In this document: positions 1 through 64,000 of the stretch, piece by piece
How the letters are laid out: each line of letters begins with the position of its first letter
Numbering within the stretch: the stretch's first letter is position 1
Source: an uncultured bacterium
GTDB taxonomy: Bacteria > Cyanobacteriota > Vampirovibrionia > Gastranaerophilales > Gastranaerophilaceae
Length of the DNA: 64,000 bases
Direction of reading: 5' to 3'
NCBI GenBank assembly: GCA_902761735.1
Contig: CACWLL010000001.1
Span: 124,001-188,000, forward strand
Translations under genes and position numbers: made by a program
The notes under the pieces: generated by a model
Database searches by the model: none
The model's input: only the letters and a program-made list of their open reading frames with translations
What the model was told of the DNA's origin: nothing

Positions 1-249
1 TTCGGAACAGGTAAAATTTCAGATGATGAAATTTCAGAAATTGTTTCTAAAAACTTCGATCTCAGACCTGCTGCAATAATAAGTCAATTTGATTTAAGAG
101 GTTTACCTGCTAAAAACGGCGGTAAATTTTATCAGCTGCTCGCTGCGTACGGACATATGGGCAGAACTGATATTGTCGTTCCTTGGGAACAAACCGATAA
201 AGCTGAAAGCATAAAATCACAAGCTTTAAGCGGTTGCGCCTGTGTATAA
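1..249 (+). CDS. metK: S-adenosylmethionine synthetase, C-terminal part (5' end outside window)
   Basis: An open frame runs in from the left edge and ends at TAA 247-249, giving the last 82 residues. It carries the conserved C-terminal block of methionine adenosyltransferase: an FDLRP..I motif, an AAYGHMGR motif that lines the active site, and the PWE.TDKAE tail. The enzyme makes S-adenosylmethionine from ATP and methionine in the cytosol, the methyl donor for RlmH and RsmE encoded later in the window. A strong intrinsic terminator follows at 263-300. The identification is firm; the start cannot be seen. Confidence 0.93.
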
Positions 250-262
250 TGAAAACATTTAC

Positions 263-300
263 AAAAAAAGAGATTACCTTTATTGGTAATCTCTTTTTTG
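263..300 (+). terminator. Intrinsic terminator after metK
   Basis: Perfect 15-bp stem (264-278 with 285-299, GAGATTACC/GGTAATCTC core) with a 6-nt loop and a T6 run, 14 nt past the metK stop. It ends the metK transcript before leuC. Confidence 0.93.
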
Positions 301-361
301 TAATAATTTTGTGATAAAATTAAACTGAAAGTTATTTACTAAAACTACAATGAGGGAAATT

Positions 362-1603
362 ATGGGACTAACGATAGCAGAAAAGATTATATCAGAACAC
401 GCAGGACACACTGTAAAAGCGGGAGAGCTTGTCATTGCAAATGTTGATGTTGCAGCCGTTCAAGACGGGACGGGACCTCTAACAGTACAAGAATTTAAAA
501 AACTTGGAGTTGATAAACTGCACAATCCTGAAAGAAGTATTTTGTTTATTGACCACGCTTCACCGAGTCCCAGAAAAGAATTATCCAACACACATAAAGT
601 ATTAAGAGAATTTTCAAAAGAGTACGGTGCTGTTCTTTCCGATGTTGGAGCCGGAGTTTGCCATCAGCGATTAGTAGAAACCTTTGTCAATCCGGGAGAA
701 ATACTTGTCGGTGCGGATTCGCACACATGTACATCTGGTGCATTAGGCGCCTTTGCAACGGGTATGGGCTCAACCGATATTGCAGTTGCAATGGCATTGG
801 GCAAAACATGGCTCAAAGTTCCTGCAACATTTAAAATCGAAGTTACAGGGAGCTTCAACCAAGGGATTTGTTCTAAGGATTTGATGTTATACCTGATAGG
901 ACTAATCGGCGCTGATGGAGCAACATACAAGGCTCTTGAGTTTTGCGGAGACACTATTGAGAATATGTGTATGTCCGAACGTTTTACTTTAGCTAATATG
1001 GCAGTAGAAGCTGGCGCTAAAGCAGGATTATTTGCTACCGACGACAAAACAAAAGCATTTTTAGCAGAACGAGGAAGAGAAGATAAATTTAAATTAATTG
1101 AGCCGGATGAGGACGCTGTATATGAAAGAGTTATTAAAATATATGCAGAAGACATTCCGCATACGGTTTCTTGTCCGCATACCGTTGATAACACAAAAAC
1201 GGCAGAAGAATTAAAGGATATTAAAGTTAATCAAGTATATGTCGGAACATGTACAAACGGCAGAATTGAAGATTTGAGAGTTGTTGCAGACATACTAAAA
1301 GGGAAAACGGTTAATCCAGACGTCAGAATGCTTATTTGTCCCGCATCAAAAGACGTATACCTCAAAGCGCTTGAGGAAGACTTGATAAAAATATTTGTTG
1401 AAGCAAACGCAACAGTTCTTCCTCCAGGATGCGGGCCATGTGTCGGGGTTCACGCCGGAACGTTGGCTGATGGAGAAGTTTGCCTTGCTACACAAAACAG
1501 GAATTTTCAGGGCAGAATGGGAAATACCGAAGGCAGCATATACCTTGCGTCCCCATATGTTGCGGCTTATACGGCTTTAAGAGGTCACATAGCTGACAAA
1601 TAA
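362..1603 (+). CDS. leuC: 3-isopropylmalate dehydratase large subunit (LeuC, aconitase superfamily)
   Basis: 413 residues, the length of the short LeuC/HacA class. It isomerises 2- to 3-isopropylmalate in leucine synthesis using a [4Fe-4S] cluster. Visible motifs are DSHTCTSGALG (about 119-129), VGTCTNGR with Cys297, and PPGCGPCVG with Cys357 and Cys360, the three expected cluster ligands. I chose the ATG at 362 because GAGGGA lies 5 nt upstream; an ATG at 350 would overlap that ribosome-binding site. The small subunit LeuD, usually adjacent, is not in the window, so it must be encoded elsewhere. A homoaconitase-type function cannot be excluded from sequence alone. Confidence 0.9.
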   Translation: MGLTIAEKIISEHAGHTVKAGELVIANVDVAAVQDGTGPLTVQEFKKLGVDKLHNPERSILFIDHASPSPRKELSNTHKVLREFSKEYGAVLSDVGAGVCHQRLVETFVNPGEILVGADSHTCTSGALGAFATGMGSTDIAVAMALGKTWLKVPATFKIEVTGSFNQGICSKDLMLYLIGLIGADGATYKALEFCGDTIENMCMSERFTLANMAVEAGAKAGLFATDDKTKAFLAERGREDKFKLIEPDEDAVYERVIKIYAEDIPHTVSCPHTVDNTKTAEELKDIKVNQVYVGTCTNGRIEDLRVVADILKGKTVNPDVRMLICPASKDVYLKALEEDLIKIFVEANATVLPPGCGPCVGVHAGTLADGEVCLATQNRNFQGRMGNTEGSIYLASPYVAAYTALRGHIADK

Positions 1604-1700
1604 TTCAAATTGTTAATAGGATAAAATAGTCCTAAAATTTTATAAATTTGCATAATTTATATTTATAAAATCTCCTTATGATATTAATAAGGAGATTTTT

Positions 1701-2300
1701 ATGTCCTCACAAAATACCCCGTATAAAACAATGACTCAACTGGAGCTTGTTACTCTTGCGCAAAATGACGACTTAAAAGCGCTGGAAGAACTGTTGCGCA
1801 CAGAGCAAAAAAATATTTTTGCGACATTTTCATACCTGTCAAACAAAAGAGAGGATGTTTTTGACCTTACACAAGAAGCAATGCTGAAAATTGCCAAAAA
1901 TTTAAAAAAGCTTAAAGAACCCAAAAATTTTAAAAGCTGGATTAATAAAATAGTAACAAATCTTTTTTACGATGAATTAAGAAAGTGCTCAAAAAGGCCT
2001 GATACATTATCAATAGATGACGAAAACGATACATGCGGGGCTCACTCAATAATAAATTCAATTCCGGATACCAAATGTAAGCCAAACGAAAAATGTATTT
2101 CACTTGAAATGGAAGAAATTATAAGAGCAGAAATAAGTAATCTGCCGGGACAATTTAAGATTGCAATAGTGCTTAGGGAATTTCAAGGGCTTAGTTATGA
2201 AGAAATTGCGGAAATCACAAAATCAAGTATCGGAACGGTTAAATCAAGAATCTCAAGAGCTCGTTCAAAGCTGCAAGACGGACTTAGAAACTACATATAA
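1701..2300 (+). CDS. ECF-type RNA polymerase sigma-70 factor
   Basis: 199 residues with the two-domain ECF layout. Region 2 (about 45-100) contains DVFDLTQEAMLKIAKNL and FKSWINKIVTN, the -10-binding and core-binding helices. Region 4 (about 140-195) contains LREFQGLSYEEIAEI and the -35-reading helix GTVKSRISRARSKL. No region 3 is present. AAGGAG precedes the start closely. The next gene begins 11 nt downstream and encodes a zinc-finger anti-sigma factor, the standard sigma/anti-sigma pairing. The signal sensed and the regulon are not evident here. Confidence 0.92.
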   Translation: MSSQNTPYKTMTQLELVTLAQNDDLKALEELLRTEQKNIFATFSYLSNKREDVFDLTQEAMLKIAKNLKKLKEPKNFKSWINKIVTNLFYDELRKCSKRPDTLSIDDENDTCGAHSIINSIPDTKCKPNEKCISLEMEEIIRAEISNLPGQFKIAIVLREFQGLSYEEIAEITKSSIGTVKSRISRARSKLQDGLRNYI

Positions 2301-2310
2301 GGAGAAAAGC

Positions 2311-2871
2311 ATGCAAAATTTAGATTGCGGACAAGTCATAGCACTACTCACATTCTATATAGATTCCAAACTTACACCCAAACTCATGAAGGATATCGAA
2401 TACCACCTTAATACCTGCTCTTTTTGCAGAAATAAATATATGCAGCTAAAAAAAATTTATGACAATTATGCAGATATAAAAGCAAAAATTGAGAACAGAG
2501 ATGACGAATTTTTATATTGTGAGTCAAATTACAACAATCTTCAATACCAATACTTCAAAGAAAATTTATCAGCATATATAGATAATGAACTTAACATAAA
2601 AGATAATTTGAGAATAAAAAAAACAGCAATTATTAACCCTAACGCACGCATAGAACTTGAAAATATAATATTTTTCCGGAAAACACTACAAGATGCGTAC
2701 AATAAAACGAAAGAAAATCTTAAACAAGATTTTAGCGGAAACGTAATTTGTAAAATTTATGATTGTTTACCAAAATACAGAAAATCAAATAAATTATCCT
2801 TACAAAACAAAATAAAAATAATAATTAATAAAATATTTAAAATTAATAAAAATTTTGAATATAACAAATAA
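2311..2871 (+). CDS. Putative zinc-finger (zf-HC2) anti-sigma factor, apparently soluble
   Basis: 186 residues starting at ATG 2311, preceded by AAGGAG that overlaps the sigma-factor stop. The N-terminus has the anti-sigma zinc-binding pattern (Cys6, then HLNTCSFC = HxxxCxxC), which in characterised family members clamps the ECF factor. A second segment around residues 83-140 (LSAYIDNEL...) resembles another copy of the same helical fold without cysteines. No transmembrane helix follows, unlike the common membrane-anchored anti-sigmas, so it is probably cytoplasmic. Pairing with the upstream sigma factor is inferred from adjacency. The tail is Lys/Asn/Ile-rich. Confidence 0.8.
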   Translation: MQNLDCGQVIALLTFYIDSKLTPKLMKDIEYHLNTCSFCRNKYMQLKKIYDNYADIKAKIENRDDEFLYCESNYNNLQYQYFKENLSAYIDNELNIKDNLRIKKTAIINPNARIELENIIFFRKTLQDAYNKTKENLKQDFSGNVICKIYDCLPKYRKSNKLSLQNKIKIIINKIFKINKNFEYNK

Positions 2872-2897
2872 AAAGACACCCTAACAGGTGCCTTTTT
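2871..2897. terminator. Bidirectional terminator between anti-sigma gene and rpmE
   Basis: Inverted repeat AAAAG-A-CACC (2871-2880) / GGTG-C-CTTTTT (2887-2897), 6-nt loop and one mismatch, with T-runs on both strands. It serves the two convergent genes. Confidence 0.85.
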
Positions 2898-2916
2898 AAA
2901 ATATGTAAACAAACAA

Positions 2917-3120
2917 TTACTTTTTTGTGCCATAGCGTTTGTTAAATCTTTCAACTCTACCTTCAGAGTCAAGGATTTTCTGTTGACCTGTATAGAACGG
3001 ATGGCATTTATTACAAATTTCAACCGTTATACCTTCTGTAACAGAACCTGTTTCGATTTCGTTACCGCATACACATTTGATAACTGTTTTCTTATAATCA
3101 GGATGTATTCCGTCTTTCAT
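2917..3120 (-). CDS. rpmE: 50S ribosomal protein L31 (zinc-binding type)
   Basis: 67 residues, typical for bL31. The start MKDGIHPDY and the central CHPFYTGQQ block are diagnostic. Four cysteines (C16, C18, C37, C40) mark it as the zinc-containing form rather than the zinc-free paralogue used under zinc limitation. It binds the central protuberance of the large subunit and helps bridge to the 30S subunit. Monocistronic: convergent terminator on one side, an intergenic gap on the other. Confidence 0.95.
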
Positions 3121-3248
3121 TATGTACCTCTTTCTTTTCTCAAGATTCCAAACTTGATATTATGTAAATTTCGACTAGAGAAATACTAACATACACAAAA
3201 AATATTCGCAAGTCATTATTAAGAAGAATTATTGTATGCAAAAATTAT

Positions 3249-3656
3249 TTAGTCTTTGAAATTAGACAAAATAACTTTTGAAAACCATGGTAAATAAGCA
3301 TAAACACCCATAAATGAAAATACAACCATATATAAAACAGTTCCATATATGATAACCTGCATAACCGAATAACCGAACAAATAAGGCATATTAAACAAAT
3401 AAACAAGCTGTCTGATAATTCTATTTAAGAACGGAATGTAACTTATTATATTTACAATCCACCAAAACACAGTATTTACCAAAACATAACACAATGTGAC
3501 AAATATTGATTGTAAAATATTAAACAATAAAAAACGACGAGGGAAACTCTGGCGGAAAGCACAAACAATCAGCCAAAACATTCCGACAATCCCGCCTGTT
3601 AAATAAGAAAAACCTGCAACTGTCCGCTCAAAAGGAGTCGGCGTATTTTCTTTCAT
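3249..3656 (-). CDS. Small integral membrane protein, possibly Tic20/DUF4870-like
   Basis: 135 residues with about four hydrophobic segments (roughly 15-35, 42-65, 90-110, 112-130). A basic loop RQSFPRRFLLFNILQS before the second segment recalls the R/FHAxQ loop of Tic20/DUF4870 membrane proteins, but the match is by eye and weak. Its ATG overlaps the stop of the upstream TPR gene as TAATG, so the two are translationally coupled and belong to the rsfS operon. Function not known. Confidence 0.6.
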   Translation of the reverse strand: MKENTPTPFERTVAGFSYLTGGIVGMFWLIVCAFRQSFPRRFLLFNILQSIFVTLCYVLVNTVFWWIVNIISYIPFLNRIIRQLVYLFNMPYLFGYSVMQVIIYGTVLYMVVFSFMGVYAYLPWFSKVILSNFKD

Positions 3657-4723
3657 TATGCGCCAACCTCACCTGAACGCTTTTTATCAATATACTCGTT
3701 TATTACAAGATTATAGATAAGTTTATGTTCATCATTCGTCGGCTCTAAATTTATAGCTGCTCTGTATGCAGAAATAGCCTTCTCAATATCACCTTCCAAA
3801 TAATGTCCGTTACCAAGCAACAAATATGTACCCGCATCATTCGGGGCAAAGTGAAGAATATTTTTATAAATTTCAACAGCCTCGGCGACTCTGCCTATAT
3901 TTGCCAACAAATTAGCTTTTAATTGATATGCATTTACACGTTTTGGCTCCAACTCAATTGCCTTATCATATATTTTTAGAGCATCCTCGCTCTCTCCAAA
4001 TTCAGAATGAGCAATTGCATAACATAATAAAACTCTATAATTATTATCACCATCAAGTTTTAATGCTTTTTCAAAATACGAATAAGCTTCATCCTTTTGA
4101 TGCATCAATGCGTAAGTATTCCCTATACACATTGCAACAGTTTTATTATCAATATCTAAATCATAAACTCTCTTATACAACTCCAGAGCAGTTTCATAAT
4201 CAAAAAGTTTAAAACATACATTACCCATATCAACAAGAGCTGTAACATTTTTAGGATCTAAAGACAACGCTCTTTCATAATAAGCTTTGGATTCAACATA
4301 ATCCTCATTATCTTGATATAAAAGAGCAATCGCATTGTATAATTCAGGATTTTTTGAATTTAAATCCAACGCACGATTATAATAGAATAGCGCTTTTGGG
4401 AAATTCTTCCACTCTGCAAAAACATTTCCTATATTGTAGTATATCAAGTAGTTCTTAGGATTAATGTCCAATGCTTTGTTATAATACTGCAAAGATTTTC
4501 TAAAATCTTTTTCGTAATACCACATAGTACCCATACCCACAAGAGCCTGAACATCATCCGGTTTTATTGCAAGAATACTCTCCAATACCGATATTACTTT
4601 ATCATAATCTTGCATTTCCATGTACAATCTTGATAATTTGTGATAATGCTCAAGATTATGCGGTTCTTGCGTCATTTGCATAATGGTTTCGTTAATTTGT
4701 TTTTCTAATTCTTGTTTTTCCAT
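3656..4723 (-). CDS. Tetratricopeptide-repeat protein
   Basis: 355 residues from ATG 4723. The protein is almost wholly TPR units: about nine 34-residue repeats with the A/G-Y-A pattern, e.g. ALVGMGTMWYYEKDFRKSL and PELYNAIALLYQDNEDY. No signal peptide or membrane segment, so it is a cytoplasmic scaffold. It starts 13 nt after rsfS and its stop overlaps the membrane-protein start, so the three form an operon. Which partner it binds is unknown. An upstream in-frame extension to 4798 overlaps rsfS and lacks a ribosome-binding site. Confidence 0.85.
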   Translation of the reverse strand: MEKQELEKQINETIMQMTQEPHNLEHYHKLSRLYMEMQDYDKVISVLESILAIKPDDVQALVGMGTMWYYEKDFRKSLQYYNKALDINPKNYLIYYNIGNVFAEWKNFPKALFYYNRALDLNSKNPELYNAIALLYQDNEDYVESKAYYERALSLDPKNVTALVDMGNVCFKLFDYETALELYKRVYDLDIDNKTVAMCIGNTYALMHQKDEAYSYFEKALKLDGDNNYRVLLCYAIAHSEFGESEDALKIYDKAIELEPKRVNAYQLKANLLANIGRVAEAVEIYKNILHFAPNDAGTYLLLGNGHYLEGDIEKAISAYRAAINLEPTNDEHKLIYNLVINEYIDKKRSGEVGA

Positions 4724-4736
4724 AATATAATACTCT

Positions 4737-5135
4737 CTATTTTTTATCGTAAACCGTATATTCTGCAGACAATTCTTTCCATTCAGGCTCTGAAACACTG
4801 AATGCGTGACTCCAAAATTTTTCTATCGCATAAGTTTCACGTTCCTCTTTGTGCAAAATATGGACAACAACATCACCATAATCTAACAAATTCCATCTGT
4901 TCTTTGCATCATTCTCTGCTCGCAACGGTAATCTGTTAAAAGCCTTTTTGACATTCTCTTTCACAGTTTCCATTAAAGCTTTTACCTGAGGAGTAGAATC
5001 CCCTGTTACAATAACAAAATAGTCTGCCAATGAAGAAACATGTCCTATATTCAATATTGCAATATCTTTACCTAATTTGTCATCTAAAAAACGAGCGATG
5101 ACACTTGCTAACTTCTTCGAATCAATTTCTGTCAC
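4737..5135 (-). CDS. rsfS: Ribosomal silencing factor RsfS (Iojap/YbeB family)
   Basis: 132 residues. The family core is clear: SLADYFVIVTGDS, then RWNLLDYGDVVVHILHKEERE.Y.IEKFW. RsfS binds uL14 on the 50S subunit and blocks joining with the 30S, shutting down translation in poor conditions. The gene heads the rsfS-TPR-membrane protein operon and is read from the gap next to tRNA-Leu. Length and start fit the family. Confidence 0.95.
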   Translation of the reverse strand: MTEIDSKKLASVIARFLDDKLGKDIAILNIGHVSSLADYFVIVTGDSTPQVKALMETVKENVKKAFNRLPLRAENDAKNRWNLLDYGDVVVHILHKEERETYAIEKFWSHAFSVSEPEWKELSAEYTVYDKK

Positions 5136-5220
5136 TATAAATGCCTCTCTACATATTGATTATAGCAAAATATTTAGGGTATGGCAAGAGTACAACATTC
5201 ACACAACAAGGAACTACTGT

Positions 5221-5253
5221 ATAAAAAATAAAAAAAGACTCAATACTGAGTCT
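5221..5253 (-). terminator. Terminator downstream of tRNA-Leu
   Basis: Read on the minus strand: AGACTCA / TGAGTCT hairpin (5236-5253) with a 4-nt loop, followed by a T6-A-T6 tract (5221-5236). It lies 7 nt beyond the tRNA 3' end. Confidence 0.88.
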
Positions 5254-5260
5254 TTATATT

Positions 5261-5347
5261 TGCTCCAGGCCAGACTTGAACTGGCACCGAGGTTGAGCCC
5301 CGATCGGATTTTAAGTCCGACGCGTCTACCGATTCCGCCACTGGAGC
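5261..5347 (-). tRNA. tRNA-Leu (anticodon TAA)
   Basis: 87 nt. Acceptor stem GCTCCAG/CTGGAGC with discriminator A, D-arm GGCGGAATCGGTAGACGC, anticodon stem-loop CGGACTTAAAATCCG giving anticodon TAA, a long class II variable arm and T-arm GCCAGTTCAAGTCTGGC. The 3' CCA is not encoded, so the CCA-adding enzyme at 62211 is needed for maturation. Confidence 0.96.
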
Positions 5348-5471
5348 ATGTTCGCAATATTCATAATGCATAACCATCGGCTTTGTGTATAACACATACG
5401 CGTTATCTAAATTTTATAAAAAAAAATTTATTATGTCAATCGATAATATTATATTAGGAATTTATTAATTT

Positions 5472-5480
5472 TTGTAACAA
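5472..5480. promoter_or_regulatory. TTGTAACAA palindrome upstream of the 5546 gene
   Basis: Nine-base palindrome about 70 bp before the start codon, in an AT-rich gap (5348-5545) that also has a TATAAT-like run at 5513-5518. It matches boxes before the genes at 39485 and 51241; see findings. Confidence 0.35.
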
Positions 5481-5545
5481 TCAGTAAAGAAACAGACAAT
5501 TATATAATATATATATACTTTATATGGATATAGAGAGGTATAACT

Positions 5546-6451
5546 ATGGGCACACTTGACAGTTTACAAACATTTTTTAATAAAGTCGGAGGATTAATAA
5601 GCGCAGCGGATGCCTTTACAAATAGAGGTCGCTACCCTATGACTGGCTACGGTATGTATGGACCGAGTATATGGACTGCCGGAGGATGTTTCGGCGGACA
5701 ATACCAAATGCCGCAAGGGGCAATGTGGGATCAAGCATTGAACGGTGGAGGCTATGCCGGTTCCTATGGCGGGTACAGCCAATACGGAATGGGAAACGGT
5801 TCTCAAGCCTGTATGCAATTACAGCAAGAAATAGATGCCGCAATAGACAATGCAGGCAAAAGTTTGACAGGTTCTCAAGATATAGCTGCAGGGCAAGCAA
5901 CTCAAGGGACACAAGGAGCACAAGGGACCTCTCAGCAAAACGAAGCGGCTGCAACTCAAAATGAAGAATTAAGCGACACTCAAAAATCAGGATTAGAAGC
6001 TCTAAAAACCGGACAAGAGGCTACGATTGCGGATAATGCCAACGACCCTGCAAAATATAATCAGAGTGTCCTAAATTTTGCTAAAGGGTTAATTAAATCT
6101 ATGAACAATAATTCTGCGAACGCTGAAGGGTTAACAAAAGCACAATTTACCGAATTATATAAATCATACATGAAGGATGCAGGAAAAACCGATGCACAAC
6201 TGACAGCCGATTCGGAAAAAGCCTTCGAATTGCTAAATAAAGCAGATAATAATGAAGAATTAGATGCAAAAGAAGTCGCAGTATTTCTTGCCGCACTCGA
6301 TGCTAAAGACGGCGGACAAACCGTAGACGGGAAAATTCAGCAAGCCGGAGCAAAATCGACGTTGGAGCAACTTGCACAAGCTAATGATGATATTGATAAC
6401 TTCATAAACGAATTAACTACGAAATTATTTGACAGCGAAGACCAAGCGTAG
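5546..6451 (+). CDS. Hypothetical soluble protein: Gly/Tyr-rich head, Gln/Thr-rich linker, helical tail
   Basis: 301 residues, good ribosome-binding site (GAGAGG). Residues 1-90 are rich in Gly, Tyr, Met and Gln; 105-145 form a low-complexity Gln/Thr/Gly/Ala linker (repeated GTQGAQGT); 150-301 look helical. Around 225-250 the pattern ELLNKADNNEELDAKEV resembles a degenerate EF-hand helix-loop-helix. No signal peptide or transmembrane segment. I do not recognise the family. It shares composition and an upstream box type with other orphan proteins in this window (13681, 18444, 34327). Convergent with csaB, with only 3 nt between them. Confidence 0.75.
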   Translation: MGTLDSLQTFFNKVGGLISAADAFTNRGRYPMTGYGMYGPSIWTAGGCFGGQYQMPQGAMWDQALNGGGYAGSYGGYSQYGMGNGSQACMQLQQEIDAAIDNAGKSLTGSQDIAAGQATQGTQGAQGTSQQNEAAATQNEELSDTQKSGLEALKTGQEATIADNANDPAKYNQSVLNFAKGLIKSMNNNSANAEGLTKAQFTELYKSYMKDAGKTDAQLTADSEKAFELLNKADNNEELDAKEVAVFLAALDAKDGGQTVDGKIQQAGAKSTLEQLAQANDDIDNFINELTTKLFDSEDQA

Positions 6452-6454
6452 ATA

Positions 6455-7477
6455 TTACACAAAAAAGTCATCAAAATATTCCCATTCAAAGGTTTGATTA
6501 GCACAATAATCCAACAAAGTATTGGAATCCAACTGCAACAATCTTTCAAAAGGAGGGTCCATATCCTCATCAATTGAAATTGTTAATAATGGTAAAAAGG
6601 CATCATATGCAAGCTTTTCAACTTTAGCATCGTAATTAATTGCTAAAGTTTTCACGCCTGATTTTATCGCAACAAGAACAGCATGAAACCGCATAGCTAT
6701 CATATATTGCAATCTTGATATTTTTAAAATCATATCATTACCTGATATATTGTGGATTATTTTTGTTTTAATACCCGGAGATATTGTTTTTAGCATTTTT
6801 TCAAACTTTTTACATATATCATAATCCAGAGACTCTTGAAACACATACATTTCAATTAATTTATCCCCAAAATACGTAACAACCTGACGAGCCAATGTAA
6901 ATAAAAAAGCGTCATCTATTGAACGAAAGGCTCTTAATTGTACCCCAACGACTTCCTCCTGCTCACCTGTAGGAAAATCAACAGAAAAGACAGGGTCTGA
7001 AACTAAATCCGCTTGTATTCCGTTATTCTGCAAATACATCTGACTCTTTAAATCTCTGACGGTAATCACATGGCATTTTCTCAACAAATCAAACACTAAT
7101 TTCTTAGAAAAATCTCTTGTCAAAGGTCCGATACCTTGTGCAAAAATTATAACCTCTTTGTGCATTAACTGCGCTAAGGATATGATAAAGCAATAATACA
7201 AAAGACTCTTTAAGCTGGTAATGTCCTGCAACAAGCTGCCTCCGCCTGAAACTAATACATCACAGGAAGAAACAGCCGCAAGAACACCTAACAAACTGAA
7301 ATTTTTAACAGATTTTACCCCATATGTTCTAGACGTCTTAAAAGGGCTTTTGGACAAAACCGTAATATCGCTGTCAGGATTGAGTCTTCGCAGATGGTCA
7401 ACTAAAACACCTAATATTGCCTCGTCACCAAAGTTATCATATCCATAGTATCCCGAAATTAAAATTCGTCTGCTCAC
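6455..7477 (-). CDS. csaB: Polysaccharide pyruvyl transferase CsaB
   Basis: 340 residues, family length. The N-terminal motif ISGYYGYDNFGDEAIL, the SGGGSLLQD loop (about 78-86), FAQGIGPL and the late MRFHA..VAI block are typical of CsaB. Known family members add ketal-linked pyruvate from PEP to cell-wall polysaccharide, creating the ligand for S-layer-homology domains. No SLH protein is in this window. The gene is last in an eda-kdgK-csaB run (6-nt gap from kdgK), although the link between the sugar-acid enzymes and CsaB is not obvious. Confidence 0.9.
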   Translation of the reverse strand: MSRRILISGYYGYDNFGDEAILGVLVDHLRRLNPDSDITVLSKSPFKTSRTYGVKSVKNFSLLGVLAAVSSCDVLVSGGGSLLQDITSLKSLLYYCFIISLAQLMHKEVIIFAQGIGPLTRDFSKKLVFDLLRKCHVITVRDLKSQMYLQNNGIQADLVSDPVFSVDFPTGEQEEVVGVQLRAFRSIDDAFLFTLARQVVTYFGDKLIEMYVFQESLDYDICKKFEKMLKTISPGIKTKIIHNISGNDMILKISRLQYMIAMRFHAVLVAIKSGVKTLAINYDAKVEKLAYDAFLPLLTISIDEDMDPPFERLLQLDSNTLLDYCANQTFEWEYFDDFFV

Positions 7478-7483
7478 AGATTA

Positions 7484-8425
7484 TTACCCTCGTTTTATTA
7501 TAGAAAACACTTCGCTTGCATATGGAACCGATTTTACCGCCCCTATGCCTTTTGCTTGCATGCCTGCCACAACCGAAGCCAAATTCGTAGCCTCAATCGG
7601 AGTATATCCATGCGTAATGCCATACAAAAAGGCACCATTGAAAGCATCTCCAGAACATGTTGTATCCAAGACTTCTTTTGTGTAAAATTCACAAAATTCA
7701 ATATTGCCGTTATAACCGGTATAATAGCCGCCCTTTTCACTTGATTTTAAGACAATAATACTAACACCCATATCCCATATCTTACGAATAATATTTTCAA
7801 TAGAATCAAGCTCTAAAATACTTCCCGTATCATGCTTGGTACTCATAAACAATATATCAACTTCATTTATAACTTTATGGAAATTTTCTTTTGCTATTTC
7901 CGGAGTATGAATAAATGAAGAATAATTTGGATCATAAGCGGTCAATAAGCGATGTTTCTTTGCCAGTTCATACGCTTTTAAAACAGCTTCACCCGAAGAT
8001 AAAGAAATCGATTGCGTTGTTCCTGTTGTATACACCAGCTTTGAACTTGAAATATAATCTTCATTAATATCTTCAATAGAAAGCTTTGATTGAGCAACTT
8101 TTTTACGATAATATATAATTTCTTTTTCTTGAACACTCGGTCTTGTAATAAAATAAAAACCATTTGGTTCATTAGATATTTTTACCTGAGATATATCCAG
8201 ACCTTCGGACATCCAACTATCCATTAAATAATCTTTAAACGGGTCATTTCCAACCCTTGTGATAAAACCTACTTTAGCACCTAATCTTGATGCTGCGACG
8301 GCTGATACCAAGCTGTCTCCTCCGTAGTATTTATACAAACATTTTGTATTAGACAATTTAGTATCACTCGAAAGTTCAATCAAACTTTCACCAATAGTTA
8401 TTATATCTAAGGATTGATTTTCCAT
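7484..8425 (-). CDS. kdgK: PfkB-family sugar kinase, probably 2-keto-3-deoxygluconate kinase
   Basis: 313 residues from ATG 8425 (GAGAGGG ribosome-binding site). Ribokinase-type fold: N-terminal TIGESLIEL, substrate motif YYGGDSLVSAVAASRLG, and C-terminal DTTCSGDAFNGAF (254-266) with catalytic Asp260; the usual GAGD is CSGD here. It starts 1 nt after the KDPG aldolase stop. In the KDG route the kinase makes KDPG, which the aldolase splits to pyruvate and glyceraldehyde-3-phosphate. The KDG assignment comes mainly from this pairing; another ribokinase-like substrate is possible. Confidence 0.85.
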   Translation of the reverse strand: MENQSLDIITIGESLIELSSDTKLSNTKCLYKYYGGDSLVSAVAASRLGAKVGFITRVGNDPFKDYLMDSWMSEGLDISQVKISNEPNGFYFITRPSVQEKEIIYYRKKVAQSKLSIEDINEDYISSSKLVYTTGTTQSISLSSGEAVLKAYELAKKHRLLTAYDPNYSSFIHTPEIAKENFHKVINEVDILFMSTKHDTGSILELDSIENIIRKIWDMGVSIIVLKSSEKGGYYTGYNGNIEFCEFYTKEVLDTTCSGDAFNGAFLYGITHGYTPIEATNLASVVAGMQAKGIGAVKSVPYASEVFSIIKRG

Positions 8426-8426
8426 A

Positions 8427-9035
8427 CTACCCTCTCGCTTTTTCCAGCAAGTAACTTGCACGCTTGGTAATTTCGGAGTAAGAACGATTTTCGTACAAAT
8501 CTCGCCCGATACCGACCGCATATGCGCCCGCTTTTAAATAAGCCTGAGCTTCATTAATTTTTACATTACCCTGAACAAGAACTTTTAAAAACGGCATTGG
8601 TCTTAATAAATCTTCAACATATAACACCCCGCCCATAGCAGTAATCGGGTACAATTTTATTAATGGTACTCGAGCTTTCCATGCCATATAAGCTTCGTTC
8701 GCCGTAGAAGCGCCTGCAATTAACGGAATACGTCTGTCTTTTGATATCTTAACCAAATTCATTTGAAAAATTGGGGAAGATAATATTTTAGCTCCGCAAT
8801 CTATTGCAGCTTGAGCCTGAAAGGAAGTAATTATTCCACCGGCACAAATCGCAGCTTTATCCGCAATTTTTTGTATTGCCTTAAAGGTATCAGGAGAATC
8901 AATATTAATCTCCAAAATCTTTATTCCGGCATCTATAAACGCTTCTGCCGTATTAACAATAACATCCTGTTTATTACTTCTTATTATAGGAAAAACTTTT
9001 TCCTCACCGAGTAGTTCTATTAAATTTTTATTCAT
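8427..9035 (-). CDS. eda: 2-keto-3-deoxy-6-phosphogluconate aldolase
   Basis: 202 residues from ATG 9035 (AAAGGAC upstream). TIM-barrel class I aldolase with catalytic Glu in ILEINIDSP, GGIITS phosphate region, Schiff-base Lys127 in LIKLYPITAMGG, and GIGRDLY near the end. It cleaves KDPG to pyruvate and glyceraldehyde-3-phosphate. First gene of the eda-kdgK-csaB operon, divergent from the adenylate cyclase gene across a 59-bp gap that must hold both promoters. Together with KdgK it indicates use of hexuronate-type or Entner-Doudoroff carbon. Confidence 0.92.
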   Translation of the reverse strand: MNKNLIELLGEEKVFPIIRSNKQDVIVNTAEAFIDAGIKILEINIDSPDTFKAIQKIADKAAICAGGIITSFQAQAAIDCGAKILSSPIFQMNLVKISKDRRIPLIAGASTANEAYMAWKARVPLIKLYPITAMGGVLYVEDLLRPMPFLKVLVQGNVKINEAQAYLKAGAYAVGIGRDLYENRSYSEITKRASYLLEKARG

Positions 9036-9094
9036 AAATTGTCCTTTTATAAAATTCATTATATCATAAATGTAGGAAGAGGGATAGACTAAGC

Positions 9095-11071
9095 ATGAAA
9101 CAACTTAAAGATATTGGCTTTTTTGTAAAGGCATTTTTACTATTGGTATTTTTAGTGATTATTACAATTATATGCTCGTATTCCTTTTTAGAGCCAATGG
9201 CTCAAAAGCTGATGATAAAAAATTACACCGCACACAACAAGGTATCTTCAGAAAATGTGGTAATAATTGTTATAGACGACAAATCTCTTTCCTATCATCG
9301 TTGGCCATGGCCGCGCGAATTCTACGGAAAAATTTTAAATTATTTAAATGACTACGCAAACCCTCAGGTAATCGGCTTTGATGCATTAATTCAAAACACC
9401 GATAAAGATAATATGCAATCAGATTTAAAATTTTTTGATGCTGTAGGCAAATGCAAAAAGCTTGTTGTAGGATTTGCTCCCGCAGCTGAAGGGGCATTTT
9501 CTAAAGACCGAAATGACAAATATACTGAAAATTTCTATAAAAAGTTTGCAATTAAAACCAACATCCAATATACCCAAATGTACACAAACGAAGCTAAAGG
9601 ATACGGAAGCTACTATTTGGGACTATCAGAATATCCTAAACAGTATTTTGACAAAGTGCACTATACCGGTTCTGTTTCTCAACCGTTAACGCTATGGGGA
9701 TACGCAAATGCCATGGAGCAAGTTGTTATTGTTAATGGCAAATATTACCCGTCTTTAGCTTTGAGAATGTATTTATTAGCAAATAATACCGACAGCATAA
9801 CACTATATCCCGATAGGATTAAAGTTGATAAGACAGGTTTGGAAATTCCTGCAATTGTAGTACCCTCCGGCATGGAAACACCGCTAAGATTTTACAAACA
9901 AATACACAAAGACGGATATACGCATAAAAAATACTCCGCATCTGACATTATTCAATCATATGATAATCTACAAAAGGGGTTGAAGCCAATAATTGACCCG
10001 AAAGAATTTGAAGGAAAAGCTGTTATTGTCGGCGGCAACATCAAGGCTATGGGAATAGTAGGCTTGGAAGATGTAACACCGACTCCTATACTTGAAAAAC
10101 ATCCAGGGGTTGATATTCAGGCTACAAATTATGAAAACATAATAAATAAAGATTTCGTTTCATACAGTGATATTTTTACAGAACTATTTTGGTATGCGGT
10201 TTTTATTATCTTCGTATTTATTATAATACATAAACTTCCAATATTTGGGGCTATTCTGACACTAATCGGCAGTTTCATTGTCTATCTGATTTTTGCTATA
10301 TACTGTTATAATAAAGTATTCTATATCCCTGTTATTACACCACTAATTGTAATGATTTTAGCCTCAATTTTTGCATACTCCTATCGTTCTATAGTTGAGG
10401 GCAGGAATAAAGAGAAAATAAAACAAGCAATGGGGAAATACATCTCCCAAGACGTTATGCAAAATGTAGTACAAAATATTGATGATATAAAGTTGGGCGG
10501 CAAGCGTGCCGTTGTAACTGTTTTATTCTCTGACATAAGAGGGTTTACAAGCATGAGCGAAAAGCTTTCTGCTGAAGATGTTTCAAAAATCCTTAACGAA
10601 TACTTTTCGGAAATGGAACCTATAATTACAAAATACAACGGAGTTATAAACAAATTTATCGGAGATGCTGTAATGGCAATATTCGGAGAACCGATACAAG
10701 ACCTTAACCACCCTATTAATGCGGTAAAATGCGCATACGAAATGCTAAAAAAAGTCGAAGCCCTCAGAGAGAAGTGGCTGTTTGAAGGGAAACCGAAAAT
10801 TGAAATTGGCATCGGTATAAATACGGGAGAAGCATTTGTCGGCAATATCGGTTCAGAGAAACGTCTCGAATACACTGTTATCGGAGATACCGTCAACCTT
10901 GCAAGCCGAATTGAAGGTTATAACAAGGTTTATCATACAAATCTCCTTGTTAGCAGTTCAACCTATTCATATATCAGCGATATTGCAGACGTAATAAAAA
11001 TAGGTGATGTCCAAATTCGAGGGAAATCCAAGAAAATGGATATTTACGAAATACTCCACCTAAAAAATTAA
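9095..11071 (+). CDS. CHASE2-domain class III adenylate/guanylate cyclase
   Basis: 658 residues. One N-terminal transmembrane helix (about 12-32), an extracytoplasmic CHASE2 sensor (about 40-355) with VIVIDDKSLSYHRWPWPR, three transmembrane helices (about 360-440), then a class III cyclase domain (about 470-655). Metal-binding aspartates are D480 in FSDIRGF and D524 in GDAVMAIFG; the NTP-binding stretch YTVIGDTVNLASRIE is intact, so catalysis is expected. It would turn an unknown periplasmic signal into cyclic nucleotide, probably cAMP. No cyclic-nucleotide-binding protein is encoded in the window. Confidence 0.94.
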   Translation: MKQLKDIGFFVKAFLLLVFLVIITIICSYSFLEPMAQKLMIKNYTAHNKVSSENVVIIVIDDKSLSYHRWPWPREFYGKILNYLNDYANPQVIGFDALIQNTDKDNMQSDLKFFDAVGKCKKLVVGFAPAAEGAFSKDRNDKYTENFYKKFAIKTNIQYTQMYTNEAKGYGSYYLGLSEYPKQYFDKVHYTGSVSQPLTLWGYANAMEQVVIVNGKYYPSLALRMYLLANNTDSITLYPDRIKVDKTGLEIPAIVVPSGMETPLRFYKQIHKDGYTHKKYSASDIIQSYDNLQKGLKPIIDPKEFEGKAVIVGGNIKAMGIVGLEDVTPTPILEKHPGVDIQATNYENIINKDFVSYSDIFTELFWYAVFIIFVFIIIHKLPIFGAILTLIGSFIVYLIFAIYCYNKVFYIPVITPLIVMILASIFAYSYRSIVEGRNKEKIKQAMGKYISQDVMQNVVQNIDDIKLGGKRAVVTVLFSDIRGFTSMSEKLSAEDVSKILNEYFSEMEPIITKYNGVINKFIGDAVMAIFGEPIQDLNHPINAVKCAYEMLKKVEALREKWLFEGKPKIEIGIGINTGEAFVGNIGSEKRLEYTVIGDTVNLASRIEGYNKVYHTNLLVSSSTYSYISDIADVIKIGDVQIRGKSKKMDIYEILHLKN

Positions 11072-11098
11072 AATTTGTTCCGCAATTAATTTAACTTG

Positions 11099-11836
11099 TT
11101 ACTTCTTTAAAAGTTTTACAACAGCATAATCGCCATCAGACAAATTTAAATCCGACAAATTTTCATTAATTGATACATTTACAGGTAGACCGTATATATC
11201 AATCGAACCGACATCAATAACTTCGCCGGTATACGATTTTTCGGGATATTTAACAATTGATATTACGGCTTTTCGTCCTGCCTTAATACGTTTCTTATAC
11301 TTTGGTGATACGTATGCCTTTATATATTCTTTGTGCTCCTTTAAAACAGCAACAACTGTATCTTTTGATACATCCGCACCCTCTGAAATTTTAACATCAA
11401 CAATACCGTCTTGAGGGGCATGCAAATATTTTAGTGAGCCTTTTTCCCCGGTACATTTGCCATTATTTTTAACAATTTTATATTCAGCTAATTCTTTGTC
11501 ATATTCTTCTTTTGAAATTGCACCGTCTTTATATCCAAGAGCGGCATCGGTATAATCTGCAGTTGCCTTTTTCTCTATTTTACGCATATCCTTTGAACAA
11601 TTCGAAGAATTTTCATTAATTTCGGCAATAATATCACCGAACTTAATTCTATCACCGGAAGATACGGTAATTTTCGCCACATTACCATCGACCGGAGATA
11701 AAATATCAACCGCATCAAATACAAAGGTTGCACTCGGGGTTTCTATCTCTCTGTTCAACGAGTTTGAATAAAAAATCAAACTCAAACCTACAAGCAATAT
11801 AATCACAAACGAAATACTAATCTTCTTATCAATCAT
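11099..11836 (-). CDS. HlyD-like membrane-fusion / biotinyl-lipoyl-like protein
   Basis: 245 residues. A single N-terminal membrane anchor (8-26) is followed by a half lipoyl motif (VDILSPVDGNVAKITVSSGDRIKFGDIIAEI), a charged helical hairpin with two Cys (about 78-127), the second lipoyl half (LHAPQDGIVDVKISEGADVSKDT) and a beta-barrel domain. This order is that of periplasmic adaptors of ABC and RND exporters. No transporter or outer-membrane factor gene is adjacent. The ribosome-binding site is strong (GAGGTGAGG). It lies 66 bp after the SDR gene, possibly the tail of the nrtR-secG-SDR operon. Confidence 0.82.
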   Translation of the reverse strand: MIDKKISISFVIILLVGLSLIFYSNSLNREIETPSATFVFDAVDILSPVDGNVAKITVSSGDRIKFGDIIAEINENSSNCSKDMRKIEKKATADYTDAALGYKDGAISKEEYDKELAEYKIVKNNGKCTGEKGSLKYLHAPQDGIVDVKISEGADVSKDTVVAVLKEHKEYIKAYVSPKYKKRIKAGRKAVISIVKYPEKSYTGEVIDVGSIDIYGLPVNVSINENLSDLNLSDGDYAVVKLLKK

Positions 11837-11902
11837 ATAAACCTCACCTCTGTATAACTAAATTATCATGAAGAGTAAAAAAATACAAACTCGACAAATA
11901 TA

Positions 11903-12607
11903 CTATATTCCGACACTTAAACCTGCACACAAGTTTATGCTTTGTCCGGTAATACCTTTTGCTTCATCTGAAATTAAATACTTCACTAAAGCTGCAACCT
12001 CCTTAGGCTCAACAAATCTCCTCTGAGGAATACATTGTACAATCTCCTCTCGTGAAAAATTGCTATCTTCAATTGAACTCATACTCAATTCTGTATCCAC
12101 CCACCCGGGATTAATAGTATTTACGGTAATATTAAATTCGGCAAGTTCAAGAGCAAGAGCCTTCGTTAAACCTATCAGACCTGCTTTTGTAGAAGAATAC
12201 AATGAAGCATTTGCTTCTCCCATAACCCCTGATATTGAACCGATATTTACTATCCTGCCATGCTTTTTAAGTTTCATATAAGGAACAGCGGCAGAAATTA
12301 ATTTTACAGGGCTTATTAAATTTGTATTATAGATATCAGAGACATCGTCACTATTGATTTTGTCTATCGGAGAATAAATATATTCACCTGCATTATTAAC
12401 AAGCACTTCTATTTTATTTGCACTTATAAACTCAATTAATGGTGTAATATCCGCCGATAAATCACATACACAAGAGTCTTTGGCATAAGAAATATTTTTT
12501 AGCAAATCTTCGTTTCGTCCTGTAACAAAAACATCACCGACAGACGAAAGTTCATCCGCAATAGCACGACCTATACCACGAGTAGCACCTGTTACAAGAA
12601 TATTCAT
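11903..12607 (-). CDS. Short-chain dehydrogenase/reductase (FabG-like)
   Basis: 234 residues. Classical SDR: NAD(P) motif TGATRGIGRA (7-16), NNAGEY, catalytic Ser in IGSISG, YSSTKAGLIGLTKALA with the Tyr-x3-Lys pair, and NTINPGWVDT. The substrate is unknown. Similarity to 3-oxoacyl-ACP reductases is general, and the gene sits apart from other fatty-acid genes, so I do not name it fabG. It follows secG by 6 nt in the same operon. Confidence 0.88.
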   Translation of the reverse strand: MNILVTGATRGIGRAIADELSSVGDVFVTGRNEDLLKNISYAKDSCVCDLSADITPLIEFISANKIEVLVNNAGEYIYSPIDKINSDDVSDIYNTNLISPVKLISAAVPYMKLKKHGRIVNIGSISGVMGEANASLYSSTKAGLIGLTKALALELAEFNITVNTINPGWVDTELSMSSIEDSNFSREEIVQCIPQRRFVEPKEVAALVKYLISDEAKGITGQSINLCAGLSVGI

Positions 12608-12613
12608 AGTTTC

Positions 12614-12838
12614 TTACTTTATTAATCCAAAACCTAACAAAAATGTGCAAAACAAAAATATTCCGGCAATAATACCTGTTAATTTGTTTAAGCCTTTTTC
12701 TGCACTTTTTTGAGATGAAAACAGCTGTGATGCCCCGCCAATTCCGGCGATGCCATCGCCTTTAGGGGAATGCAGCAATATTAACACAATCAATAAAAAA
12801 GCAGTTATAATCTGTATAGTCCAAATAAACTTAAGCAT
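12614..12838 (-). CDS. secG: Preprotein translocase subunit SecG
   Basis: 74 residues with two transmembrane helices (about 5-22 and 54-72) and the family's central GIGGASQLFSSQKSAEKGLNKLT loop. It is the small subunit of the SecYEG channel that assists SecA-driven export. It sits 3 nt after the NrtR-like gene and 6 nt before the SDR gene, so it is transcribed with them. Confidence 0.93.
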   Translation of the reverse strand: MLKFIWTIQIITAFLLIVLILLHSPKGDGIAGIGGASQLFSSQKSAEKGLNKLTGIIAGIFLFCTFLLGFGLIK

Positions 12839-12841
12839 TTA

Positions 12842-13525
12842 TTATTTTTTCTCCTTTTTCTTAGAAATGAAATGGGCACGTTTGGAATTTAATTTAATAC
12901 TCTCAAACGTATATAATCTTGCAGGACGCTTAGATGATGATTTAGTGAACTCATTCAATTCAATCAACCCTTCAGTCGCAAGAGCCTTCTTTCTGAAATT
13001 TCTCTTATCAAGTTTCTTTTCCATAATTAACTCGTAAGATTTTTGCATTTCAGTTAGTGTAAACTTTTCATTCAACAGCTGATAAGCAACAGGACAAATC
13101 TCCAATCTTTCCCTTGTACGCTTCAGCGAATATTGAATAATTTCTTTATGGTCAAATGCCAATGGCGGCAAATCGGAAACCTTATGCCAACCCAGTTCCG
13201 GAGTTGAAACAACTTTAATATCTTCAGCCCTTACAAGAGCGAAATATGCACAAGTTATAACCCTTGAATTAGGGTGACGAAGAGGATCTCCGAAAGTGTA
13301 TAATTGCTCCAAATAAATATTATCTACATTTGTACGTTCTTTTAAAACTCTCAATGCAGCTTGATCCAAATTTTCACTCAAACGAACATACCCGCCGGGG
13401 ATTGCCCATTTATCTTTAAACGGTTCATTCTCACGTTTTACAAGCAATACTTGTATTGAATTGTTTATAATCGTCAAAATTACAACGTCGACTGTTATTT
13501 CATGAGTTTTTGTTTCGTTAAACAT
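12842..13525 (-). CDS. NrtR-like regulator: degenerate Nudix domain plus winged helix
   Basis: 227 residues from ATG 13525. Residues 1-140 are a Nudix fold like that of ADP-ribose pyrophosphatases (WAIPGGYVRLSE), but the Nudix box reads ...LRVLKERTNV instead of REXXEEXG, so key metal-binding glutamates are missing. Residues 150-227 form a winged helix containing LDKRNFRKKAL and RPARLYTF. This architecture and the decayed box fit NrtR, a repressor of NAD-metabolism genes that senses ADP-ribose. No NAD gene is next to it; it leads an operon with secG. A residual hydrolase role is possible. Confidence 0.83.
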   Translation of the reverse strand: MFNETKTHEITVDVVILTIINNSIQVLLVKRENEPFKDKWAIPGGYVRLSENLDQAALRVLKERTNVDNIYLEQLYTFGDPLRHPNSRVITCAYFALVRAEDIKVVSTPELGWHKVSDLPPLAFDHKEIIQYSLKRTRERLEICPVAYQLLNEKFTLTEMQKSYELIMEKKLDKRNFRKKALATEGLIELNEFTKSSSKRPARLYTFESIKLNSKRAHFISKKKEKK

Positions 13526-13593
13526 AATACTTATCTCTACTCCGAAACTATAATACAATAAAAAAAATAAATTGGCTTTAGTATTACTAAAAT

Positions 13594-13614
13594 TTTGTTA
13601 AGATTTATTTACAT
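13594..13614. promoter_or_regulatory. Imperfect TTTGTTA-N7-TTTACAT dyad upstream of the 13681 gene
   Basis: About 67-87 bp before the start codon. It resembles the better TTTGTAA-N7/8-TTACAAA dyads before the genes at 18444 and 34327. Operator status is inference. Confidence 0.3.
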
Positions 13615-13650
13615 GATATGAAATATAGCAATTTTACAAGTCAGAAATAC

Positions 13651-13670
13651 TTTATATAAATAAGGTAAGG
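13651..13670 (+). promoter_or_regulatory. Promoter/leader 20-mer shared with the 34327 gene
   Basis: TTTATATAAATAAGGTAAGG, 19 of 20 bases identical to 34282-34301. It holds a -10-like TATATA/TATAAA and ends in an AAGG repeat that may be the ribosome-binding site or transcript start region, 10 nt before the ATG. Confidence 0.5.
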
Positions 13671-13680
13671 GAAAATAATA

Positions 13681-15333
13681 ATGTATTATGGTTATGGATA
13701 CATAAACAGCAGCTATATGGATGCATGGTTAGGTTTAAGCATGTTGTCGGCGTTATTACGTAATCTAAAAAATGATAACAGCGGGCAATATGGCTATTCA
13801 GGATTTTATGACCCTCATTCATATAATCCGTACAGAGATTCATTATTTTATCACGAGAGCAGAAGAAGCGGAAGAAACAACAATCCGCATCCGATACAAA
13901 GAGGAAACGTTCAAAGCATAAATGATGACACAAAGGTTGGGAATCTTCTTGGGGGACAACCATCACAACAAGCCGGAACTGGGAATATATCAAGTTCACA
14001 GTCTTCAAGCGGAACGGTTACTCAGGGCAACAATACAGGAAGCCTTTCTTCCTCTGCAAACACAGGCTCAAATCCGACAACAATATCAGGAGAACCCTCT
14101 GCAACGTCGGGGAATTTAGCCGCAAGCAACATAAACGGAGCAGGCGGCACTCCTGCAACAATGTCCGCCGGAACAAATACTCCAACAAATTATGGTTATA
14201 CTCCGGGATTAACCTCTGCTTATTCGAATTCAAACAATATCTTTGGACAAAGTGCAATACCGGGTAATAACCCTCTCGGACCAAACGGACAAATTCCGCC
14301 TTACGTTCAAGCAATGTTAAAAAAATCATATGATACCGATAATGCAATTGGACCATTCAGTTTGGATGCAACAAACGGAGTTTACCCTTGGATAGGCTCA
14401 ATTCCTCCGTCAGGCGGATTTATTTCGGGATTACCGGTTCAATCGACAACCCCGCAAATATTTGGGAATCCGACAAATAATGGGGTAATATTGAATCCCG
14501 CCTTAACAACATTAACAACAAATTATCAAGTAGACATAATGCCGTATTCAATGCTTGCTCCTTATATGTGGAAAACACAAACACCACAGCAACAACAGCA
14601 AAGAGTTCAACAACCGCGAGTCGTTGGGCAACAGCAAAGAGCTATGATGCAGCAACAGGGAAGCGATCAACGTGCACAAGCACAAGCTCAACCACAAATT
14701 CAAACACAAAGGCAAACCTCGGGCAGTCAACGAGGACCAAAAGCAAGCCAACAAAGCTTTACGAGTAAACAACAAACGCCTCAGCAAACTACATCAAAAG
14801 ATACTTCCGTAACATATAAAAGGAACGGGCATGTAAAACTTGGCAAAGCTGTACAACAGAGATTGCAGCAAATAGCACAAAAAGTTAATTGCAACTATGA
14901 AGATATCTTTGGTGTAATGTATAAAGAATCCGGTTTTAGGACAGTTCCAACTAATTGGGATGGGAAAAGAGCTGTCGGCTTATTACAATGGACAGATATT
15001 GCAATTAAAGACTTAAATCAGGTTTACGGACTAAACTTAACAAAAGATAAAATAGCAAGAATGAATATAATGCAACAACTCGATTTAGCTGAATTAACTC
15101 TTCAAAGAGAAAAAGTCGTTGCGGGATTTGACAGCAATCAAAGATTAACATCCGGACAACTATATGCAATGAATTATGTTCCTAAAGGCGCTAAAAGTAA
15201 TGTTGTTGCTCGCAAAGGCGACGGCAATTATGAAGGGAATGAAGGATTAGATATCAACGGTGACGGCAACATAACTCAAGTCGAACTAAACAGAAGAGTA
15301 AGTCGCGGTAAGGCATTTATGGATTTAGCATAA
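13681..15333 (+). CDS. Leaderless lytic-transglycosylase-like protein with EF-hand and long low-complexity region
   Basis: 550 residues in three zones: Tyr/Ser/Gly/Asn-rich 1-290, Gln-rich 300-375, and a globular C-terminal domain (about 380-550). The last has the lysozyme-like signature YKESGF (candidate catalytic Glu416) and AVGLLQW, as in soluble lytic transglycosylases, followed by a perfect 12-residue EF-hand calcium loop DINGDGNITQVE near residue 525. No Sec signal peptide is visible although the likely substrate, peptidoglycan, is outside the cytoplasm. It is upstream of and co-directional with minCDE, suggesting a role at division. Function is inferred; the family is unknown to me. 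Confidence 0.72.
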   Translation: MYYGYGYINSSYMDAWLGLSMLSALLRNLKNDNSGQYGYSGFYDPHSYNPYRDSLFYHESRRSGRNNNPHPIQRGNVQSINDDTKVGNLLGGQPSQQAGTGNISSSQSSSGTVTQGNNTGSLSSSANTGSNPTTISGEPSATSGNLAASNINGAGGTPATMSAGTNTPTNYGYTPGLTSAYSNSNNIFGQSAIPGNNPLGPNGQIPPYVQAMLKKSYDTDNAIGPFSLDATNGVYPWIGSIPPSGGFISGLPVQSTTPQIFGNPTNNGVILNPALTTLTTNYQVDIMPYSMLAPYMWKTQTPQQQQQRVQQPRVVGQQQRAMMQQQGSDQRAQAQAQPQIQTQRQTSGSQRGPKASQQSFTSKQQTPQQTTSKDTSVTYKRNGHVKLGKAVQQRLQQIAQKVNCNYEDIFGVMYKESGFRTVPTNWDGKRAVGLLQWTDIAIKDLNQVYGLNLTKDKIARMNIMQQLDLAELTLQREKVVAGFDSNQRLTSGQLYAMNYVPKGAKSNVVARKGDGNYEGNEGLDINGDGNITQVELNRRVSRGKAFMDLA

Positions 15334-15351
15334 TAATACAAGCATTAATAA

Positions 15352-15363
15352 ATGTTGCAACAT
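15352..15363. promoter_or_regulatory. ATGTTGCAACAT palindrome before minC
   Basis: Perfect 12-base palindrome 19 nt after the upstream stop and about 86 bp before the minC start. It may be an operator for minCDE; there is no T-run, so it is not a terminator. Confidence 0.3.
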
Positions 15364-15448
15364 ATCGCAATATATTATTGCTTATATTTATTTTTTTATG
15401 TATCCTGAAAACAACCAGATTAACTATATGTTCAGGAAGGGAAATTTA

Positions 15449-16348
15449 ATGGATAAGGGATACGTAGAAAACGGGTTTATAGTCGACTTGGCGCATTCTA
15501 AAAAGACTTCTGACGTCATTTACGAACTAAGTAAAATTCTTGAAATGCCTGAAGCAAAAAACAAAAAAATATGTTTGAAGCTTGGCGACATGAAGTTATC
15601 GGAAACAGAATTGGTAAGTATCAAAACTCTTGTTGAAATTATGGATTCGCAAATTGAATTTATAAGTACAAGTTCCGAAACTACAACAGAAGCAGCAAAA
15701 GCTTTGGGTATAGAAATTTCTCAGTTGGGGGCATCCGTTCCTGCACTTGATATTTCTGCAAGCGAAGCTGAAAATGAAGAGGTAAATGCAGAACTGACAA
15801 ATGCTTTGGATAAAATATTCGGGGAAGGTGATTTCGAAGAACGCTATCCCGAAGAAAATGTCGAACATTCCCGACAAGAAACAAATGATACTAATGCAAA
15901 TCAGGCTCCTGCAATAGAAACAGATATTCAAATTGTAACATTTGAAGATGCTGAGGAATTAGAAAACATTAGAAAAAATGATAGGGAAACAGAAAAACTC
16001 CCTACTCTGTACATTCACAGAACTCTTCGCTCCGGACAAAGCCTATCCTCGGAAGGTAATATTGTAATTATAGGTGATGTGAACCCCGGTGCGGAAATTA
16101 TTGCAAAAGGAGATATTACCGTTTGGGGTATCTTAGGAGGAATTGCTCATGCGGGCTCAGACGGAAACTCTTATTCAAAAATAAGAGCACTCAAACTGAA
16201 TGCAATACAAATAAGAATAGGAAATGTATTTGCTCGCAGACCGGATACGGTAAACACGCCTTACATTCAAAGAACTGATACCTACGTTCCTGAAGAGGCG
16301 AGAGTAAGTAAAAATCACATTATGGTATACAAGCTTCATGAAGCATAA
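15449..16348 (+). CDS. minC: Septum site-determining protein MinC
   Basis: 299 residues from ATG 15449 (AGGAAGGG ribosome-binding site; an earlier ATG at 15398 lacks one). The C-terminal domain (about 195-290) is the right-handed beta-helix of MinC: TLRSGQSLSSEGNIVIIGDVNPGAEI, GDITVWGILGGIAHAG. The N-terminal domain is divergent and an acidic linker (about 115-190) joins the two. MinC blocks FtsZ polymerisation away from mid-cell and is recruited by MinD. First gene of minC-minD-minE. Confidence 0.93.
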   Translation: MDKGYVENGFIVDLAHSKKTSDVIYELSKILEMPEAKNKKICLKLGDMKLSETELVSIKTLVEIMDSQIEFISTSSETTTEAAKALGIEISQLGASVPALDISASEAENEEVNAELTNALDKIFGEGDFEERYPEENVEHSRQETNDTNANQAPAIETDIQIVTFEDAEELENIRKNDRETEKLPTLYIHRTLRSGQSLSSEGNIVIIGDVNPGAEIIAKGDITVWGILGGIAHAGSDGNSYSKIRALKLNAIQIRIGNVFARRPDTVNTPYIQRTDTYVPEEARVSKNHIMVYKLHEA

Positions 16349-16437
16349 CGGAGATAACATATATGACAGCATTAATGGAAGAAGATATTAAAATCAATAC
16401 GGAAGAAAAATCGGAAAAGACAGAAAAAGGAGACACA

Positions 16438-17253
16438 ATGAGCGGTCGAGTAATAGTAATAACCTCCGGTAAAGGCGGGGTAGGTAAAACTACCACTAAT
16501 GCTAACATCGGGACAGCTCTTGCCAGAACCGGCAAAAAAGTTGTTATGATAGACACCGACCTCGGGCTTAGAAACTTAGATTTATTGCTCGGGCTTGAAA
16601 ATAGAATTGTATACACAATTGTCGATGTTGTTGAAGAACGCTGTAAGTTGAAACAAGCCTTAGTTAAGGATAAGAAAAATCCAAACCTGTGCTTACTTGC
16701 CGCGGCTCAAACCAGAGATAAAACAGCGGTAACAGAAGAACAATTAAAGGATATTTGCGAAGAATTAAAAAAAGATTTTGATTTTATTCTCGTAGACTGT
16801 CCGGCAGGAATTGAGCAAGGTTTTCAAAATGCAGTTGCCGGAGCATCAGAAGCAATCGTTGTTACTACTCCGGAAATGTCTGCAGTTCGTGATGCCGACA
16901 GAATAATCGGTTTATTAGAAGCAAAAGAAGAAATAAAATCTTATAAACTTCTAATCAACAGAGTAAGACCAAATATGATTGAAACTAACGATATGATGAG
17001 CGTTGAAGATGTTCAAGAAATATTATCAACTCCTATCATCGGGGTTATACCTGAAGATGCAGGAATTATCACATCTACAAACAAAGGCGAACCAATTGTC
17101 AATGATAATAAATCACTTGCAGGTCTGGCATATAATAATGTAGCAAGAAGAATTATGGGTGAAGACGTACCGCTTCTTAATCTAAAAGAAGATAATAGCG
17201 TTGCCGGAAAAGTTAAAAAATTCTTCTCAAATTTGTTCGGTAAGGAGAAATAA
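16438..17253 (+). CDS. minD: Septum site-determining ATPase MinD
   Basis: 271 residues from ATG 16438, chosen because AAAAGGAG precedes it and the length matches MinD. The deviant Walker A GKGGVGKTT (11-19), switch motifs DTDLGLRNLDLLLG and VDCPAGIEQGF, and a C-terminal amphipathic membrane-targeting helix (VKKFFSNLFGK) are all present. MinD binds the membrane as an ATP dimer, recruits MinC and is released by MinE. A second in-frame ATG at 16363 also has a ribosome-binding site (CGGAG) and would add 25 mostly acidic residues. Confidence 0.95.
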   Translation: MSGRVIVITSGKGGVGKTTTNANIGTALARTGKKVVMIDTDLGLRNLDLLLGLENRIVYTIVDVVEERCKLKQALVKDKKNPNLCLLAAAQTRDKTAVTEEQLKDICEELKKDFDFILVDCPAGIEQGFQNAVAGASEAIVVTTPEMSAVRDADRIIGLLEAKEEIKSYKLLINRVRPNMIETNDMMSVEDVQEILSTPIIGVIPEDAGIITSTNKGEPIVNDNKSLAGLAYNNVARRIMGEDVPLLNLKEDNSVAGKVKKFFSNLFGKEK

Positions 17254-17255
17254 GA

Positions 17256-17849
17256 ATGAAAGATATATTTACTGATTTATATAACAAGGTTCTTGGTTTC
17301 TTCCGCCAAACCGAAAATAAACAGGAAGAAGAAAGTGCAAAAGATGTTGCATGTAACAGGTTAAAATTTGTCCTGATGCAAGACAGAACGAATTTGTCCC
17401 CTGAATTGATGGATAGAATGAGAAAAGAACTGATTGACCTGCTATCTAAATACGTTGAAATGGACAAAGAAGCACTTGAATTGGGCTTTGAACAAGAAGG
17501 TTCTCAAATGGCATTAATGCTCTCTATCCCTGTTGTAAGAGCAAAAGAAGAAGCTGAAATTGAAGCAATCTTAGCAAAAGAAGATGAGGAAAATGCAGCA
17601 AAAATTACCGCAACGGAAAATGAAATTTCGGATGAAGATACCTCAGATAATGAAATTAAGGATGAAGAATCCGATAATATTGATGAAGATTCTTCGGAAG
17701 ATGCAGATGAAGCAGAAACAGAATCCGCTGGAGACACAAATGATACGGTTGAAGACATTTCGGAAAACGTTGAAATTTCTGTAAACGAAACACATAACAA
17801 AAAGTCTGCTTCCAAAAAAGAAGAAAAAGAAACCGTTGCCAGTAAATAA
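17256..17849 (+). CDS. minE: Cell division topological specificity factor MinE with long acidic tail
   Basis: 197 residues, about twice the usual length of MinE (about 90). Residues 1-100 match the family: the membrane-binding start IFTDLYNKVLGFF, the MinD-contact stretch RLKFVLMQDRTNLSPE (35-50) and the dimer domain with LIDLLSKYVEMDKEAL and ALMLSIPV. Residues 105-180 are an almost purely Asp/Glu/Ser/Thr tail ending in a short Lys-rich segment. MinE drives the MinD ATPase and the oscillation that places the septum. It starts 2 nt after minD. The tail is unusual; see findings. Confidence 0.92.
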   Translation: MKDIFTDLYNKVLGFFRQTENKQEEESAKDVACNRLKFVLMQDRTNLSPELMDRMRKELIDLLSKYVEMDKEALELGFEQEGSQMALMLSIPVVRAKEEAEIEAILAKEDEENAAKITATENEISDEDTSDNEIKDEESDNIDEDSSEDADEAETESAGDTNDTVEDISENVEISVNETHNKKSASKKEEKETVASK

Positions 17850-17870
17850 ATTATAAAAAAACAATAATAA

Positions 17871-17897
17871 AAACCGGTATTAATATACCGGTTTTTT
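17871..17897. terminator. Terminator after minE
   Basis: Perfect 10-bp stem AAACCGGTAT/ATACCGGTTT with a TAAT loop, T6 on the plus strand and an A-rich flank on the other side. It also serves the convergent gene ending at 17899. Confidence 0.93.
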
Positions 17898-17898
17898 A

Positions 17899-18285
17899 TT
17901 ATCCTAAACGATTTAATTCATCATAAATATTTGTTAAATGTTTTTTTTGTTCTGAATAATCAAGCTTTTTCTCATTCGGAAACAATTTCTTATACATATT
18001 TTCCATTTGAGTCAATCTTAGACGCATTGCTCTGCATTTTATTCTTAGAAAATCAATTTTATTTGCACGTGCTACATTTATAGATTTTTCAACAACTTTC
18101 AGAAAAACAAAGCCAATTGAAGCAAATGCAACCGTTTCGGGTAAAGAATGCGAAGAAGCTTCCATCGCAGCTGCTCCTAAGCTTGTTCCCGCAGGAATTA
18201 ATGCCAAATTTTTCATAACTTTTGCGCCTCGATAGAGGCGATTGGTCATATGGGGTATTGAGGTTTTCTTAACTGTCATGCTCAT
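17899..18285 (-). CDS. Hypothetical small helical protein with one hydrophobic segment
   Basis: 128 residues from ATG 18285 (AGGAAC 7 nt upstream). The N-terminus is basic (NRLYRGAKVMKN), a Gly/Ala/Val-rich hydrophobic stretch follows (about 28-65, including TVAFASIGFVFLKVVE), and the rest is a charged helix with a MENMYKKLFPNEKKLDYSEQ-type tail. It could lie at the membrane. I recognise no family. It is convergent with minE and divergent from the 18444 gene. Confidence 0.65.
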   Translation of the reverse strand: MSMTVKKTSIPHMTNRLYRGAKVMKNLALIPAGTSLGAAAMEASSHSLPETVAFASIGFVFLKVVEKSINVARANKIDFLRIKCRAMRLRLTQMENMYKKLFPNEKKLDYSEQKKHLTNIYDELNRLG

Positions 18286-18345
18286 ATTAAAGTTCCTATA
18301 TAACATCTAAGCATATAAATACGATAATTTAACAATTTTATAGAG

Positions 18346-18366
18346 TTTGTAAATAAATGTTACAAA
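18346..18366. promoter_or_regulatory. TTTGTAA-N7-TTACAAA perfect dyad upstream of the 18444 gene
   Basis: Seven-base arms, seven-base spacer, centred about 88 bp before the 18444 start and 71 bp before the 18285 start on the other strand. A TATATT hexamer about 50 bp further on would place the dyad near -60, a common activator position. Confidence 0.45.
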
Positions 18367-18443
18367 AACAATACATGCTGAAATTTAGCTTTTTTAAATT
18401 TGTTTATATTAATGTAACGAGTTGATATTAAGGAGTTAGAAAC

Positions 18444-18815
18444 ATGAATAGTATTTTAACAGGTAATTCAAGCGATATCAAAACAGCACAAACATCTAAA
18501 CAAAAGAATGATGTTGAGACAACCGGTTCAATTGCATCAAACGGTTACGTACCTTTGTTTGATGTCCCTGTTTACAATTATGATATGTTCATACCAACAA
18601 ATCCGTTCTCTTTAAATATCGATTTCAGCAGCTACGCAAATGGCGGAAACGAGAATTTGGCAAACAATTCAACCTTTATGCAAGGTTTTGCGAATGCTAT
18701 GGCAGCATTAAGTAATAGTGGTTTTGCAGGAGGATTTGGCGGTGCAGGATGTGCATCTGTCGCATCTTCAAGCAGCTGCGGTTCTTGTTCTTGCGGAGGC
18801 GGATTCATAGGCTAA
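18444..18815 (+). CDS. Small hypothetical protein with Gly/Ser/Cys-rich C-terminus
   Basis: 123 residues, AAGGAG ribosome-binding site. Residues 1-35 are Ser/Thr/Lys-rich, 36-95 contain aromatic and Asn-rich stretches, and the end is low-complexity Gly/Ser/Ala with four cysteines (C103, C112, C115, C117) in a GSCSCGGG context. No signal peptide. The tail recalls the core region of some modified peptides, but no cyclodehydratase, radical-SAM maturase or exporter is adjacent. It equally resembles the other orphan Gly-rich proteins here. Function unknown. Confidence 0.65.
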   Translation: MNSILTGNSSDIKTAQTSKQKNDVETTGSIASNGYVPLFDVPVYNYDMFIPTNPFSLNIDFSSYANGGNENLANNSTFMQGFANAMAALSNSGFAGGFGGAGCASVASSSSCGSCSCGGGFIG

Positions 18816-18856
18816 GAATCACCACTTATTTTGTATAAACTCAAATTAATACTTGA

Positions 18857-18884
18857 AATGTTGGATGTATAATCCAACATTTTT
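18857..18884 (+). terminator. Terminator after the 18444 gene
   Basis: Nine-bp stem AATGTTGGA/TCCAACATT with 7-nt loop and a short T-run, 41 nt past the stop. It lies just before the GIY-YIG start, so that gene may have its own promoter. Confidence 0.75.
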
Positions 18885-18903
18885 GTATATTATACAAATT
18901 GAA

Positions 18904-19164
18904 ATGGAAGATAAAAAATTTTATGTATATATAATTTTAACAGAAAGAAATACTTTGTACTGCGGATACACAGATGATGTCCTGCGGAGATTTGAGCTGC
19001 ACAAGACCGGAAAAGGCGCTAAGTATACCAGAGCAAACAAGCCCGTTAAATTAGTTTACACTAAAGAGTTCCCGACAAAAAAAGAAGCTCAAAAAGAAGA
19101 ATATCGGATTAAACATCTTCCTCGGAAAAAGAAATTAGAAATTTGCAATTTGGAGAATTTATAG
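18904..19164 (+). CDS. GIY-YIG domain protein (UPF0213/YhbQ type)
   Basis: 86 residues from ATG 18904, no clear ribosome-binding site. It is a stand-alone GIY-YIG nuclease-fold domain: FYVYIILTERNTLYCGYTDD (the GIY is VYI, the YIG is YCG), then R25RFELH, and KGAKYTRANKPVKLVYTKEF.TKKEAQKEEYRIK with the metal-binding Glu in the last part. Such small proteins are common and mostly uncharacterised, with proposed roles in DNA processing. An in-frame upstream start at 18853 falls inside the terminator hairpin and is less likely. Confidence 0.88.
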   Translation: MEDKKFYVYIILTERNTLYCGYTDDVLRRFELHKTGKGAKYTRANKPVKLVYTKEFPTKKEAQKEEYRIKHLPRKKKLEICNLENL

Positions 19165-19165
19165 A

Positions 19166-19185
19166 TTGTTAAGAACTCTTAACAA
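19166..19185. repeat. Near-perfect 20-bp palindrome
   Basis: TTGTTAAGA-AC-TCTTAACAA, two nt past the GIY-YIG stop and 75 bp before the 19260 start. As RNA it could form an 8-bp stem, but there is no T-run; as DNA it looks like a dimer-protein operator. Confidence 0.45.
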
Positions 19186-19259
19186 ACAGTCTTAATTATT
19201 AAAGATTAGGTTAAATTATGCCGTTAAGGAGATTATAGAACAAGAAAAAGGATAAAATT

Positions 19260-20018
19260 ATGGGTTTATCAGCTTCTCAAGCAAGACTATTCTACCTTAC
19301 CGCACAATTAAACAACCTGTCTTTAAAAGGGCAGCAAGTCAATGATGCAAAAACAAGATTAGCACTCGATACTCAAGCAATTCAGGAAAAGTACATTAAA
19401 GCTCTCAACACAAGCCATCTGTTCCTTAATTCAAATATTTTTGCAACAGACGGACAATCAATCCAAAAGGATTATTTAACCTTGGAAAATTTGGGTTCAA
19501 TAGGTATGTATGTTACAAATGGCGCAAACATTCTCGGATATAAATGGGAGCAAGTACCGACAGGTAAAATGGAAAACGTAAAAATGGGTTATGACCAGGA
19601 AACTAAGCAACCTATTTATGCTCAGGTAGAACAATTTGAGTATAAGCTTATTGAAGACAAAGACTTCAAAATTTCATCAAGAGATTTAGAAGAAGGACTT
19701 CGTAATGGAGCTTATACACTTGTAAAACCTACTCAAAGTGATAATACGGAAGCCATAAATATTAACGGACTATTCTACGAAACAATAGGTTTAAGTAACA
19801 GTTCTACAATTACCGATGAAACCGATAGCGATGCTATCAAAAAAGCTGAGGCTGAATACAATAAAGACATGCAAGAAATTCAGATGCAAGATAAAAAATA
19901 CGAAATGGATCAAAAGAAAATTGATACACAATACAATGCTTATATGCAGGAAGAAGAAAGTATCAAAAGTGTTCTTAGCAAAAACGTTGAAAGGTCATAC
20001 AATACTTTCAAGGCTTAA
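19260..20018 (+). CDS. Hypothetical structural protein of the MGLSASQARL type
   Basis: 252 residues, AAAAAGGAT ribosome-binding site. The N-terminal helix (MGLSASQARLFYLTAQLNNL, then QQVNDAKTRLALDTQAIQ) and the C-terminal helix (about 200-252: DMQEIQMQDKKYEMDQKKID.QYNAYMQEEESIKSVLSKNVE) are the recognisable parts. From memory, similar end motifs recur in many proteins of this lineage, with an unproven resemblance to flagellar-hook or rod-type proteins. No signal peptide. No flagellar or type III genes lie in the window. Function unknown. Confidence 0.72.
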   Translation: MGLSASQARLFYLTAQLNNLSLKGQQVNDAKTRLALDTQAIQEKYIKALNTSHLFLNSNIFATDGQSIQKDYLTLENLGSIGMYVTNGANILGYKWEQVPTGKMENVKMGYDQETKQPIYAQVEQFEYKLIEDKDFKISSRDLEEGLRNGAYTLVKPTQSDNTEAININGLFYETIGLSNSSTITDETDSDAIKKAEAEYNKDMQEIQMQDKKYEMDQKKIDTQYNAYMQEEESIKSVLSKNVERSYNTFKA

Positions 20019-20046
20019 TAAAAAAGATTCTACACACCTACACACT

Positions 20047-20760
20047 TTATACGGCACTTTTCTCAAGTGTCGTATTTTTTATATCCGCACATAAAATTTC
20101 ATCAAAATTTTTGTAATCCTTAATTATAAGATTTACTGATGATATCTGTTTATAATATTCGACAGGCTCCATTGAAGATATTGCAACAATTTTACCTATG
20201 CCTGCAGCTCTTGCGGATTCAATACCCGAAATAGCATCTTCTACAACTATACATTCTTCAGGTTTTAAACCCAAATTTTTTGCGGCAATAAGATATATAT
20301 CCGGAGCGGGTTTGCCTTTTATTTTACCATCCGAATAAACAATTTTATCGACATCAAACCATCTCGGCAAATCAAAATGTTTTATATAAAAATCGACATT
20401 ATCTTTTTCGGACATTGTTGCAATAGTTCTTGGTATGTTTTTAGATTTAAGATAGTCTAAAAACTCTGTTGCATAAGGTGCCAATTTACATTTTTCTCCC
20501 TCTGCTATGCATTCTTCTCTGTATAAACCTTCTTTTTCTTTTGCCATTTTCTCAACTAATTCATCGGATGGTTCTTTCCCGATAGCATAAGAAATAATAT
20601 CTTTATTAGTTCTTCCGAACATATGTTCTCTCATTTCTTCATCAGAAAAGGGAACACCACGTAATTTTTTAGAAAAATTACGCCAAGCTCTTAAATGTTT
20701 TTCCGAATCAAAAAACAATGTCCCGTTGAAATCAAAAATTATACCTTTAAAATTACTCAC
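20047..20760 (-). CDS. HAD-superfamily sugar-phosphatase / beta-phosphoglucomutase-like
   Basis: 237 residues. HAD motif I is DFNGTL (nucleophile Asp9, with Asn where many relatives have acid-base Asp: DFNGT rather than DFDGT), helical cap 16-90, motif II IATMS, motif III KGKPAPDIY and motif IV VVEDAISGIESARAAG. The second Asp of DxD is retained as D11? No: the sequence is D-F-N-G-T, so the acid/base residue is Asn, which could lower or change activity. Probably a phosphatase or mutase of small phosphates. It follows the TPR gene by 11 nt. Confidence 0.85.
   Translation of the reverse strand: MSNFKGIIFDFNGTLFFDSEKHLRAWRNFSKKLRGVPFSDEEMREHMFGRTNKDIISYAIGKEPSDELVEKMAKEKEGLYREECIAEGEKCKLAPYATEFLDYLKSKNIPRTIATMSEKDNVDFYIKHFDLPRWFDVDKIVYSDGKIKGKPAPDIYLIAAKNLGLKPEECIVVEDAISGIESARAAGIGKIVAISSMEPVEYYKQISSVNLIIKDYKNFDEILCADIKNTTLEKSAV
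20050..20080 (+). terminator. Terminator of the 19260 gene, inside the convergent HAD coding sequence
   Basis: TACGGCACT/AGTGTCGTA 9-bp stem with one G-U pair, 7-nt loop and T6. It overlaps the last ten codons of the minus-strand HAD gene. Confidence 0.82.
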
Positions 20761-20771
20761 AATATCCGCCT

Positions 20772-21353
20772 TTAATAGTTATTTTGGATAATTTTATTAT
20801 AAAAATCTAAATAATACTGCGCATCTTTAGTTTTACCCAAAGTTTTGTATGTATAAGCAAGATTATAATGATAATCAGCATTATTAGGTTTATAAAAAAC
20901 AGCATTATGAAAAGCTGATTTTGCTTTTTTTAAATCATTCAACTTTATATACGCACATCCCATATTATAGTATGCAGGAGCAAATTCCTTATTATACTTT
21001 ATTGCCAACTTGTAGTTATCAATTGCCATGTTTGGACGACCTGCAGTCAGATGAATATTCCCAATGTTATAATATGCCTTGTACGATTTCAAATCTTTGT
21101 CCAGAGCTGATTTATACATAAACATAGCTTCATCGGGGCTGCCCTTATCCATCAAAATATTACCTATAAGAATACATTGCTGCGAGGTTCGTTCCTCATC
21201 GGGAATCGATATCAATAATTTATATGCCTCATCCAATTTATTGGCGGCATACAACGAATTTATCTGGACATCAGTGTCGGCAGTGGTTTCCGCAAACGCA
21301 AACTGACTAAAAACTATACATAATAATGTAATAAATAAAATAATCCTCTTCAT
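20772..21353 (-). CDS. Secreted TPR protein
   Basis: 193 residues. A clean Sec signal peptide (MKRIILFITLLCIVFSQFAFA, cleavage near AFA-ET) is followed by about four TPR units covering 40-185 (e.g. YYNIGNIHLTAGRPNMAI, YYNMGCAYIKLNDLKKA). Likely a periplasmic scaffold. It precedes the HAD gene by 11 nt and is probably cotranscribed. No partner can be named. Confidence 0.85.
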   Translation of the reverse strand: MKRIILFITLLCIVFSQFAFAETTADTDVQINSLYAANKLDEAYKLLISIPDEERTSQQCILIGNILMDKGSPDEAMFMYKSALDKDLKSYKAYYNIGNIHLTAGRPNMAIDNYKLAIKYNKEFAPAYYNMGCAYIKLNDLKKAKSAFHNAVFYKPNNADYHYNLAYTYKTLGKTKDAQYYLDFYNKIIQNNY

Positions 21354-21451
21354 AACGACATTATAAAATAACCTTATACAAATAACAAGTTTTATGTTTT
21401 AATTTTATCCATGATATAATTTGTTCATAAAACAATAAACGGAGAAAATTT

Positions 21452-22306
21452 ATGATACACCAATTGTACAACAATATTATAAAATCGGTTAAAATATTAA
21501 AAGAGTTTAATTTTGGCTTAATCTTTGAAGTCCTGATAAATATCGCAATTTTGTACGGCGTATGTAAGTTGTTAGATATATTTGAAAAAACGGTAACGGA
21601 AAGAATGCTTGCCGCGGATAAAAACAACCAACTGGTTCAATTTTTTCCGATACTGACAAAGATTTTTAAAATTATATTATTCTTTGTTGTTATTGCATCA
21701 TTCTTACAAACACACGGTTACTCGGTATCATCCTTAATCGCAGGATTTGGGATTACAGGTTTAGCAGTAGGGCTTGCAGCTAACGCAACTTTGTCTAATA
21801 TTTTCGGGACTGTTTCAATCATATCTGACAAATCGTTCAAAATCGGAGATTATATAAAATTCGGCTCTTACGAAGGTATTGTTGAAGATATTAATATGCG
21901 TTCGACTAAAATACGAACACTTGATAATTTCTTAACCATTATACCTAACAGTTTAATTGCAAGTTCTGAAATAGTTAATGTTACAAACGGGCATAAAAGA
22001 AGAATTTTTGAGACTTTTGGAGTAACTTACGATACAAGTAACGAAAAGCTTGAGGAAGCAATAAAAATTCTTGAAACAATATTAAAAGAAACACAAGAAA
22101 TTTCAAATGACTTCATTGTATACTTAGAAACTTTAGATAGCAGTTCAATAAATATTAAAGTTAATGCTTACGTTAAAACTAAAAATTATGCAAAATACCT
22201 GAAAGAAAGAGAAAAATTTATCTTAGCGGCAATTAGAGAGTTCAGAGCCGCAGGAATTGACTTTGCATTCCCTACAAGAACTGTATATATTGCCAAGGAT
22301 GAATAA
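21452..22306 (+). CDS. mscS: Small-conductance mechanosensitive channel (MscS family)
   Basis: 284 residues, the size of E. coli MscS. Three membrane helices lie in about 25-125; the pore helix region LIAGFGITGLAVGLAANATLSNIFG is Gly/Ala-rich as in MscS, and the beta domain begins IISDKSFKIGDYIKFGSYEGIVEDINMRSTKIRT. It releases solutes under hypo-osmotic shock in the inner membrane. CGGAG ribosome-binding site. The stop overlaps the rlmH start (TAATG), so the genes are translationally coupled. Confidence 0.93.
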   Translation: MIHQLYNNIIKSVKILKEFNFGLIFEVLINIAILYGVCKLLDIFEKTVTERMLAADKNNQLVQFFPILTKIFKIILFFVVIASFLQTHGYSVSSLIAGFGITGLAVGLAANATLSNIFGTVSIISDKSFKIGDYIKFGSYEGIVEDINMRSTKIRTLDNFLTIIPNSLIASSEIVNVTNGHKRRIFETFGVTYDTSNEKLEEAIKILETILKETQEISNDFIVYLETLDSSSINIKVNAYVKTKNYAKYLKEREKFILAAIREFRAAGIDFAFPTRTVYIAKDE

Positions 22307-22776
22307 TGAAAATTAAAATTATTGCTCTTGGAAAGATTAAAGAGAAATTTTTGAAAGACGGTATTTCAGAATTTATGAAACGTCTTACGCCATATTGCCC
22401 GATAGAAATTATTGAGCTTCAACCGACAGAAATTAAAGATGAAAATCTGACGCAAAAAGCTCTTGATGAAGAAGCTGAAAAAATATTTTCACATATAAAA
22501 CCCCAAACCTATGTAATTACCCTGGAAATAAAAGGGCAACAACTATCCTCGGAGGATTTTTCACACAAAATTGAAAGCCTGATTAATCAGGGATTACCCG
22601 AAGTAGTATTTATAATAGGCTCCTCTTGCGGATTATCCGAAAAAATATCAAAAAGAGCAGATTTTAAAATGAGTTTTTCAAAAATGACATTCCTTCACCA
22701 ATTTGCACGTTTAATACTTGTTGAACAAATATATCGTGCTTTTAAAATTATGCGAGGAGAAACTTACCACAAATAA
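22306..22776 (+). CDS. rlmH: 23S rRNA (pseudouridine1915-N3)-methyltransferase RlmH
   Basis: 156 residues, family length. SPOUT fold with the SAM-binding knot: VVFIIGSSCGLSEKI (usual GGxxG is GSSCG here), then SFSKMTFLHQFARLILVEQIYRAFKIMRGETYHK, the highly conserved C-terminus. It methylates pseudouridine 1915 in helix 69 on assembled ribosomes. Its start overlaps the mscS stop. Confidence 0.95.
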   Translation: MKIKIIALGKIKEKFLKDGISEFMKRLTPYCPIEIIELQPTEIKDENLTQKALDEEAEKIFSHIKPQTYVITLEIKGQQLSSEDFSHKIESLINQGLPEVVFIIGSSCGLSEKISKRADFKMSFSKMTFLHQFARLILVEQIYRAFKIMRGETYHK

Positions 22777-22832
22777 TAAACTGAATAACAAATTTAAAAA
22801 TTCACAAGTTTTAATTAAATTGAAGGTATACT

Positions 22833-23312
22833 ATGGATAATCTTGTCATTAGGAATTTAGCTGCAAACACTTTTAAATATTACAAAGTAAACAATAAAGA
22901 TTTTAATAAAAATGCTTATCTTTTGTATTCTGAAGGGAAAAGTAATCCTGCTGTTGCCGATATGATACTTCGGGAAGAAATAAGAGCGGGTATTAACAAA
23001 CTGCAAGCAGATAACAACAGAATGCTTAAGGAACTGTGCACGCCTTCTATAGATTTTCCAAACGAAGTTGAGTATTTTTATTTCAAAAACTCTCAAATAA
23101 AAAATAAAATGTGTATTCTAACAAATTGCAATAAGATGAAAGAGGCAAATAACACACTTATGACAAATTGGTTATCCAAATTAGCCCTAAAGGCAAAAAC
23201 AGAATATGATGAAGTTTACAAAAACTTATATCCGAGAACATACCGCATCAGACAAGAGATTCTCAACAAATTATTTGATACTTCTGACATTTTGAAAATA
23301 TATTTCAAATAA
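22833..23312 (+). CDS. Hypothetical soluble helical protein
   Basis: 159 residues with GAAGG 9 nt before the ATG. Lys/Asn-rich, all-helical by appearance (REEIRAGINKLQADNNRMLKEL; YPRTYRIRQEILNKLF). No membrane segment or signal peptide. I recognise no family. It converges on the helicase gene with 9 nt between the stops. Confidence 0.6.
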   Translation: MDNLVIRNLAANTFKYYKVNNKDFNKNAYLLYSEGKSNPAVADMILREEIRAGINKLQADNNRMLKELCTPSIDFPNEVEYFYFKNSQIKNKMCILTNCNKMKEANNTLMTNWLSKLALKAKTEYDEVYKNLYPRTYRIRQEILNKLFDTSDILKIYFK

Positions 23313-23321
23313 TATTTAAAT

Positions 23322-25769
23322 TTAGCCAATTGCAGGTTCTCTACTTATTAAATTAACAGCATTGTCAATATTTTGTATAAGTTCTGTATAATAAGAATAA
23401 TCTTTAGTTGAATGAGCCAATTCGACACCCGTTTGAGCCACGAGTTTCATTTGACGTAACAAATCAATTGTCATCATTATACCCTTAAACAAGGTCCCCT
23501 CATCTTTATATTTCCGTTTATCCGCACTATAATAAATTTTACTCCAGTTCTGCGTAGAATCCTCATTTTGCGAGTTCATTTCCGCCCATTTATAAATGTT
23601 GTTTGTAAGTTCATTATTTATTTCTATTTGCCTGAACTTTCGGTCATTTTTTGTCGATAAATCGTTATATTTATTTAATGTATTATTTAATTCTTTTACA
23701 TATTTCTCCAGTGTTGAATTTGACCAATCATAACCTTTTGGTTTATCGCCAAAAACTTTTGTAAATTGACCATCTTTTTTAGGCTCAACATTTGCTAAAG
23801 CCGCAACTGCTCCTGCCAATTCGGCTGCTGACATCTTTTCAAAAGCTTTTGAACTTACCATTTCAATAACCGGAATTTGTTCATACCCGTTAAGATTTGA
23901 TATTAAAATTCCTTTATCGGTTAAATTATTTTCAGTCGTCAGATAGTCAAAATTCTTTAGCATATTTATTTTATTAGTAAATAAATTTCGCAAATTTTCT
24001 TTATTTCTCAAGGCTGTTTGAGGGTTTTTATCATATGTATAAAAAGATTTATCAAATAACAATTCAAGCATATTATCGTCTTGAAGTTCATTATAATATT
24101 TTGTTATAAAGGAATAATCCGGTCTTAATGCACTTTTTAACCTGTTTGGGCTTGAATGAACCAACATATCAAATGCGGAATGTTCATCCTCATTTAAACT
24201 GAGTGTATAGCAATATCCTTTAGTATCAATTCCACGTCTTCCTGCTCTACCTGCCATTTGATGAAACTCATTTGCGGTAATTCTTCTTTTATTATCAGGT
24301 CCGTCGGGATTTGAAGAAGGTTTCCTTGATGCTGTTATAACCGTTGTTCTCGTTGGCATATTTATTCCTGCAGACAAAGTCTCAGTTGCAATAACTACCT
24401 TTACCAATTTATTTTGGAACAGTTCTTCAACCAACTCTTTTTGTGTTGGCAAAAGTCCTGCATTATGTACGGCATAACCCTTTAATAATGCTTTCATATC
24501 CAGAGTTTCTCCCAGATATTTACCTTCTTCGTCGAATTTCTCAACGGTATCCATTATTAATTCTTTTTCGTTATCCGTCGTAAGTTTCGGTCCGTATTTT
24601 GTCAAATATTCCAATATATCCTTGCTGTTTCGCTTGTCGAACACAAAAAATATTGCAGGCAGCTTATTTTCATCTTTTAACATTCTTACGACATCAGTAT
24701 AGGCAAAAGCCGGAATGATACCTTTCTTATCAGCCATATTAGATAATTTATCTATCTTTTCATTAAATTTAGACTTCTTTTTTGATTTTTCAGGCTTTGT
24801 TATATCATCAACATTTATATTTTCAAACTCCAACGGAACATGTCGGTTTGAAATTGGCACATCAATTAGAACGGTATGAACAGGCAAATATTCATTTGCT
24901 TGATATTTTGCGAGCTTTTTGTTATTCTCTGATACTTCCTTGGCAGACTCTTTTGATATTTCCGGAGTCGGTTTCGTTACTACGACAGGGTCCTGCTCTC
25001 CTAATGCATCAGTTATAGGCTCGCCGGATACAATTTCAGGCTGTCCTTGATTTCTTATCCCTGACATCCAATCTGCAATATCACGGTTGTTTCCTATTGT
25101 TGCAGACAATGATAATAACTGAGTTTCAGGCTCGGAAAGAAATATTGATTGTTCCCAAATACCGCCTCTATCAACATCACCAAGATAATGCAATTCATCA
25201 AATATAACGGTTTTTAAATCCTTAAGAAGCTCATTTTCTTTACCGAAGTATTTGCCAAAAACCATATTACGATAGACTTCTGTTGTCATTATAACAATCG
25301 GTGCATTTATATTTTCTTTGATATCACCTGTTAAAATCCCGACATTTTCTTTCCCGTATATACGTTGGAAATCTCTGTATTTTTCATTACTCAATGCTTT
25401 TAACGGAGTTGTATAAAATGTTTTTTTGTTATCTCGTAAGTTTTTTCCGATTGCATAATGTGCAATTGCCGTTTTGCCTGTTCCGGTAGGTGCGGTTACA
25501 AGAACATCATTATCCAACAAAATATTTTGAGCTGCGGCTATCTGAAAGACATCAGGTTTTGCACTTACAGGCAGTTTGAAGTAATTAGCATCAACAGTTC
25601 TTTCAAAATCAGCCTTGCCTTTAAAATTTATATACGAATATGCAAAACGAGGCAACTCCTGTTTATTGTGTGGTGACAGGTTATACGACTTATTGTACAA
25701 TTGCTTATCCGACTGCGTTAAATCTGTTTTATTAAAATATTTATATGTTTGTATTGCAGAAATTTTCAT
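23322..25769 (-). CDS. Ski2-like DEAD/DEAH-box helicase with N-terminal leader
   Basis: 815 residues. Helicase motifs: I APTGTGKT (93-100), Ia TPLKALSNEK, II DELH (191-194), III SAT (222-224), V TETLSAGINMPTRT, VI QMAGRAGRRG (504-513), the set of the Ski2/Mtr4/HelY branch of superfamily 2, usually RNA or DNA unwinding. A charged, weakly conserved segment (about 240-350) separates motif III from the second RecA domain. The first 50 residues are polar and end in INFKG (47-51), a motif seen in four other proteins here. It begins 11 nt after the L,D-transpeptidase gene and is cotranscribed with it. Confidence 0.88.
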   Translation of the reverse strand: MKISAIQTYKYFNKTDLTQSDKQLYNKSYNLSPHNKQELPRFAYSYINFKGKADFERTVDANYFKLPVSAKPDVFQIAAAQNILLDNDVLVTAPTGTGKTAIAHYAIGKNLRDNKKTFYTTPLKALSNEKYRDFQRIYGKENVGILTGDIKENINAPIVIMTTEVYRNMVFGKYFGKENELLKDLKTVIFDELHYLGDVDRGGIWEQSIFLSEPETQLLSLSATIGNNRDIADWMSGIRNQGQPEIVSGEPITDALGEQDPVVVTKPTPEISKESAKEVSENNKKLAKYQANEYLPVHTVLIDVPISNRHVPLEFENINVDDITKPEKSKKKSKFNEKIDKLSNMADKKGIIPAFAYTDVVRMLKDENKLPAIFFVFDKRNSKDILEYLTKYGPKLTTDNEKELIMDTVEKFDEEGKYLGETLDMKALLKGYAVHNAGLLPTQKELVEELFQNKLVKVVIATETLSAGINMPTRTTVITASRKPSSNPDGPDNKRRITANEFHQMAGRAGRRGIDTKGYCYTLSLNEDEHSAFDMLVHSSPNRLKSALRPDYSFITKYYNELQDDNMLELLFDKSFYTYDKNPQTALRNKENLRNLFTNKINMLKNFDYLTTENNLTDKGILISNLNGYEQIPVIEMVSSKAFEKMSAAELAGAVAALANVEPKKDGQFTKVFGDKPKGYDWSNSTLEKYVKELNNTLNKYNDLSTKNDRKFRQIEINNELTNNIYKWAEMNSQNEDSTQNWSKIYYSADKRKYKDEGTLFKGIMMTIDLLRQMKLVAQTGVELAHSTKDYSYYTELIQNIDNAVNLISREPAIG

Positions 25770-25780
25770 ATTAAATTACC

Positions 25781-26473
25781 TTATTTTGTAAACAGGACAT
25801 ACATACCTTTTTCAAGAATATCGGACAGATACAATATATCTCTATTATGAACCCTTGTACATCCGCCCGTTATATGCCCTTTATCTATTGCATTTTCAAA
25901 TTTTGTACCATGGGGATAGACACCGTCATCATGTAATTTCCCGGTTTTAGGGTTTATTTTATATGTTAAAAGGATTTTGGGTCCGTAATTCCTTGGGAAT
26001 CTTCTTCTCTTACACTTTCGAGGTAATGTTGAATAAGGATATGTCAATTTCCCAACGATTTTTGCAATCCCCACCGGTGTCGGAGTAGACGGAGCACCCG
26101 TAGCAGCCTTAAAAGCCTCTATAACCTTTCCTTGCTTATCATACCTGAATAGAATCGAATGGGTAATATCAACAACAACTGAAGCTAAAGTGTCTTTCTC
26201 CATAATCTTAATTTTAGGACTTGGCGCCATTTTTAAGGTATCTTTATTCACAGTCCATCCGCTCGGATTAACAGCTTCTCTAAAAACTGCGGGCAAATCT
26301 TCTTGAGTATATTTATCTACCGGATTTTGTATTTTTACAACCTTTTCAAATCTATCAGGGATAGCCGCGATTTTATAAGACGGCGCAGCCAACGGCAGAC
26401 TGTGTCCTAAAGATAAAGTTGTAAACACAGACATAGCCGGATATTTTATATTTGAAAGTGAAAATATTTTCAT
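25781..26473 (-). CDS. L,D-transpeptidase (YkuD domain)
   Basis: 230 residues. The YkuD domain (about 95-230) contains ATGAPSTPTPVGIAKI, then HGT with His188 and TGGCTRVHNRD with catalytic Cys205; the usual S-H/S-GC is T-G-GC. These enzymes make 3-3 peptidoglycan cross-links or attach proteins to peptidoglycan. The N-terminus (about 12-32: PAMSVFTTLSLGHSLPLAAP) is only weakly hydrophobic, so export by a normal signal peptide is uncertain. First gene of an operon with the Ski2-like helicase. Confidence 0.88.
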   Translation of the reverse strand: MKIFSLSNIKYPAMSVFTTLSLGHSLPLAAPSYKIAAIPDRFEKVVKIQNPVDKYTQEDLPAVFREAVNPSGWTVNKDTLKMAPSPKIKIMEKDTLASVVVDITHSILFRYDKQGKVIEAFKAATGAPSTPTPVGIAKIVGKLTYPYSTLPRKCKRRRFPRNYGPKILLTYKINPKTGKLHDDGVYPHGTKFENAIDKGHITGGCTRVHNRDILYLSDILEKGMYVLFTK

Positions 26474-26511
26474 ATATTAATATTAATCACCTGAATAGGA
26501 AATTTTGCGGG

Positions 26512-26546
26512 ATGTTACAATAAATGTTACATTCTGAAATGTTACT
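26512..26546. promoter_or_regulatory. Cluster of ATGTTAC repeats between L,D-transpeptidase gene and rplS
   Basis: Three direct copies of ATGTTAC start at 26512, 26524 and 26539, the first two extended to TGTTACA. They lie 39-73 bp upstream of the minus-strand L,D-transpeptidase start and 128-162 bp upstream of rplS, in a 200-bp divergent intergenic region. The spacing (12 and 15) is close to helical phasing. Confidence 0.4.
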
Positions 26547-26673
26547 TGCAAAATATTCTTGTTTGTAATACGATTTCAATACTTACGTGCGTCGGTGATA
26601 TATATGTGGATGAGCCGATTTAAGGAATTTAAATAGTAAAAGTAATAATAATAAAATTATAAAGGAACGAAAA

Positions 26674-27027
26674 ATGAACCCTATTATTGATGAATTAGAA
26701 AAACCATATTTGGAAAAAGAATTACCGGAAATGAATCCGGGCGATACAGTCAGAGTATTTGTAAGAATCGTAGAAGGTAACAAAGAAAGAATTCAGGCTT
26801 TTGAAGGTACTATTATTAAAAAACACGGCTCTGGCATTAACAAAACTATCACCGTTAGAAAGATTTTCCAAGGTGTTGGTGTTGAGCGTGTATTCTTGAT
26901 TCACTCACCAAGAATTGAAAAAATCAACGTTGTAAGACGCGGTGATGTAAAACGTGCTAAACTGTACTACTTGAGAGAACGCTCAGGTAAGGCTACTCGT
27001 ATCAAGGAAAAAATTGAAAAAAGATAA
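26674..27027 (+). CDS. rplS: 50S ribosomal protein L19
   Basis: 117 residues. Family landmarks: [45 protein letters not shown], then [18 protein letters not shown] and [20 protein letters not shown]. bL19 sits at the 30S-50S interface. It heads a run rplS-rbgA-rnhB; the last 14 nt overlap the rbgA coding sequence. Confidence 0.97.
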
Positions 27028-27859
27028 GACACATATTCACTGGTATCCGGGGCATATTGCCAAGGCTGAAAAGCAATTAAAACAGCAGCTTTCATTGGTG
27101 GATGCTGTGATTGAAGTCGTAGATGCAAGACTGCCGATTTCGAGCAGTTACGAAGATATAACGAGGCTTTTAGGACAAAAGCCTCGTTTAATATTACTAA
27201 ATAAATCGGATTTAGTTGATAAAAGCGAATTAAAAAAATGGGTACAAATTCTTGAAGAAAAAAATAACGTTCCCGTTCTGCTTTCAGACGCAAAAAATTC
27301 TAAAGACTTAAATATAATTATAAAAAAAGCTGAGGAGCTATCTGAACCTCGTATTCAAGAAATAATGAAGAAAGGCTTACTAAGAAGACCCGCAAGAGTA
27401 ATGGTTGTGGGGATGCCTAATGTAGGGAAATCAAGCATTATAAACAAACTTACACGTTCTTCCAAAACCAAAACAGGCGCTAAAGCAGGAGTAACAAGAC
27501 AGCAACAGTGGGTTAGAATTAACCCTAAACTGGAATTGCTTGATACTCCGGGGATTATACCAATGAAGCAGGAAAATCAAGACGCCGCTCAAAAGCTTGC
27601 CTTTGTTAATTCTGTATCAGAAAATGCATATTCAAATGAACTTGTTGCAAGAAATTTATTAAAAATACTTGATGAAAAATATTCTGACTTGGTAAGAGAA
27701 CATTACGGTTTTACCGGAGATGAAGAACTCTCTTTAGAAAGCATATCAATTAAGCGTAATTGGGTTATTTCAGGAGGTAATCCTGACATAGAAAGATGTG
27801 CGGCTTATGTACTAAGAGATTTCCGTGAAGGAAAAACCGGTAAATTTATTCTTGATTAG
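27014..27859 (+). CDS. rbgA: Ribosome biogenesis GTPase RbgA/YlqF
   Basis: 281 residues from TTG 27014, preceded by AAGGAAA inside rplS; this start gives the normal family length and keeps the signature [10 protein letters not shown] at 9-18. Circularly permuted GTPase: G4 NKSD (63-66) precedes G1 GMPNVGKS (133-140), G2 around GVT, and G3 DTPG (177-180). RbgA acts late in 50S assembly, which fits its coupling to L19. No ATG start is available near the signature. Confidence 0.94.
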
Positions 27860-27866
27860 GGTTATT

Positions 27867-28523
27867 ATGAAAAAAAATTCTCATATAAACGAATTATTTA
27901 ATTTTGATAAAGCCTTTAAGGCTGCAATAATAGGTACTGACGAAGCCGGAAGAGGTCCTGCTGCGGGAGGGGTTTTTGCATCTGCTGTTTACTTTCCCGA
28001 AAACAATACCCCTTTAATAAAAGATTTATCAAATTTAAATGACAGCAAACAGCTGAGCAAAAAGAAAAGAGAAGCTATATACGATATAATAAAATCTGAA
28101 ACAATTAATTCTACAATATGTATTGAGGTTGAAGAAATTGAAGAAATTAATATATTAAATTCTTCCTTAAAAGCAATGAAGCTCGCATGCGAAAATGTTA
28201 TTAAAGAAATAAATAAAAATAATATTCTTGTTCTAGTCGACGGTAATAAATTAATAAAAAATTTTAATTACCCGCAAAAATATGTTGTAAAAGGGGATAG
28301 TAAATCCGCATCGATTGCCGCCGCAAGTATACTGGCAAAAGTAACCCGTGACAGATATATGGAGCAATTAGACAAGAAATATCCAAAATACGGTTGGGAG
28401 CACAATGCCGGATACCTTACAAAAGAACATTTGGCTGCTATTGATAAATACGGATTAACAGAATATCACAGAAAGTCTTTTTTAAAGAAACACTTTGAAA
28501 AACAGCTGACTTTATTTAATTAG
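27867..28523 (+). CDS. rnhB: Ribonuclease HII
   Basis: 218 residues from ATG 27867, 7 nt after the rbgA stop. Catalytic residues are visible: TDEAGRGP (Asp25, Glu26), Asp125 in LVLVDGNK, and the later KVTRDRYM. It cleaves RNA in RNA/DNA hybrids, notably single ribonucleotides in DNA. The rplS-rnhB neighbourhood is common in bacteria. An in-frame start at 27825 would overlap rbgA and lacks support. Confidence 0.94.
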   Translation: MKKNSHINELFNFDKAFKAAIIGTDEAGRGPAAGGVFASAVYFPENNTPLIKDLSNLNDSKQLSKKKREAIYDIIKSETINSTICIEVEEIEEINILNSSLKAMKLACENVIKEINKNNILVLVDGNKLIKNFNYPQKYVVKGDSKSASIAAASILAKVTRDRYMEQLDKKYPKYGWEHNAGYLTKEHLAAIDKYGLTEYHRKSFLKKHFEKQLTLFN

Positions 28524-28614
28524 TTTTGTAAAGAAATAATTAAGATTTTTCAAAATTATAATAAAAAATGATAATATTATTTTAAAAGATACTGCTTTTA
28601 AGAAAGAGGGAAAT

Positions 28615-29979
28615 ATGAAAGAATTTATGCACAGAAGATTGGATGACAAAAATTTTACTGATGATGAAATAAAATTATTAATAAAAGAATACAATATAAA
28701 GTTTATAAAATTACAATTCGTTGATATAAACGGTCAAGTAAAAAACATGACAATCCCGTCAGAGCAAATAGATAAGGCTTTGGCTAATGAAATTATGCTG
28801 GATGGCTCATCCATTAAAGGTTTTAGAAGCATTGAAACATCGGATATGTTTTTCCATCCCGACAAAAACACATTCCAATTGTTACCTTGGAGGGGAAAAG
28901 ACGGCATAAATTCCGCAAGGTTGATTTGTGATATATATAATGCTGATGGGACACCATTTGAAGGATGTCCTCGTTGCAACCTTAAAAGAGTTATGAAAGA
29001 GGCTGAAAAAATGGGTTTCTCAATGAACGTAGGACCCGAAGCAGAATTCTTTTTATTTGCTAAAGATGAACATGGAAACGTTACGACAACAACTCAAGAC
29101 AGTGCAGGATATTATGATGTAGGACCTGAAGATTTAGGTGAAGATGTCCGTTCGGATATAGTCCTGACATTACAGGAAATGGGTTTTGATATTGAAGCCT
29201 CTCACCACGAAGTTGCAGACGGACAGCACGAAATTGACTTTCGATACGCAGATATTTTAACGGCAGCTGATAATGTTGCAACATTTAAAATTGCAGTTAA
29301 GGCTATTGCAGCCCAGCACAATCTGCATGCAACATTTATGCCAAAACCTATATATGGTATTAACGGTTCAGGCATGCACTGCAATGTATCATTATTTAAA
29401 GACGGCAAGAACGCTTTCTATGACGCAAAGGCGGAATATGAACTGTCTGATACCGCCAAATACGCCATAGGTGGTATGCTTAAACATGTAAAAAGCATTA
29501 CAGCCATTCTTAATCCGACAGTAAACAGCTATAAACGTCTTGTTCCGGGATATGAAGCTCCGGTTTATTTGGCTTGGTCACTGGCTAATCGTAGTGCATT
29601 GTTAAGAGTACCTGCAAAACGAGGTATTTCAACAAGGGTTGAACTGCGTTCTCCGGATCCTGCTTGTAACCCGTATCTTGCATTTGCTGCAATTTTAGAA
29701 GCTTGCTTAGACGGCGTAAGAAATAAGATTGACCCACCTGCTCCTGTCGAAAGCAATATATACAAATTAACAACAAAGGAACGTAAAAAACAAAGAATCG
29801 ATTCTCTACCGGGTTCTTTGGCGGAAGCTCTTGAATACCTCGATAAATCTCTTGTAGGACGAGCTGCACTTGGTGAACACGCATATAATGAATTTATGTC
29901 CACAAAACGCAAAGAATGGGATTCTTTTAGAACATACGTTTCTCAATGGGAAATCGACAAATATCTCGAAAGATACTAA
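28615..29979 (+). CDS. glnA: Glutamine synthetase, type I (alpha subtype)
   Basis: 454 residues, GAGGG ribosome-binding site. Motifs include FVDINGQVK, LDGSSIKGF, GPEAEFFLF, EVADGQHEIDFRY, NGSGMHCNVSL, NPTVNSYKRLVPGYEAP and RSPDPACNPYLAFAAIL. The length and the IYKLTTKERKKQRIDSLPGSL region lack the adenylylation-loop tyrosine context of the beta subtype, so control is probably by feedback rather than GlnE. It makes glutamine from glutamate and ammonia. A 91-bp AT-rich gap precedes it; I see no NtcA or GlnR box. A strong terminator follows. Confidence 0.96.
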   Translation: MKEFMHRRLDDKNFTDDEIKLLIKEYNIKFIKLQFVDINGQVKNMTIPSEQIDKALANEIMLDGSSIKGFRSIETSDMFFHPDKNTFQLLPWRGKDGINSARLICDIYNADGTPFEGCPRCNLKRVMKEAEKMGFSMNVGPEAEFFLFAKDEHGNVTTTTQDSAGYYDVGPEDLGEDVRSDIVLTLQEMGFDIEASHHEVADGQHEIDFRYADILTAADNVATFKIAVKAIAAQHNLHATFMPKPIYGINGSGMHCNVSLFKDGKNAFYDAKAEYELSDTAKYAIGGMLKHVKSITAILNPTVNSYKRLVPGYEAPVYLAWSLANRSALLRVPAKRGISTRVELRSPDPACNPYLAFAAILEACLDGVRNKIDPPAPVESNIYKLTTKERKKQRIDSLPGSLAEALEYLDKSLVGRAALGEHAYNEFMSTKRKEWDSFRTYVSQWEIDKYLERY

Positions 29980-30000
29980 TTATAAGAATTGATATTATTC

Positions 30001-30034
30001 AAAAGAGGCGGTAATTAGATTATCGCCTCTTTTA
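30001..30034. terminator. Bidirectional terminator after glnA
   Basis: Fourteen-bp stem AAAAGAGGCG-GTAA / TTAT-CGCCTCTTTT with one G-U pair, 5-nt loop, T- and A-tracts on both flanks; serves glnA and the convergent gene ending at 30032. Confidence 0.92.
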
Positions 30035-31297
30035 TAATTTTAACAAATAATCCGTAAATTCTTTCATTGAATATATATTATCAACCACAAAAAATTTTTT
30101 ACCCGTCTTTTTCCTTACATAATCCAAGGTTTTACCATCCAGGAAATCCTCACTGTATTTTCTAAGCATGACAGACGGAATAACTACAAGATTACAATCA
30201 ATGTTAGACACGGTACGAATTAAATCATCAGAAGTTATTAAACCTGCAACAGTAATATTCTCACCCCAATATTGAGATTTTACGGGTAAAACTATTGTTT
30301 CGAGATTTTTTATTTTATTAAGCTTCGCTGAAATCTTTTCTAACGCAGAAACAGCAGCATAAGAGGTTGCAAATACAATTTTTTGTTTTTTTGAAATTGC
30401 TTTTGGCAGTTTCAGGTGTCTAAAATCTTCAAGCAAATATCTTATCGAACCAACACCATCATCCAACTGCGAAAAGCTCCCATAATATTTTGCAGGCGGA
30501 ATGTCTTCGCCGGCAAGCAAGAAAAACTCATCCGAGCAACATACCCTTTTGTATTTTGAAGCAATTTTTATTGTTTGCTCAGCACATTTTTTATCCACTT
30601 TACGTATTTTTTCATTTCGAAATTGAGTTATCCCAACAGGAACAATTGCAACTGACAACACCGTATTTTTTAACTCTGCCAAATCGGATAAAGTACGCTC
30701 TAATTCCACACCGTCATTATACCCTGGGCATAAAACTATTTGTGCATGGAACGGAATTTTATTTTTTCTGAACCATTTTAAATTTTCTAAGGCCTTGCCC
30801 GCACCTGGGTTTCGTAGCATTTTACATCTTAATTCAGGATTTGTTGTATGAACAGAAACATAAAACGGGCCCAAATGCATCTTTTTTATTCTGTCCTTAT
30901 CCTCATCTTTCAGATTTGTAAGCGTAATATATGTACCCTGAAGATAAGATAATCGATAATCATCATCTTTAATATATAAGGTATTTCTTAAACCTTTCGG
31001 TTGCTGATCTACAAAACAAAATATACAATGATTAAGACATGGTTTAACTTTATCAAAAACGGCACTCTCAAAAACAATTCCCAAATCCTCGTCAAAATCT
31101 TTTTCCAGCTCAACAACCTCAATTTCGCCGTTTTTTTTCTTAATCTCAATAGTCATAAAATCAGTTTTACACAAGAAATTGTAATCAATCATATCTTGCA
31201 TTTCTGTTTCATCAATAGATAAAATTTCATCACCGGCTTCAATTTCAAGTTCTTCAGCTATTGAATTTGGAACAATTTTATTAACCGTTGCGCTCAT
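30032..31297 (-). CDS. PDZ/radical SAM-like DUF512 protein
   Basis: 421 residues from ATG 31297. An N-terminal PDZ-like domain (1-65, VNKIVPNSIAEELEIEAGDEILSID) precedes a radical-SAM-type iron-sulfur motif CLNHCIFC (Cys87, 91, 94), a TIM-barrel region with the HTTNPELRCKMLRN stretch, and a C-terminal DUF512 domain. Relatives occur throughout cyanobacteria and in clostridia; the reaction is unknown. Its start overlaps the padR coding end by 17 nt, so the two are cotranscribed. An upstream TTG at 31309 is only 2 nt from the GAAGGA sequence and is less likely. Confidence 0.87.
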   Translation of the reverse strand: MSATVNKIVPNSIAEELEIEAGDEILSIDETEMQDMIDYNFLCKTDFMTIEIKKKNGEIEVVELEKDFDEDLGIVFESAVFDKVKPCLNHCIFCFVDQQPKGLRNTLYIKDDDYRLSYLQGTYITLTNLKDEDKDRIKKMHLGPFYVSVHTTNPELRCKMLRNPGAGKALENLKWFRKNKIPFHAQIVLCPGYNDGVELERTLSDLAELKNTVLSVAIVPVGITQFRNEKIRKVDKKCAEQTIKIASKYKRVCCSDEFFLLAGEDIPPAKYYGSFSQLDDGVGSIRYLLEDFRHLKLPKAISKKQKIVFATSYAAVSALEKISAKLNKIKNLETIVLPVKSQYWGENITVAGLITSDDLIRTVSNIDCNLVVIPSVMLRKYSEDFLDGKTLDYVRKKTGKKFFVVDNIYSMKEFTDYLLKL

Positions 31298-31805
31298 TGT
31301 CTTTTTCAAATCCTTCTATTATGGTTATAAGGTTTGCGTATTGAACACTGGTGCTGTCTAATAATATCCTTTGATAAAAATTCTTATCCGTATATTCATC
31401 ATTTAATATCTTTTCTGATTCCTGCTTAAAAGACAAAGCCAGAGTTTTTAAATGCAGAAAAAGTTCTTCTTTTTCTTCTTTTGAAATTAAATCAGCCATT
31501 GAAAGTTTTATTTTTGCGTTTGAAATAAACTGAACAGGATTATTAGACAATTCCTTCTTAACCAAAATTTTAAGCTCTTTTTCCCCTTCTTTCGTAATTG
31601 AATAATATTTAGAGAGTTTTCCTCCATCAGACATAGATTTTCTATATGTTAAAAACCCGTTATTTTCTAAATTTTTTAAAGCCGGTTTTATTGCTCCAAA
31701 ACTTGGTTTTGTGTATACACCAAACAACGCTTCTATTTCTTTTGAAATGGCATACATCGTATATTCTCTTTTTGTAAGAATATATAGAATTAATAGTTCA
31801 ATCAT
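31281..31805 (-). CDS. PadR-family transcriptional regulator
   Basis: 174 residues. The winged helix at the N-terminus (LLILYILTKREYTMYAISKEIEALFG, then FGAIKPALKNLENNGFLTYRKS...G.LSKYYSITKEGEKEL) is typical of PadR, and the C-terminal half is a helical dimerisation domain. PadR proteins usually repress a neighbouring gene in response to a small molecule; the obvious target is its own operon with the DUF512 gene. The inducer is unknown. Confidence 0.9.
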   Translation of the reverse strand: MIELLILYILTKREYTMYAISKEIEALFGVYTKPSFGAIKPALKNLENNGFLTYRKSMSDGGKLSKYYSITKEGEKELKILVKKELSNNPVQFISNAKIKLSMADLISKEEKEELFLHLKTLALSFKQESEKILNDEYTDKNFYQRILLDSTSVQYANLITIIEGFEKDNERNG

Positions 31806-31846
31806 AAAATTATCATATCACTATTCGTTATAAAAGTAAATAAATA

Positions 31847-34150
31847 TTATTTACGATACTTCGCAATATACTCTGCATGAATAGCATCATTATGCTTTAA
31901 CAATGTCAACTTTAATTGAGGCTCTTGTATGTATTTTAAAATATTTTCTCGGTTTGTCGACAAAAAGGTTATTGCAACTCTCGGATATTTTGATACCATA
32001 TCTTCATATATAAGTTTTGCCTTTGCGTGTTTTATATTGTCAGGGATATCTTCCTTCAGCATAAATCTTGCATTGCCACCGTAAGCTTCAATAAAACCGC
32101 ATTTTTTCATTGCCTTTTTGAAATCCGTTTGTAAAGTATTAGGATTTTCAATTAAATTTGCGACAAGCAATCTGTGAACATCATCCGAGGTATTTAACGG
32201 AACCCAATCGTTGCCGTCAGGATTAACACTGAGTAATGAATCAACAATTGTTTGACATATATTGTTTGCTTCTGCACCATTTTTTATAGGCATTAAGTAA
32301 TCTTGATAATCCTTATCCATCAATTTTCTCTCTTCATCTGTCCAATCCTCAATTTTTAAAGTATTTCTTGCTATATTACAAAAATCAACTGCCATTAATT
32401 TTACTAATTTCTGATCAATTTCTCCATCTAATCTTGCAAGTATTCTTGCAAGAATCGCTTGTTCTGCCGCAATCATATTTTGCGGATATTTTTTGTCAAA
32501 AGATTTATTTATATCAGAAGATATTCTTAGCACCTTGTCAATCGGCATTAATTGTTCCAGAACAAATTCCGGAACAAAATCAACTAAGGCCACGGTTTTT
32601 ACATAATCATCCGATATCAAAGGAGATTTACGAATAAAATTGTGGTATTTTGAAACAATTGCCGCCGGCATAAGTTTGTATTCTCGTCTGATTTTATCTG
32701 CAAATAACTCTTCCCGATTACCGACATATCTAAAATGTTCTCCGGCAGGTGAAATGAAGCTGAAAATTTCAGCACCGTTTTTGATTGCCTCTTGTTCTAA
32801 AATTGCATCTCGTTCCGCAGCTGATAATACAGGAGTAATTTCATCCTTTGTCGGGCCAACAGGTTGAACAGGACTTTCAGATATTAATTCTTCTGCCAAT
32901 GTATCATAGTATTCTTTTTGAATTCGTTCATGTTCGGCAAGACGAGCTTCTCTTTCAGGCTTAATCGAATCCGCATAATTTAGCAGTTCTTTAAATTCTT
33001 CATTATTACCATCTGCACCATAAGCTTCAAAAAACAGTTTTATAGTATCTGTAATCGCAAGAGATTGAAGTTCTCTCATTTGCTGATTTGATGCCCAATA
33101 TGCACTAAGCTTTTCTCTTTGCTTTTTGTTTAAGTTATCGTAATTTTGGAAAAAGTTTCTCATCTCATCAGAAGCATGAGTTTTTTCAAGAGCTACACTC
33201 ATAATTTGCCCCAAATATTTGCTGACAAAGGATAATTCTTCCTTATCCGTTATCCCCTTGCTTCTTAAAGCTTTTTCAGTTTCCGAGTGACTTCCGTGAC
33301 CTTTTAGAATTGCATCTCCGTATCTTTTACCCTCAGACTCATTTTTTATTCGAAATTTTGGAGGACGGGCAGGACGAGTATTTTCTATATTCCCTGACAT
33401 GATATCAGAGAGCGTTCTTTCTCGCTTTTCACACCCAAGGTTTGAGCCTTCTATTTTACGAGGTTTATATACATAAGGAAAATCTTCCCTCGTTGCGGTA
33501 AAAGATTTCCAAAATGCATTATTCGGGAACTTTATACCATACGCCGATAAAGTGTCGTATTCGACATTTGAAGTAATTAACCCGTCGTATATTGGCGACA
33601 AATCCTTTTTAAAATCTTTTTGAATTTCTTTTAATGTTTTACCTTCCAAATAAATTTTTCTCAGTAAATAAACACCAAGATTTGAATTACCATCTTTAAA
33701 TAGCGGGGCAACCGACATCTCCGATTTCATAGCCTCAACTTCAGAAACCAACCCCTTTCTTGCATTCCTGTTAGGAGTATTTGTTAAATCTTCAAATAAC
33801 GGTTCTTCAAAATGCCTTTTTACATAATCAAGATTATCAATATAATTTAAATCATCAAAAACTAATTTTAACATTTGATTCGGAGGCATTTTTTGCCTAT
33901 CCTCGTAATCTCTGTACAAATAATCCTTCATCGTTTTAGGCATACCTTTTTGATTAAATGGCTGCTCATAAAAATTTTCAGGGGAACGGAATAATCTTTC
34001 ACCAAAATTTACATTAAAATCCCTATAAGCAAAACCCAATGGATTTGTTGTATATTTATTTTCTTCCTTGTTTTTATTTTGATTTTTTACACTATGAGAT
34101 AATTGATTTTTATAGCTGTAGTTATACAGAGAAATCGGGAGTAACTGCAT
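31847..34150 (-). CDS. Large hypothetical soluble protein with N-terminal leader
   Basis: 767 residues; no domain recognised. The first 35 residues are Asn/Lys/Gln/Tyr-rich, followed by FRDFNVNFGE with VNFGE at 47-51, the same position as INFKG in the helicase. The remainder is charged and helical with many LxxL patterns; there is no membrane segment or signal peptide. Single gene, divergent from the 34327 gene across a 176-bp region that contains two TTTGTAA/TTACAAA-type elements. The function is unknown; it could be a structural or effector-like protein of this lineage. Confidence 0.7.
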   Translation of the reverse strand: MQLLPISLYNYSYKNQLSHSVKNQNKNKEENKYTTNPLGFAYRDFNVNFGERLFRSPENFYEQPFNQKGMPKTMKDYLYRDYEDRQKMPPNQMLKLVFDDLNYIDNLDYVKRHFEEPLFEDLTNTPNRNARKGLVSEVEAMKSEMSVAPLFKDGNSNLGVYLLRKIYLEGKTLKEIQKDFKKDLSPIYDGLITSNVEYDTLSAYGIKFPNNAFWKSFTATREDFPYVYKPRKIEGSNLGCEKRERTLSDIMSGNIENTRPARPPKFRIKNESEGKRYGDAILKGHGSHSETEKALRSKGITDKEELSFVSKYLGQIMSVALEKTHASDEMRNFFQNYDNLNKKQREKLSAYWASNQQMRELQSLAITDTIKLFFEAYGADGNNEEFKELLNYADSIKPEREARLAEHERIQKEYYDTLAEELISESPVQPVGPTKDEITPVLSAAERDAILEQEAIKNGAEIFSFISPAGEHFRYVGNREELFADKIRREYKLMPAAIVSKYHNFIRKSPLISDDYVKTVALVDFVPEFVLEQLMPIDKVLRISSDINKSFDKKYPQNMIAAEQAILARILARLDGEIDQKLVKLMAVDFCNIARNTLKIEDWTDEERKLMDKDYQDYLMPIKNGAEANNICQTIVDSLLSVNPDGNDWVPLNTSDDVHRLLVANLIENPNTLQTDFKKAMKKCGFIEAYGGNARFMLKEDIPDNIKHAKAKLIYEDMVSKYPRVAITFLSTNRENILKYIQEPQLKLTLLKHNDAIHAEYIAKYRK

Positions 34151-34227
34151 ATTTTATTTCCTCTAAAATTATTTGTACAAATATACTAATACCGTGAAAA
34201 AAAATTTTTGCTTGCAAAACTTAAATA

Positions 34228-34255
34228 TTACAATTTGTAAACAAAATATTACAAA
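34228..34255. promoter_or_regulatory. TTACAA-T-TTGTAA palindrome and TTTGTAA-N8-TTACAAA dyad
   Basis: Two overlapping perfect inverted repeats (34228-34240 and 34234-34255), 72-99 bp before the 34327 start and about 80-105 bp before the 34150 start. They match the dyad before the 18444 gene. Confidence 0.45.
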
Positions 34256-34281
34256 CAAGCAATTCTTCAGCGGTATTTTTT

Positions 34282-34301
34282 TTTATATAGATAAGGTAAG
34301 G
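34282..34301 (+). promoter_or_regulatory. Promoter/leader 20-mer shared with the 13681 gene
   Basis: TTTATATAGATAAGGTAAGG, one mismatch to 13651-13670. A separate GGAGG ribosome-binding site lies at 34316-34320, so here the AAGG repeat is more likely part of the promoter or 5' end than a ribosome-binding site. Confidence 0.5.
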
Positions 34302-34326
34302 TTAGTTAAATTATTGGAGGTTAGTT

Positions 34327-35199
34327 ATGGTAGCTAATGTACCAGGTGGAACAAATCCTATATTTGGGGCAGCAGGTGCATATTCACCGACTCAAGGTGT
34401 AGCATCAAATCTTCCGGGTATTGGAAGTCAAATGGATTTATTATCAATTCCGTTATTCCAAAACTATAAAGCTCAAGTTGACGGACTTGATCAATATAAC
34501 GGATTGTTAAATCAAACAGGCCCAATGGTAAATCCTAACGCTACGTTCGGATTATACGGCGGAATGAATATGCAGCAGTATTACCAACAAATGATGGAAA
34601 TGCAGCAAATGTATATGCAAAACGCTAGACAGCAAGCTGAAATGACTCGCCAAAATACAGCTCAAATTAACGGGCAAATGAATAAGCTAAGAGTAGCAGC
34701 CTCTACCCTAAGAGATAAAATTGCACAAGATGAACAAGATCAAATCAGAGGTGCATTAGAATCTTATATTCAAGCCGCAAGAGAAGCTTATGATCCTGAC
34801 GGGACGATGGATCATGATGCTTTAGTTGCGCAAGCAATGACTGATTATCAACAAATGATGGGTTCTGATTTGATATCCGATATAAGAACAGCCGGACAAG
34901 GTTCATTTATGAACGGGTTGCTTCATTCCGTAACATTAGGCTTGTTCGGAAATAAAACATCAGCAGAAGAAAACATCTCTCTTATAACAAAACAACCGGT
35001 ATCAAGTGAAGAACGCAAACAAAAAACAGCCGGAAAAGCTCTCGGTGGAGTGGCATTAGGTGCGGGCAGCGCATTAGCAATCGGTGCCATCGGAGCTAAA
35101 ATCGGCGGAATTGCAGGAACATGTTTAGGACCTTTAGGCACAGCAACAGGTGCTATCATAGGTGGTATAATCGGCGGTATATACGGTTATCTAAGCTAA
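34327..35199 (+). CDS. Hypothetical protein with Met/Gln-rich middle and C-terminal glycine zipper
   Basis: 290 residues with a strong GGAGG ribosome-binding site. Residues 1-80 are Gly/Pro/Asn-rich, 83-115 are Met/Gln/Tyr-rich (MQQYYQQMMEMQQMYMQ), 120-225 are helical, and 229-290 form alternating Gly/Ala/Ile repeats (GGVALGAGSALAIGAIGAKIGG...GAIIGGIIGGIYGYL), a glycine-zipper hairpin able to insert into membranes. No signal peptide. The tail resembles those of pore-forming or membrane-anchored proteins, but no immunity or secretion gene is nearby. Function unknown. Confidence 0.72.
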   Translation: MVANVPGGTNPIFGAAGAYSPTQGVASNLPGIGSQMDLLSIPLFQNYKAQVDGLDQYNGLLNQTGPMVNPNATFGLYGGMNMQQYYQQMMEMQQMYMQNARQQAEMTRQNTAQINGQMNKLRVAASTLRDKIAQDEQDQIRGALESYIQAAREAYDPDGTMDHDALVAQAMTDYQQMMGSDLISDIRTAGQGSFMNGLLHSVTLGLFGNKTSAEENISLITKQPVSSEERKQKTAGKALGGVALGAGSALAIGAIGAKIGGIAGTCLGPLGTATGAIIGGIIGGIYGYLS

Positions 35200-35259
35200 T
35201 AAAAATTTTATAATAATTCCTTAGTAGTGTGTTTATATTTAAAGAAAGTGAATGTGTGT

Positions 35260-35290
35260 AGGGGTTAGACCGGGTCTTTCCCCTTTTTTC
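35260..35290 (+). terminator. Terminator after the 34327 gene
   Basis: AGGGG/CCCCT lower stem, a TT/TT internal loop and AGAC/GTCT upper stem, followed by T6 at 35284-35289. Confidence 0.85.
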
Positions 35291-35299
35291 TTATCAAAA

Positions 35300-35386
35300 T
35301 GTAAAAGAACTCTGCACTATCAAGGAGTAGACAATGCAGAGATAACCAGTAAAAGAGACATCTCTAACATTATGCATCTTTTTTAG
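35300..35386 (+). ncRNA. Candidate small RNA or attenuator-like element (uncertain)
   Basis: Between the terminator at 35290 and tsaC there is a structured stretch without an open frame. CTCTGCA (35310-35316) can pair with TGCAGAG (35335-35341), and AGAGAT (35338-35343) with ATCTCT (35360-35365); the two hairpins share bases and exclude each other. A T6 run ends the stretch (35379-35384). No Rfam-type consensus is recognised. The strand is assumed from the T-run. Confidence 0.3.
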
Positions 35387-35426
35387 GTTTCGTCAAATTT
35401 AAATTTTAATGTTTATATGCAATTCT

Positions 35427-36011
35427 CTATATTATAATTGCCCCTTGCCTAAATATTCTTATTTCATCTTCAAAAATTCCGGCAACAGTTGATTCTAACC
35501 CATCAGCAAAATATCCGTAATCGGGAATAATTATATCTGTCAAATCTTTCATATTTTCTATGGCTTGTTCATAAGTTTTTGCAGAAGGTTGATGGGACAA
35601 ATTAGCACTTGTGGTAGCCAATACATGACCTGAAATATTTTCACAAATTTCTTTAAATACAGGATTATTTGGAACTCTAATTCCGACAGTATTCAGACCG
35701 GATGTCATATAATCAGGCGTCTTATCGGATTTTTCAAGTACAAGAGTAAGTGCTCCCGGAAAATATTTTTTAATTAAAACAGATGCATTCTTTGACAACG
35801 GTTGTTTTACATAATCCAGTAAATGATACGGTTCTGATGACATTAAGATTAAAGGCTTTTGAGCTTCTCTGTGCTTAATCTCATAAATTTTTTTAACTCC
35901 TTTTTCAGATGTCGGCAGACACCCTAAACCCCATACCGTATCTGTAACATAAGCTATTACACCGCCGTCATCAAGTATATTTTTAATTTTTTCAATATCT
36001 TTAATTATCAT
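35427..36011 (-). CDS. tsaC: L-threonylcarbamoyladenylate synthase (TsaC/Sua5/YwlC)
   Basis: 194 residues, the short TsaC form without the Sua5 C-terminal domain. The core is KPLILMSS, YVTDTVWGLGCLP at the N-terminus, PGALTLVLEKSDK, GIRVPNNPVFKEI and ATTSANLSHQPSAKT. It makes threonylcarbamoyl-AMP for the t6A37 modification of ANN-decoding tRNAs. It starts 9 nt after murJ and ends the spoIID-murJ-tsaC operon. Confidence 0.94.
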   Translation of the reverse strand: MIIKDIEKIKNILDDGGVIAYVTDTVWGLGCLPTSEKGVKKIYEIKHREAQKPLILMSSEPYHLLDYVKQPLSKNASVLIKKYFPGALTLVLEKSDKTPDYMTSGLNTVGIRVPNNPVFKEICENISGHVLATTSANLSHQPSAKTYEQAIENMKDLTDIIIPDYGYFADGLESTVAGIFEDEIRIFRQGAIII

Positions 36012-36020
36012 AAAAAGCCT

Positions 36021-37625
36021 CTATTTTCGAAGTTTTGCTTTTAGCCTGTTTGCAAGCTCCCCCGCATATTCCATCTTTAAAAGAAGATTTAGCGGAACAT
36101 AAACTAACAGACATGATGAGAATACAACAATAATTTTAATTATTTCATACATTATGCCTGATATATAAACATATCTGTCAAATAAGATTGCACAAACAAA
36201 AGTTATTGCTAAGGCTGCAAAACCCGCAACACACATCTTTATTAAATTTATAAATAAAGATTTATAATCCAATTTTATTTTACGGCTTATTAATATACCT
36301 AATACCAGAGCATTAAATAGGGTAACAAGGGATGTTGATAAAGTAATTCCGCCTATACCAAAATGTAATTTTGTTATTAACATCCAGTTCAGGAAAAATT
36401 TCAGAATAATAGAAGAAAACGCAACCAAAAAAGGTGTAGAACTATCATTAAAAGAATAATATACTCTGGTTATTGAATCTCTAAACACATACGGAATAAT
36501 AGATACCGAAAGAAACCATAAGGCTTCTGTCACCATAAATGTTGCCGCTGCATCAAAAGCGCCTCTCTCAAAAACAACTCGAACAGCATCTAACCCTAAG
36601 ACTAAAATTCCTATGATTATCGGAATTGCCGCAAAAAACAAAACCCCGACCCCTTTATTAAAATATGTCCTTATCCCTTCATAATCTTTATCCGCAACGA
36701 GTCTTGCAAAAATAGGGAATAACGGAACCAAAAAAGCTGTAACCAATATTCCAACAGGGAATTGAAAAACTCTGTTTGCATAACCTATTGCAGTCCAAGC
36801 ACCCTCGGAAATTTGAGAGGTAAAAAACATATCAACATATATATGAATTTGACCTACCGTCGAACTTAAAACAGCAGGAAATAACAATTCACAAATTTCT
36901 TTGAAATAAGGATTATTAGTAAATTCAAAATTAGGTTTCAATCTGAACCCTAAACGCCTGATATTAGGATACTGAATAATTAGCTGTAATATTGCACCCA
37001 CCGTGGTTGCCCACGCAAGAGCAAGGCCTTTTGAATCATCGGGTGCTGCAATTACGCAGATTGCGATAATTGCAATACTCATTATTATCGGGGACAAATT
37101 GGGCAGCATAAACTGCTTATATATTATCAAAATGCCGTAATAAATACCGACAATTCCCCCGATTAAAAGTAACGGAGTCATAATTTGTAAATGCACCGCG
37201 GACAAATTAATCATTTCCGCAGACCCGCCTGATATAATTATACTCATTATTTGCCGAGGGAATATATACATCAGTACAGATAAAAGCAAAAATAAAATAA
37301 TTGTACCGGTCATAAATGTAGAATATAGTTTATTTACAGACTCAGGTGGTTTTTCCTTTAAGGAAGGAATAAGCTTTGAAAAAATAGCCACCGTAGCACT
37401 GTGAAAAGGTCCTCCGACACCTCCCAGCAAAATTAATGACAACGCCGGAATTTGATATGCATAATAATATGCGTCAGATACCATATTGGCACCATAATAA
37501 TTTGCAATAACAATATCTCTTATAAAGCCGATTAATTTGCTTACAATAGTAACAACAGCAATGAGCCAAGCCGCTCTTAACACACTATTAGTTTTATCAT
37601 TATTCCCAGATACTGTTTCTGCCAT
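36021..37625 (-). CDS. murJ: Lipid II flippase MurJ
   Basis: 534 residues from ATG 37625. About fourteen transmembrane helices; the N-terminus (AAWLIAVVTIVSKLIGFIRDIVIANYYGANMVSDAYYYAYQIP) and FERGAFDAAAT stretch are typical of MurJ/MviN in the MOP exporter superfamily. It flips lipid II to the periplasmic face for peptidoglycan synthesis. The gene overlaps the end of the SpoIID-like gene by 26 nt and precedes tsaC by 9 nt. An in-frame TTG at 37646 is possible but less likely. Confidence 0.95.
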   Translation of the reverse strand: MAETVSGNNDKTNSVLRAAWLIAVVTIVSKLIGFIRDIVIANYYGANMVSDAYYYAYQIPALSLILLGGVGGPFHSATVAIFSKLIPSLKEKPPESVNKLYSTFMTGTIILFLLLSVLMYIFPRQIMSIIISGGSAEMINLSAVHLQIMTPLLLIGGIVGIYYGILIIYKQFMLPNLSPIIMSIAIIAICVIAAPDDSKGLALAWATTVGAILQLIIQYPNIRRLGFRLKPNFEFTNNPYFKEICELLFPAVLSSTVGQIHIYVDMFFTSQISEGAWTAIGYANRVFQFPVGILVTAFLVPLFPIFARLVADKDYEGIRTYFNKGVGVLFFAAIPIIIGILVLGLDAVRVVFERGAFDAAATFMVTEALWFLSVSIIPYVFRDSITRVYYSFNDSSTPFLVAFSSIILKFFLNWMLITKLHFGIGGITLSTSLVTLFNALVLGILISRKIKLDYKSLFINLIKMCVAGFAALAITFVCAILFDRYVYISGIMYEIIKIIVVFSSCLLVYVPLNLLLKMEYAGELANRLKAKLRK

Positions 37626-39357
37626 CTTTTTCCACCAATTCCACAAATAATCTTATACCTTTATGCCCATGCTCATCTTCAGGATATTTAAAAACAATCG
37701 TATTTTTCCCTTTTTCTACATAGTTTGAAATATCTATTTTTACGTAACGGTTGCCCCCTAAAATGCTTGTAGGAAGGGAGAACGAATATTCTTTGCCGTT
37801 AATTTCAGCATTTAACTTACCCAATTGAAACTTATTGTCAATAACCAAATGTGCCTTTTTCTCCGGAGCATAAAAAATTTGAGTAACCCTTTTTTGAGAA
37901 TTATCATGAGAAACTATAACGGGTTTTGTACCGAGAACAATACCTGAATAATAATGTTGAAGAATCTTTGTATATGGGAAATGCAACTCCGTAGACATAA
38001 AACCTGCCCCAAATTGACTCATTCCAACGCCATGACCGTAGCCGCCACCAAAAGCTGCTACTGAAACAAGTGTACCTTCATTATCTTGAGCATTCTCAAA
38101 AACGACATTCGCACTCGGTAAAGCTTTGCCGTCTTTCGTAAATAGTCTGCGAATAACAAGCTCTTTATAAATTTTATAAATCTGAGATTTTGTTACAATC
38201 TCTAATTCAATAATTTTACCGGAAGCCCCGCGTTTTTTTACTTTTATTTCCTGTAACTCATCTAAAGTATCAGATGCCCCAAATGAGGGTTTTACAAATC
38301 CTGTTGATGATTGCGAAACAAGCGTTGACTGCAAAACCTTTTTTAATTCGTCCGCATCCCATACCCTTGACCACCTGTAATAAGGAGAACGAATATCATA
38401 AGCGTCCGGTTTTGATTTATAATATTCAACTGCATCATCTTCATCAGCCAATGGCTTTTGGGACAAAATATCAGGTTTTGCCTTCAAATACGGCTTTTCC
38501 TCGGCAGGGAAGCGCCCGCTTACCGGATCTGAAAAGGCATTGGAATAACTCTCCGTATACCCTCCTGCCGTGGATGAATATAATGCTAAAATCATATCCC
38601 AATCATACAAGGCAACAATGCCTTCGGTTTCAGCAACCGCACGGTTAGACAAAGCTTTTTCCGTATTGGCACCAAAATACACTTGACTTGCAACGGAATC
38701 AACTACGTCATAGTTCGTTGATGATTTTGAACGAGGTGTCAATACATAGTTTCTCGCCGCTATACTTTGTGCCTTTAAAGCTTCCAACCCAAAATTAATC
38801 GGCATTTCGTTAGGGACAACCCCTCTCAAATACCACTCAACAGGCAATTTATTAACAAGATTGAATTGATTACCGCTTGATGATTTTATTATTTCAAAAT
38901 AACCGTGATATAAAGCCGGTTTACCTGCTCTTTTGAGGTTTTTCACACCTAAACAGCCGCCGGATGCCGTAAATTTGATTATCCCGGTAAGATTTCCCAA
39001 AGACTCACCGTTGTCAAGAGATAAACTATAAGAATTATCCGAATTAATACTTACATTAACATTAGTATTAGCAGGTATTTGCTTTAACATAATACCGTCA
39101 GAATAAATGTTAAGCGGAGCCGTTGCATATACTCCTATATTTTTATAAACATAACTGCCAAACGATTGATTTCCAATCCCAACTCTAACTATTTCGGACT
39201 GAGTCGATACATTTTGAGAACTCACTTGAGGAGTATCCGGTATTCTTGATTCTCCTGCGGCTTTTAATGTATTAAAGGGAATATTGGGAGAAAATGCCAT
39301 AACCGCACTTCCGAGCAACAAAATCCCCATAAATATCAATAATTTCCAAACTCTCAT
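37600..39357 (-). CDS. SpoIID/LytB-domain protein
   Basis: 585 residues from ATG 39357, giving a proper signal peptide or anchor (MRVWKLLIFMGILLLGSAVMA). The SpoIID domain is clear: LRGVVPNEMPINFGLEALKAQSIAARNYVL, ALYSSTAGGYTESYSNAF and, near the end, GGGYGHGVGMSQFGA. SpoIID proteins are lytic transglycosylases or amidase enhancers that trim peptidoglycan. This organism shows no sporulation genes here, so the role is in ordinary wall remodelling. It leads the operon with murJ and tsaC. A C-terminal beta-rich domain of about 90 residues is unassigned. Confidence 0.88.
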   Translation of the reverse strand: MRVWKLLIFMGILLLGSAVMAFSPNIPFNTLKAAGESRIPDTPQVSSQNVSTQSEIVRVGIGNQSFGSYVYKNIGVYATAPLNIYSDGIMLKQIPANTNVNVSINSDNSYSLSLDNGESLGNLTGIIKFTASGGCLGVKNLKRAGKPALYHGYFEIIKSSSGNQFNLVNKLPVEWYLRGVVPNEMPINFGLEALKAQSIAARNYVLTPRSKSSTNYDVVDSVASQVYFGANTEKALSNRAVAETEGIVALYDWDMILALYSSTAGGYTESYSNAFSDPVSGRFPAEEKPYLKAKPDILSQKPLADEDDAVEYYKSKPDAYDIRSPYYRWSRVWDADELKKVLQSTLVSQSSTGFVKPSFGASDTLDELQEIKVKKRGASGKIIELEIVTKSQIYKIYKELVIRRLFTKDGKALPSANVVFENAQDNEGTLVSVAAFGGGYGHGVGMSQFGAGFMSTELHFPYTKILQHYYSGIVLGTKPVIVSHDNSQKRVTQIFYAPEKKAHLVIDNKFQLGKLNAEINGKEYSFSLPTSILGGNRYVKIDISNYVEKGKNTIVFKYPEDEHGHKGIRLFVELVEKDGRNSIWE

Positions 39358-39393
39358 AATCTTTATTATATGACAAATATTATAAACATTATC

Positions 39394-39406
39394 TTTTGTA
39401 ACAAAA
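39394..39406. promoter_or_regulatory. TTTTGTAACAAAA palindrome in the spoIID/39485 divergent gap
   Basis: Perfect 13-base palindrome 79-91 bp before the 39485 start and 37-49 bp before the SpoIID start on the other strand. It is the longest of the TTGTAACAA-type boxes in the window. Confidence 0.4.
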
Positions 39407-39484
39407 TTACATAATATATGGCAAAAAAAATATTTTAGGCGTTTAATATTTTCAATAATAATAAAAAACAAGGAGCATAAAGCT

Positions 39485-39991
39485 ATGGCAATAGACAGAA
39501 TTGGAAACAATCCGGTATCATTTAGAGGCTTCTACAATGATGCTAAAGGTGCATATAACTTATCACTTGAATTGGTTGGCAAACCGGAATTAGAAAGAAA
39601 ATTTATTCAAAATATCGTAGAACCTCTTTCACATACTAAACTATATCACGTTTTTGTACACGGAGACAGTGCCAGTATAATCAACAATGAAGGCAAAGGT
39701 ATTATGAATGTAATTCTGCCGGGCTCAAAGGCTGACCATACATTAGGCGTTGTATACGATTGTGATTGTGCCTGCAGAATGGGTTTAAGAAGAAATTCAG
39801 CAGTAGAACCTACGGAAAATTTCAGAAAAGACGGCTATCTTTTGCACATTATTGAAACCGCAAAAAATATAGTAATGGATAAAGAAGCAATAGCCAAGAG
39901 TAATGCCCTGGAATCATACTCAAAAATTGCAACCGAAACAGTAGAAGAAAAAGCCGGACGATTTGAGAAAATATTCAAATATAACGTATAA
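39485..39991 (+). CDS. Hypothetical protein with N-terminal VSFRG motif
   Basis: 168 residues, AAGGAG ribosome-binding site. After a short start, VSFRG (11-15) matches the leader motif of four larger proteins here. The body is a compact mixed fold with LYHVFVHGDSASIINNEG and VVYDCDCACRMGLRRNS (Cys-Asp-Cys-Ala-Cys, a possible metal site or disulfide source), ending in a helical tail. No signal peptide or membrane helix. Family not recognised. Divergent from the SpoIID-murJ operon. Confidence 0.7.
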   Translation: MAIDRIGNNPVSFRGFYNDAKGAYNLSLELVGKPELERKFIQNIVEPLSHTKLYHVFVHGDSASIINNEGKGIMNVILPGSKADHTLGVVYDCDCACRMGLRRNSAVEPTENFRKDGYLLHIIETAKNIVMDKEAIAKSNALESYSKIATETVEEKAGRFEKIFKYNV

Positions 39992-40007
39992 TTTTATTTA
40001 TAAATAG

Positions 40008-40043
40008 AATAGGGACAGACCTTTTAGTCTGCCCCTATTTTTT
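40008..40043. terminator. Bidirectional terminator between the 39485 gene and cysS
   Basis: Thirteen-bp stem AATAGGGACAGAC/GTCTGCCCCTATT with one mismatch, 6-nt loop and T6; serves both convergent genes. Confidence 0.92.
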
Positions 40044-40054
40044 ATCATCGATTA

Positions 40055-41428
40055 TTATTTGGCTTCCAAAGCAGTTCCGTCTTTTGTATCTTTTAACAAA
40101 ATACCGCACTCATCAAGAGTAATCCTTATTGCATCGGCGACAGCCCAATTTTTTTCAGCTCTTGCCGCCTTTCGGTATTCAATGAGTTCATCTATTGTAG
40201 AAAACTTTTTATCTAACTTCTCGGAAACTTTTTCCAATGCATTATTAATTTCCGCTTCGGATAACTCAGGTTTATCAAACGTAAAACCTAAAGTTGTTGC
40301 CAATTTATACAAAATAGTATAAGAGCCTTCAATTTCCTTATTCGATTTATTTGTTAAATCAAATAATACAGCCAACGCCTTTGATGTATTTAAATCGTCA
40401 TCCATAGCATCGACAAATTGCTTGTATTCATCGGTTGACTTTATATCAAGACTCTCATCTATTTCTGTTCTTTTTGCATTTAACATACGCTTTACACCGG
40501 CCTGCGCAGAAGATAAAGCTTCATCGGAAAATTCAACCGGCATTCTGTAATGATTTGTAAGTATAAAAAACCTGATGGTATTTGAATCATACTTTTTCAA
40601 CAAATCATCTATGGTCAAGAAATTACCAAGAGATTTCGACATCTTCTCTTTATTTATTGTCACAAAGCCATTGTGCAGCCAATAATTTACGAACTTGCAT
40701 CCGTTTGCACATTCTGACTGTGCGATTTCATTTTCGTGATGAGGAAATATTAAATCCGCACCTCCGGCGTGAATATCAATAGTTTTTCCCAAGTATTTTC
40801 TGCTCATCGCAGAACACTCTATATGCCACCCCGGACGACCAACTCCCCACGGAGAGTTGTACCCGAATTTCTCATCCTTTTTCCATAAAGCAAAATCAAG
40901 CGGGTCTTCTTTCTGCTCACCGACTTCAATTCTTGCACCGCTTTCTAATTGGTCAATAGGCTGCTTTGATAAATATCCGTAATTCGGGAATTTTTTAACC
41001 CTAAAATATACGTCACCATTAGCCTCATAGGCATAACCTTTTTCTATTAGCGTTTTAACTATTGAAATCATCTCACCTAAAGTTTTTGTTGCAAAAGGCT
41101 CAATATCAGGTTTTAAAGTATTTAATGCCTTCATAGAATTTGAAAACTGTTTATACCAATATTGAGAAACTTCCTCAGGAGTTTTATTTTCTTTTTCGGC
41201 CTTTTTAAGAATTTTATCGTCAACATCCGTGACATTACGGCAATAGGTAACATCATAACCTTTAAATTTTAAATATCTGTACAGCACATCCCAAGTAATA
41301 TAGCACCTTGCGTGCCCCAAGTGCGCATAATCATATACCGTAGGTCCGCAAACATACATTTTTACTTTATTATCTTCTATTGGTTTAAACTCTTCTATCT
41401 GATTAGTGTACGAATTGTGTAATTTCAT
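40055..41428 (-). CDS. cysS: Cysteinyl-tRNA synthetase
   Basis: 457 residues, family length. Class I signatures: CGPTVYDYAHLGHAR with HLGH at 36-39, GWHIECSAMS, DIHAGGADLIFPHHENE with zinc ligands, and NKEKMSKSLGNF (KMSKS loop). Charges tRNA-Cys with cysteine. It stands alone between two convergent or divergent genes with its own terminator. Confidence 0.97.
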   Translation of the reverse strand: MKLHNSYTNQIEEFKPIEDNKVKMYVCGPTVYDYAHLGHARCYITWDVLYRYLKFKGYDVTYCRNVTDVDDKILKKAEKENKTPEEVSQYWYKQFSNSMKALNTLKPDIEPFATKTLGEMISIVKTLIEKGYAYEANGDVYFRVKKFPNYGYLSKQPIDQLESGARIEVGEQKEDPLDFALWKKDEKFGYNSPWGVGRPGWHIECSAMSRKYLGKTIDIHAGGADLIFPHHENEIAQSECANGCKFVNYWLHNGFVTINKEKMSKSLGNFLTIDDLLKKYDSNTIRFFILTNHYRMPVEFSDEALSSAQAGVKRMLNAKRTEIDESLDIKSTDEYKQFVDAMDDDLNTSKALAVLFDLTNKSNKEIEGSYTILYKLATTLGFTFDKPELSEAEINNALEKVSEKLDKKFSTIDELIEYRKAARAEKNWAVADAIRITLDECGILLKDTKDGTALEAK

Positions 41429-41570
41429 AATTTATACCTCGCCTTTACACATAATCTTAACACAAAAAAAGTTAATAAAAGTTAATATAAATAAAAATTT
41501 TAGCAATTATCTAAAAAATATATACTTAATAAATATATAGCGAGAAGTATTAAAAGAAAGAGGTATTACT

Positions 41571-42224
41571 ATGCCAGGAACAGAACCAATTAAACCTACG
41601 GGCACACCCACTCAAATTAAGGTTGGTCAAGGAGAAAGCTTATCAGTGCTTGCACAAAAATACAATACAACAGTTGCTTTAATTAAAAAAGCAAATAATA
41701 TGACTTCTGATAACGTTAGAGAAGGTCAAATTTTGACAATTAATGTTGTTACCGATAAAGAACAGAAAGACTACGAAAAATTAAGAGCACAATATGACCT
41801 AAAAGTAGCTGAAGAAAAAGAACAATTAGAAGTTGAAAAAAGGACGGCACAAGCTCAGCGTTTAATTGACAAAGCCCAAAAAGACGGCTACGGCAAAGAA
41901 TATAACTTTTCGATTAACAACAAAGGACACGTAATAGTCACACTAAAAGCGGATAAAAAACTCGGAGATATCAGTGACGACTTTGGATTGGAAGACGGGG
42001 TTTTACGAGGGACTAATCCTAGTATAGAGCAACGCTACAAAATCGGTAAAGCAGCAAGAAACAGTGACGGTGAAGAATACGAAACGTGGGATAATGTACA
42101 GGCAAAAGCCGGAGATACATTTGTTGTAGATACAAATGATTTCCAAACCACAAAAACCTGGTCACAAAGATTTAGCGATGCTATTAATAGTGCAAAAGAA
42201 TGGTGGAACAATCTCACTAAATAA
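41571..42224 (+). CDS. LysM-domain protein without signal peptide
   Basis: 217 residues, AAGAGG ribosome-binding site. A LysM domain lies at about 15-60 (IKVGQGESLSVLAQKYNTTVALIKKANNM...VREGQILTI). A charged helix (65-105) leads to a second region (110-185) with ITLKADKKLGDISDDFGL and AKAGDTFVV, which looks like a diverged LysM. LysM binds N-acetylglucosamine glycans, yet no Sec signal or anchor is seen. The C-terminus overlaps the convergent peptidase gene by 8 nt. Confidence 0.82.
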   Translation: MPGTEPIKPTGTPTQIKVGQGESLSVLAQKYNTTVALIKKANNMTSDNVREGQILTINVVTDKEQKDYEKLRAQYDLKVAEEKEQLEVEKRTAQAQRLIDKAQKDGYGKEYNFSINNKGHVIVTLKADKKLGDISDDFGLEDGVLRGTNPSIEQRYKIGKAARNSDGEEYETWDNVQAKAGDTFVVDTNDFQTTKTWSQRFSDAINSAKEWWNNLTK

Positions 42225-42861
42225 TTTCAAATATTTTAAATACCGGTTGAATCAATTCTTCGACCGGTATTTTTTCGTCTAATTCCAGCGTAATTGTCGG
42301 AATATTTTTTTCGACACCACAATATGTTCCGAAGCTACCGGGAGTCGGATAGCCTATATCTCCCTCAACAGGATAACCTATAACAGCCGATATTTTTTCG
42401 GCTAATTCTTTGGCAGGGCCGTCATAGTTTACTACTTTATAGGGCGAATGAAGAGTTAATACGGCTTTTGGTTTATACGCATCAATTACCTCTACCAAAA
42501 ATTTTGTTTCAATTTCACCGGCAGGCGCATTTCCACCGTAATAATCAGCCGGATTGCTTCCTGCGGCACTTGTATCTTCACCCCAATTCTTTGTCGGAAA
42601 ATTTCTGTTCAAATCAACACCGTTAGCATTGGTTCTTGTATTATTCTGCATTCCGTCAGGATTCAAACAAGGAATAAAAAGTGCTGAGACATTTGATTTT
42701 TCTGAAACATACTTATCAATCAAATATTTTCCTTGGGGTTCATCCCCATGGAATACACCTATAATTAAAGTTTTAGAAGAAAGAGAATCTTCATCATTCC
42801 CAAGCAGTTCTACTCTATTACCCAATTTTGTTATTGCTGATTTTAAAACTCTTATACCCAT
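42217..42861 (-). CDS. M14-type zinc peptidase, MpaA-like (murein peptide amidase)
   Basis: 214 residues. Zinc ligands are His38 and Glu41 in GVFHGDEPQG and His138 in LTLHSP; the substrate-binding stretch is NANGVDLNRNFPTKNW and a catalytic Glu lies in ITLELDE near the end. Length and motifs fit the short cytoplasmic carboxypeptidase subgroup that includes MpaA, which cuts gamma-glutamyl-diaminopimelate in recycled wall peptides. It directly abuts the ftsY stop (TAAATG). Aspartoacylase-like relatives are a less likely alternative. Confidence 0.85.
   Translation of the reverse strand: MGIRVLKSAITKLGNRVELLGNDEDSLSSKTLIIGVFHGDEPQGKYLIDKYVSEKSNVSALFIPCLNPDGMQNNTRTNANGVDLNRNFPTKNWGEDTSAAGSNPADYYGGNAPAGEIETKFLVEVIDAYKPKAVLTLHSPYKVVNYDGPAKELAEKISAVIGYPVEGDIGYPTPGSFGTYCGVEKNIPTITLELDEKIPVEELIQPVFKIFEII
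42238..42276 (+). terminator. Terminator of the LysM gene, inside the convergent peptidase gene
   Basis: Ten-bp stem AAATACCGGT/ACCGGTATTT, 15-nt loop and T6. It lies within the last codons of the minus-strand peptidase gene. Confidence 0.85.
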
Positions 42862-43779
42862 TTATTCCTCAAATAATGCGTTTATAAAGTCCTCAGGATT
42901 AAAAGATTTTAAATCTTCCATCTTTTCCCCAACCCCGATTAATTTTACAGGCAATTTCATTTCTTTGGCAATTGCAAGAACAATAGCACCTTTAGCAGAG
43001 CCATCCAATTTTGTAAGCGCAACAGAGGTAATATTAATAGCTTCTAAAAAAACTTTTGCTTGCTGCAAACCATTTTGTCCGGTATTCGCATCAAGAACCA
43101 ATATACATTCTCTCAATTTATCAGGCGCATTTTTGTCTATTACATTTTTTATTTTGGACAATTCTTCCATCAAATTAAATTTATTTTGTAAACGCCCTGC
43201 GGTATCAACAAGAATGACATTATAATTTTCGTTATTAGCTTTTTGGATAGCTTCATAAACAACAGAAGCAGGATCAGCTTTATCTCTGCGCACAATATCT
43301 GCACCCGCACGATTTGACCATATATTCAGCTGTTCTTCCGCCGCAGCCCTAAACGTATCACCGGCTGCGATAAGTACTTTCTTACCTTCCTGTTTAAATT
43401 TGTATGCCAACTTTGCAATTAAAGTAGTTTTACCAACGCCGTTCACTCCGGCAATAAAATAAATATTCAAATCATTATCCGAAAAATTTAAATTTGAACT
43501 TCCCGCTTGAGCTAAAGTTCTTGAAAATTCTTCTTTCAAATAATCCTTTACCTGAGCAGGCTTTATTTTATCCTGCCCCCTAAGATTATCAACGAGTTCA
43601 GATGCGTAATTTACACCCAAATCCGCACTTATTAACAAATCTTCCATATCCTCAAGTACGAACTCTGAAAACTCATCCTCACCTTCAACAGAAGCTGCAA
43701 CATTACCGACAAGATTTTTGGCGGTATTTGATACTGCCTGCTTTAGATTGTTAAAACTTTCAGAAAAAAACTTGAACAT
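42862..43779 (-). CDS. ftsY: Signal recognition particle receptor FtsY
   Basis: 305 residues, short acidic N-terminal region then the NG domain. Motifs: GVNGVGKTTLIAKLA (111-125), AAGDTFRAAAEEQL, DTAGRLQNKFNLMEEL and TKLDGSAKGA. It receives SRP-bound ribosomes at the membrane. Its ATG overlaps the nusB stop (TAATG) and the next gene abuts its own stop. Confidence 0.96.
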   Translation of the reverse strand: MFKFFSESFNNLKQAVSNTAKNLVGNVAASVEGEDEFSEFVLEDMEDLLISADLGVNYASELVDNLRGQDKIKPAQVKDYLKEEFSRTLAQAGSSNLNFSDNDLNIYFIAGVNGVGKTTLIAKLAYKFKQEGKKVLIAAGDTFRAAAEEQLNIWSNRAGADIVRRDKADPASVVYEAIQKANNENYNVILVDTAGRLQNKFNLMEELSKIKNVIDKNAPDKLRECILVLDANTGQNGLQQAKVFLEAINITSVALTKLDGSAKGAIVLAIAKEMKLPVKLIGVGEKMEDLKSFNPEDFINALFEE

Positions 43780-44438
43780 TATTTCAAACCGTATTCAACA
43801 ATAACCTTTGCCAAAATGCCGTTAACAAAAGAATAACTGTCATCTGTTGAGTATTTTTTAGCTAATTCCAATGCCTCATCAACAACAACTTTCATTGGGG
43901 CATCTTTAATATAAAGCAACTCAACAATTGCAATTCTTAAAATATCTCTATCCATTTTGACAAGTCTGTCTATATCCCAATTTTTTGCAAATTTTTTGAT
44001 TATCTCATCAACTTCTTTTTGATTTTTTTGGAAATAATCCATTATTTCAATTGTATAATCTTTTACGTCACTTTGAGAATCCAATGTTGTAAACTCTGCG
44101 ATTTCTAACGCCAAAAGAGCTTTTTCCGCGATTTCAATCATTTCATCAATTCTTGAGGTCATATCCGATGTCATAGGCAACGGAACAGGAATATTAGACG
44201 CATCAATCGGTCTGTTCAAATTAATTTCATGTTCCGCTTCATAATCACTGATACGATTTTTCATATCAATTAATGAGCCCAAAGAAGTTTTCAATTCATC
44301 TCCGGCGTTACTGGACAAAATCCTTACAGACTTTAAAATAATATCTTCCAAATCATCTCTTTTATATGATACTACTTGTTTATCAAATTGTGAAAAAAGT
44401 ATAAAAGCCAGTTCTCTGGCAGCTCTGCGCGCTTGCAT
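43779..44438 (-). CDS. nusB: Transcription antitermination factor NusB, long cyanobacterial-type form
   Basis: 219 residues, against about 140 in proteobacteria and Firmicutes. The N-terminal RRAARELAFILFSQFD and the C-terminal IDRLVKMDRDILRIAIVELLYI..APMKVVVDEALELAKKYSTDDSYSFVNGILAKV are standard; a charged insertion of about 70 residues (45-115) lies between them, as in cyanobacterial NusB. It binds boxA RNA with S10 in rRNA antitermination. First gene of nusB-ftsY-peptidase. Confidence 0.92.
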   Translation of the reverse strand: MQARRAARELAFILFSQFDKQVVSYKRDDLEDIILKSVRILSSNAGDELKTSLGSLIDMKNRISDYEAEHEINLNRPIDASNIPVPLPMTSDMTSRIDEMIEIAEKALLALEIAEFTTLDSQSDVKDYTIEIMDYFQKNQKEVDEIIKKFAKNWDIDRLVKMDRDILRIAIVELLYIKDAPMKVVVDEALELAKKYSTDDSYSFVNGILAKVIVEYGLK

Positions 44439-44596
44439 AATATTTCCTCTTTATTGTATATACACAAACCATATATTACCATAAAAAGTAGAAGTTGCAA
44501 GAGCAGATTACCCAAACCTTTACAACTTGCCCCTAAATTTAATTTGTGTTAGGATAAGTTTGTATCTTAGATAATAAGAAAAGGGAGATTAATATT

Positions 44597-45409
44597 ATGA
44601 AATTGATGGAAGGTAAAAAAGGTATAATTTTTGGTGTGTCTAATACGCACGGTATTGCATACGCAATTGCAAAACAATTATACGAAGCAGGTGCTGATAT
44701 TGCATTCACTTATGCCGGAGAGCCTATGGAAAAACGTGTAAGACCGTTGGCTGAAGAAATGGGTGCTAAAATTATCATGTCATGCGACGTAACGAAAGAA
44801 GATGAAGTTGCTGCCGTATTCAAAGAATGCGAACGAGTATATGGTAAATTAGACTTCGTTGTTCACGCAGTAGCATTTGCGGCTAAAGAAGATTTACAGG
44901 GAAGATTTATTGACACATCCCGTGCCGGTTGGGATTTGGCAATGGGCGTAAGTGCATATTCACTAATCACATTATGTAAATACGCAGAACCGATTATGAA
45001 TGAAGGCGGTTCAATCTTTGCATTGACATATTTGGGTTCTGAATATGTAGTTGCAAATTACAATATTATGGGCGTAGCAAAAGCTGCATTAGAATCATCA
45101 ATGAGATACCTTGCTGCTGACTTAGGTAAAAAAGGCGTCAGAGTTAACTGCATCTCAGCAGGTGCTGTTAAAACTCTTGCAGCTAAAGGTATTTCCGGTT
45201 TTGACAAAATGCTCAAGGCCGCTGTTGCAAAAGCTCCTCTTAACCGTAATGTTGCGTTGGAAGACGTTGGCAGAGCCGGCTTATACTTGGCTTCTGATTT
45301 ATCAACAGGAACAACCGGACAAATTCTATATGTTGACTGCGGTTGTCACGCTGTTTATGCTTCATTGGAAGAAATGGAAATTATCGCTAACGCAATTTCC
45401 GCAAGATAA
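44597..45409 (+). CDS. fabI: Enoyl-ACP reductase (NADH) FabI
   Basis: 270 residues. The FabI signature is complete: IIFGVSNTHGIAYAIAKQL for NADH, VVHAVAFAAKEDLQGRF, and YNIMGVAKAALESS with the catalytic Tyr-x6-Lys. It catalyses the last reduction of each fatty-acid elongation cycle. A single gene with a good GGGAG ribosome-binding site and a very strong terminator, so probably well expressed. Confidence 0.96.
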   Translation: MKLMEGKKGIIFGVSNTHGIAYAIAKQLYEAGADIAFTYAGEPMEKRVRPLAEEMGAKIIMSCDVTKEDEVAAVFKECERVYGKLDFVVHAVAFAAKEDLQGRFIDTSRAGWDLAMGVSAYSLITLCKYAEPIMNEGGSIFALTYLGSEYVVANYNIMGVAKAALESSMRYLAADLGKKGVRVNCISAGAVKTLAAKGISGFDKMLKAAVAKAPLNRNVALEDVGRAGLYLASDLSTGTTGQILYVDCGCHAVYASLEEMEIIANAISAR

Positions 45410-45423
45410 TAATTTATACATAC

Positions 45424-45460
45424 AAAAAGCCTGCTGTTTATTAGCGCAGCAGGCTTTTTA
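45424..45460. terminator. Terminator after fabI
   Basis: Perfect 13-bp stem AAAAAGCCTGCTG/CAGCAGGCTTTTT with a 10-nt loop; usable from both sides. Confidence 0.94.
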
Positions 45461-45476
45461 TTTATATATTTTCCCT

Positions 45477-45959
45477 TTATTGTACTTGGATTAGTGCATT
45501 CATATGAATCATATATATTGCCAATCCGACTGCTACAAGCAAATTTACAACAAGACCGGTAATTGCCTGAGGAAGTTTTGTTTTCTGCACAATTGATATA
45601 ACATATGGAATACACGCTATGAGTATAACTTTAAAACATAAGGTTAAATATAAGTCTATACCGTTATGACCTCTTTTATCTTCATATTTCAAAATTTCAG
45701 GGAATTTGATATACAAATAAGTCACAACAGACATCATTATTAACCATAAAGTACTTAAAATTACACCTGCTCTATAAAACCATATATTATAATTGCGCTT
45801 TCTCAGCCTTGTTGAACAACAGGGACAAACCTCTTCAAAAGCTGATATTGATTGTTTACAATAAGGACACTGTATTATTAAATCGTGACCGCATTTTGAA
45901 CAAGTAGTTTCAGTGCCTGTTATTTCATTATTACAAAACGGGCATTTTAATCCTATCAT
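45477..45959 (-). CDS. Double zinc-ribbon membrane protein
   Basis: 160 residues. Two N-terminal zinc ribbons (CPFCNNEITGTETTCSKC, about 5-23, and CPYCKQSISAFEEVCPCC, about 31-48) are followed by three transmembrane helices (about 62-85, 107-125, 130-153). Last gene of a run of small membrane proteins. No enzymatic motif; perhaps a regulatory or assembly protein. Function unknown. Confidence 0.78.
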   Translation of the reverse strand: MIGLKCPFCNNEITGTETTCSKCGHDLIIQCPYCKQSISAFEEVCPCCSTRLRKRNYNIWFYRAGVILSTLWLIMMSVVTYLYIKFPEILKYEDKRGHNGIDLYLTLCFKVILIACIPYVISIVQKTKLPQAITGLVVNLLVAVGLAIYMIHMNALIQVQ

Positions 45960-45972
45960 ATAATTCTCCTTA

Positions 45973-46419
45973 CTATGCTCCTGTTGATGATACCGTTAAA
46001 AATAGAAACAACAAAAATAAAATCATAAACAGAACTATTACAAACGGAATAAGAGATATAACAAATAGTGTTACACCTAAACGCCTGTCATAATTCAATA
46101 ACGCTCTGCCTTGTCCGTCTTTATACATACCAAAACAAATCATTATAAAATCTATGTAAGCCCATATTCCGCAACCGCCCATTGTGAATAATTGAACTAA
46201 ACCGATAGGAATACTGCCGGTGTAAAATCGATGAATACCAAAGCAGCCTAAAAACCAAGCAAATAATGCTGTTGGAAGAAAATCTTGTTGCACTTCCTGA
46301 TTGAACAAGTCATCATCTTTTGGTTCTATTATTTCAACCAGCCACTCTTTGCAATTGTAACATCTGCTTGCTTCTTCATCTATATCTACACCACAGTAAG
46401 GACATTTTTTAGTACCCAT
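45973..46419 (-). CDS. Zinc-ribbon TM2-domain membrane protein
   Basis: 148 residues. One zinc ribbon (CPYCGVDIDEEASRCYNC, 6-23), then a TM2 domain: ALFAWFLGCFGIHRFYTGSIPIGLVQLFTMGGCGIWAYIDFI, with the GIHRFYTG turn, followed by a very hydrophobic C-terminal helix. Paralogue of the next gene (46423), which starts 3 nt upstream of it. Role unknown. Confidence 0.82.
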   Translation of the reverse strand: MGTKKCPYCGVDIDEEASRCYNCKEWLVEIIEPKDDDLFNQEVQQDFLPTALFAWFLGCFGIHRFYTGSIPIGLVQLFTMGGCGIWAYIDFIMICFGMYKDGQGRALLNYDRRLGVTLFVISLIPFVIVLFMILFLLFLFLTVSSTGA

Positions 46420-46422
46420 ATA

Positions 46423-46743
46423 CTACACTCCTGTTCCTGTTAATAACGCTAAAACAGATGCACCTTGAAATAATACACCTAAAACGAATAGCGCAACCCA
46501 TACAAAGAAGAATATTTTACCTAATTGAAGATTTGGTTTATCTAATTCTTGTCCGTCTGCTGCTCTAAAGTTGTTAAAGCAGATTCTAATAAAGTCAATT
46601 AAGGACCAAATTCCACAACCGCCACCGGTAAACAATTGCAATATACCAAGACCTATATGCCCTGTATAAAATCTGTGAATACCCAATCCACCCAGGAAGA
46701 ATGATAATAAAAGTGTGACTGTGTAATCCTTTTTGTTTTCCAT
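46423..46743 (-). CDS. TM2-domain membrane protein
   Basis: 106 residues. The TM2 domain is textbook: LLLSFFLGGLGIHRFYTGHIGLGILQLFTGGGCGIWSLIDFIRI, followed by a third helix (about 74-95). Nearly the same core as the 45973 product, so the two arose by tandem duplication, one with and one without a zinc ribbon. GAAAGAGG ribosome-binding site. Confidence 0.85.
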   Translation of the reverse strand: MENKKDYTVTLLLSFFLGGLGIHRFYTGHIGLGILQLFTGGGCGIWSLIDFIRICFNNFRAADGQELDKPNLQLGKIFFFVWVALFVLGVLFQGASVLALLTGTGV

Positions 46744-46770
46744 AATTTCACCTCTTTCTTTTACTTTCAG

Positions 46771-47094
46771 TTATACTACATCACTTGTTTCGTGATATCT
46801 TGCTCTTTTGATTTCCGAATACATTGTCTGCACCCAGACAAAAAACAGCAAAGGTGCAACAATAACAATTCTCGGATTATATGAATAAGCCTCAAAAAAC
46901 TTAAATTGGAACAAGGCATTAAATGCACGAGTCATACCGCAGCCAAGGCACTCATGCCCCGTAAAAAACTTAAAAATACAAATACTATGATGTAAATGAG
47001 CAACGGATAATTTTACCGCAAAGTAAAACGCAAGCGGCAATAACGCTATCAGCACTAAATTCCAATTTGTATTTTTTATAACCTTCTTAAACAT
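46771..47094 (-). CDS. DUF2752 membrane protein
   Basis: 107 residues from ATG 47094 (AAGGA upstream). Two or three helices and the family signature CLGCGMTRAF (about 51-60) after a Phe-Lys-Phe-Phe-Thr-Gly-His-Glu stretch. DUF2752 proteins often accompany TM2 or zinc-ribbon genes, as here; the biochemical role is unknown, and the Cys pair suggests metal or redox chemistry at the membrane. Confidence 0.85.
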   Translation of the reverse strand: MFKKVIKNTNWNLVLIALLPLAFYFAVKLSVAHLHHSICIFKFFTGHECLGCGMTRAFNALFQFKFFEAYSYNPRIVIVAPLLFFVWVQTMYSEIKRARYHETSDVV

Positions 47095-47174
47095 AAATCC
47101 TTGAATATACAACAGTTAATTATACTTTATAGAGTTTATGCTGTAAAGAAAAATCGTACATACGTAGGAGAAAA

Positions 47175-47492
47175 TCAGTTATTTGCTTTGCGTTCTTCTT
47201 CTTTTATAATATTACACAAACCTTCAAGTCGGCTATCCTCCATAGCATCAACCAACTCCTGTACATCTTTTATCTTACCCAGTGCAAATCCCGTTTCCGC
47301 AAGCAAAACGCAGTCATTACACAAGCGATATCCGCTATATTCAACAGAACCTGCAAGATATTTCTCTTGTCCACAGCAATCACATTCAAAAGGCTCTGTT
47401 TCCGAATCCGGATTATCCTCAATATCATCAAGCCTCATTTGCTCAACAACCAATTGCATTTCTTCAATTATCTCTTCTTTAGATTTAGACAT
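47175..47492 (-). CDS. Hypothetical small zinc-finger protein
   Basis: 105 residues, acidic overall. A CDCCGQEKYLAGSVEYSGYRLCNDC segment (about 37-61) gives a four-Cys zinc site, flanked by acidic helices. No membrane segment. It follows pdxJ by 10 nt and so is in the murT-pdxJ operon. Family not recognised. Confidence 0.7.
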   Translation of the reverse strand: MSKSKEEIIEEMQLVVEQMRLDDIEDNPDSETEPFECDCCGQEKYLAGSVEYSGYRLCNDCVLLAETGFALGKIKDVQELVDAMEDSRLEGLCNIIKEEERKANN

Positions 47493-47502
47493 ATAAACCT
47501 CT

Positions 47503-48213
47503 CTATTTTATTAAATCTGCCATTGTGCGAACAGCCTCCGGCAATCCAGTAAAAACAGCTCTTGATATTATACTGTGACCAATATTTAATTCATATAAAC
47601 CTTCGATTTCGTGCATGCGATGCACATTTTCATAATTCAAGCCGTGTCCGGCATTAACCTTTAAGCCCAAAGATTGCGCAAGTTTTGCAGAATTTTTTAA
47701 TGATAAAAACTCTTTTTCCTCGCTATCCGTACCAAAAGCTTCCGAATATCTGCCCGTATGCATTTCAATAAACTGAGCTCCTGTTTTTGCAGAAGCACGC
47801 ACTTGAGCTTTATCCGGATCAATAAATAAACTTACAATTATACCGGCATTCAATAACGGCTTAATAAATTCCGTAACGTTGTTTAATTGTCCGTCAACAT
47901 CCAATCCGCCCTCTGTCGTGACTTCTTGACGCTTTTCAGGCACCAAACATATTGAGTGAGGTTTAATTTCAAGAGCAATTTTTTGAATATCTTCAGCCAT
48001 AGCCATTTCAAGATTTAATTTTGTTTTTATCGTTTTCATCAGAGTATAAACATCTGCGTCTTTTATATGACGCCTATCCTCTCTCAGGTGGGTAGTAATT
48101 GAAGTTCCGCCGTTTTCTTCACAAATATTTGCAGCTCTTATAACACTCGGTTCCACACCGCCTCTTGCATTTCTTAAAGTCGCAACATGGTCAATATTTA
48201 CACCTAATAACAT
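47503..48213 (-). CDS. pdxJ: Pyridoxine 5'-phosphate synthase PdxJ
   Basis: 236 residues, family length. TIM barrel with LGVNIDHVATLRNARGG at the start, THLREDRRHI, CLVPEKRQEVTTEGGLD, VSLFIDP, EMHTGRYSE, and VNAGHGLNYENV, ELNIGHSIISRAVF. It condenses aminoacetone phosphate and deoxyxylulose-5-phosphate to PNP in vitamin B6 synthesis. Start overlaps the murT stop (TAATG). Confidence 0.96.
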   Translation of the reverse strand: MLLGVNIDHVATLRNARGGVEPSVIRAANICEENGGTSITTHLREDRRHIKDADVYTLMKTIKTKLNLEMAMAEDIQKIALEIKPHSICLVPEKRQEVTTEGGLDVDGQLNNVTEFIKPLLNAGIIVSLFIDPDKAQVRASAKTGAQFIEMHTGRYSEAFGTDSEEKEFLSLKNSAKLAQSLGLKVNAGHGLNYENVHRMHEIEGLYELNIGHSIISRAVFTGLPEAVRTMADLIK

Positions 48214-49538
48214 TATTCAAAATTCTCCTTATTTATACTTAATAATGCCGTATACGACGGTAATATCGTTACGGGGATATCCTTATCACTATCATCTGCG
48301 GCAATCTCAATAGCCTTTTTTATAGACGGAACTACTTGGATTTTTTCTTGAGGAATACCAGCATATTTTAATCTCGTTGCCATGTCATTTGCACGTATAC
48401 CCGACGTTATAACCTTTTTACGAGCATTTTTTAACTGTTCAAAATCACTGTCCCATAACCAAGATATATCACGCCCGTCTGCAAAATTATCATTGATTGC
48501 AATCACAATATTGGAATCTAAATCAACCGTTTTTAAAACCTCGCTCGCACCCGTCGGATTTTTAATAAGCTGAATCAAAGCCTGATGCCCGTTTATAACT
48601 CGAGTTTCAGTTCTGCCAAAAATTGATTTATAACTGTGCAAGGCATTTTGTATTTTCTCTGGGCTAATACCTGATTCTAAAGCCGCGACAATTGCACCAA
48701 GAGAATTATATGCATTATATAATCCGACAAGATGCGTTGTATAATCTATACCCTGAACCGTTATTACCGAATGATTATGACTTACAACAACACTTGCCTT
48801 ATATTTACAATCAGGGCGTTTATAACCGCATGAACAAGAATAATGCCCTTGTTGAGCAAAGAATCGTTTTGAATAATTCAAAACATTGCCGCATACGCAA
48901 TTAAAAACTTCTGTCGGGGCGTTAGACTGTTCTATTTCATAATCATATTTTACATCTTCAAATCCGTAAAAAATAACATTGTCTCTTCCTGAAGCAAAAT
49001 TAGAAACAAGCGGGTCATCAGCATTTAAAATTAACTTTAAATTTTTATTCTTATCTATAGCTTTTCGGATAAAAGAAGCTGTTGTCGCAAGTTCTCCGTA
49101 CCTGTCAAGTTGATCTCTAAATAAATTTGTAACGACCAAAGTATTTGCACAGAGGTAATCATATAATTTATTCAAATATGCTTCATCCGATTCAATAACC
49201 GCATAATCATAATACTTATTTATACCTAGAGAAAGAGCAAACATATTTGCAACACCCGTAAGCATATTTGCGCCCTTTGTATTATGAATTACAGAAGCAT
49301 CGTTTTCCTCAATAATATGAGCAATTAGCCCTGATGTCGTTGTCTTCCCGTTTGTACCGGTAACTGTAATAATTTGTTTATTTATAAAGTCGGAACAATC
49401 CTTTATAAAATCAGGATAAAATTTTAAAACCAACATTCCTGCGAGCGAGGTTCCCGAAGATTTTGTCAACAATCTTATCCCTGTATATGCTGTCCTTGCA
49501 ATTAATAAGGACAAATAAAATTTTATATTCTTTACCAT
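48213..49538 (-). CDS. murT: MurT-type Mur ligase (lipid II isoglutaminyl synthase subunit)
   Basis: 441 residues. Mur-ligase middle domain with TGTNGKTTTS (60-69), DEAYL, the Cys4 zinc insertion unique to MurT (C214, C216, C235, C237), and a C-terminal DUF1727 domain (NDNFADGRDISWLWD). With its glutaminase partner GatD, MurT amidates the D-Glu of lipid II. gatD normally adjoins murT, but here pdxJ follows and nothing GatD-like occurs in the window. The MurT identity is firm; how it obtains ammonia is open. Confidence 0.9.
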   Translation of the reverse strand: MVKNIKFYLSLLIARTAYTGIRLLTKSSGTSLAGMLVLKFYPDFIKDCSDFINKQIITVTGTNGKTTTSGLIAHIIEENDASVIHNTKGANMLTGVANMFALSLGINKYYDYAVIESDEAYLNKLYDYLCANTLVVTNLFRDQLDRYGELATTASFIRKAIDKNKNLKLILNADDPLVSNFASGRDNVIFYGFEDVKYDYEIEQSNAPTEVFNCVCGNVLNYSKRFFAQQGHYSCSCGYKRPDCKYKASVVVSHNHSVITVQGIDYTTHLVGLYNAYNSLGAIVAALESGISPEKIQNALHSYKSIFGRTETRVINGHQALIQLIKNPTGASEVLKTVDLDSNIVIAINDNFADGRDISWLWDSDFEQLKNARKKVITSGIRANDMATRLKYAGIPQEKIQVVPSIKKAIEIAADDSDKDIPVTILPSYTALLSINKENFE

Positions 49539-49620
49539 AAATAGTCCTTTAGACGTATTCCCTATCTAAAAAATTATAATATAATAATTTTATAATAATA
49601 CAAAATACAGGATTTTTAAA

Positions 49621-49983
49621 ATGTATGTATTTATTGCAACAATTTTTATAGCTGAGTTAATTATTGCAGGTTTCATTATTTACATGACACTGAAACTGCG
49701 TAAAAAAATCAACAACTTTAATGAGCAAGTATTGAAAAATCAAAAAATTACAATCGCTACGGTAAAAGAATTTCACGAAATACTACGAACAGCTCAAAAT
49801 ATAATGAACAAAACCGTAGACTTTGTAAGCAAAAAGAAAAAAGAGCTTCGCAGTAAGTTGCTGAATTTGGCAATAATATACGCATTGCTTATATTTTTTA
49901 AAGTGAAATTTAAAAGAGCTGCATCAATACTTCAATATGCCCTTTTACTTAGGGATTTTTGGTTGAGTATTCCTATAAGATAG
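49621..49983 (+). CDS. Small membrane protein with coiled-coil linker
   Basis: 120 residues. N-terminal transmembrane helix (4-25), a basic helical region (28-82: LRKKINNFNEQVLKN...KKKKELRSKL), a second hydrophobic segment (84-95) and a short tail. It precedes the YtxH/DUF948 genes by 57 bp in the same direction. Family not recognised; possibly a cell-envelope stress-type protein like its neighbours. Confidence 0.65.
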   Translation: MYVFIATIFIAELIIAGFIIYMTLKLRKKINNFNEQVLKNQKITIATVKEFHEILRTAQNIMNKTVDFVSKKKKELRSKLLNLAIIYALLIFFKVKFKRAASILQYALLLRDFWLSIPIR

Positions 49984-50040
49984 ACTTGTCAAAACTCTAA
50001 AATATGTTATAATTAAAATCATAAAGAAAGGAAGGATTAT

Positions 50041-50355
50041 ATGTGCAATAATAATAAATCACTGGCCTTTGGACTCGGCTTAATTGCAGGAGTCGTTGGC
50101 GGGATTATTGCCGGAGTACTATACGCACCTAAAGCCGGAGAAGAATCAAGAAAACAGCTCAAAGATGCTGCGTGCGAATTATATGAAAAGAATGCTCCAT
50201 CAATACAAGAAGCAAAAAAGCAAGCTCTTGAATCTGTTGATTTAGCAAAATATAAGCTGGAAAGACAATTTAGAAAATTTACAAACATGGTAAAATCTAA
50301 AAAGTTGCAGAAAGCAAAAGAATTGGAATCAACAAAAAACGATTTTGAATACTAA
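50041..50355 (+). CDS. YtxH-domain protein
   Basis: 104 residues. The YtxH core is SLAFGLGLIAGVVGGIIAGVLYAPKAGEESRKQLKDAA: a Gly-rich transmembrane helix followed by the APKxGxExR motif and a charged helix. In Bacillus such proteins are general-stress membrane proteins. A second copy lies at 50809, with a DUF948 gene between them. AAGGAAGG ribosome-binding site. Confidence 0.88.
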   Translation: MCNNNKSLAFGLGLIAGVVGGIIAGVLYAPKAGEESRKQLKDAACELYEKNAPSIQEAKKQALESVDLAKYKLERQFRKFTNMVKSKKLQKAKELESTKNDFEY

Positions 50356-50373
50356 CAGATAAAGGAATAAATA

Positions 50374-50733
50374 ATGGATTTTTCACAAGTTGCATTAAAC
50401 CACGGACTTACATTTTTGGCTTGTATCACCGCAATAATACTGATAGTCATCACTGTATTTCTGGTGAAATTGTTAATTGATATATCAACACTATTAAAAA
50501 ATATAAACGAAACATCAATGATGCTTAATACTGAATTAAAGCCAACTCTTGACGAACTTAGAGAAACATTACAGTCAGTAAACAGTATTATTAAAAATAC
50601 TGACAGCAATATGGGCAACATCAAAGATGCAGTAGAAAGCACTTTTGGGAAAACAAAAGCTTTTACAGGCTCTCTGTTCTCCGGAATTATTAAGGGCTTT
50701 GGCACTATGTGGAAACTGTTTGCCAAAAAGTAG
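50374..50733 (+). CDS. DUF948-like membrane protein
   Basis: 119 residues. A transmembrane helix (12-36) followed by a heptad-like helix (LLKNINETSMMLNTELKPTLDELRETLQSVNSII..T) of the DUF948 type, then a short hydrophobic end. Such proteins are usually found next to YtxH genes, as here, but their function is unknown. 18 nt after the first YtxH gene. Confidence 0.82.
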   Translation: MDFSQVALNHGLTFLACITAIILIVITVFLVKLLIDISTLLKNINETSMMLNTELKPTLDELRETLQSVNSIIKNTDSNMGNIKDAVESTFGKTKAFTGSLFSGIIKGFGTMWKLFAKK

Positions 50734-50808
50734 TAAGCCGAAAAGAGATTGTAAAAAAGAATAAAATTAGTTATCATTACTGAAAAAAAAGGAAAAGGAG
50801 TCATTATT

Positions 50809-51084
50809 ATGTCAGCATCAAAATTTTTAGCAGGTTTTATTGTAGGCGGCGCTTTAGGAGCAATTGCAGGTGTTTTACTTGCTCCTAAAGCAGGTAAAGA
50901 AACAAGAGAAATCTTGGCAAATTCCGCAAAAGAAGCAATGTCTAAAGCAGATGAAACAGTAAAAGAAATCCAATCAAAAGCAGATAACGTTGTAGAAGAA
51001 ATGCAAAAGAAAGGCGATGAAATCAGAGAAAAACTTCAAAACCTTCTTGACAAAAGCGGAAAAGCAGAAAACGAACCTGCTTAA
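50809..51084 (+). CDS. YtxH-domain protein (second copy)
   Basis: 91 residues, AAAAGGAG ribosome-binding site. Core FLAGFIVGGALGAIAGVLLAPKAGKETREIL, then a regular coiled-coil tail with repeats of KSKADxVxEEMQKKGDEI. Paralogue of the 50041 product with a different tail. A strong terminator follows, separating this group from smc. Confidence 0.9.
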   Translation: MSASKFLAGFIVGGALGAIAGVLLAPKAGKETREILANSAKEAMSKADETVKEIQSKADNVVEEMQKKGDEIREKLQNLLDKSGKAENEPA

Positions 51085-51114
51085 TTGATATAAATTTTAT
51101 AAAATTATGATTCT

Positions 51115-51146
51115 CAAACCTCGGATAAACACCGAGGTTTGTTTTA
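51115..51146 (+). terminator. Terminator after the YtxH/DUF948 genes
   Basis: Perfect 10-bp stem CAAACCTCGG/CCGAGGTTTG, 7-nt loop and TTTTA. Confidence 0.9.
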
Positions 51147-51158
51147 TGTAAATATCAA

Positions 51159-51167
51159 TTGTAACAA
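51159..51167. promoter_or_regulatory. TTGTAACAA palindrome upstream of the smc promoter
   Basis: Same nine bases as at 5472-5480 and within 39394-39406. It is centred about 50-55 bp upstream of the likely smc transcription start. Confidence 0.38.
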
Positions 51168-51180
51168 ATACATTAATCGT

Positions 51181-51209
51181 TTGACATGCCAACTCAAATA
51201 GTGTGTAAT
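51181..51209 (+). promoter_or_regulatory. Sigma-70-type promoter of smc-scpA-scpB
   Basis: TTGACA (51181-51186), 17-bp spacer, TGTAAT (51204-51209): a perfect -35 and a 5/6 -10. The start codon is 32 nt further on. The best canonical promoter I see in the window. Confidence 0.75.
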
Positions 51210-51240
51210 AGTAAAAGGGACGTGTGAAAACAGGGAAATT

Positions 51241-54200
51241 ATGTACATAAAACAACTCGAGATAGATAATTTTAAGTCATTTGCAAATAAATCGGAAATA
51301 CCCTTACTAAAAGGATTTACTACGGTTTCAGGACCAAACGGTTCCGGAAAGAGCAATATCATTGATAGCGTGCTTTTTGCACTCGGCTTGGCAAATGCCA
51401 GTGAGCTGCGTGCTGAAAACCTTTCTCATTTTATTTCCACGTACACGAAACGAAATGACGCCTACGTAAAAGTAACTTTTGGAGATGTAGACGGAAATCA
51501 GGATTTAAGCATAGCAAGAAGAATAAGAAAAAATTCACAAGGATATGCAAGTACATATTACATTAATGACAGTGTTACAACTCTCACAAACGTCCATGCA
51601 ACACTGGAGAAATATAACGTTACCCCGAACAGCTATAACGTAATGATGCAGGGGGATGTTCAAGGGATAACAAACTGTACACCTAAAACAAGAAGAAAAA
51701 TTATTGATGAAATCGCAGGGATAGCAGACTTTGACCGCCGCATAGAGCAAGCAACAAACGAGTTAACCGATGTCGAAAACAGGGTAGAACGTTCAAATGT
51801 TATTTTAACCGAAATTTCGGCAATGCTTGAGCAGCTAAAAGAAGAACGAGAAGTTGCAATTAAATACCAGAAACTCAGAGAAGAAAAACAAGGCCTAGAA
51901 AGCCAAGTCGTAAAAGTACGTTTCTTTGATATTAAACGTAATCTTGAACAGGCACATGAAAATATTCTTGAATTTACCAAGAAAAAGAAAGAGGAAGAAC
52001 TAAAAACAAAAGACCTTGACGAAAAAACAAACCTTATTAAAGAAGAATATGAACGAATCCGAAAAGAGGTTAGCGAAAAAGGGGAAGCTCAACAATTAGA
52101 ATTAAAGCATCAGGAAGAAACCTTAAAAGGTGAAATCGATAGAAAAAATAATGCTATAAATTTTGCAGATAAGCAAATATTTGAAAACAAAAGAACTATT
52201 GAAAATGCTCATAACGGCATAGAGAGCTACAAAAAGAAAATAGATGATATTAAGCTTCAGATTACGTTAAAAATAGAAAATGCACAAAAAATTGAAGAAG
52301 AAATTAAACAGAAAAATCAGGAATTAAACAAAATTATTGAAGATATGACAGGATTAAGCAGTTCTGCAGAACAACACATTGAAAACCGAAATAAACTGAG
52401 AAAAGAACTGGAAAATCTTCAGGATAGAGAAAATCAACTTATTAAAGACAGATTTCCGCTTGAAAATGAATTGCAGAATTTATTAAAAGATATAGAAGAG
52501 GCAAAAGCAAAACTCGCTGAATTAGAAGAAATGAAAGCTAACTATACTTCTAACTTTGAGCTAAAAACCGAGTTGGTAGAACAGTTATCAAAAGAATTAC
52601 AAGACTTTAAGAGTATGCAGCAAAGCACAATGCATGACCTTGATACAACGAACAATGAAATTAATGATGTTAATTATGACATTCGTATGGCATATGCAAA
52701 ATTGTCAAAATTGGAAGCTGCAAAACAAATGGCAAATAACTCTCCAACGACTACCGCTATTGAAACAGTAATGAATGCAAAACTTCGCGGAGTTCATGCG
52801 CCTCTAATGAAATTGGGGTCTGTTGATAAAGAATATTCTACCGCAATGGAAATTGCTTTTGGCGGGAGAATGGGACATATCGTTGTTGATGACGAACACG
52901 TTGCATCCGTTGCAATTGAATTACTAAAATCTTCGCACGCAGGCAGAACAACCTTTATTCCATTAAATAAGGTAGCAAAAGCACCTACAAAATTAGCCTT
53001 ACCTAAAGACAAAGGCGTAATAGATTTTGCAATAAACCTTGTAGATTTTGATGATGAATATATTAACGCATTTTATTATGCCGTCGGAGATACTATTGTT
53101 GTTGAGGATATGGAATGCGCCAAAAGACTTATCGGGAAACACCGTATGGTCACGCTTGCCGGAGAATTATTTGAAAAATCAGGTGCTATTACCGGCGGTT
53201 CTACAAAGAAATCCGGATTTTCATTTACCCAAAATGACGATAAAGAATTGGAAGAGTTTACCCAAAAAGTAAAAGATTTAGAAAGTAAACTCGTTACCCT
53301 TGAAAATAAAAAATCGACTTTAGAAAACAAGTTGCAAGATATCAGACAACAGTATTCGGATTGTGTAAGCGAACACTCAAAAGCTAAAGTAGAATTGGAC
53401 AACATGTCCAAAAATTATGCCAACAGCGAAAACATACTTAAAGAAAAAACGGAGTTTATTTCAAGTTCAGAACCGAAAGTCAAAGATTTAAACAAAAAAC
53501 TTGATAAATTGGAAGAAAAGAACTGTGAAATAAATGACCGTATGTTAGAAGTTAAATCTGAAATTGAAGAAATCGAAAAACTTATCAACGATAAAGATTT
53601 AAAAGATTTAAAAGAAAAAACAGAAGGGGTTGAAGCCGAAATTAAGCGTTTGCAAAACAACCTCATGACAGAAAATAATGACAAGAATGACTATGAACGA
53701 CAAGTTATATTTAATGAAGACTTAATAAAAACCAAAAAAGACGAAATTGCCGAAAAAGAAAAAAATAATATTAAATTAGAAGAAGATAAAGTTAAATTCA
53801 ATTCTGAAATAGATGAGTTAAACAAAAAAGTTGAAGTTTTAGCGGAACAAATCGAGGTTATTCAGGAAAAACTCGGAAAACTTCTAACGAAGCGTGACGA
53901 AATCGCAAATGAAATAAATGAACTTGAAAAAGATAAACATATAAAATCGTCTGATATAGAAAGAATTGCCGAACAAATTGAATCCTTTAAGGCAAGAAGA
54001 AGAGAACTTGAACCTCAATTGGATTCTGCAAAAGAAGAGCTTGAAAAAACCGGCGCGGATATATCCAAACTTGAACCGGTTGAAATTTCAATAGAAGAAA
54101 TAACCTCAAAAATTCAACGTTTGGACAAAAAGATGTCTGAAATGGGCGATGTTAACATGAGAGCCATTACAACATACGACGAAAAACTTCAACGTCAGGA

Positions 54201-54735
54201 AGAATTAAAAGAACGTATTCAAGTATTAACAAAAGAAAGAAAAGAAATTCTTGACAGAATGAGCGGATACGAACAACAGAAGAAAGAAGCTTTCATGAAA
54301 ACATATAACAATATTAATGAAAACTTCAAAGAAGTATTTCACCAATTATCCGAAGGGGAAGGTGCATTAAAGCTTGAAAATCCCGAAGACCCTCTAAGCG
54401 GGGGAATGACAATTGAAGCTCAACCAAGAGATAAAAAGCTTCAAAGACTTGAAAGCATGTCAGGCGGCGAAAAGGCTTTAACTGCATTGGCATTTGTCTT
54501 TGCAATTCAAAGATATTTACCGTCTCCATTCTATGCTTTAGATGAAGTTGATGCGAATTTGGATACAATTAATGTTGAACGTATCGCCCAAATGGTGCAG
54601 AAGCAATCAAAAGATACGCAATTTATAGTAGTTAGTCACAGGAAACCTATGATAGAATCAGCTAATAGGACAATCGGTGTTACTCAAAAAGAAAAAGGTA
54701 TCACCAAAGTAACGGGGGTAAAATTAAGAGATTAG
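51241..54735 (+). CDS. smc: Chromosome segregation ATPase SMC
   Basis: 1164 residues, family length. Walker A GPNGSGKS (31-38), a first coiled coil to about 500, the hinge (about 505-640, LRGVHAPLMKLGSVDKEY, AFGGRMGHIVVDD, HRMVTLAGELFEKSGAITGG), a second coiled coil, then the C-terminal signature MSGGEKALTALAFVFAIQRY and Walker B FYALDEVDANLD. With ScpA and ScpB it forms the condensin that organises and separates chromosomes. It is immediately followed by scpA (1-nt gap) and overlapping scpB: a complete condensin operon. Confidence 0.97.
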   Translation: MYIKQLEIDNFKSFANKSEIPLLKGFTTVSGPNGSGKSNIIDSVLFALGLANASELRAENLSHFISTYTKRNDAYVKVTFGDVDGNQDLSIARRIRKNSQGYASTYYINDSVTTLTNVHATLEKYNVTPNSYNVMMQGDVQGITNCTPKTRRKIIDEIAGIADFDRRIEQATNELTDVENRVERSNVILTEISAMLEQLKEEREVAIKYQKLREEKQGLESQVVKVRFFDIKRNLEQAHENILEFTKKKKEEELKTKDLDEKTNLIKEEYERIRKEVSEKGEAQQLELKHQEETLKGEIDRKNNAINFADKQIFENKRTIENAHNGIESYKKKIDDIKLQITLKIENAQKIEEEIKQKNQELNKIIEDMTGLSSSAEQHIENRNKLRKELENLQDRENQLIKDRFPLENELQNLLKDIEEAKAKLAELEEMKANYTSNFELKTELVEQLSKELQDFKSMQQSTMHDLDTTNNEINDVNYDIRMAYAKLSKLEAAKQMANNSPTTTAIETVMNAKLRGVHAPLMKLGSVDKEYSTAMEIAFGGRMGHIVVDDEHVASVAIELLKSSHAGRTTFIPLNKVAKAPTKLALPKDKGVIDFAINLVDFDDEYINAFYYAVGDTIVVEDMECAKRLIGKHRMVTLAGELFEKSGAITGGSTKKSGFSFTQNDDKELEEFTQKVKDLESKLVTLENKKSTLENKLQDIRQQYSDCVSEHSKAKVELDNMSKNYANSENILKEKTEFISSSEPKVKDLNKKLDKLEEKNCEINDRMLEVKSEIEEIEKLINDKDLKDLKEKTEGVEAEIKRLQNNLMTENNDKNDYERQVIFNEDLIKTKKDEIAEKEKNNIKLEEDKVKFNSEIDELNKKVEVLAEQIEVIQEKLGKLLTKRDEIANEINELEKDKHIKSSDIERIAEQIESFKARRRELEPQLDSAKEELEKTGADISKLEPVEISIEEITSKIQRLDKKMSEMGDVNMRAITTYDEKLQRQEELKERIQVLTKERKEILDRMSGYEQQKKEAFMKTYNNINENFKEVFHQLSEGEGALKLENPEDPLSGGMTIEAQPRDKKLQRLESMSGGEKALTALAFVFAIQRYLPSPFYALDEVDANLDTINVERIAQMVQKQSKDTQFIVVSHRKPMIESANRTIGVTQKEKGITKVTGVKLRD

Positions 54736-54736
54736 T

Positions 54737-55549
54737 ATGAGCACAGCAGTAGTAAACAATTTTAATCCTGATGACTTACCTGAGATAGAAAAAAGTGCGG
54801 AAAACGAAGGTATCGGCATTCTTGTTTCAATGGCAAAAGCGGGGAAATTTGACCCATGGAATATAGATATTATCGATATTACTGATAAGTATCTTGCTCA
54901 TTGTTGCTCCATGAAATCAGAAAATCTGAGAATTACCGGAAGAACCTATCTTTTTGCTTCCGTACTGCTAAACATGAAATCAAAAATTCTTGACGGCGTT
55001 GATGTATTACAGTTTCAAGATGTGCCAGAGGATAATATTGAATATGACAATGACGGTTTTATGGTAGAATATCCCGAAGACGACTATGTTCCAACGGCTA
55101 ATGTTCAAACGATTGAAGATGTTCTTCAACGAAGAACAAGTGTCAGATTAAACCGTAATAGGGTTGTCACCTTAAGAGATTTAATTCGTCAATTACAGTT
55201 TTATGAAAAACTAGAGCAAAAACAAACAATAAAACAAGCTCATGAACGTGCGAAAAATCGTGTAAAATCTTATGCAAGATTTACACCTGATGATATTATT
55301 AATCTTGCACATGAAGAATACATTGAAGATTGTGTTTTGAGATTGAAAGAAAACCTTGTTCAAATTTTTGAAAGTCAAGATAAGGTCGAATTAACAGAAT
55401 TAACACTCCTTGGTATGGATAAAATTAGCGCATATATTGCTCTTTTATTTTTAAGTGCAGAAAGCGACTACGACTTGGTTCAGGATGAGTTTTATTCCGA
55501 TTTATATGTAGTAAGAGGTGAACATGGAACAGCTGAAAGCCAGAATTGA
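54737..55549 (+). CDS. scpA: Segregation and condensation protein A (kleisin)
   Basis: 270 residues. N-terminal SMC-binding helices with LVSMAKAGKFDPWNIDIIDITDKYLA, a variable acidic middle, and a C-terminal winged helix (FLSAESDYDLVQDEFYSDLYV). It bridges the SMC heads and binds ScpB. Starts 1 nt after the smc stop. Confidence 0.94.
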   Translation: MSTAVVNNFNPDDLPEIEKSAENEGIGILVSMAKAGKFDPWNIDIIDITDKYLAHCCSMKSENLRITGRTYLFASVLLNMKSKILDGVDVLQFQDVPEDNIEYDNDGFMVEYPEDDYVPTANVQTIEDVLQRRTSVRLNRNRVVTLRDLIRQLQFYEKLEQKQTIKQAHERAKNRVKSYARFTPDDIINLAHEEYIEDCVLRLKENLVQIFESQDKVELTELTLLGMDKISAYIALLFLSAESDYDLVQDEFYSDLYVVRGEHGTAESQN

Positions 55550-56051
55550 AGCTGTCCTGTTTACGACAGCAAAAGCTCTCTCTATTAAAGAAATTGCAGA
55601 AATTCTTGAAGAAGATGTGGAAAAAACGGAAGAAGCCATGCTAGAATTAATTATGGATTATTCTGCACGTTCGGGAGCTTTGGAAATCGACGACGAAAAC
55701 GGATATATCCTTCAGGTTAAAGAAGAACATATGGATATTGTGGAAAAACTTTGTCCTGTAGAACTAAAACCGGCCGTACTTAAAACTCTTGCCGTTATTG
55801 CTCTAAAAAAATCAATCCGACAAACAGAACTAAAGGAATTAAGAGGCTCAACGGCATACGAGCATGTACAAGAGCTGTTGGATAAAGAGTTAATCAGCAG
55901 AACCAAAGATAAAAACGGACGAAGTTTTAACTTAAAACCTACACCAAAATTTTATGAATATTTCAAAATTAAAGGGGATACAAGATCTTTGGAAAAATTA
56001 TTAGAGGCCGACAAGGAGCTCAAAGATAATGAGAAAGATAATACCGATTAG
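55524..56051 (+). CDS. scpB: Segregation and condensation protein B
   Basis: 175 residues from ATG 55524 (AAGAGG just upstream; a GTG at 55518 overlaps that site). Two winged helices: IEAVLFTTAKALSIKEIAEIL and LAVIALKKSIRQTELKELRGSTAYEHVQELLDKELI. It overlaps scpA by 26 nt and is itself overlapped by the next gene, so all are translationally linked. ScpB dimers bind the ScpA kleisin. Confidence 0.93.
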   Translation: MEQLKARIEAVLFTTAKALSIKEIAEILEEDVEKTEEAMLELIMDYSARSGALEIDDENGYILQVKEEHMDIVEKLCPVELKPAVLKTLAVIALKKSIRQTELKELRGSTAYEHVQELLDKELISRTKDKNGRSFNLKPTPKFYEYFKIKGDTRSLEKLLEADKELKDNEKDNTD

Positions 56052-57381
56052 AATAATATTACTCTCAATAATTCTTTTTGGATTGGTGGTATGTTGGATA
56101 GCATTACCATCTATATTTTTTAAACTTGGAGTTGCCGCATTTAACAAAAAAGATTATGCCGCAGCATATAAACAGTTTTCATATGCAAGAATACTGAATA
56201 AAACCAATACCGATTACAGATATTATTATGTACAAACGCTTGCTAAATTTATGCCTTCAATGAAAATTCAAAAGGAAATGTATGAATTTGCAAATGACGG
56301 GAAAAAGGACAGTGCTCACGTGTTTGCAGGGATACAAGTAAATGTTTGGCGGAACAATGCAATGCAAACTTACGGGTCAAATTACATTGAACAAGCGCCC
56401 TTGGGAGCAGATATTATCCGCTGGAACCCAAAAACATTTCCATTAAAAGTTTATTCGGATTTCAGTGCAAATCCTAATTATCCGGAATATTACAATGACC
56501 AGATAACAAAAGCTTTTGGGCAATGGGCAGGAGCATCAGGATTTATAGCCTTCTCCTTTATAAACAACCCGACGAAAGCAGATATTATTATAAGCTTCAA
56601 ACCCTCTCCGGAATCCGGATGCACAGAAACCGGTTGCAAATATGTAGTAGCGCACACCGAACCTATCATTAAAGGGCGAATCTTAAAACAAATGGTTATT
56701 ACCATATATGATAAAGATGCAACAGGATCATTCTTCTCCGATAAGGAACTATATAATACCGTATTGCACGAAATCGGACATGCTCTGGGTATAATGGGGC
56801 ACAGCTACAGTACTGACGATTTAATGTACATGTCTAACAAAGCAAACCTTATCCCAACATTTATACAGTATAGAAGTGATTTTCAGTACATATCGGTGAA
56901 AGATGTAAGTACACTTAAACTTTTATACAATATCATGCCGACAATTTCTAATACGCCGCTCAGCGAAATAAATGAAAAAAAACTTTTGTACGGGCCTGTT
57001 ATTTTCGGGAATATGAAAATGATTGGGGCAAGAAAAGTTAAAGAAGCAAAAGAATACATCGCTCAAGCACCCAATCTTCCGGGAGGATATATGGATTTAG
57101 GAATTGCCTATGATGATATGGGCAACGTAGAAAAGGCTCTCGAAGCATTTCAAAAAGCTTATAATTTAGCCACTTTAGACAATGACAGATATACAATTTT
57201 ATATAATATAGCAGCAATGTATTTAAACAATAACAATCCTGATTCCGCATTAGGATATGCTAATCAAGCAAAACAAATAAAAGCAACTGACGAAATAGCC
57301 GAACTTATCGGGAACATTGAACACGCTAAAAATGCTAAAACGAAACCTTTCTGGGTTCCAAGAATTGTCCCTAATAACTAA
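56029..57381 (+). CDS. Membrane-anchored matrixin-like (M10-type) zinc metalloprotease with TPR repeats
   Basis: 450 residues. One N-terminal transmembrane segment (8-30), a possible TPR (35-70), a metalloprotease domain (about 100-295) with the zincin motif HEIGHALGIMGH (247-258) and Met-turn LMYMS (Met266), then two or three TPR units (about 345-430). The extended HExxHxxGxxH motif with the Met-turn defines the metzincin fold; matrixin is the closest by appearance. It probably faces the periplasm. Its start overlaps scpB by 23 nt, an odd coupling to the condensin operon. Substrate unknown. Confidence 0.87.
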   Translation: MRKIIPIRIILLSIILFGLVVCWIALPSIFFKLGVAAFNKKDYAAAYKQFSYARILNKTNTDYRYYYVQTLAKFMPSMKIQKEMYEFANDGKKDSAHVFAGIQVNVWRNNAMQTYGSNYIEQAPLGADIIRWNPKTFPLKVYSDFSANPNYPEYYNDQITKAFGQWAGASGFIAFSFINNPTKADIIISFKPSPESGCTETGCKYVVAHTEPIIKGRILKQMVITIYDKDATGSFFSDKELYNTVLHEIGHALGIMGHSYSTDDLMYMSNKANLIPTFIQYRSDFQYISVKDVSTLKLLYNIMPTISNTPLSEINEKKLLYGPVIFGNMKMIGARKVKEAKEYIAQAPNLPGGYMDLGIAYDDMGNVEKALEAFQKAYNLATLDNDRYTILYNIAAMYLNNNNPDSALGYANQAKQIKATDEIAELIGNIEHAKNAKTKPFWVPRIVPNN

Positions 57382-57407
57382 AAAGCTCCACCTAAAAGTA
57401 GAGCTTT
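57382..57407 (-). terminator. Terminator of the 57422-61130 gene pair
   Basis: Minus strand: AAAGCTCTAC/GTGGAGCTTT with a wobble pair and short loop, then TTTTTAG. It may act weakly on the plus strand for the protease gene. Confidence 0.7.
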
Positions 57408-57421
57408 CCAACTATTATAAA

Positions 57422-59335
57422 TTATTCTATATGAGCAGATTTAAAAGAGTTAATTTGAGTATTTAGAACATTGCTGCTTACCGGCTGAGGTTGAACCTCT
57501 GCCACACCTACAGGTTGAGTTTTCAGTTTTTTATTCTTTTTTGCAGCTTCTTTGGCAGCCATTTGCTCTTCAAGTTTTTTCATTTCAGCGGCCATTTCTG
57601 CTTTTACCTGTTCTATTGTTTTTCCTTCAGCTTTTGCAACTCTTGCTATTCGTTTTTCTTCGTTAGCAGCAGACATACTTGCATTTATTTTTGGCAGGTA
57701 GTAACCGAGGAAAATACCCGAATATGCATAACCGATGAGCTGAGCGATATCAAGACTAACCAATTTCTTCCAGATATCTTTTCTTTCTGCATCAGGTAAA
57801 TTCTTAATTTCTCTAAGCAATTTGCCGTAAGATAGAGCTTTACCGTCTTTTACAACATCAATACCGTTTTTACCAAGAGCTTCAAGTAAGATTTCATCTC
57901 TCGATTTTACTGAAGAAGATTTCATCCAGTTTATAAAGCCTTTACCTGCATCTTTTTGAAGGTTAATTAAATCTTTATTTAAGAGTCGGCTTGCACCTTT
58001 TGTTACAAGAGCGCCCAAGACAAGAAGGTTCAAGAAACCTAAGGAATCTTTTACTGCTGATTCTCTAAGTTCATCTTTATCTCTTGCACACATAAATCTT
58101 GACATAATCGTCATACCGTAAACAAACTTCAACTGATTGATAGTAGGCATCATACCTTTAAACTGAATTTTTGATAAAAATCTGTTACCAAAATCTTTTA
58201 ATTTTTCGCCGGCTGTTTGACTTGCCTTGCTAAGTTCTTTTGCAGCAGATTTTTTATCACCAATCATAATTGTAGAAATAGCACCGGCAGCAAAAACAAC
58301 TGCCATAATAGATTTAAGTATATTAAATTCAGTTGACTTATCTTTCTTTCTGCCCGGAACTCCAGGGAATCCGTCAATACCTGTCTTTTTCTTTGTCAAA
58401 TACATATTAATCGGTTGAACAGACATCCCTATAGCTGCAGCCATTCCCAGACCGGCAACAGAACGTTTGATGTTTAATGATTTCAAACCTTTTAATACAT
58501 CAACATCCTTTAAATCAGCATTATCAGTAAAGCTTTTTAGAACTTTTTCTTTATTAAAAGCTTTAGTAACATTATGGATATTTTCAATCAACGTAGTTAA
58601 AGTATTATCTGCAACAATTTTTTCTCCGTTAAGAACAACGCTTTTTTCGCCGCCTGTTGCTGCTGTGATTAAACGTTTGATATAATCAACATCTTCTGCT
58701 TTAATTGTTTCTTTTGCTTTATTATCCTTAATCAAGTTATATAATCTTTCGACGACTTTTTCTTGAGTATCTTTATTAATATCTACAAGTCCGTTAACGT
58801 TTTCGGTTGCAGTCGGATTATATACCTTTATATTTGAAATAACATCATTCAAATATGATTTTAAAGGATCAGCTTCCGCAGAGTGAACCGCAGTATGCCA
58901 TTTTTCACCTAATATATGTAAAGTATCATTATTTGCAAAAATCTTATGAGCCTTAACTCCATAGGTATTGTTAAGTCCTAAAGCGAGTGCCGCACCTAAA
59001 ACAGTTCCATAAACACCTACTGAAGCATGGTTTGCGGTACCGGTAGATTCTCTTCTGAGAGTTTCCATACCAGTAGGAATACCTCTGTTTTTCATATCAT
59101 AAGCTGTTCTTGGAATGACCATTGACCCAAGGTCAACCAAATTTGCGCCCCAAGCTTGATTTGTATCTAAAAATCTCAAAAATACAGCCGGTGCAGCATA
59201 TAATGCCATTCCTGCATTACCAAATGAAACATCCTGCCTTGAATTATTCTGAGAAATATTTTCAGGGTGCTTATTTATTAGCTTTATCTGCTGTCGTTTT
59301 TGTTCAATTTTTGGGGTTATCTGTTGTACTGTCAT
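57422..59335 (-). CDS. Unknown multi-pass membrane protein, paralogue of the 59349 product
   Basis: 637 residues. N-terminal polar leader ending in VSFGN (36-40), then several hydrophobic segments (about 40-57, 105-123, 292-312, 340-358, 430-450, 550-570) and a charged C-terminal coiled coil (about 575-610, EEKRIARVAKAEGKTIEQVKAE). Motifs shared with the neighbouring gene: LRRES (93-97), QPIN (307-310) in a TKKKTG context, and DELRESAVKD (421-430). Family not recognised. It starts 13 nt after the other gene and is cotranscribed with it. No signal peptide or catalytic motif. Confidence 0.75.
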   Translation of the reverse strand: MTVQQITPKIEQKRQQIKLINKHPENISQNNSRQDVSFGNAGMALYAAPAVFLRFLDTNQAWGANLVDLGSMVIPRTAYDMKNRGIPTGMETLRRESTGTANHASVGVYGTVLGAALALGLNNTYGVKAHKIFANNDTLHILGEKWHTAVHSAEADPLKSYLNDVISNIKVYNPTATENVNGLVDINKDTQEKVVERLYNLIKDNKAKETIKAEDVDYIKRLITAATGGEKSVVLNGEKIVADNTLTTLIENIHNVTKAFNKEKVLKSFTDNADLKDVDVLKGLKSLNIKRSVAGLGMAAAIGMSVQPINMYLTKKKTGIDGFPGVPGRKKDKSTEFNILKSIMAVVFAAGAISTIMIGDKKSAAKELSKASQTAGEKLKDFGNRFLSKIQFKGMMPTINQLKFVYGMTIMSRFMCARDKDELRESAVKDSLGFLNLLVLGALVTKGASRLLNKDLINLQKDAGKGFINWMKSSSVKSRDEILLEALGKNGIDVVKDGKALSYGKLLREIKNLPDAERKDIWKKLVSLDIAQLIGYAYSGIFLGYYLPKINASMSAANEEKRIARVAKAEGKTIEQVKAEMAAEMKKLEEQMAAKEAAKKNKKLKTQPVGVAEVQPQPVSSNVLNTQINSFKSAHIE

Positions 59336-59348
59336 AATCTACTTTCCT

Positions 59349-61130
59349 TTACGAATTAAAAAATGCTCCAAAAGCGGTTGATTTCTTGTCAATGAGGTTC
59401 ATACCAAACCCGTTATCGGACGCTTGCGTCGTGGACGGTGACGTACCCGCGGCGGCGCCCTTCATTGATGCGCCGGTACCGCCGGACGTACTCGGCGTCT
59501 GATTTCCGGATTGATTTGAGCCTGCCGCTAATGCAGCTTCATGGGCAAGTCTTGCTTTTCTTGCCTGCTCCTTCCTATTCGTTTGGATTCTGTTATAGAA
59601 CGGAATAAATGCACCAAGAACAGCCAAAGAGAACGTTAAGTTGCCTAACTGGCATACTGAACGCAAGTTTGCTGCTTTCTTTGATGTTAATTCGTCCGTT
59701 GATTTTAGTGCTGTATGTTTAGTCCAATGCCAGAATTTTTCTATTAAATTAGCGTTTTCCTTCAATGGAGTTAATTTATTAGTTAATTTAATATCAGGAT
59801 TAAATTTCTCTATCATAGTTGCAATTCCCTTAGCTGCGTAATCACCTAAGAAATAGAAACTTGCAAATGTAGCTAAATCCCTGACGGTAGATTCTCTCAG
59901 GTCATTAAAATCTTCCGAAGCGCCCATTCTGCTCGCAAATGTCGCAGTTGAAACAATTCTTGCCTGATCCATCGATGGGAAGAATTTCTTAAATTCCAAC
60001 ATTTGCATAGATGGCATCTTCATCATTGATAATAAAGACAAACCTAACATAGAACCTATAGAAATGAATTTTTGTTTTAAAAGTTTGTGTTTTTCGTCTT
60101 GCGATAATACACGTTCTTCTTCATCATTGTAAATTGGAGCACCTTTTCTTCCGCCGGCTGTCTTATGAGTAATCCATCTGTTAATCGGCTGAGCAGAAAT
60201 GGCAAGAGGCAGAATTACTGCAAGTCCGCCAAGGCTCTTCCATCTTACGAGTTTTTTAGCTTTTTCTATATATTTACCAAAATCATCAGCTGATTCAATA
60301 CCTGCATGTTTAGCATCATGGAGGACTTCTACCGTATTCTTCATTAATGAATCCAAGCTGTTACTAAAATATGAATTTTTAGAATTGTTAGTTGTAAATT
60401 TAATATTTTCTGAAATCTTAGTTTTTTCAACTAATTTATTAATTGCAGCCTTCAATGCCTCTCCGTCAAGTTTTTCTGCATCTGCAATTTTTCCGAGATT
60501 TTCAAATATTTTGTCTATTTCAGCCTTATTTTCAGGTGTTGCATTATAAATTTCAGCAAAAGATTTATCTATAATATCACCATCAGCACCCTTTAAATCT
60601 AAGAACATATTCTTTAGCATTTCAGAATATTTTTCTGCACCGGTACCTGTATAATAGCTGTTTATTGTTCTTAAAGTTTCATTATCAGCCCAATTTTTAA
60701 CAAGATTTGATTTGTTACCCATGATAGGATTATTCAGCAGCTTAGCTGCACCAATAACAAATACTCCCGGCAATATGCAATTAATAAACAACCCGGAACT
60801 TTCACGTCTGAGAGCCTCAAATCCTGCCAAAAAGTTCAATTTCCTTTTTTGATTACCGTTTTTATCCAAAACAGGATTACCTGCATCATCAGTAACTTTT
60901 GATGCAGCAACGGTTTCAATAACCGTTCTCGGACCGATTGCGGTTAATAAATCCAACACCGTGACATTTACCATAGGTTCGGCTTCACACCTCTGCATTC
61001 CCTTTATTAAGAGGTTTCCAACAGCTTCCAAGCCTGTAAAAGATGGGGTGCTGTTAGTTTTTTTATCCCTAATGACTGTCGGGGTGTATTGTTTTTTGTC
61101 TACTTTTTCTACACTAACTTTTGTAATCAT
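59349..61130 (-). CDS. Unknown multi-pass membrane protein, paralogue of the 57422 product
   Basis: 593 residues. The leader ends in PSFTG (29-33); hydrophobic segments lie at about 112-132, 300-320, 355-372, 418-435 and 480-500. Shared motifs with its neighbour: LRRES (107-111), QPINRWITHK (314-323), and NDLRESTVRD (409-418). The C-terminal Gly/Ser/Thr-rich tail (about 535-575) is encoded by a strikingly GC-rich patch (59411-59510, 66% G+C by my count). Expressed from an AT-rich 355-bp gap. Function unknown. Confidence 0.75.
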   Translation of the reverse strand: MITKVSVEKVDKKQYTPTVIRDKKTNSTPSFTGLEAVGNLLIKGMQRCEAEPMVNVTVLDLLTAIGPRTVIETVAASKVTDDAGNPVLDKNGNQKRKLNFLAGFEALRRESSGLFINCILPGVFVIGAAKLLNNPIMGNKSNLVKNWADNETLRTINSYYTGTGAEKYSEMLKNMFLDLKGADGDIIDKSFAEIYNATPENKAEIDKIFENLGKIADAEKLDGEALKAAINKLVEKTKISENIKFTTNNSKNSYFSNSLDSLMKNTVEVLHDAKHAGIESADDFGKYIEKAKKLVRWKSLGGLAVILPLAISAQPINRWITHKTAGGRKGAPIYNDEEERVLSQDEKHKLLKQKFISIGSMLGLSLLSMMKMPSMQMLEFKKFFPSMDQARIVSTATFASRMGASEDFNDLRESTVRDLATFASFYFLGDYAAKGIATMIEKFNPDIKLTNKLTPLKENANLIEKFWHWTKHTALKSTDELTSKKAANLRSVCQLGNLTFSLAVLGAFIPFYNRIQTNRKEQARKARLAHEAALAAGSNQSGNQTPSTSGGTGASMKGAAAGTSPSTTQASDNGFGMNLIDKKSTAFGAFFNS

Positions 61131-61486
61131 ATTCCTGTTTTGGTTTTCAACATTGTTTATTATAACAACACTACATATATATTAAAAGTACTGAAGAAAA
61201 AAAATTGACTTTTTTACACTAATTGTAAAGGATATATTAAGAAGAATTTTTTAATGTTTTTTTAAAAATATTAATTTTTAATAAAAAATTTTAAAATTTT
61301 TATCAGATATTATTGTTTTTATAGTAAAAAATTGTTATTTTTTTAAATTTTGGGATAAAAATATTGTGTAAATTTTTGTAAATTATTTGCAAGGTTTTAT
61401 TAAAAATAGCATTCATTTAAGCTGTTTTACTAAAATAAATTTTAAAAACCATGCTTTATGATATAATAAAAACAAAGGAGAAAGAG
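61131..61486. other. AT-rich intergenic region between divergent genes
   Basis: 356 bp with no supportable open frame. 61195-61440 is almost pure A/T in T4-7 and A4-7 tracts, resembling curved or UP-element DNA. A TATAAT (61462-61467) lies 20 nt before the rsmE start and must be its -10. The minus-strand promoter for the membrane-protein pair is probably near 61150-61200 but no good hexamers stand out. No tRNA, repeat or hairpin seen. Confidence 0.6.
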
Positions 61487-62239
61487 ATGCCGCATTTTTT
61501 TATTAAGTCTGAAAATATCTCAAATAAAAAAATTACCATAAATGATGAAGATAATTTCAGACACATTGTGAAATCTCTTAGGGCTAAAGTTGGAGAATCT
61601 TTACTTTTAATCGATGAAAATCAAATACAATACTCGACAACAATTTCGAACATTGATAAAAAGAAGCTTACGGCTGATATAAATGACTCATGGAAATCTC
61701 AACGGAAGTTAAATTTTGAACTCTACTTGGCGCAATCTCCACTAAGAAGTGATGCTCAAAATGTTATTATCGAAAAAGCAACCGAACTCGGGTGTTATGG
61801 AGTATATCCAATATATACTGATAATTGTGCTCTTAATAAATCTGTCATTTCAAACAAAATTGATAAATGGCAAAGAATAATGTATGAAGCATCTAAGCAG
61901 TGTGAAAGAGCATTTATTCCAAAATGCTACCCGCTCACAACGATAGAGAATCTTATAAAAAACGAAAATTTTGATTATGTTATCTCTTTTTGCGAACGGT
62001 TTGCTGACAAAACTTTTCGAGAATTTGTACTTGAGAATATAGGAATATTTGATAACGGGAAAAAAGTTCTCATTATAATAGGTCCGGAAGGTGGGTTTTC
62101 AAAAAGAGAATTTGAATACTTTGAAAAAATAAAACTTCCGATGCTAACTCTCGGAGATTTAATACTCAAAGCCGAAACAGCGGTTATTACAGCAATAGGT
62201 AATATTATATATGAATACAACTGTACAAGAAAAAATTAA
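61487..62239 (+). CDS. rsmE: 16S rRNA (uracil1498-N3)-methyltransferase RsmE
   Basis: 250 residues from ATG 61487, preceded by AAAGGAG. N-terminal PUA-like part (HFFIKSE, HIVKSLRAKVGE) then SPOUT domain: QSPLRSDAQNVIIEKATELGCYGVYPIYT, WQRIMYEASKQCERAFIPKC, IIIGPEGGFSKREFEYF and LTLGDLILKAETAVITAI. It methylates U1498 in helix 44. The last 29 nt overlap the cca gene. Confidence 0.94.
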   Translation: MPHFFIKSENISNKKITINDEDNFRHIVKSLRAKVGESLLLIDENQIQYSTTISNIDKKKLTADINDSWKSQRKLNFELYLAQSPLRSDAQNVIIEKATELGCYGVYPIYTDNCALNKSVISNKIDKWQRIMYEASKQCERAFIPKCYPLTTIENLIKNENFDYVISFCERFADKTFREFVLENIGIFDNGKKVLIIIGPEGGFSKREFEYFEKIKLPMLTLGDLILKAETAVITAIGNIIYEYNCTRKN

Positions 62240-63632
62240 ATCTGATAATATTTTATCAAAAATTGCGGATAAATTTCCTGACAAAAAAATCTATGTCGTA
62301 GGGGGAACTGTTCGTGATTTTATAATGGATAAAGATTCCTATGACAGAGATTTGATTGTAGAAGGAATTCCAGCAAAACTATTTGCCGAAGAATTGCTTA
62401 ATATTTTTGACGCAACTCTGGTCCCGCTCGATGAAGATAATAACATATACCGCCTTGTACTAAAAGGTTCTGAAGATATACATAATCCGTATATGATTGA
62501 TGTGACAAATCCTATTGAAAATTCTTTGGAATTGGATTTGATGCGTAGAGATTTAACTATAAACGCAATTGCGGTAGAAATTCACTCAGGCAAAATCACG
62601 GATATGTTCGGAGGCATATCTGATATTAAAACAGGAACGCTGAATTATATTGAAGAAATTAATTTTGTAGATGACCCCCTCAGACTCTTAAGAGTATACC
62701 GATTTCAGGCTGCTACAGATTTTAATTTGAGTGGAGATTTGATACATATAATATGCAAATATACAGACCTGATATCAAAACCTGCAAAAGAAAGAGTTTT
62801 ATATGAACTTATGAAATTATTTAGCGGCAAATATACAGCAAATGCGCTTACAAATATGAACAAAACCTGGCTGCTGGAAGAAATTTTTCCCGTAGTAAAA
62901 GAATTAAAACAGATTCCGCCTAATACCCATCACCATCTCGGATTACTCGAACACAGTATTGAAACGGTTAATCAAGTACAGTTACTATACGAAGATGCCA
63001 ATGACAATATAAAAGAGCATTTGAATAAAGTAGATTTCGGAGGCTTTTCGCGTCTTGCCCACCTTAAGCTTGCGGCATTTTTACATGATATAGGTAAATT
63101 TTCAACATGGACAATTGAAAAAGAAACAGGCCGACACAGATTTTTAAAACATGATGACGTCGGCTCAAAAATGGCTAAGAAAATATTAAAAGATTTGTCT
63201 TGTTCAAACAAGCAAATTGAATATGTTTCAACATTAATTAAAAACCATATTTACCCATCAGCACTCATGGCTGACCCGGAAGTTAACGAGAAAGCTATGA
63301 TGAGATTTATTAGAAAAATTAATGATAACACCATTGATAACATAATTCTCTCAATGGCTGACAGATTATCCGCCAGAGGGGAAGCCGTCACAGACGAAAT
63401 GGTAGAAAATAATATCAAAAACTTAAACAGACTTCTTAATTTTTATTTTGACAAAATTAATGAACTGGCCCCCCTGCCAAAACTTCTTGACGGCAACGAA
63501 GTAATGGAACTCCTAAAAATTAAACAATCGCCCAAACTCGGCAAAATCCTCTCTGCACTTTATGAAGCTCAGTTGGACGGAGATATTAATACAAAAGATG
63601 AAGCTATTAAATTTGTAAAAAATTATAAATAA
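62211..63632 (+). CDS. cca: CCA tRNA nucleotidyltransferase with HD domain
   Basis: 473 residues. Class II nucleotidyltransferase head (IYVVGGTVRDFIMDKDSYDRDLIVEG, with the DxD, and DLMRRDLTINAIAVE), an RNA-binding segment with DDPLRLLRVYRFQ, and an HD phosphohydrolase domain (HHHLGLLEHSIETV...FLHDIGK, about 240-370). It adds or repairs the 3' CCA. Neither tRNA in the window encodes CCA. Whether it adds all three bases or only some cannot be told without the discriminating loop; an A-adding or CC-adding enzyme is possible. Confidence 0.92.
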   Translation: MNTTVQEKIKSDNILSKIADKFPDKKIYVVGGTVRDFIMDKDSYDRDLIVEGIPAKLFAEELLNIFDATLVPLDEDNNIYRLVLKGSEDIHNPYMIDVTNPIENSLELDLMRRDLTINAIAVEIHSGKITDMFGGISDIKTGTLNYIEEINFVDDPLRLLRVYRFQAATDFNLSGDLIHIICKYTDLISKPAKERVLYELMKLFSGKYTANALTNMNKTWLLEEIFPVVKELKQIPPNTHHHLGLLEHSIETVNQVQLLYEDANDNIKEHLNKVDFGGFSRLAHLKLAAFLHDIGKFSTWTIEKETGRHRFLKHDDVGSKMAKKILKDLSCSNKQIEYVSTLIKNHIYPSALMADPEVNEKAMMRFIRKINDNTIDNIILSMADRLSARGEAVTDEMVENNIKNLNRLLNFYFDKINELAPLPKLLDGNEVMELLKIKQSPKLGKILSALYEAQLDGDINTKDEAIKFVKNYK

Positions 63633-63650
63633 AATTTTTCCAACAAAAAA

Positions 63651-63724
63651 TCGGAATGACAGGATTTGAACCTGCGACCCCCGCGACCCGAACACGGTGC
63701 GCTACCAAGCTGCGCTACATTCCG
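63651..63724 (-). tRNA. tRNA-Pro (anticodon CGG)
   Basis: 74 nt. Acceptor CGGAATG/CATTCCG with discriminator A, D-arm GCGCAGCTTGGTAGCGC, anticodon stem CCGTG/CGCGG with loop TTCGGGT giving anticodon CGG, and T-arm GCAGGTTCAAATCCTGT. CCA is not encoded. It is the last, intact member of a 102-nt tandem array whose two upstream members are broken. Confidence 0.93.
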
Positions 63725-63726
63725 AT

Positions 63727-63930
63727 TTTATTTATCTTACCTTGCAGCGCCCCTACGGTGCTTCCTCTCAGAAAATCCTCAACGGTTCGGATTTTCTTCG
63801 GCAGAGTCAAGCTGCGCTACATTCCGATAACTTATATTCTATCACAAAACTTTCGTTTTGTGAGGTGCGCTACCCCTCTCGAAAAACAATTCTCCGGATT
63901 GTTTTTCTCGGCAGAGTGCTACATTCCGAT
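63727..63930 (-). repeat. Two broken tRNA-Pro copies in a 102-nt tandem array, each with a hairpin inserted in the D-loop
   Basis: Reading the minus strand, the tRNA-Pro 5' end (ATCGGAATGTAGC...) recurs at exactly 102-nt steps (plus-strand ends at 63930, 63828 and 63726). The 21 bases 63706-63726 recur perfectly at 63808-63828; 13 of them recur at 63918-63930; GGTGCGCTACC (63696-63706) recurs at 63864-63874. In both upstream copies the D-loop is interrupted by an insert with common borders (CTCTC and CGGCAGAGT on the plus strand) around unlike hairpins: GAAAATCC/GGATTTTC (63771-63796) and GAAAAACAAT/ATTGTTTTTC (63881-63907). The tRNA 3' halves are absent. Confidence 0.8.
63843..63862. repeat. 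Perfect hairpin CACAAAAC-TTTC-GTTTTGTG
   Basis: Eight-bp stem with TTTC loop between the two broken tRNA copies, part of the spacer of the 102-nt unit. A terminator is possible on neither strand for lack of a T-run. Confidence 0.6.
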
Positions 63931-63961
63931 AGCATCATAATATTACACAAACAATAAAATA

Positions 63962-64000
63962 TCAACCCTGAGATTTTACTAATTCTTCCAACAATTGAAT
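63962..64000 (-). CDS. C-terminal end of an unidentified gene (partial)
   Basis: On the minus strand an open frame enters from the right edge and stops at 63962-63964 (TGA), encoding ...IQLLEELVKSQG. Thirteen residues are too few to name. It would lie upstream of, and be co-oriented with, the tRNA-Pro array. Confidence 0.35.
   Translation of the reverse strand: MQLLEELVKSQG

What the first reader, a model, noticed from the sequence alone, without database searches (positions are those of the whole stretch)
57422..61130. Operon of two paralogous multi-pass membrane proteins of unknown family
The two products share LRRES, QPIN and DLRES-[TA]-V-[RK]-D at similar positions and spacing, plus matching hydrophobic segments, but I recognise no known family. 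They are 13 nt apart and have unlike, low-complexity C-termini (coiled coil versus Gly/Ser/Thr tail). A duplicated pair that diverged at the ends suggests a heteromeric membrane complex.
Basis: partly seen in the sequence, partly recalled or inferred. Interest (0 to 1): 0.55.

Follow-up and report, generated by a model that had tools for sequence, protein, structure and literature searches.

The report
Paired membrane proteins with shared tag
Two neighbouring genes of an uncultured gut bacterium (a non-photosynthetic cousin of the cyanobacteria) make related helical, probably membrane-embedded proteins of an undescribed family, and both begin with a short tag that also sits on unrelated enzymes of the same bacteria, so they may belong to an unknown protein-sorting scheme.

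Summary
In detail: window 59349-61130 (-) and 57422-59335 (-) encode old paralogues (profile-profile E 2.5e-47), 13 nt apart, of no family in Pfam, NCBIfam or the PDB, and without a fold match. The family spans Gastranaerophilales; distant, sometimes split relatives occur elsewhere in the class. Of 143 same-family genomes 121 have both (113 adjacent), 10 only the 593-aa type, none only the 637-aa type, 12 neither: a usual functional pair, not an obligate heteromer. Hydrophobic segments are real but marginal. New here: both proteins start with a bipartite, probably disordered N-terminus, 'M-x-[IV], polar linker, x-F-x-[GN]', with conserved ends and a variable linker. The same anatomy is on 14 of 14 orthologues of an unrelated DEAD-box helicase, whose untagged paralogue sits in the same genome. 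Tag-like N-termini exceed shuffles clearly in two of three sampled Gastranaerophilales genomes and weakly in the third, not in three genomes of the class without the family; one held-out set showed no excess. What the tag and the pair do is inferred, not shown.

The parts
59349..61130 (-). O593, first gene of the pair, 593 aa, helical, 4-6 hydrophobic segments, Gly/Ser/Thr-rich tail
57422..59335 (-). O637, second gene of the pair, 637 aa, helical, 3-6 hydrophobic segments, charged coiled-coil-like tail
59336..59348 (-). 13-nt gap with GGAAAG ribosome-binding-like stretch; gap -44 to 79 nt, median 13, in 51 loci
61032..61130 (-). N-terminal tag of O593, residues 1-33: M1, I2, F31 invariant in 53 of 53, G33 nearly so; pLDDT under 50 for residues 1-31
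59216..59335 (-). N-terminal tag of O637, residues 1-40: F38 in 96% of 53; FxG in 44 of 53, here FGN; mostly pLDDT under 50
60306..60683 (-). O593 residues 150-275: confident helical region between second and third hydrophobic segments, probably non-membrane
   Evidence: inference
58511..58930 (-). O637 residues 136-275: confident helical region with short strands between hydrophobic segments, probably non-membrane
   Evidence: inference
60180..60191 (-). QPIN of O593 (Q314, N317 invariant)
58406..58417 (-). QPIN of O637 (Q307, P308, N310 invariant)
59877..59933 (-). O593 residues 400-418, SR...DLRESTVRD charged block at the start of a long hydrophobic helix
58046..58102 (-). O637 residues 412-430, SR...DELRESAVKD charged block at the start of a long hydrophobic helix
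23322..25769 (-). Unrelated DEAD/DSHCT helicase, 815 aa, with the same kind of N-terminal tag (residues about 1-51)
39485..39991 (+). 168-aa protein without Pfam match with a short form of the tag (VSFRG at 11)

Best explanation
The two genes encode members of an undescribed, class-restricted family of helical membrane proteins with a conserved polar core (PRT, RRE, QPxN, SR..LRExxV[RK]D). An old duplication gave two subunits that are normally made together from one mRNA and probably work in one inner-membrane assembly, with the 593-aa protein as the part that can stand alone and the 637-aa protein as its usual partner (inferred). Both carry an N-terminal bipartite short linear motif, M-x-[IV], disordered polar linker, x-F-x-[GN], which I read as a docking or sorting tag: it would be bound by a common, still unknown partner that gathers tagged proteins, membrane-bound and soluble (a helicase among them), at one place in the cell. 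Shown: paralogy, co-occurrence, gene order, end-conserved and linker-variable N-termini in three families. Inferred: membrane insertion, one mRNA, heteromer, what the core does (transport or channel is the first guess), and that the tag is read by a receptor.
For: Paralogy. Pairing: 121 of 143 same-family genomes have both, 113 of the 121 adjacent, 8 keep both unlinked. Both clades predate the split of families f1, f6 and f7. Hydrophobic segments in every member, none in soluble controls. Tag: column conservation high at both ends and low between: O593 0.72 / 0.35 / 0.67, O637 0.58 / 0.20 / 0.61, helicase 0.69 / 0.31 / 0.57; low pLDDT there; helicase core motif in 14 of 14 orthologues against a shuffled mean of 0.16 of 14, with an untagged paralogue in the same genome that starts at the helicase domain; proteins passing the bipartite rule: G000 15 of 690 vs shuffled mean 3.7 (0 of 100 shuffles as high), G017 9 of 340 vs 1.9 (0 of 100), G044 4 of 203 vs 1.1 (3 of 100), against 0 of 86, 1 of 157 and 0 of 156 in three genomes of the class without the family. 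In split relatives of other families of the class the second half, now its own gene, has F-x-[GN] near its own N-terminus in 4 of 7 cases.
Against: 10 of 131 genomes keep the 593-aa type without the 637-aa type. Hydrophobicity is marginal. The tag rule was drawn up after looking at the three Gastranaerophilales samples, and the G000 and G044 counts include pair members or their relatives; on a set not used for it (531 other proteins of 53 loci, mostly housekeeping neighbours) it gave 4 hits against 3.15 in shuffles; a position-specific matrix from the pair alone showed no excess in G000; an earlier regex gave G044 1 vs 1.0; only 4 of 14 helicases pass the strict rule. Distant relatives in G057's family carry the tag although G057's sample shows no clear excess (3 of 316 vs 1.1, 10 of 100 shuffles as high). 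In split relatives 2 of 7 second halves have only F-x-Y or F-x-S and 1 has no F. Nothing shows what the core does.
Confidence: 0.42

Rival explanations
1. A heteromeric transporter or channel whose disordered N-termini matter only to this family; the F-x-G end is a local cap on the first amphipathic helix, and likeness to other proteins' N-termini is convergence in an A+T-rich, Asn/Lys-rich proteome.
For: F-x-G sits right before the first predicted helix in both models; charged residues in or next to hydrophobic helices are invariant; the matrix scan and the held-out set show no genome-wide excess.
Against: Helicase orthologues show the same end-conserved, linker-variable N-terminus, 14 of 14, on a soluble enzyme type; composition-keeping shuffles are exceeded in G000 and G017.
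Confidence: 0.25
2. The tag is an export signal of the flagellar-type type III apparatus that Gastranaerophilales keep even without a full flagellum, and the pair is exported, perhaps as a translocator-like pair for a foreign or outer membrane.
For: All 152 genomes of the class sample with an O637-type match also have an FHIPEP (FlhA/SctV) gene, against 34 of 88 without it; G000 has FliE, FliF, FliH and FlhA close together; the N-termini are polar and low in Leu, Ala and acidic residues; hydrophobic segments are moderate. Soo et al. 2014 (PMC4040986, passages seen) report that six of nine Gastranaerophilales genomes had only a flagellar gene subset.
Against: The correlation follows ancestry; genomes of f10-f12 and f14 have FHIPEP and no family member. 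The FliE N-terminus of G017 lacks the motif. No secretion genes lie beside the pair; its commonest neighbours are an RsmE-type methyltransferase, a CCA-type nucleotidyltransferase and ATP synthase genes. A helicase and an AAA protease are odd export cargo. The core is better conserved than I would expect of translocators (recalled).
Confidence: 0.13
3. The N-terminus is a processing or degradation signal: a protease cuts after F-x-G, or the motif sets turnover.
For: No call supports it directly; a short motif after a disordered linker is a usual cleavage layout (general knowledge; disorder).
Against: The far N-terminal M-x-[IV] end is conserved too, which a simple cut site does not need.
Confidence: 0.1
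4. The proteins are soluble or peripheral helical bundles, not multi-pass membrane proteins.
For: About a quarter of residues are charged; only about one segment per protein is strongly hydrophobic.
Against: Every one of the 106 family members scanned has at least two moderately hydrophobic 19-residue segments, the soluble controls have none; segment positions are similar in the two paralogues.
Confidence: 0.1

Closest known systems
Membrane-integral pyrophosphatase (M-PPase)
   Same: Top VIA-align rows for both models: Z 5.3, rmsd 5.2 A, 165 residues (4av3_B) for O637; Z 5.3, rmsd 5.5 A, 185 residues (8b23_B) for O593
   Different: Z is at the level the tool calls a common helical arrangement; no sequence match in the PDB profile searches; about half the helices
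Type III secretion translocator pairs (recalled)
   Same: Two neighbouring co-directional genes for proteins with moderate hydrophobic segments, coiled-coil-like parts and disordered N-termini
   Different: No secretion genes beside them; strongly conserved polar core; paralogous to each other
N-terminal sorting or docking tags such as encapsulation peptides of microcompartments (recalled)
   Same: Short tag on unrelated enzymes, present on one paralogue and absent from another
   Different: Here two conserved ends around a disordered linker, and also on membrane proteins; no shell gene was looked for
Sec or Tat signal peptides (recalled)
   Same: N-terminal, often starts M-K
   Different: No hydrophobic core before the motif; polar throughout

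Membership tests
Any Pfam-A or NCBIfam family | Score above the curated cut-off | tested here: not met
   Window proteins: none above cut-off in Pfam or NCBIfam; all 53 members of each family scanned against Pfam: no family matched by more than 3 members at E 0.01, best E 4e-4
Any family with a solved structure | Sequence profile match in the PDB | tested here: not met
   No match up to E 1 for O637; five chance-level hits, best E 0.2, for O593
Membrane-integral pyrophosphatase | Fold of the core | tested here: inconclusive
   Z 5.3 for both models, within the range of chance helical matches
Membrane-integral pyrophosphatase | About 16 transmembrane helices (recalled) | tested here: not met
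   2-5 hydrophobic segments per member and fewer than ten long helices around them
Type III translocator pair | Encoded beside injectisome and chaperone genes (recalled) | tested here: not met
   Recurrent neighbour families in 53 loci are housekeeping genes (names partly by recognition)
Type III translocator pair | Exported through the type III apparatus | not testable with these tools
   Needs an experiment
Obligate heteromeric membrane complex | Both subunits always present together | tested here: not met
   121 both, 10 O593 only, 0 O637 only, 12 neither, of 143 same-family genomes
Obligate heteromeric membrane complex | Physical interface | not tested
   No multimer prediction was on hand
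Sec/Tat exported proteins | N-terminal signal peptide with hydrophobic core | tested here: not met
   N-terminal region polar, first hydrophobic peak centred at residue 47 (O637) or 62 (O593)
Anti-phage defence proteins (PADLOC) | Match to a PADLOC model | tested here: inconclusive
   Only PbeC at E 0.0012, 15.5 bits, over an 83-residue stretch of O593; none for O637

The most novel reading that the evidence does not exclude
Gastranaerophilales, and in part their class, use a private N-terminal address label (M-x-[IV], disordered linker, x-F-x-[GN]) that is not cleaved and that collects membrane proteins such as this pair together with soluble enzymes (an RNA-helicase-like protein, an AAA protease, a starch-synthase-like protein, a hydrolase) at one unknown subcellular site or machine; the pair is its most conserved known membrane member and may be part of that machine.
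Probability: 0.33. Interest if true: 0.82.

Novelty: new variant of a known kind. Interest (0 to 1): 0.55.

Why it matters
The family is conserved over a whole order of common gut bacteria and carries no name in the libraries searched. If the N-terminal label is real, a share of the 'hypothetical' proteins of these mostly uncultured bacteria can be sorted at a glance, and the label is short enough to be tested as a fusion or peptide bait. It would point to cell organisation not known in relatives of cyanobacteria.

Tried and rejected
Internal duplication (LRRES half against LRES half): profile comparison of five segment pairs gave probabilities of 0.1-1.1%; rejected. Known folds: Foldseek against PDB, best E 0.29 (O637) and 0.28 (O593), none under 0.001; viral library, O637 only, best E 0.042; VIA-align rows top out at Z 5.3, and that no family stands out there is no proof of a new fold. 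PHROGs best E 0.038. Operon context as a clue: no partner gene beyond the pair is constant. Promoter and terminator scans found no clear excess over shuffles (17 vs 14.0 and 2 vs 2.3). FliE as a tagged type III substrate: 'GFGG' in G000 but not in G017; dropped.

Tag counts that were weak or negative: any [PVIT]-x-F-x-G near N-termini is too loose: own genome 21 against 14.3, G044 14 against 8.7, G056 2 against 1.8. A matrix built from the pair gave, at score 8, 5 N-terminal hits against 5.6 expected in G000, 3 against 1.0 in G044 and 1 against 1.7 in G056 (the two window pair genes were left out). Regex runs: G000 7 vs 2.1, G017 4 vs 0.5, G044 3 vs 1.05, G056 0 vs 0.22, G057 2 vs 1.4, G062 1 vs 0.26, G071 1 vs 0.97; first pattern G000 9 vs 4.9, G017 7 vs 0.97, G044 2 vs 2.1, G057 3 vs 2.1, G056 0 vs 0.29, G062 1 vs 0.68, G071 2 vs 1.3; second pattern G000 10 vs 4.0, G017 8 vs 0.32, G044 1 vs 1.0, G057 1 vs 0.92, G056 0 vs 0, G062 1 vs 0.68, G071 1 vs 1.3. 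Held-out set: 4 of 531 vs 3.15.

Papers: searches listed nothing on such a family or tag (titles and abstract starts seen; one search showed 20 of 467); only passages of PMC4040986, PMC4451040 and PMC3787301 were read.
Full report
Where it lies. The window is bases 124001-188000 of contig 1 of a 2.0-Mb, 24-contig genome. Its nearest named relatives in the genome collection are MAGs labelled Candidatus Gastranaerophilales, cyanobacterium UBA2855, Melainabacteria or just uncultured bacterium; a few labels (Clostridiaceae, Acinetobacter) look like naming errors. So it is from the order Gastranaerophilales, class Vampirovibrionia (Melainabacteria); this is my reading of those titles.

The pair. 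O593 (59349-61130, -) precedes O637 (57422-59335, -) by 13 nt. They are paralogues (E 3e-15; 100%, E 2.5e-47, 461 columns). In 51 of 53 loci of other genomes both full-length genes are held, in the same order, -44 to 79 nt apart, median 13; the two others are L077, where the 593-type frame is short (284 aa), and L114, where only the 593-type frame passed the length limit and the matched stretch ends at the contig end.

Distribution. Of 57 relatives 53 match O637 and 52 match O593 (some are cross-matches). In a class sample of 240 genomes 143 are of the window's family. Counting profile matches better than E 1e-90 as orthologues, 121 have both, 10 only O593 (G019, G205, G228, G253, G258, G262, G263, G264, G267, G268), none only O637, 12 neither (and the tables). 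Of the 121, 113 have them adjacent; six have them on different contigs and two 28 and 77 kb apart. Two of the 12 without either (G216, G231) belong to genera whose other members have both, so assembly gaps are possible there. Outside the family, 15 of 97 genomes match the O637 profile: one of f6, ten of f9, four of f15. The f9 and f15 matches are weak (E 1e-8 to 1e-14) and come from diverse proteins, some split into two overlapping genes. A third, solitary paralogue clade occurs in many Gastranaerophilales (for instance L153, L154, L157, L161).

Age. In a 43-row tree O637 groups with f6 and f7 sequences (95/97 support) and O593 with others of f6 and f7 (97/93 at the fork with L146, 83/93 at L061; a very long outgroup row sits inside), and the third clade stands apart (100/100). 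The duplication is older than the split of these families. Long branches make the outgroup part unsure.

Anatomy. Both models (53-row alignments; mean pLDDT 80.2 and 73.7) are almost all helical with a low-confidence N-terminus, hydrophobic hairpins, a well-predicted helical region of about 130 residues, then long helices. Invariant columns include PR at 75-76 (O637) and 67-68 (O593), RRE at 94-96 and 108-110, Q and N of QPxN, and charged residues of the SR...LRExxV[RK]D block. They sit in or next to the hydrophobic helices, so a polar core inside a membrane bundle is likely; transport or channel function is a guess from that. The hydrophobic segments are marginal. No known fold was matched.

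The N-terminal tag. In O593 M1, I2 and F31 are invariant in 53 of 53 rows and G33 is in 98%, while residues 6-27 average 0.35 conservation. In O637 F is in 96% and F-x-G in 44 of 53 (of the other nine, most read F-x-N, F-x-S or F-x-A, two have no F there), with linker conservation 0.20. The distance from start to F varies from 10 to 31 and from 9 to 41 residues. The region is rich in Asn, Gln and Pro, poor in Leu and Ala and has pLDDT mostly under 50. Reading other genes of the window showed similar N-termini on a DEAD/DSHCT helicase (23322-25769) and a 168-aa protein (39485-39991). The helicase is the best independent case: 14 orthologues from 14 of 42 genomes searched all have [IVL]-[SNY]-F-[GKTR]-[NGSA] in the first 75 residues (shuffled mean 0.16, most 2 of 14) and 13 have M-[KR]-[IV] near the start, with a poorly conserved linker. 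That pattern was fitted to these 14 by eye, though the F-x-G class came from the pair. A paralogue in the same genome (L115:17253-19547, 36% over 521 residues) starts at the helicase domain without the extension. Other proteins with such an N-terminus include an AAA/M41-type protein (L144:740-3916), a starch-synthase-like protein (L230:16643-19405), an alpha/beta hydrolase (L232:6263-7141), an HNH protein (L131:3298-5325) and a homologous protein present in both G000 and G017 (L206:16586 and L233:8624); not all of these pass the strict rule.

How strong is the tag as a genome-wide feature? With the final rule, hits against shuffled means were: G000 15 of 690 vs 3.7, G017 9 of 340 vs 1.9, G044 4 of 203 vs 1.1, G057 3 of 316 vs 1.1, G062 1 of 157 vs 0.9, G056 0 of 86 vs 0.4, G071 0 of 156 vs 0.6. 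Some hits are plainly not tags (for example window 40058-41428, whose hit lies inside a domain that aligns with an untagged homologue). The rule was made after seeing the first three samples. A held-out set gave 4 of 531 vs 3.15; it is mostly ATP synthase and other housekeeping neighbours, yet it is a negative result. I therefore hold the tag as well supported within the pair and the helicase family, and as probable but unproven as a lineage-wide system.

Type III link. FHIPEP is found in 186 of 240 class genomes, in all 143 of the family (two, G135 and G235, by a weak match only) and in all 152 genomes with an O637-type match; in G000 it lies near FliE, FliF and FliH genes on the same strand. 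Soo et al. 2014 and Di Rienzi et al. 2013 (passages seen) describe incomplete flagellar sets in several of these genomes. Retained export would explain both, but no direct evidence joins tag and export, and f10-f12 and f14 have FHIPEP without the family.

Verdict. A real, old, undescribed gene pair; heteromer likely but not obligate; membrane location likely; function open. The surprising part is the shared N-terminus. Names such as ATP synthase, CCA enzyme and MurJ are from recognition of sequence, not from a call; RsmE-type, helicase, FliE, FliF, FliH and FHIPEP are from Pfam.

Noticed in passing
G000:C2:106732-113014 (L209:6732-13014) and class survey: All 143 genomes of the family keep an FHIPEP (FlhA-type) gene, in G000 near FliE, FliF and FliH; matches fall into two score classes (about 720-735 and 850-890 bits), and several genomes have both, as if a second, reduced flagellar-type export apparatus were kept.
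   Followed up: partly
L115:17253-19547 versus window 23322-25769: Two related DEAD-box helicases in one genome, one with and one without the N-terminal tag extension.
   Followed up: yes
L167, L168, L170, L171, L179, L180 (f9 and f15 genomes): Distant relatives of the pair split into two adjoining or overlapping genes after the third hydrophobic segment; most second genes begin with their own F-x-G-like N-terminus.
   Followed up: partly
L153:6176-7708, L154:5784-7295, L157, L161: A third, solitary paralogue of about 505-535 aa in many Gastranaerophilales, forming its own clade.
   Followed up: partly
window 56029-57381 (+): Convergent neighbour with a matrixin-type metalloprotease domain followed by TPR repeats behind a hydrophobic N-terminus.
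   Followed up: no
window 19260-20018, L126:12313-13434, L218:9870-10199: Recurrent proteins starting MG[LM]xASQxRLL; no Pfam match for the two tested; could be parts or substrates of the flagellar-type apparatus.
   Followed up: no
C-termini of O593 and O637 orthologues: Short recurring C-terminal ends after low-complexity tails, such as A-F-x-x-F-F in O593 and N-x-x-F-L or S-F-x-S-K-Y in O637 types, perhaps further short linear motifs.
   Followed up: no
G251:C6:733-2352: The O637-type match lies in an open frame of 1092 aa, far longer than elsewhere; extension or fusion not examined.
   Followed up: no
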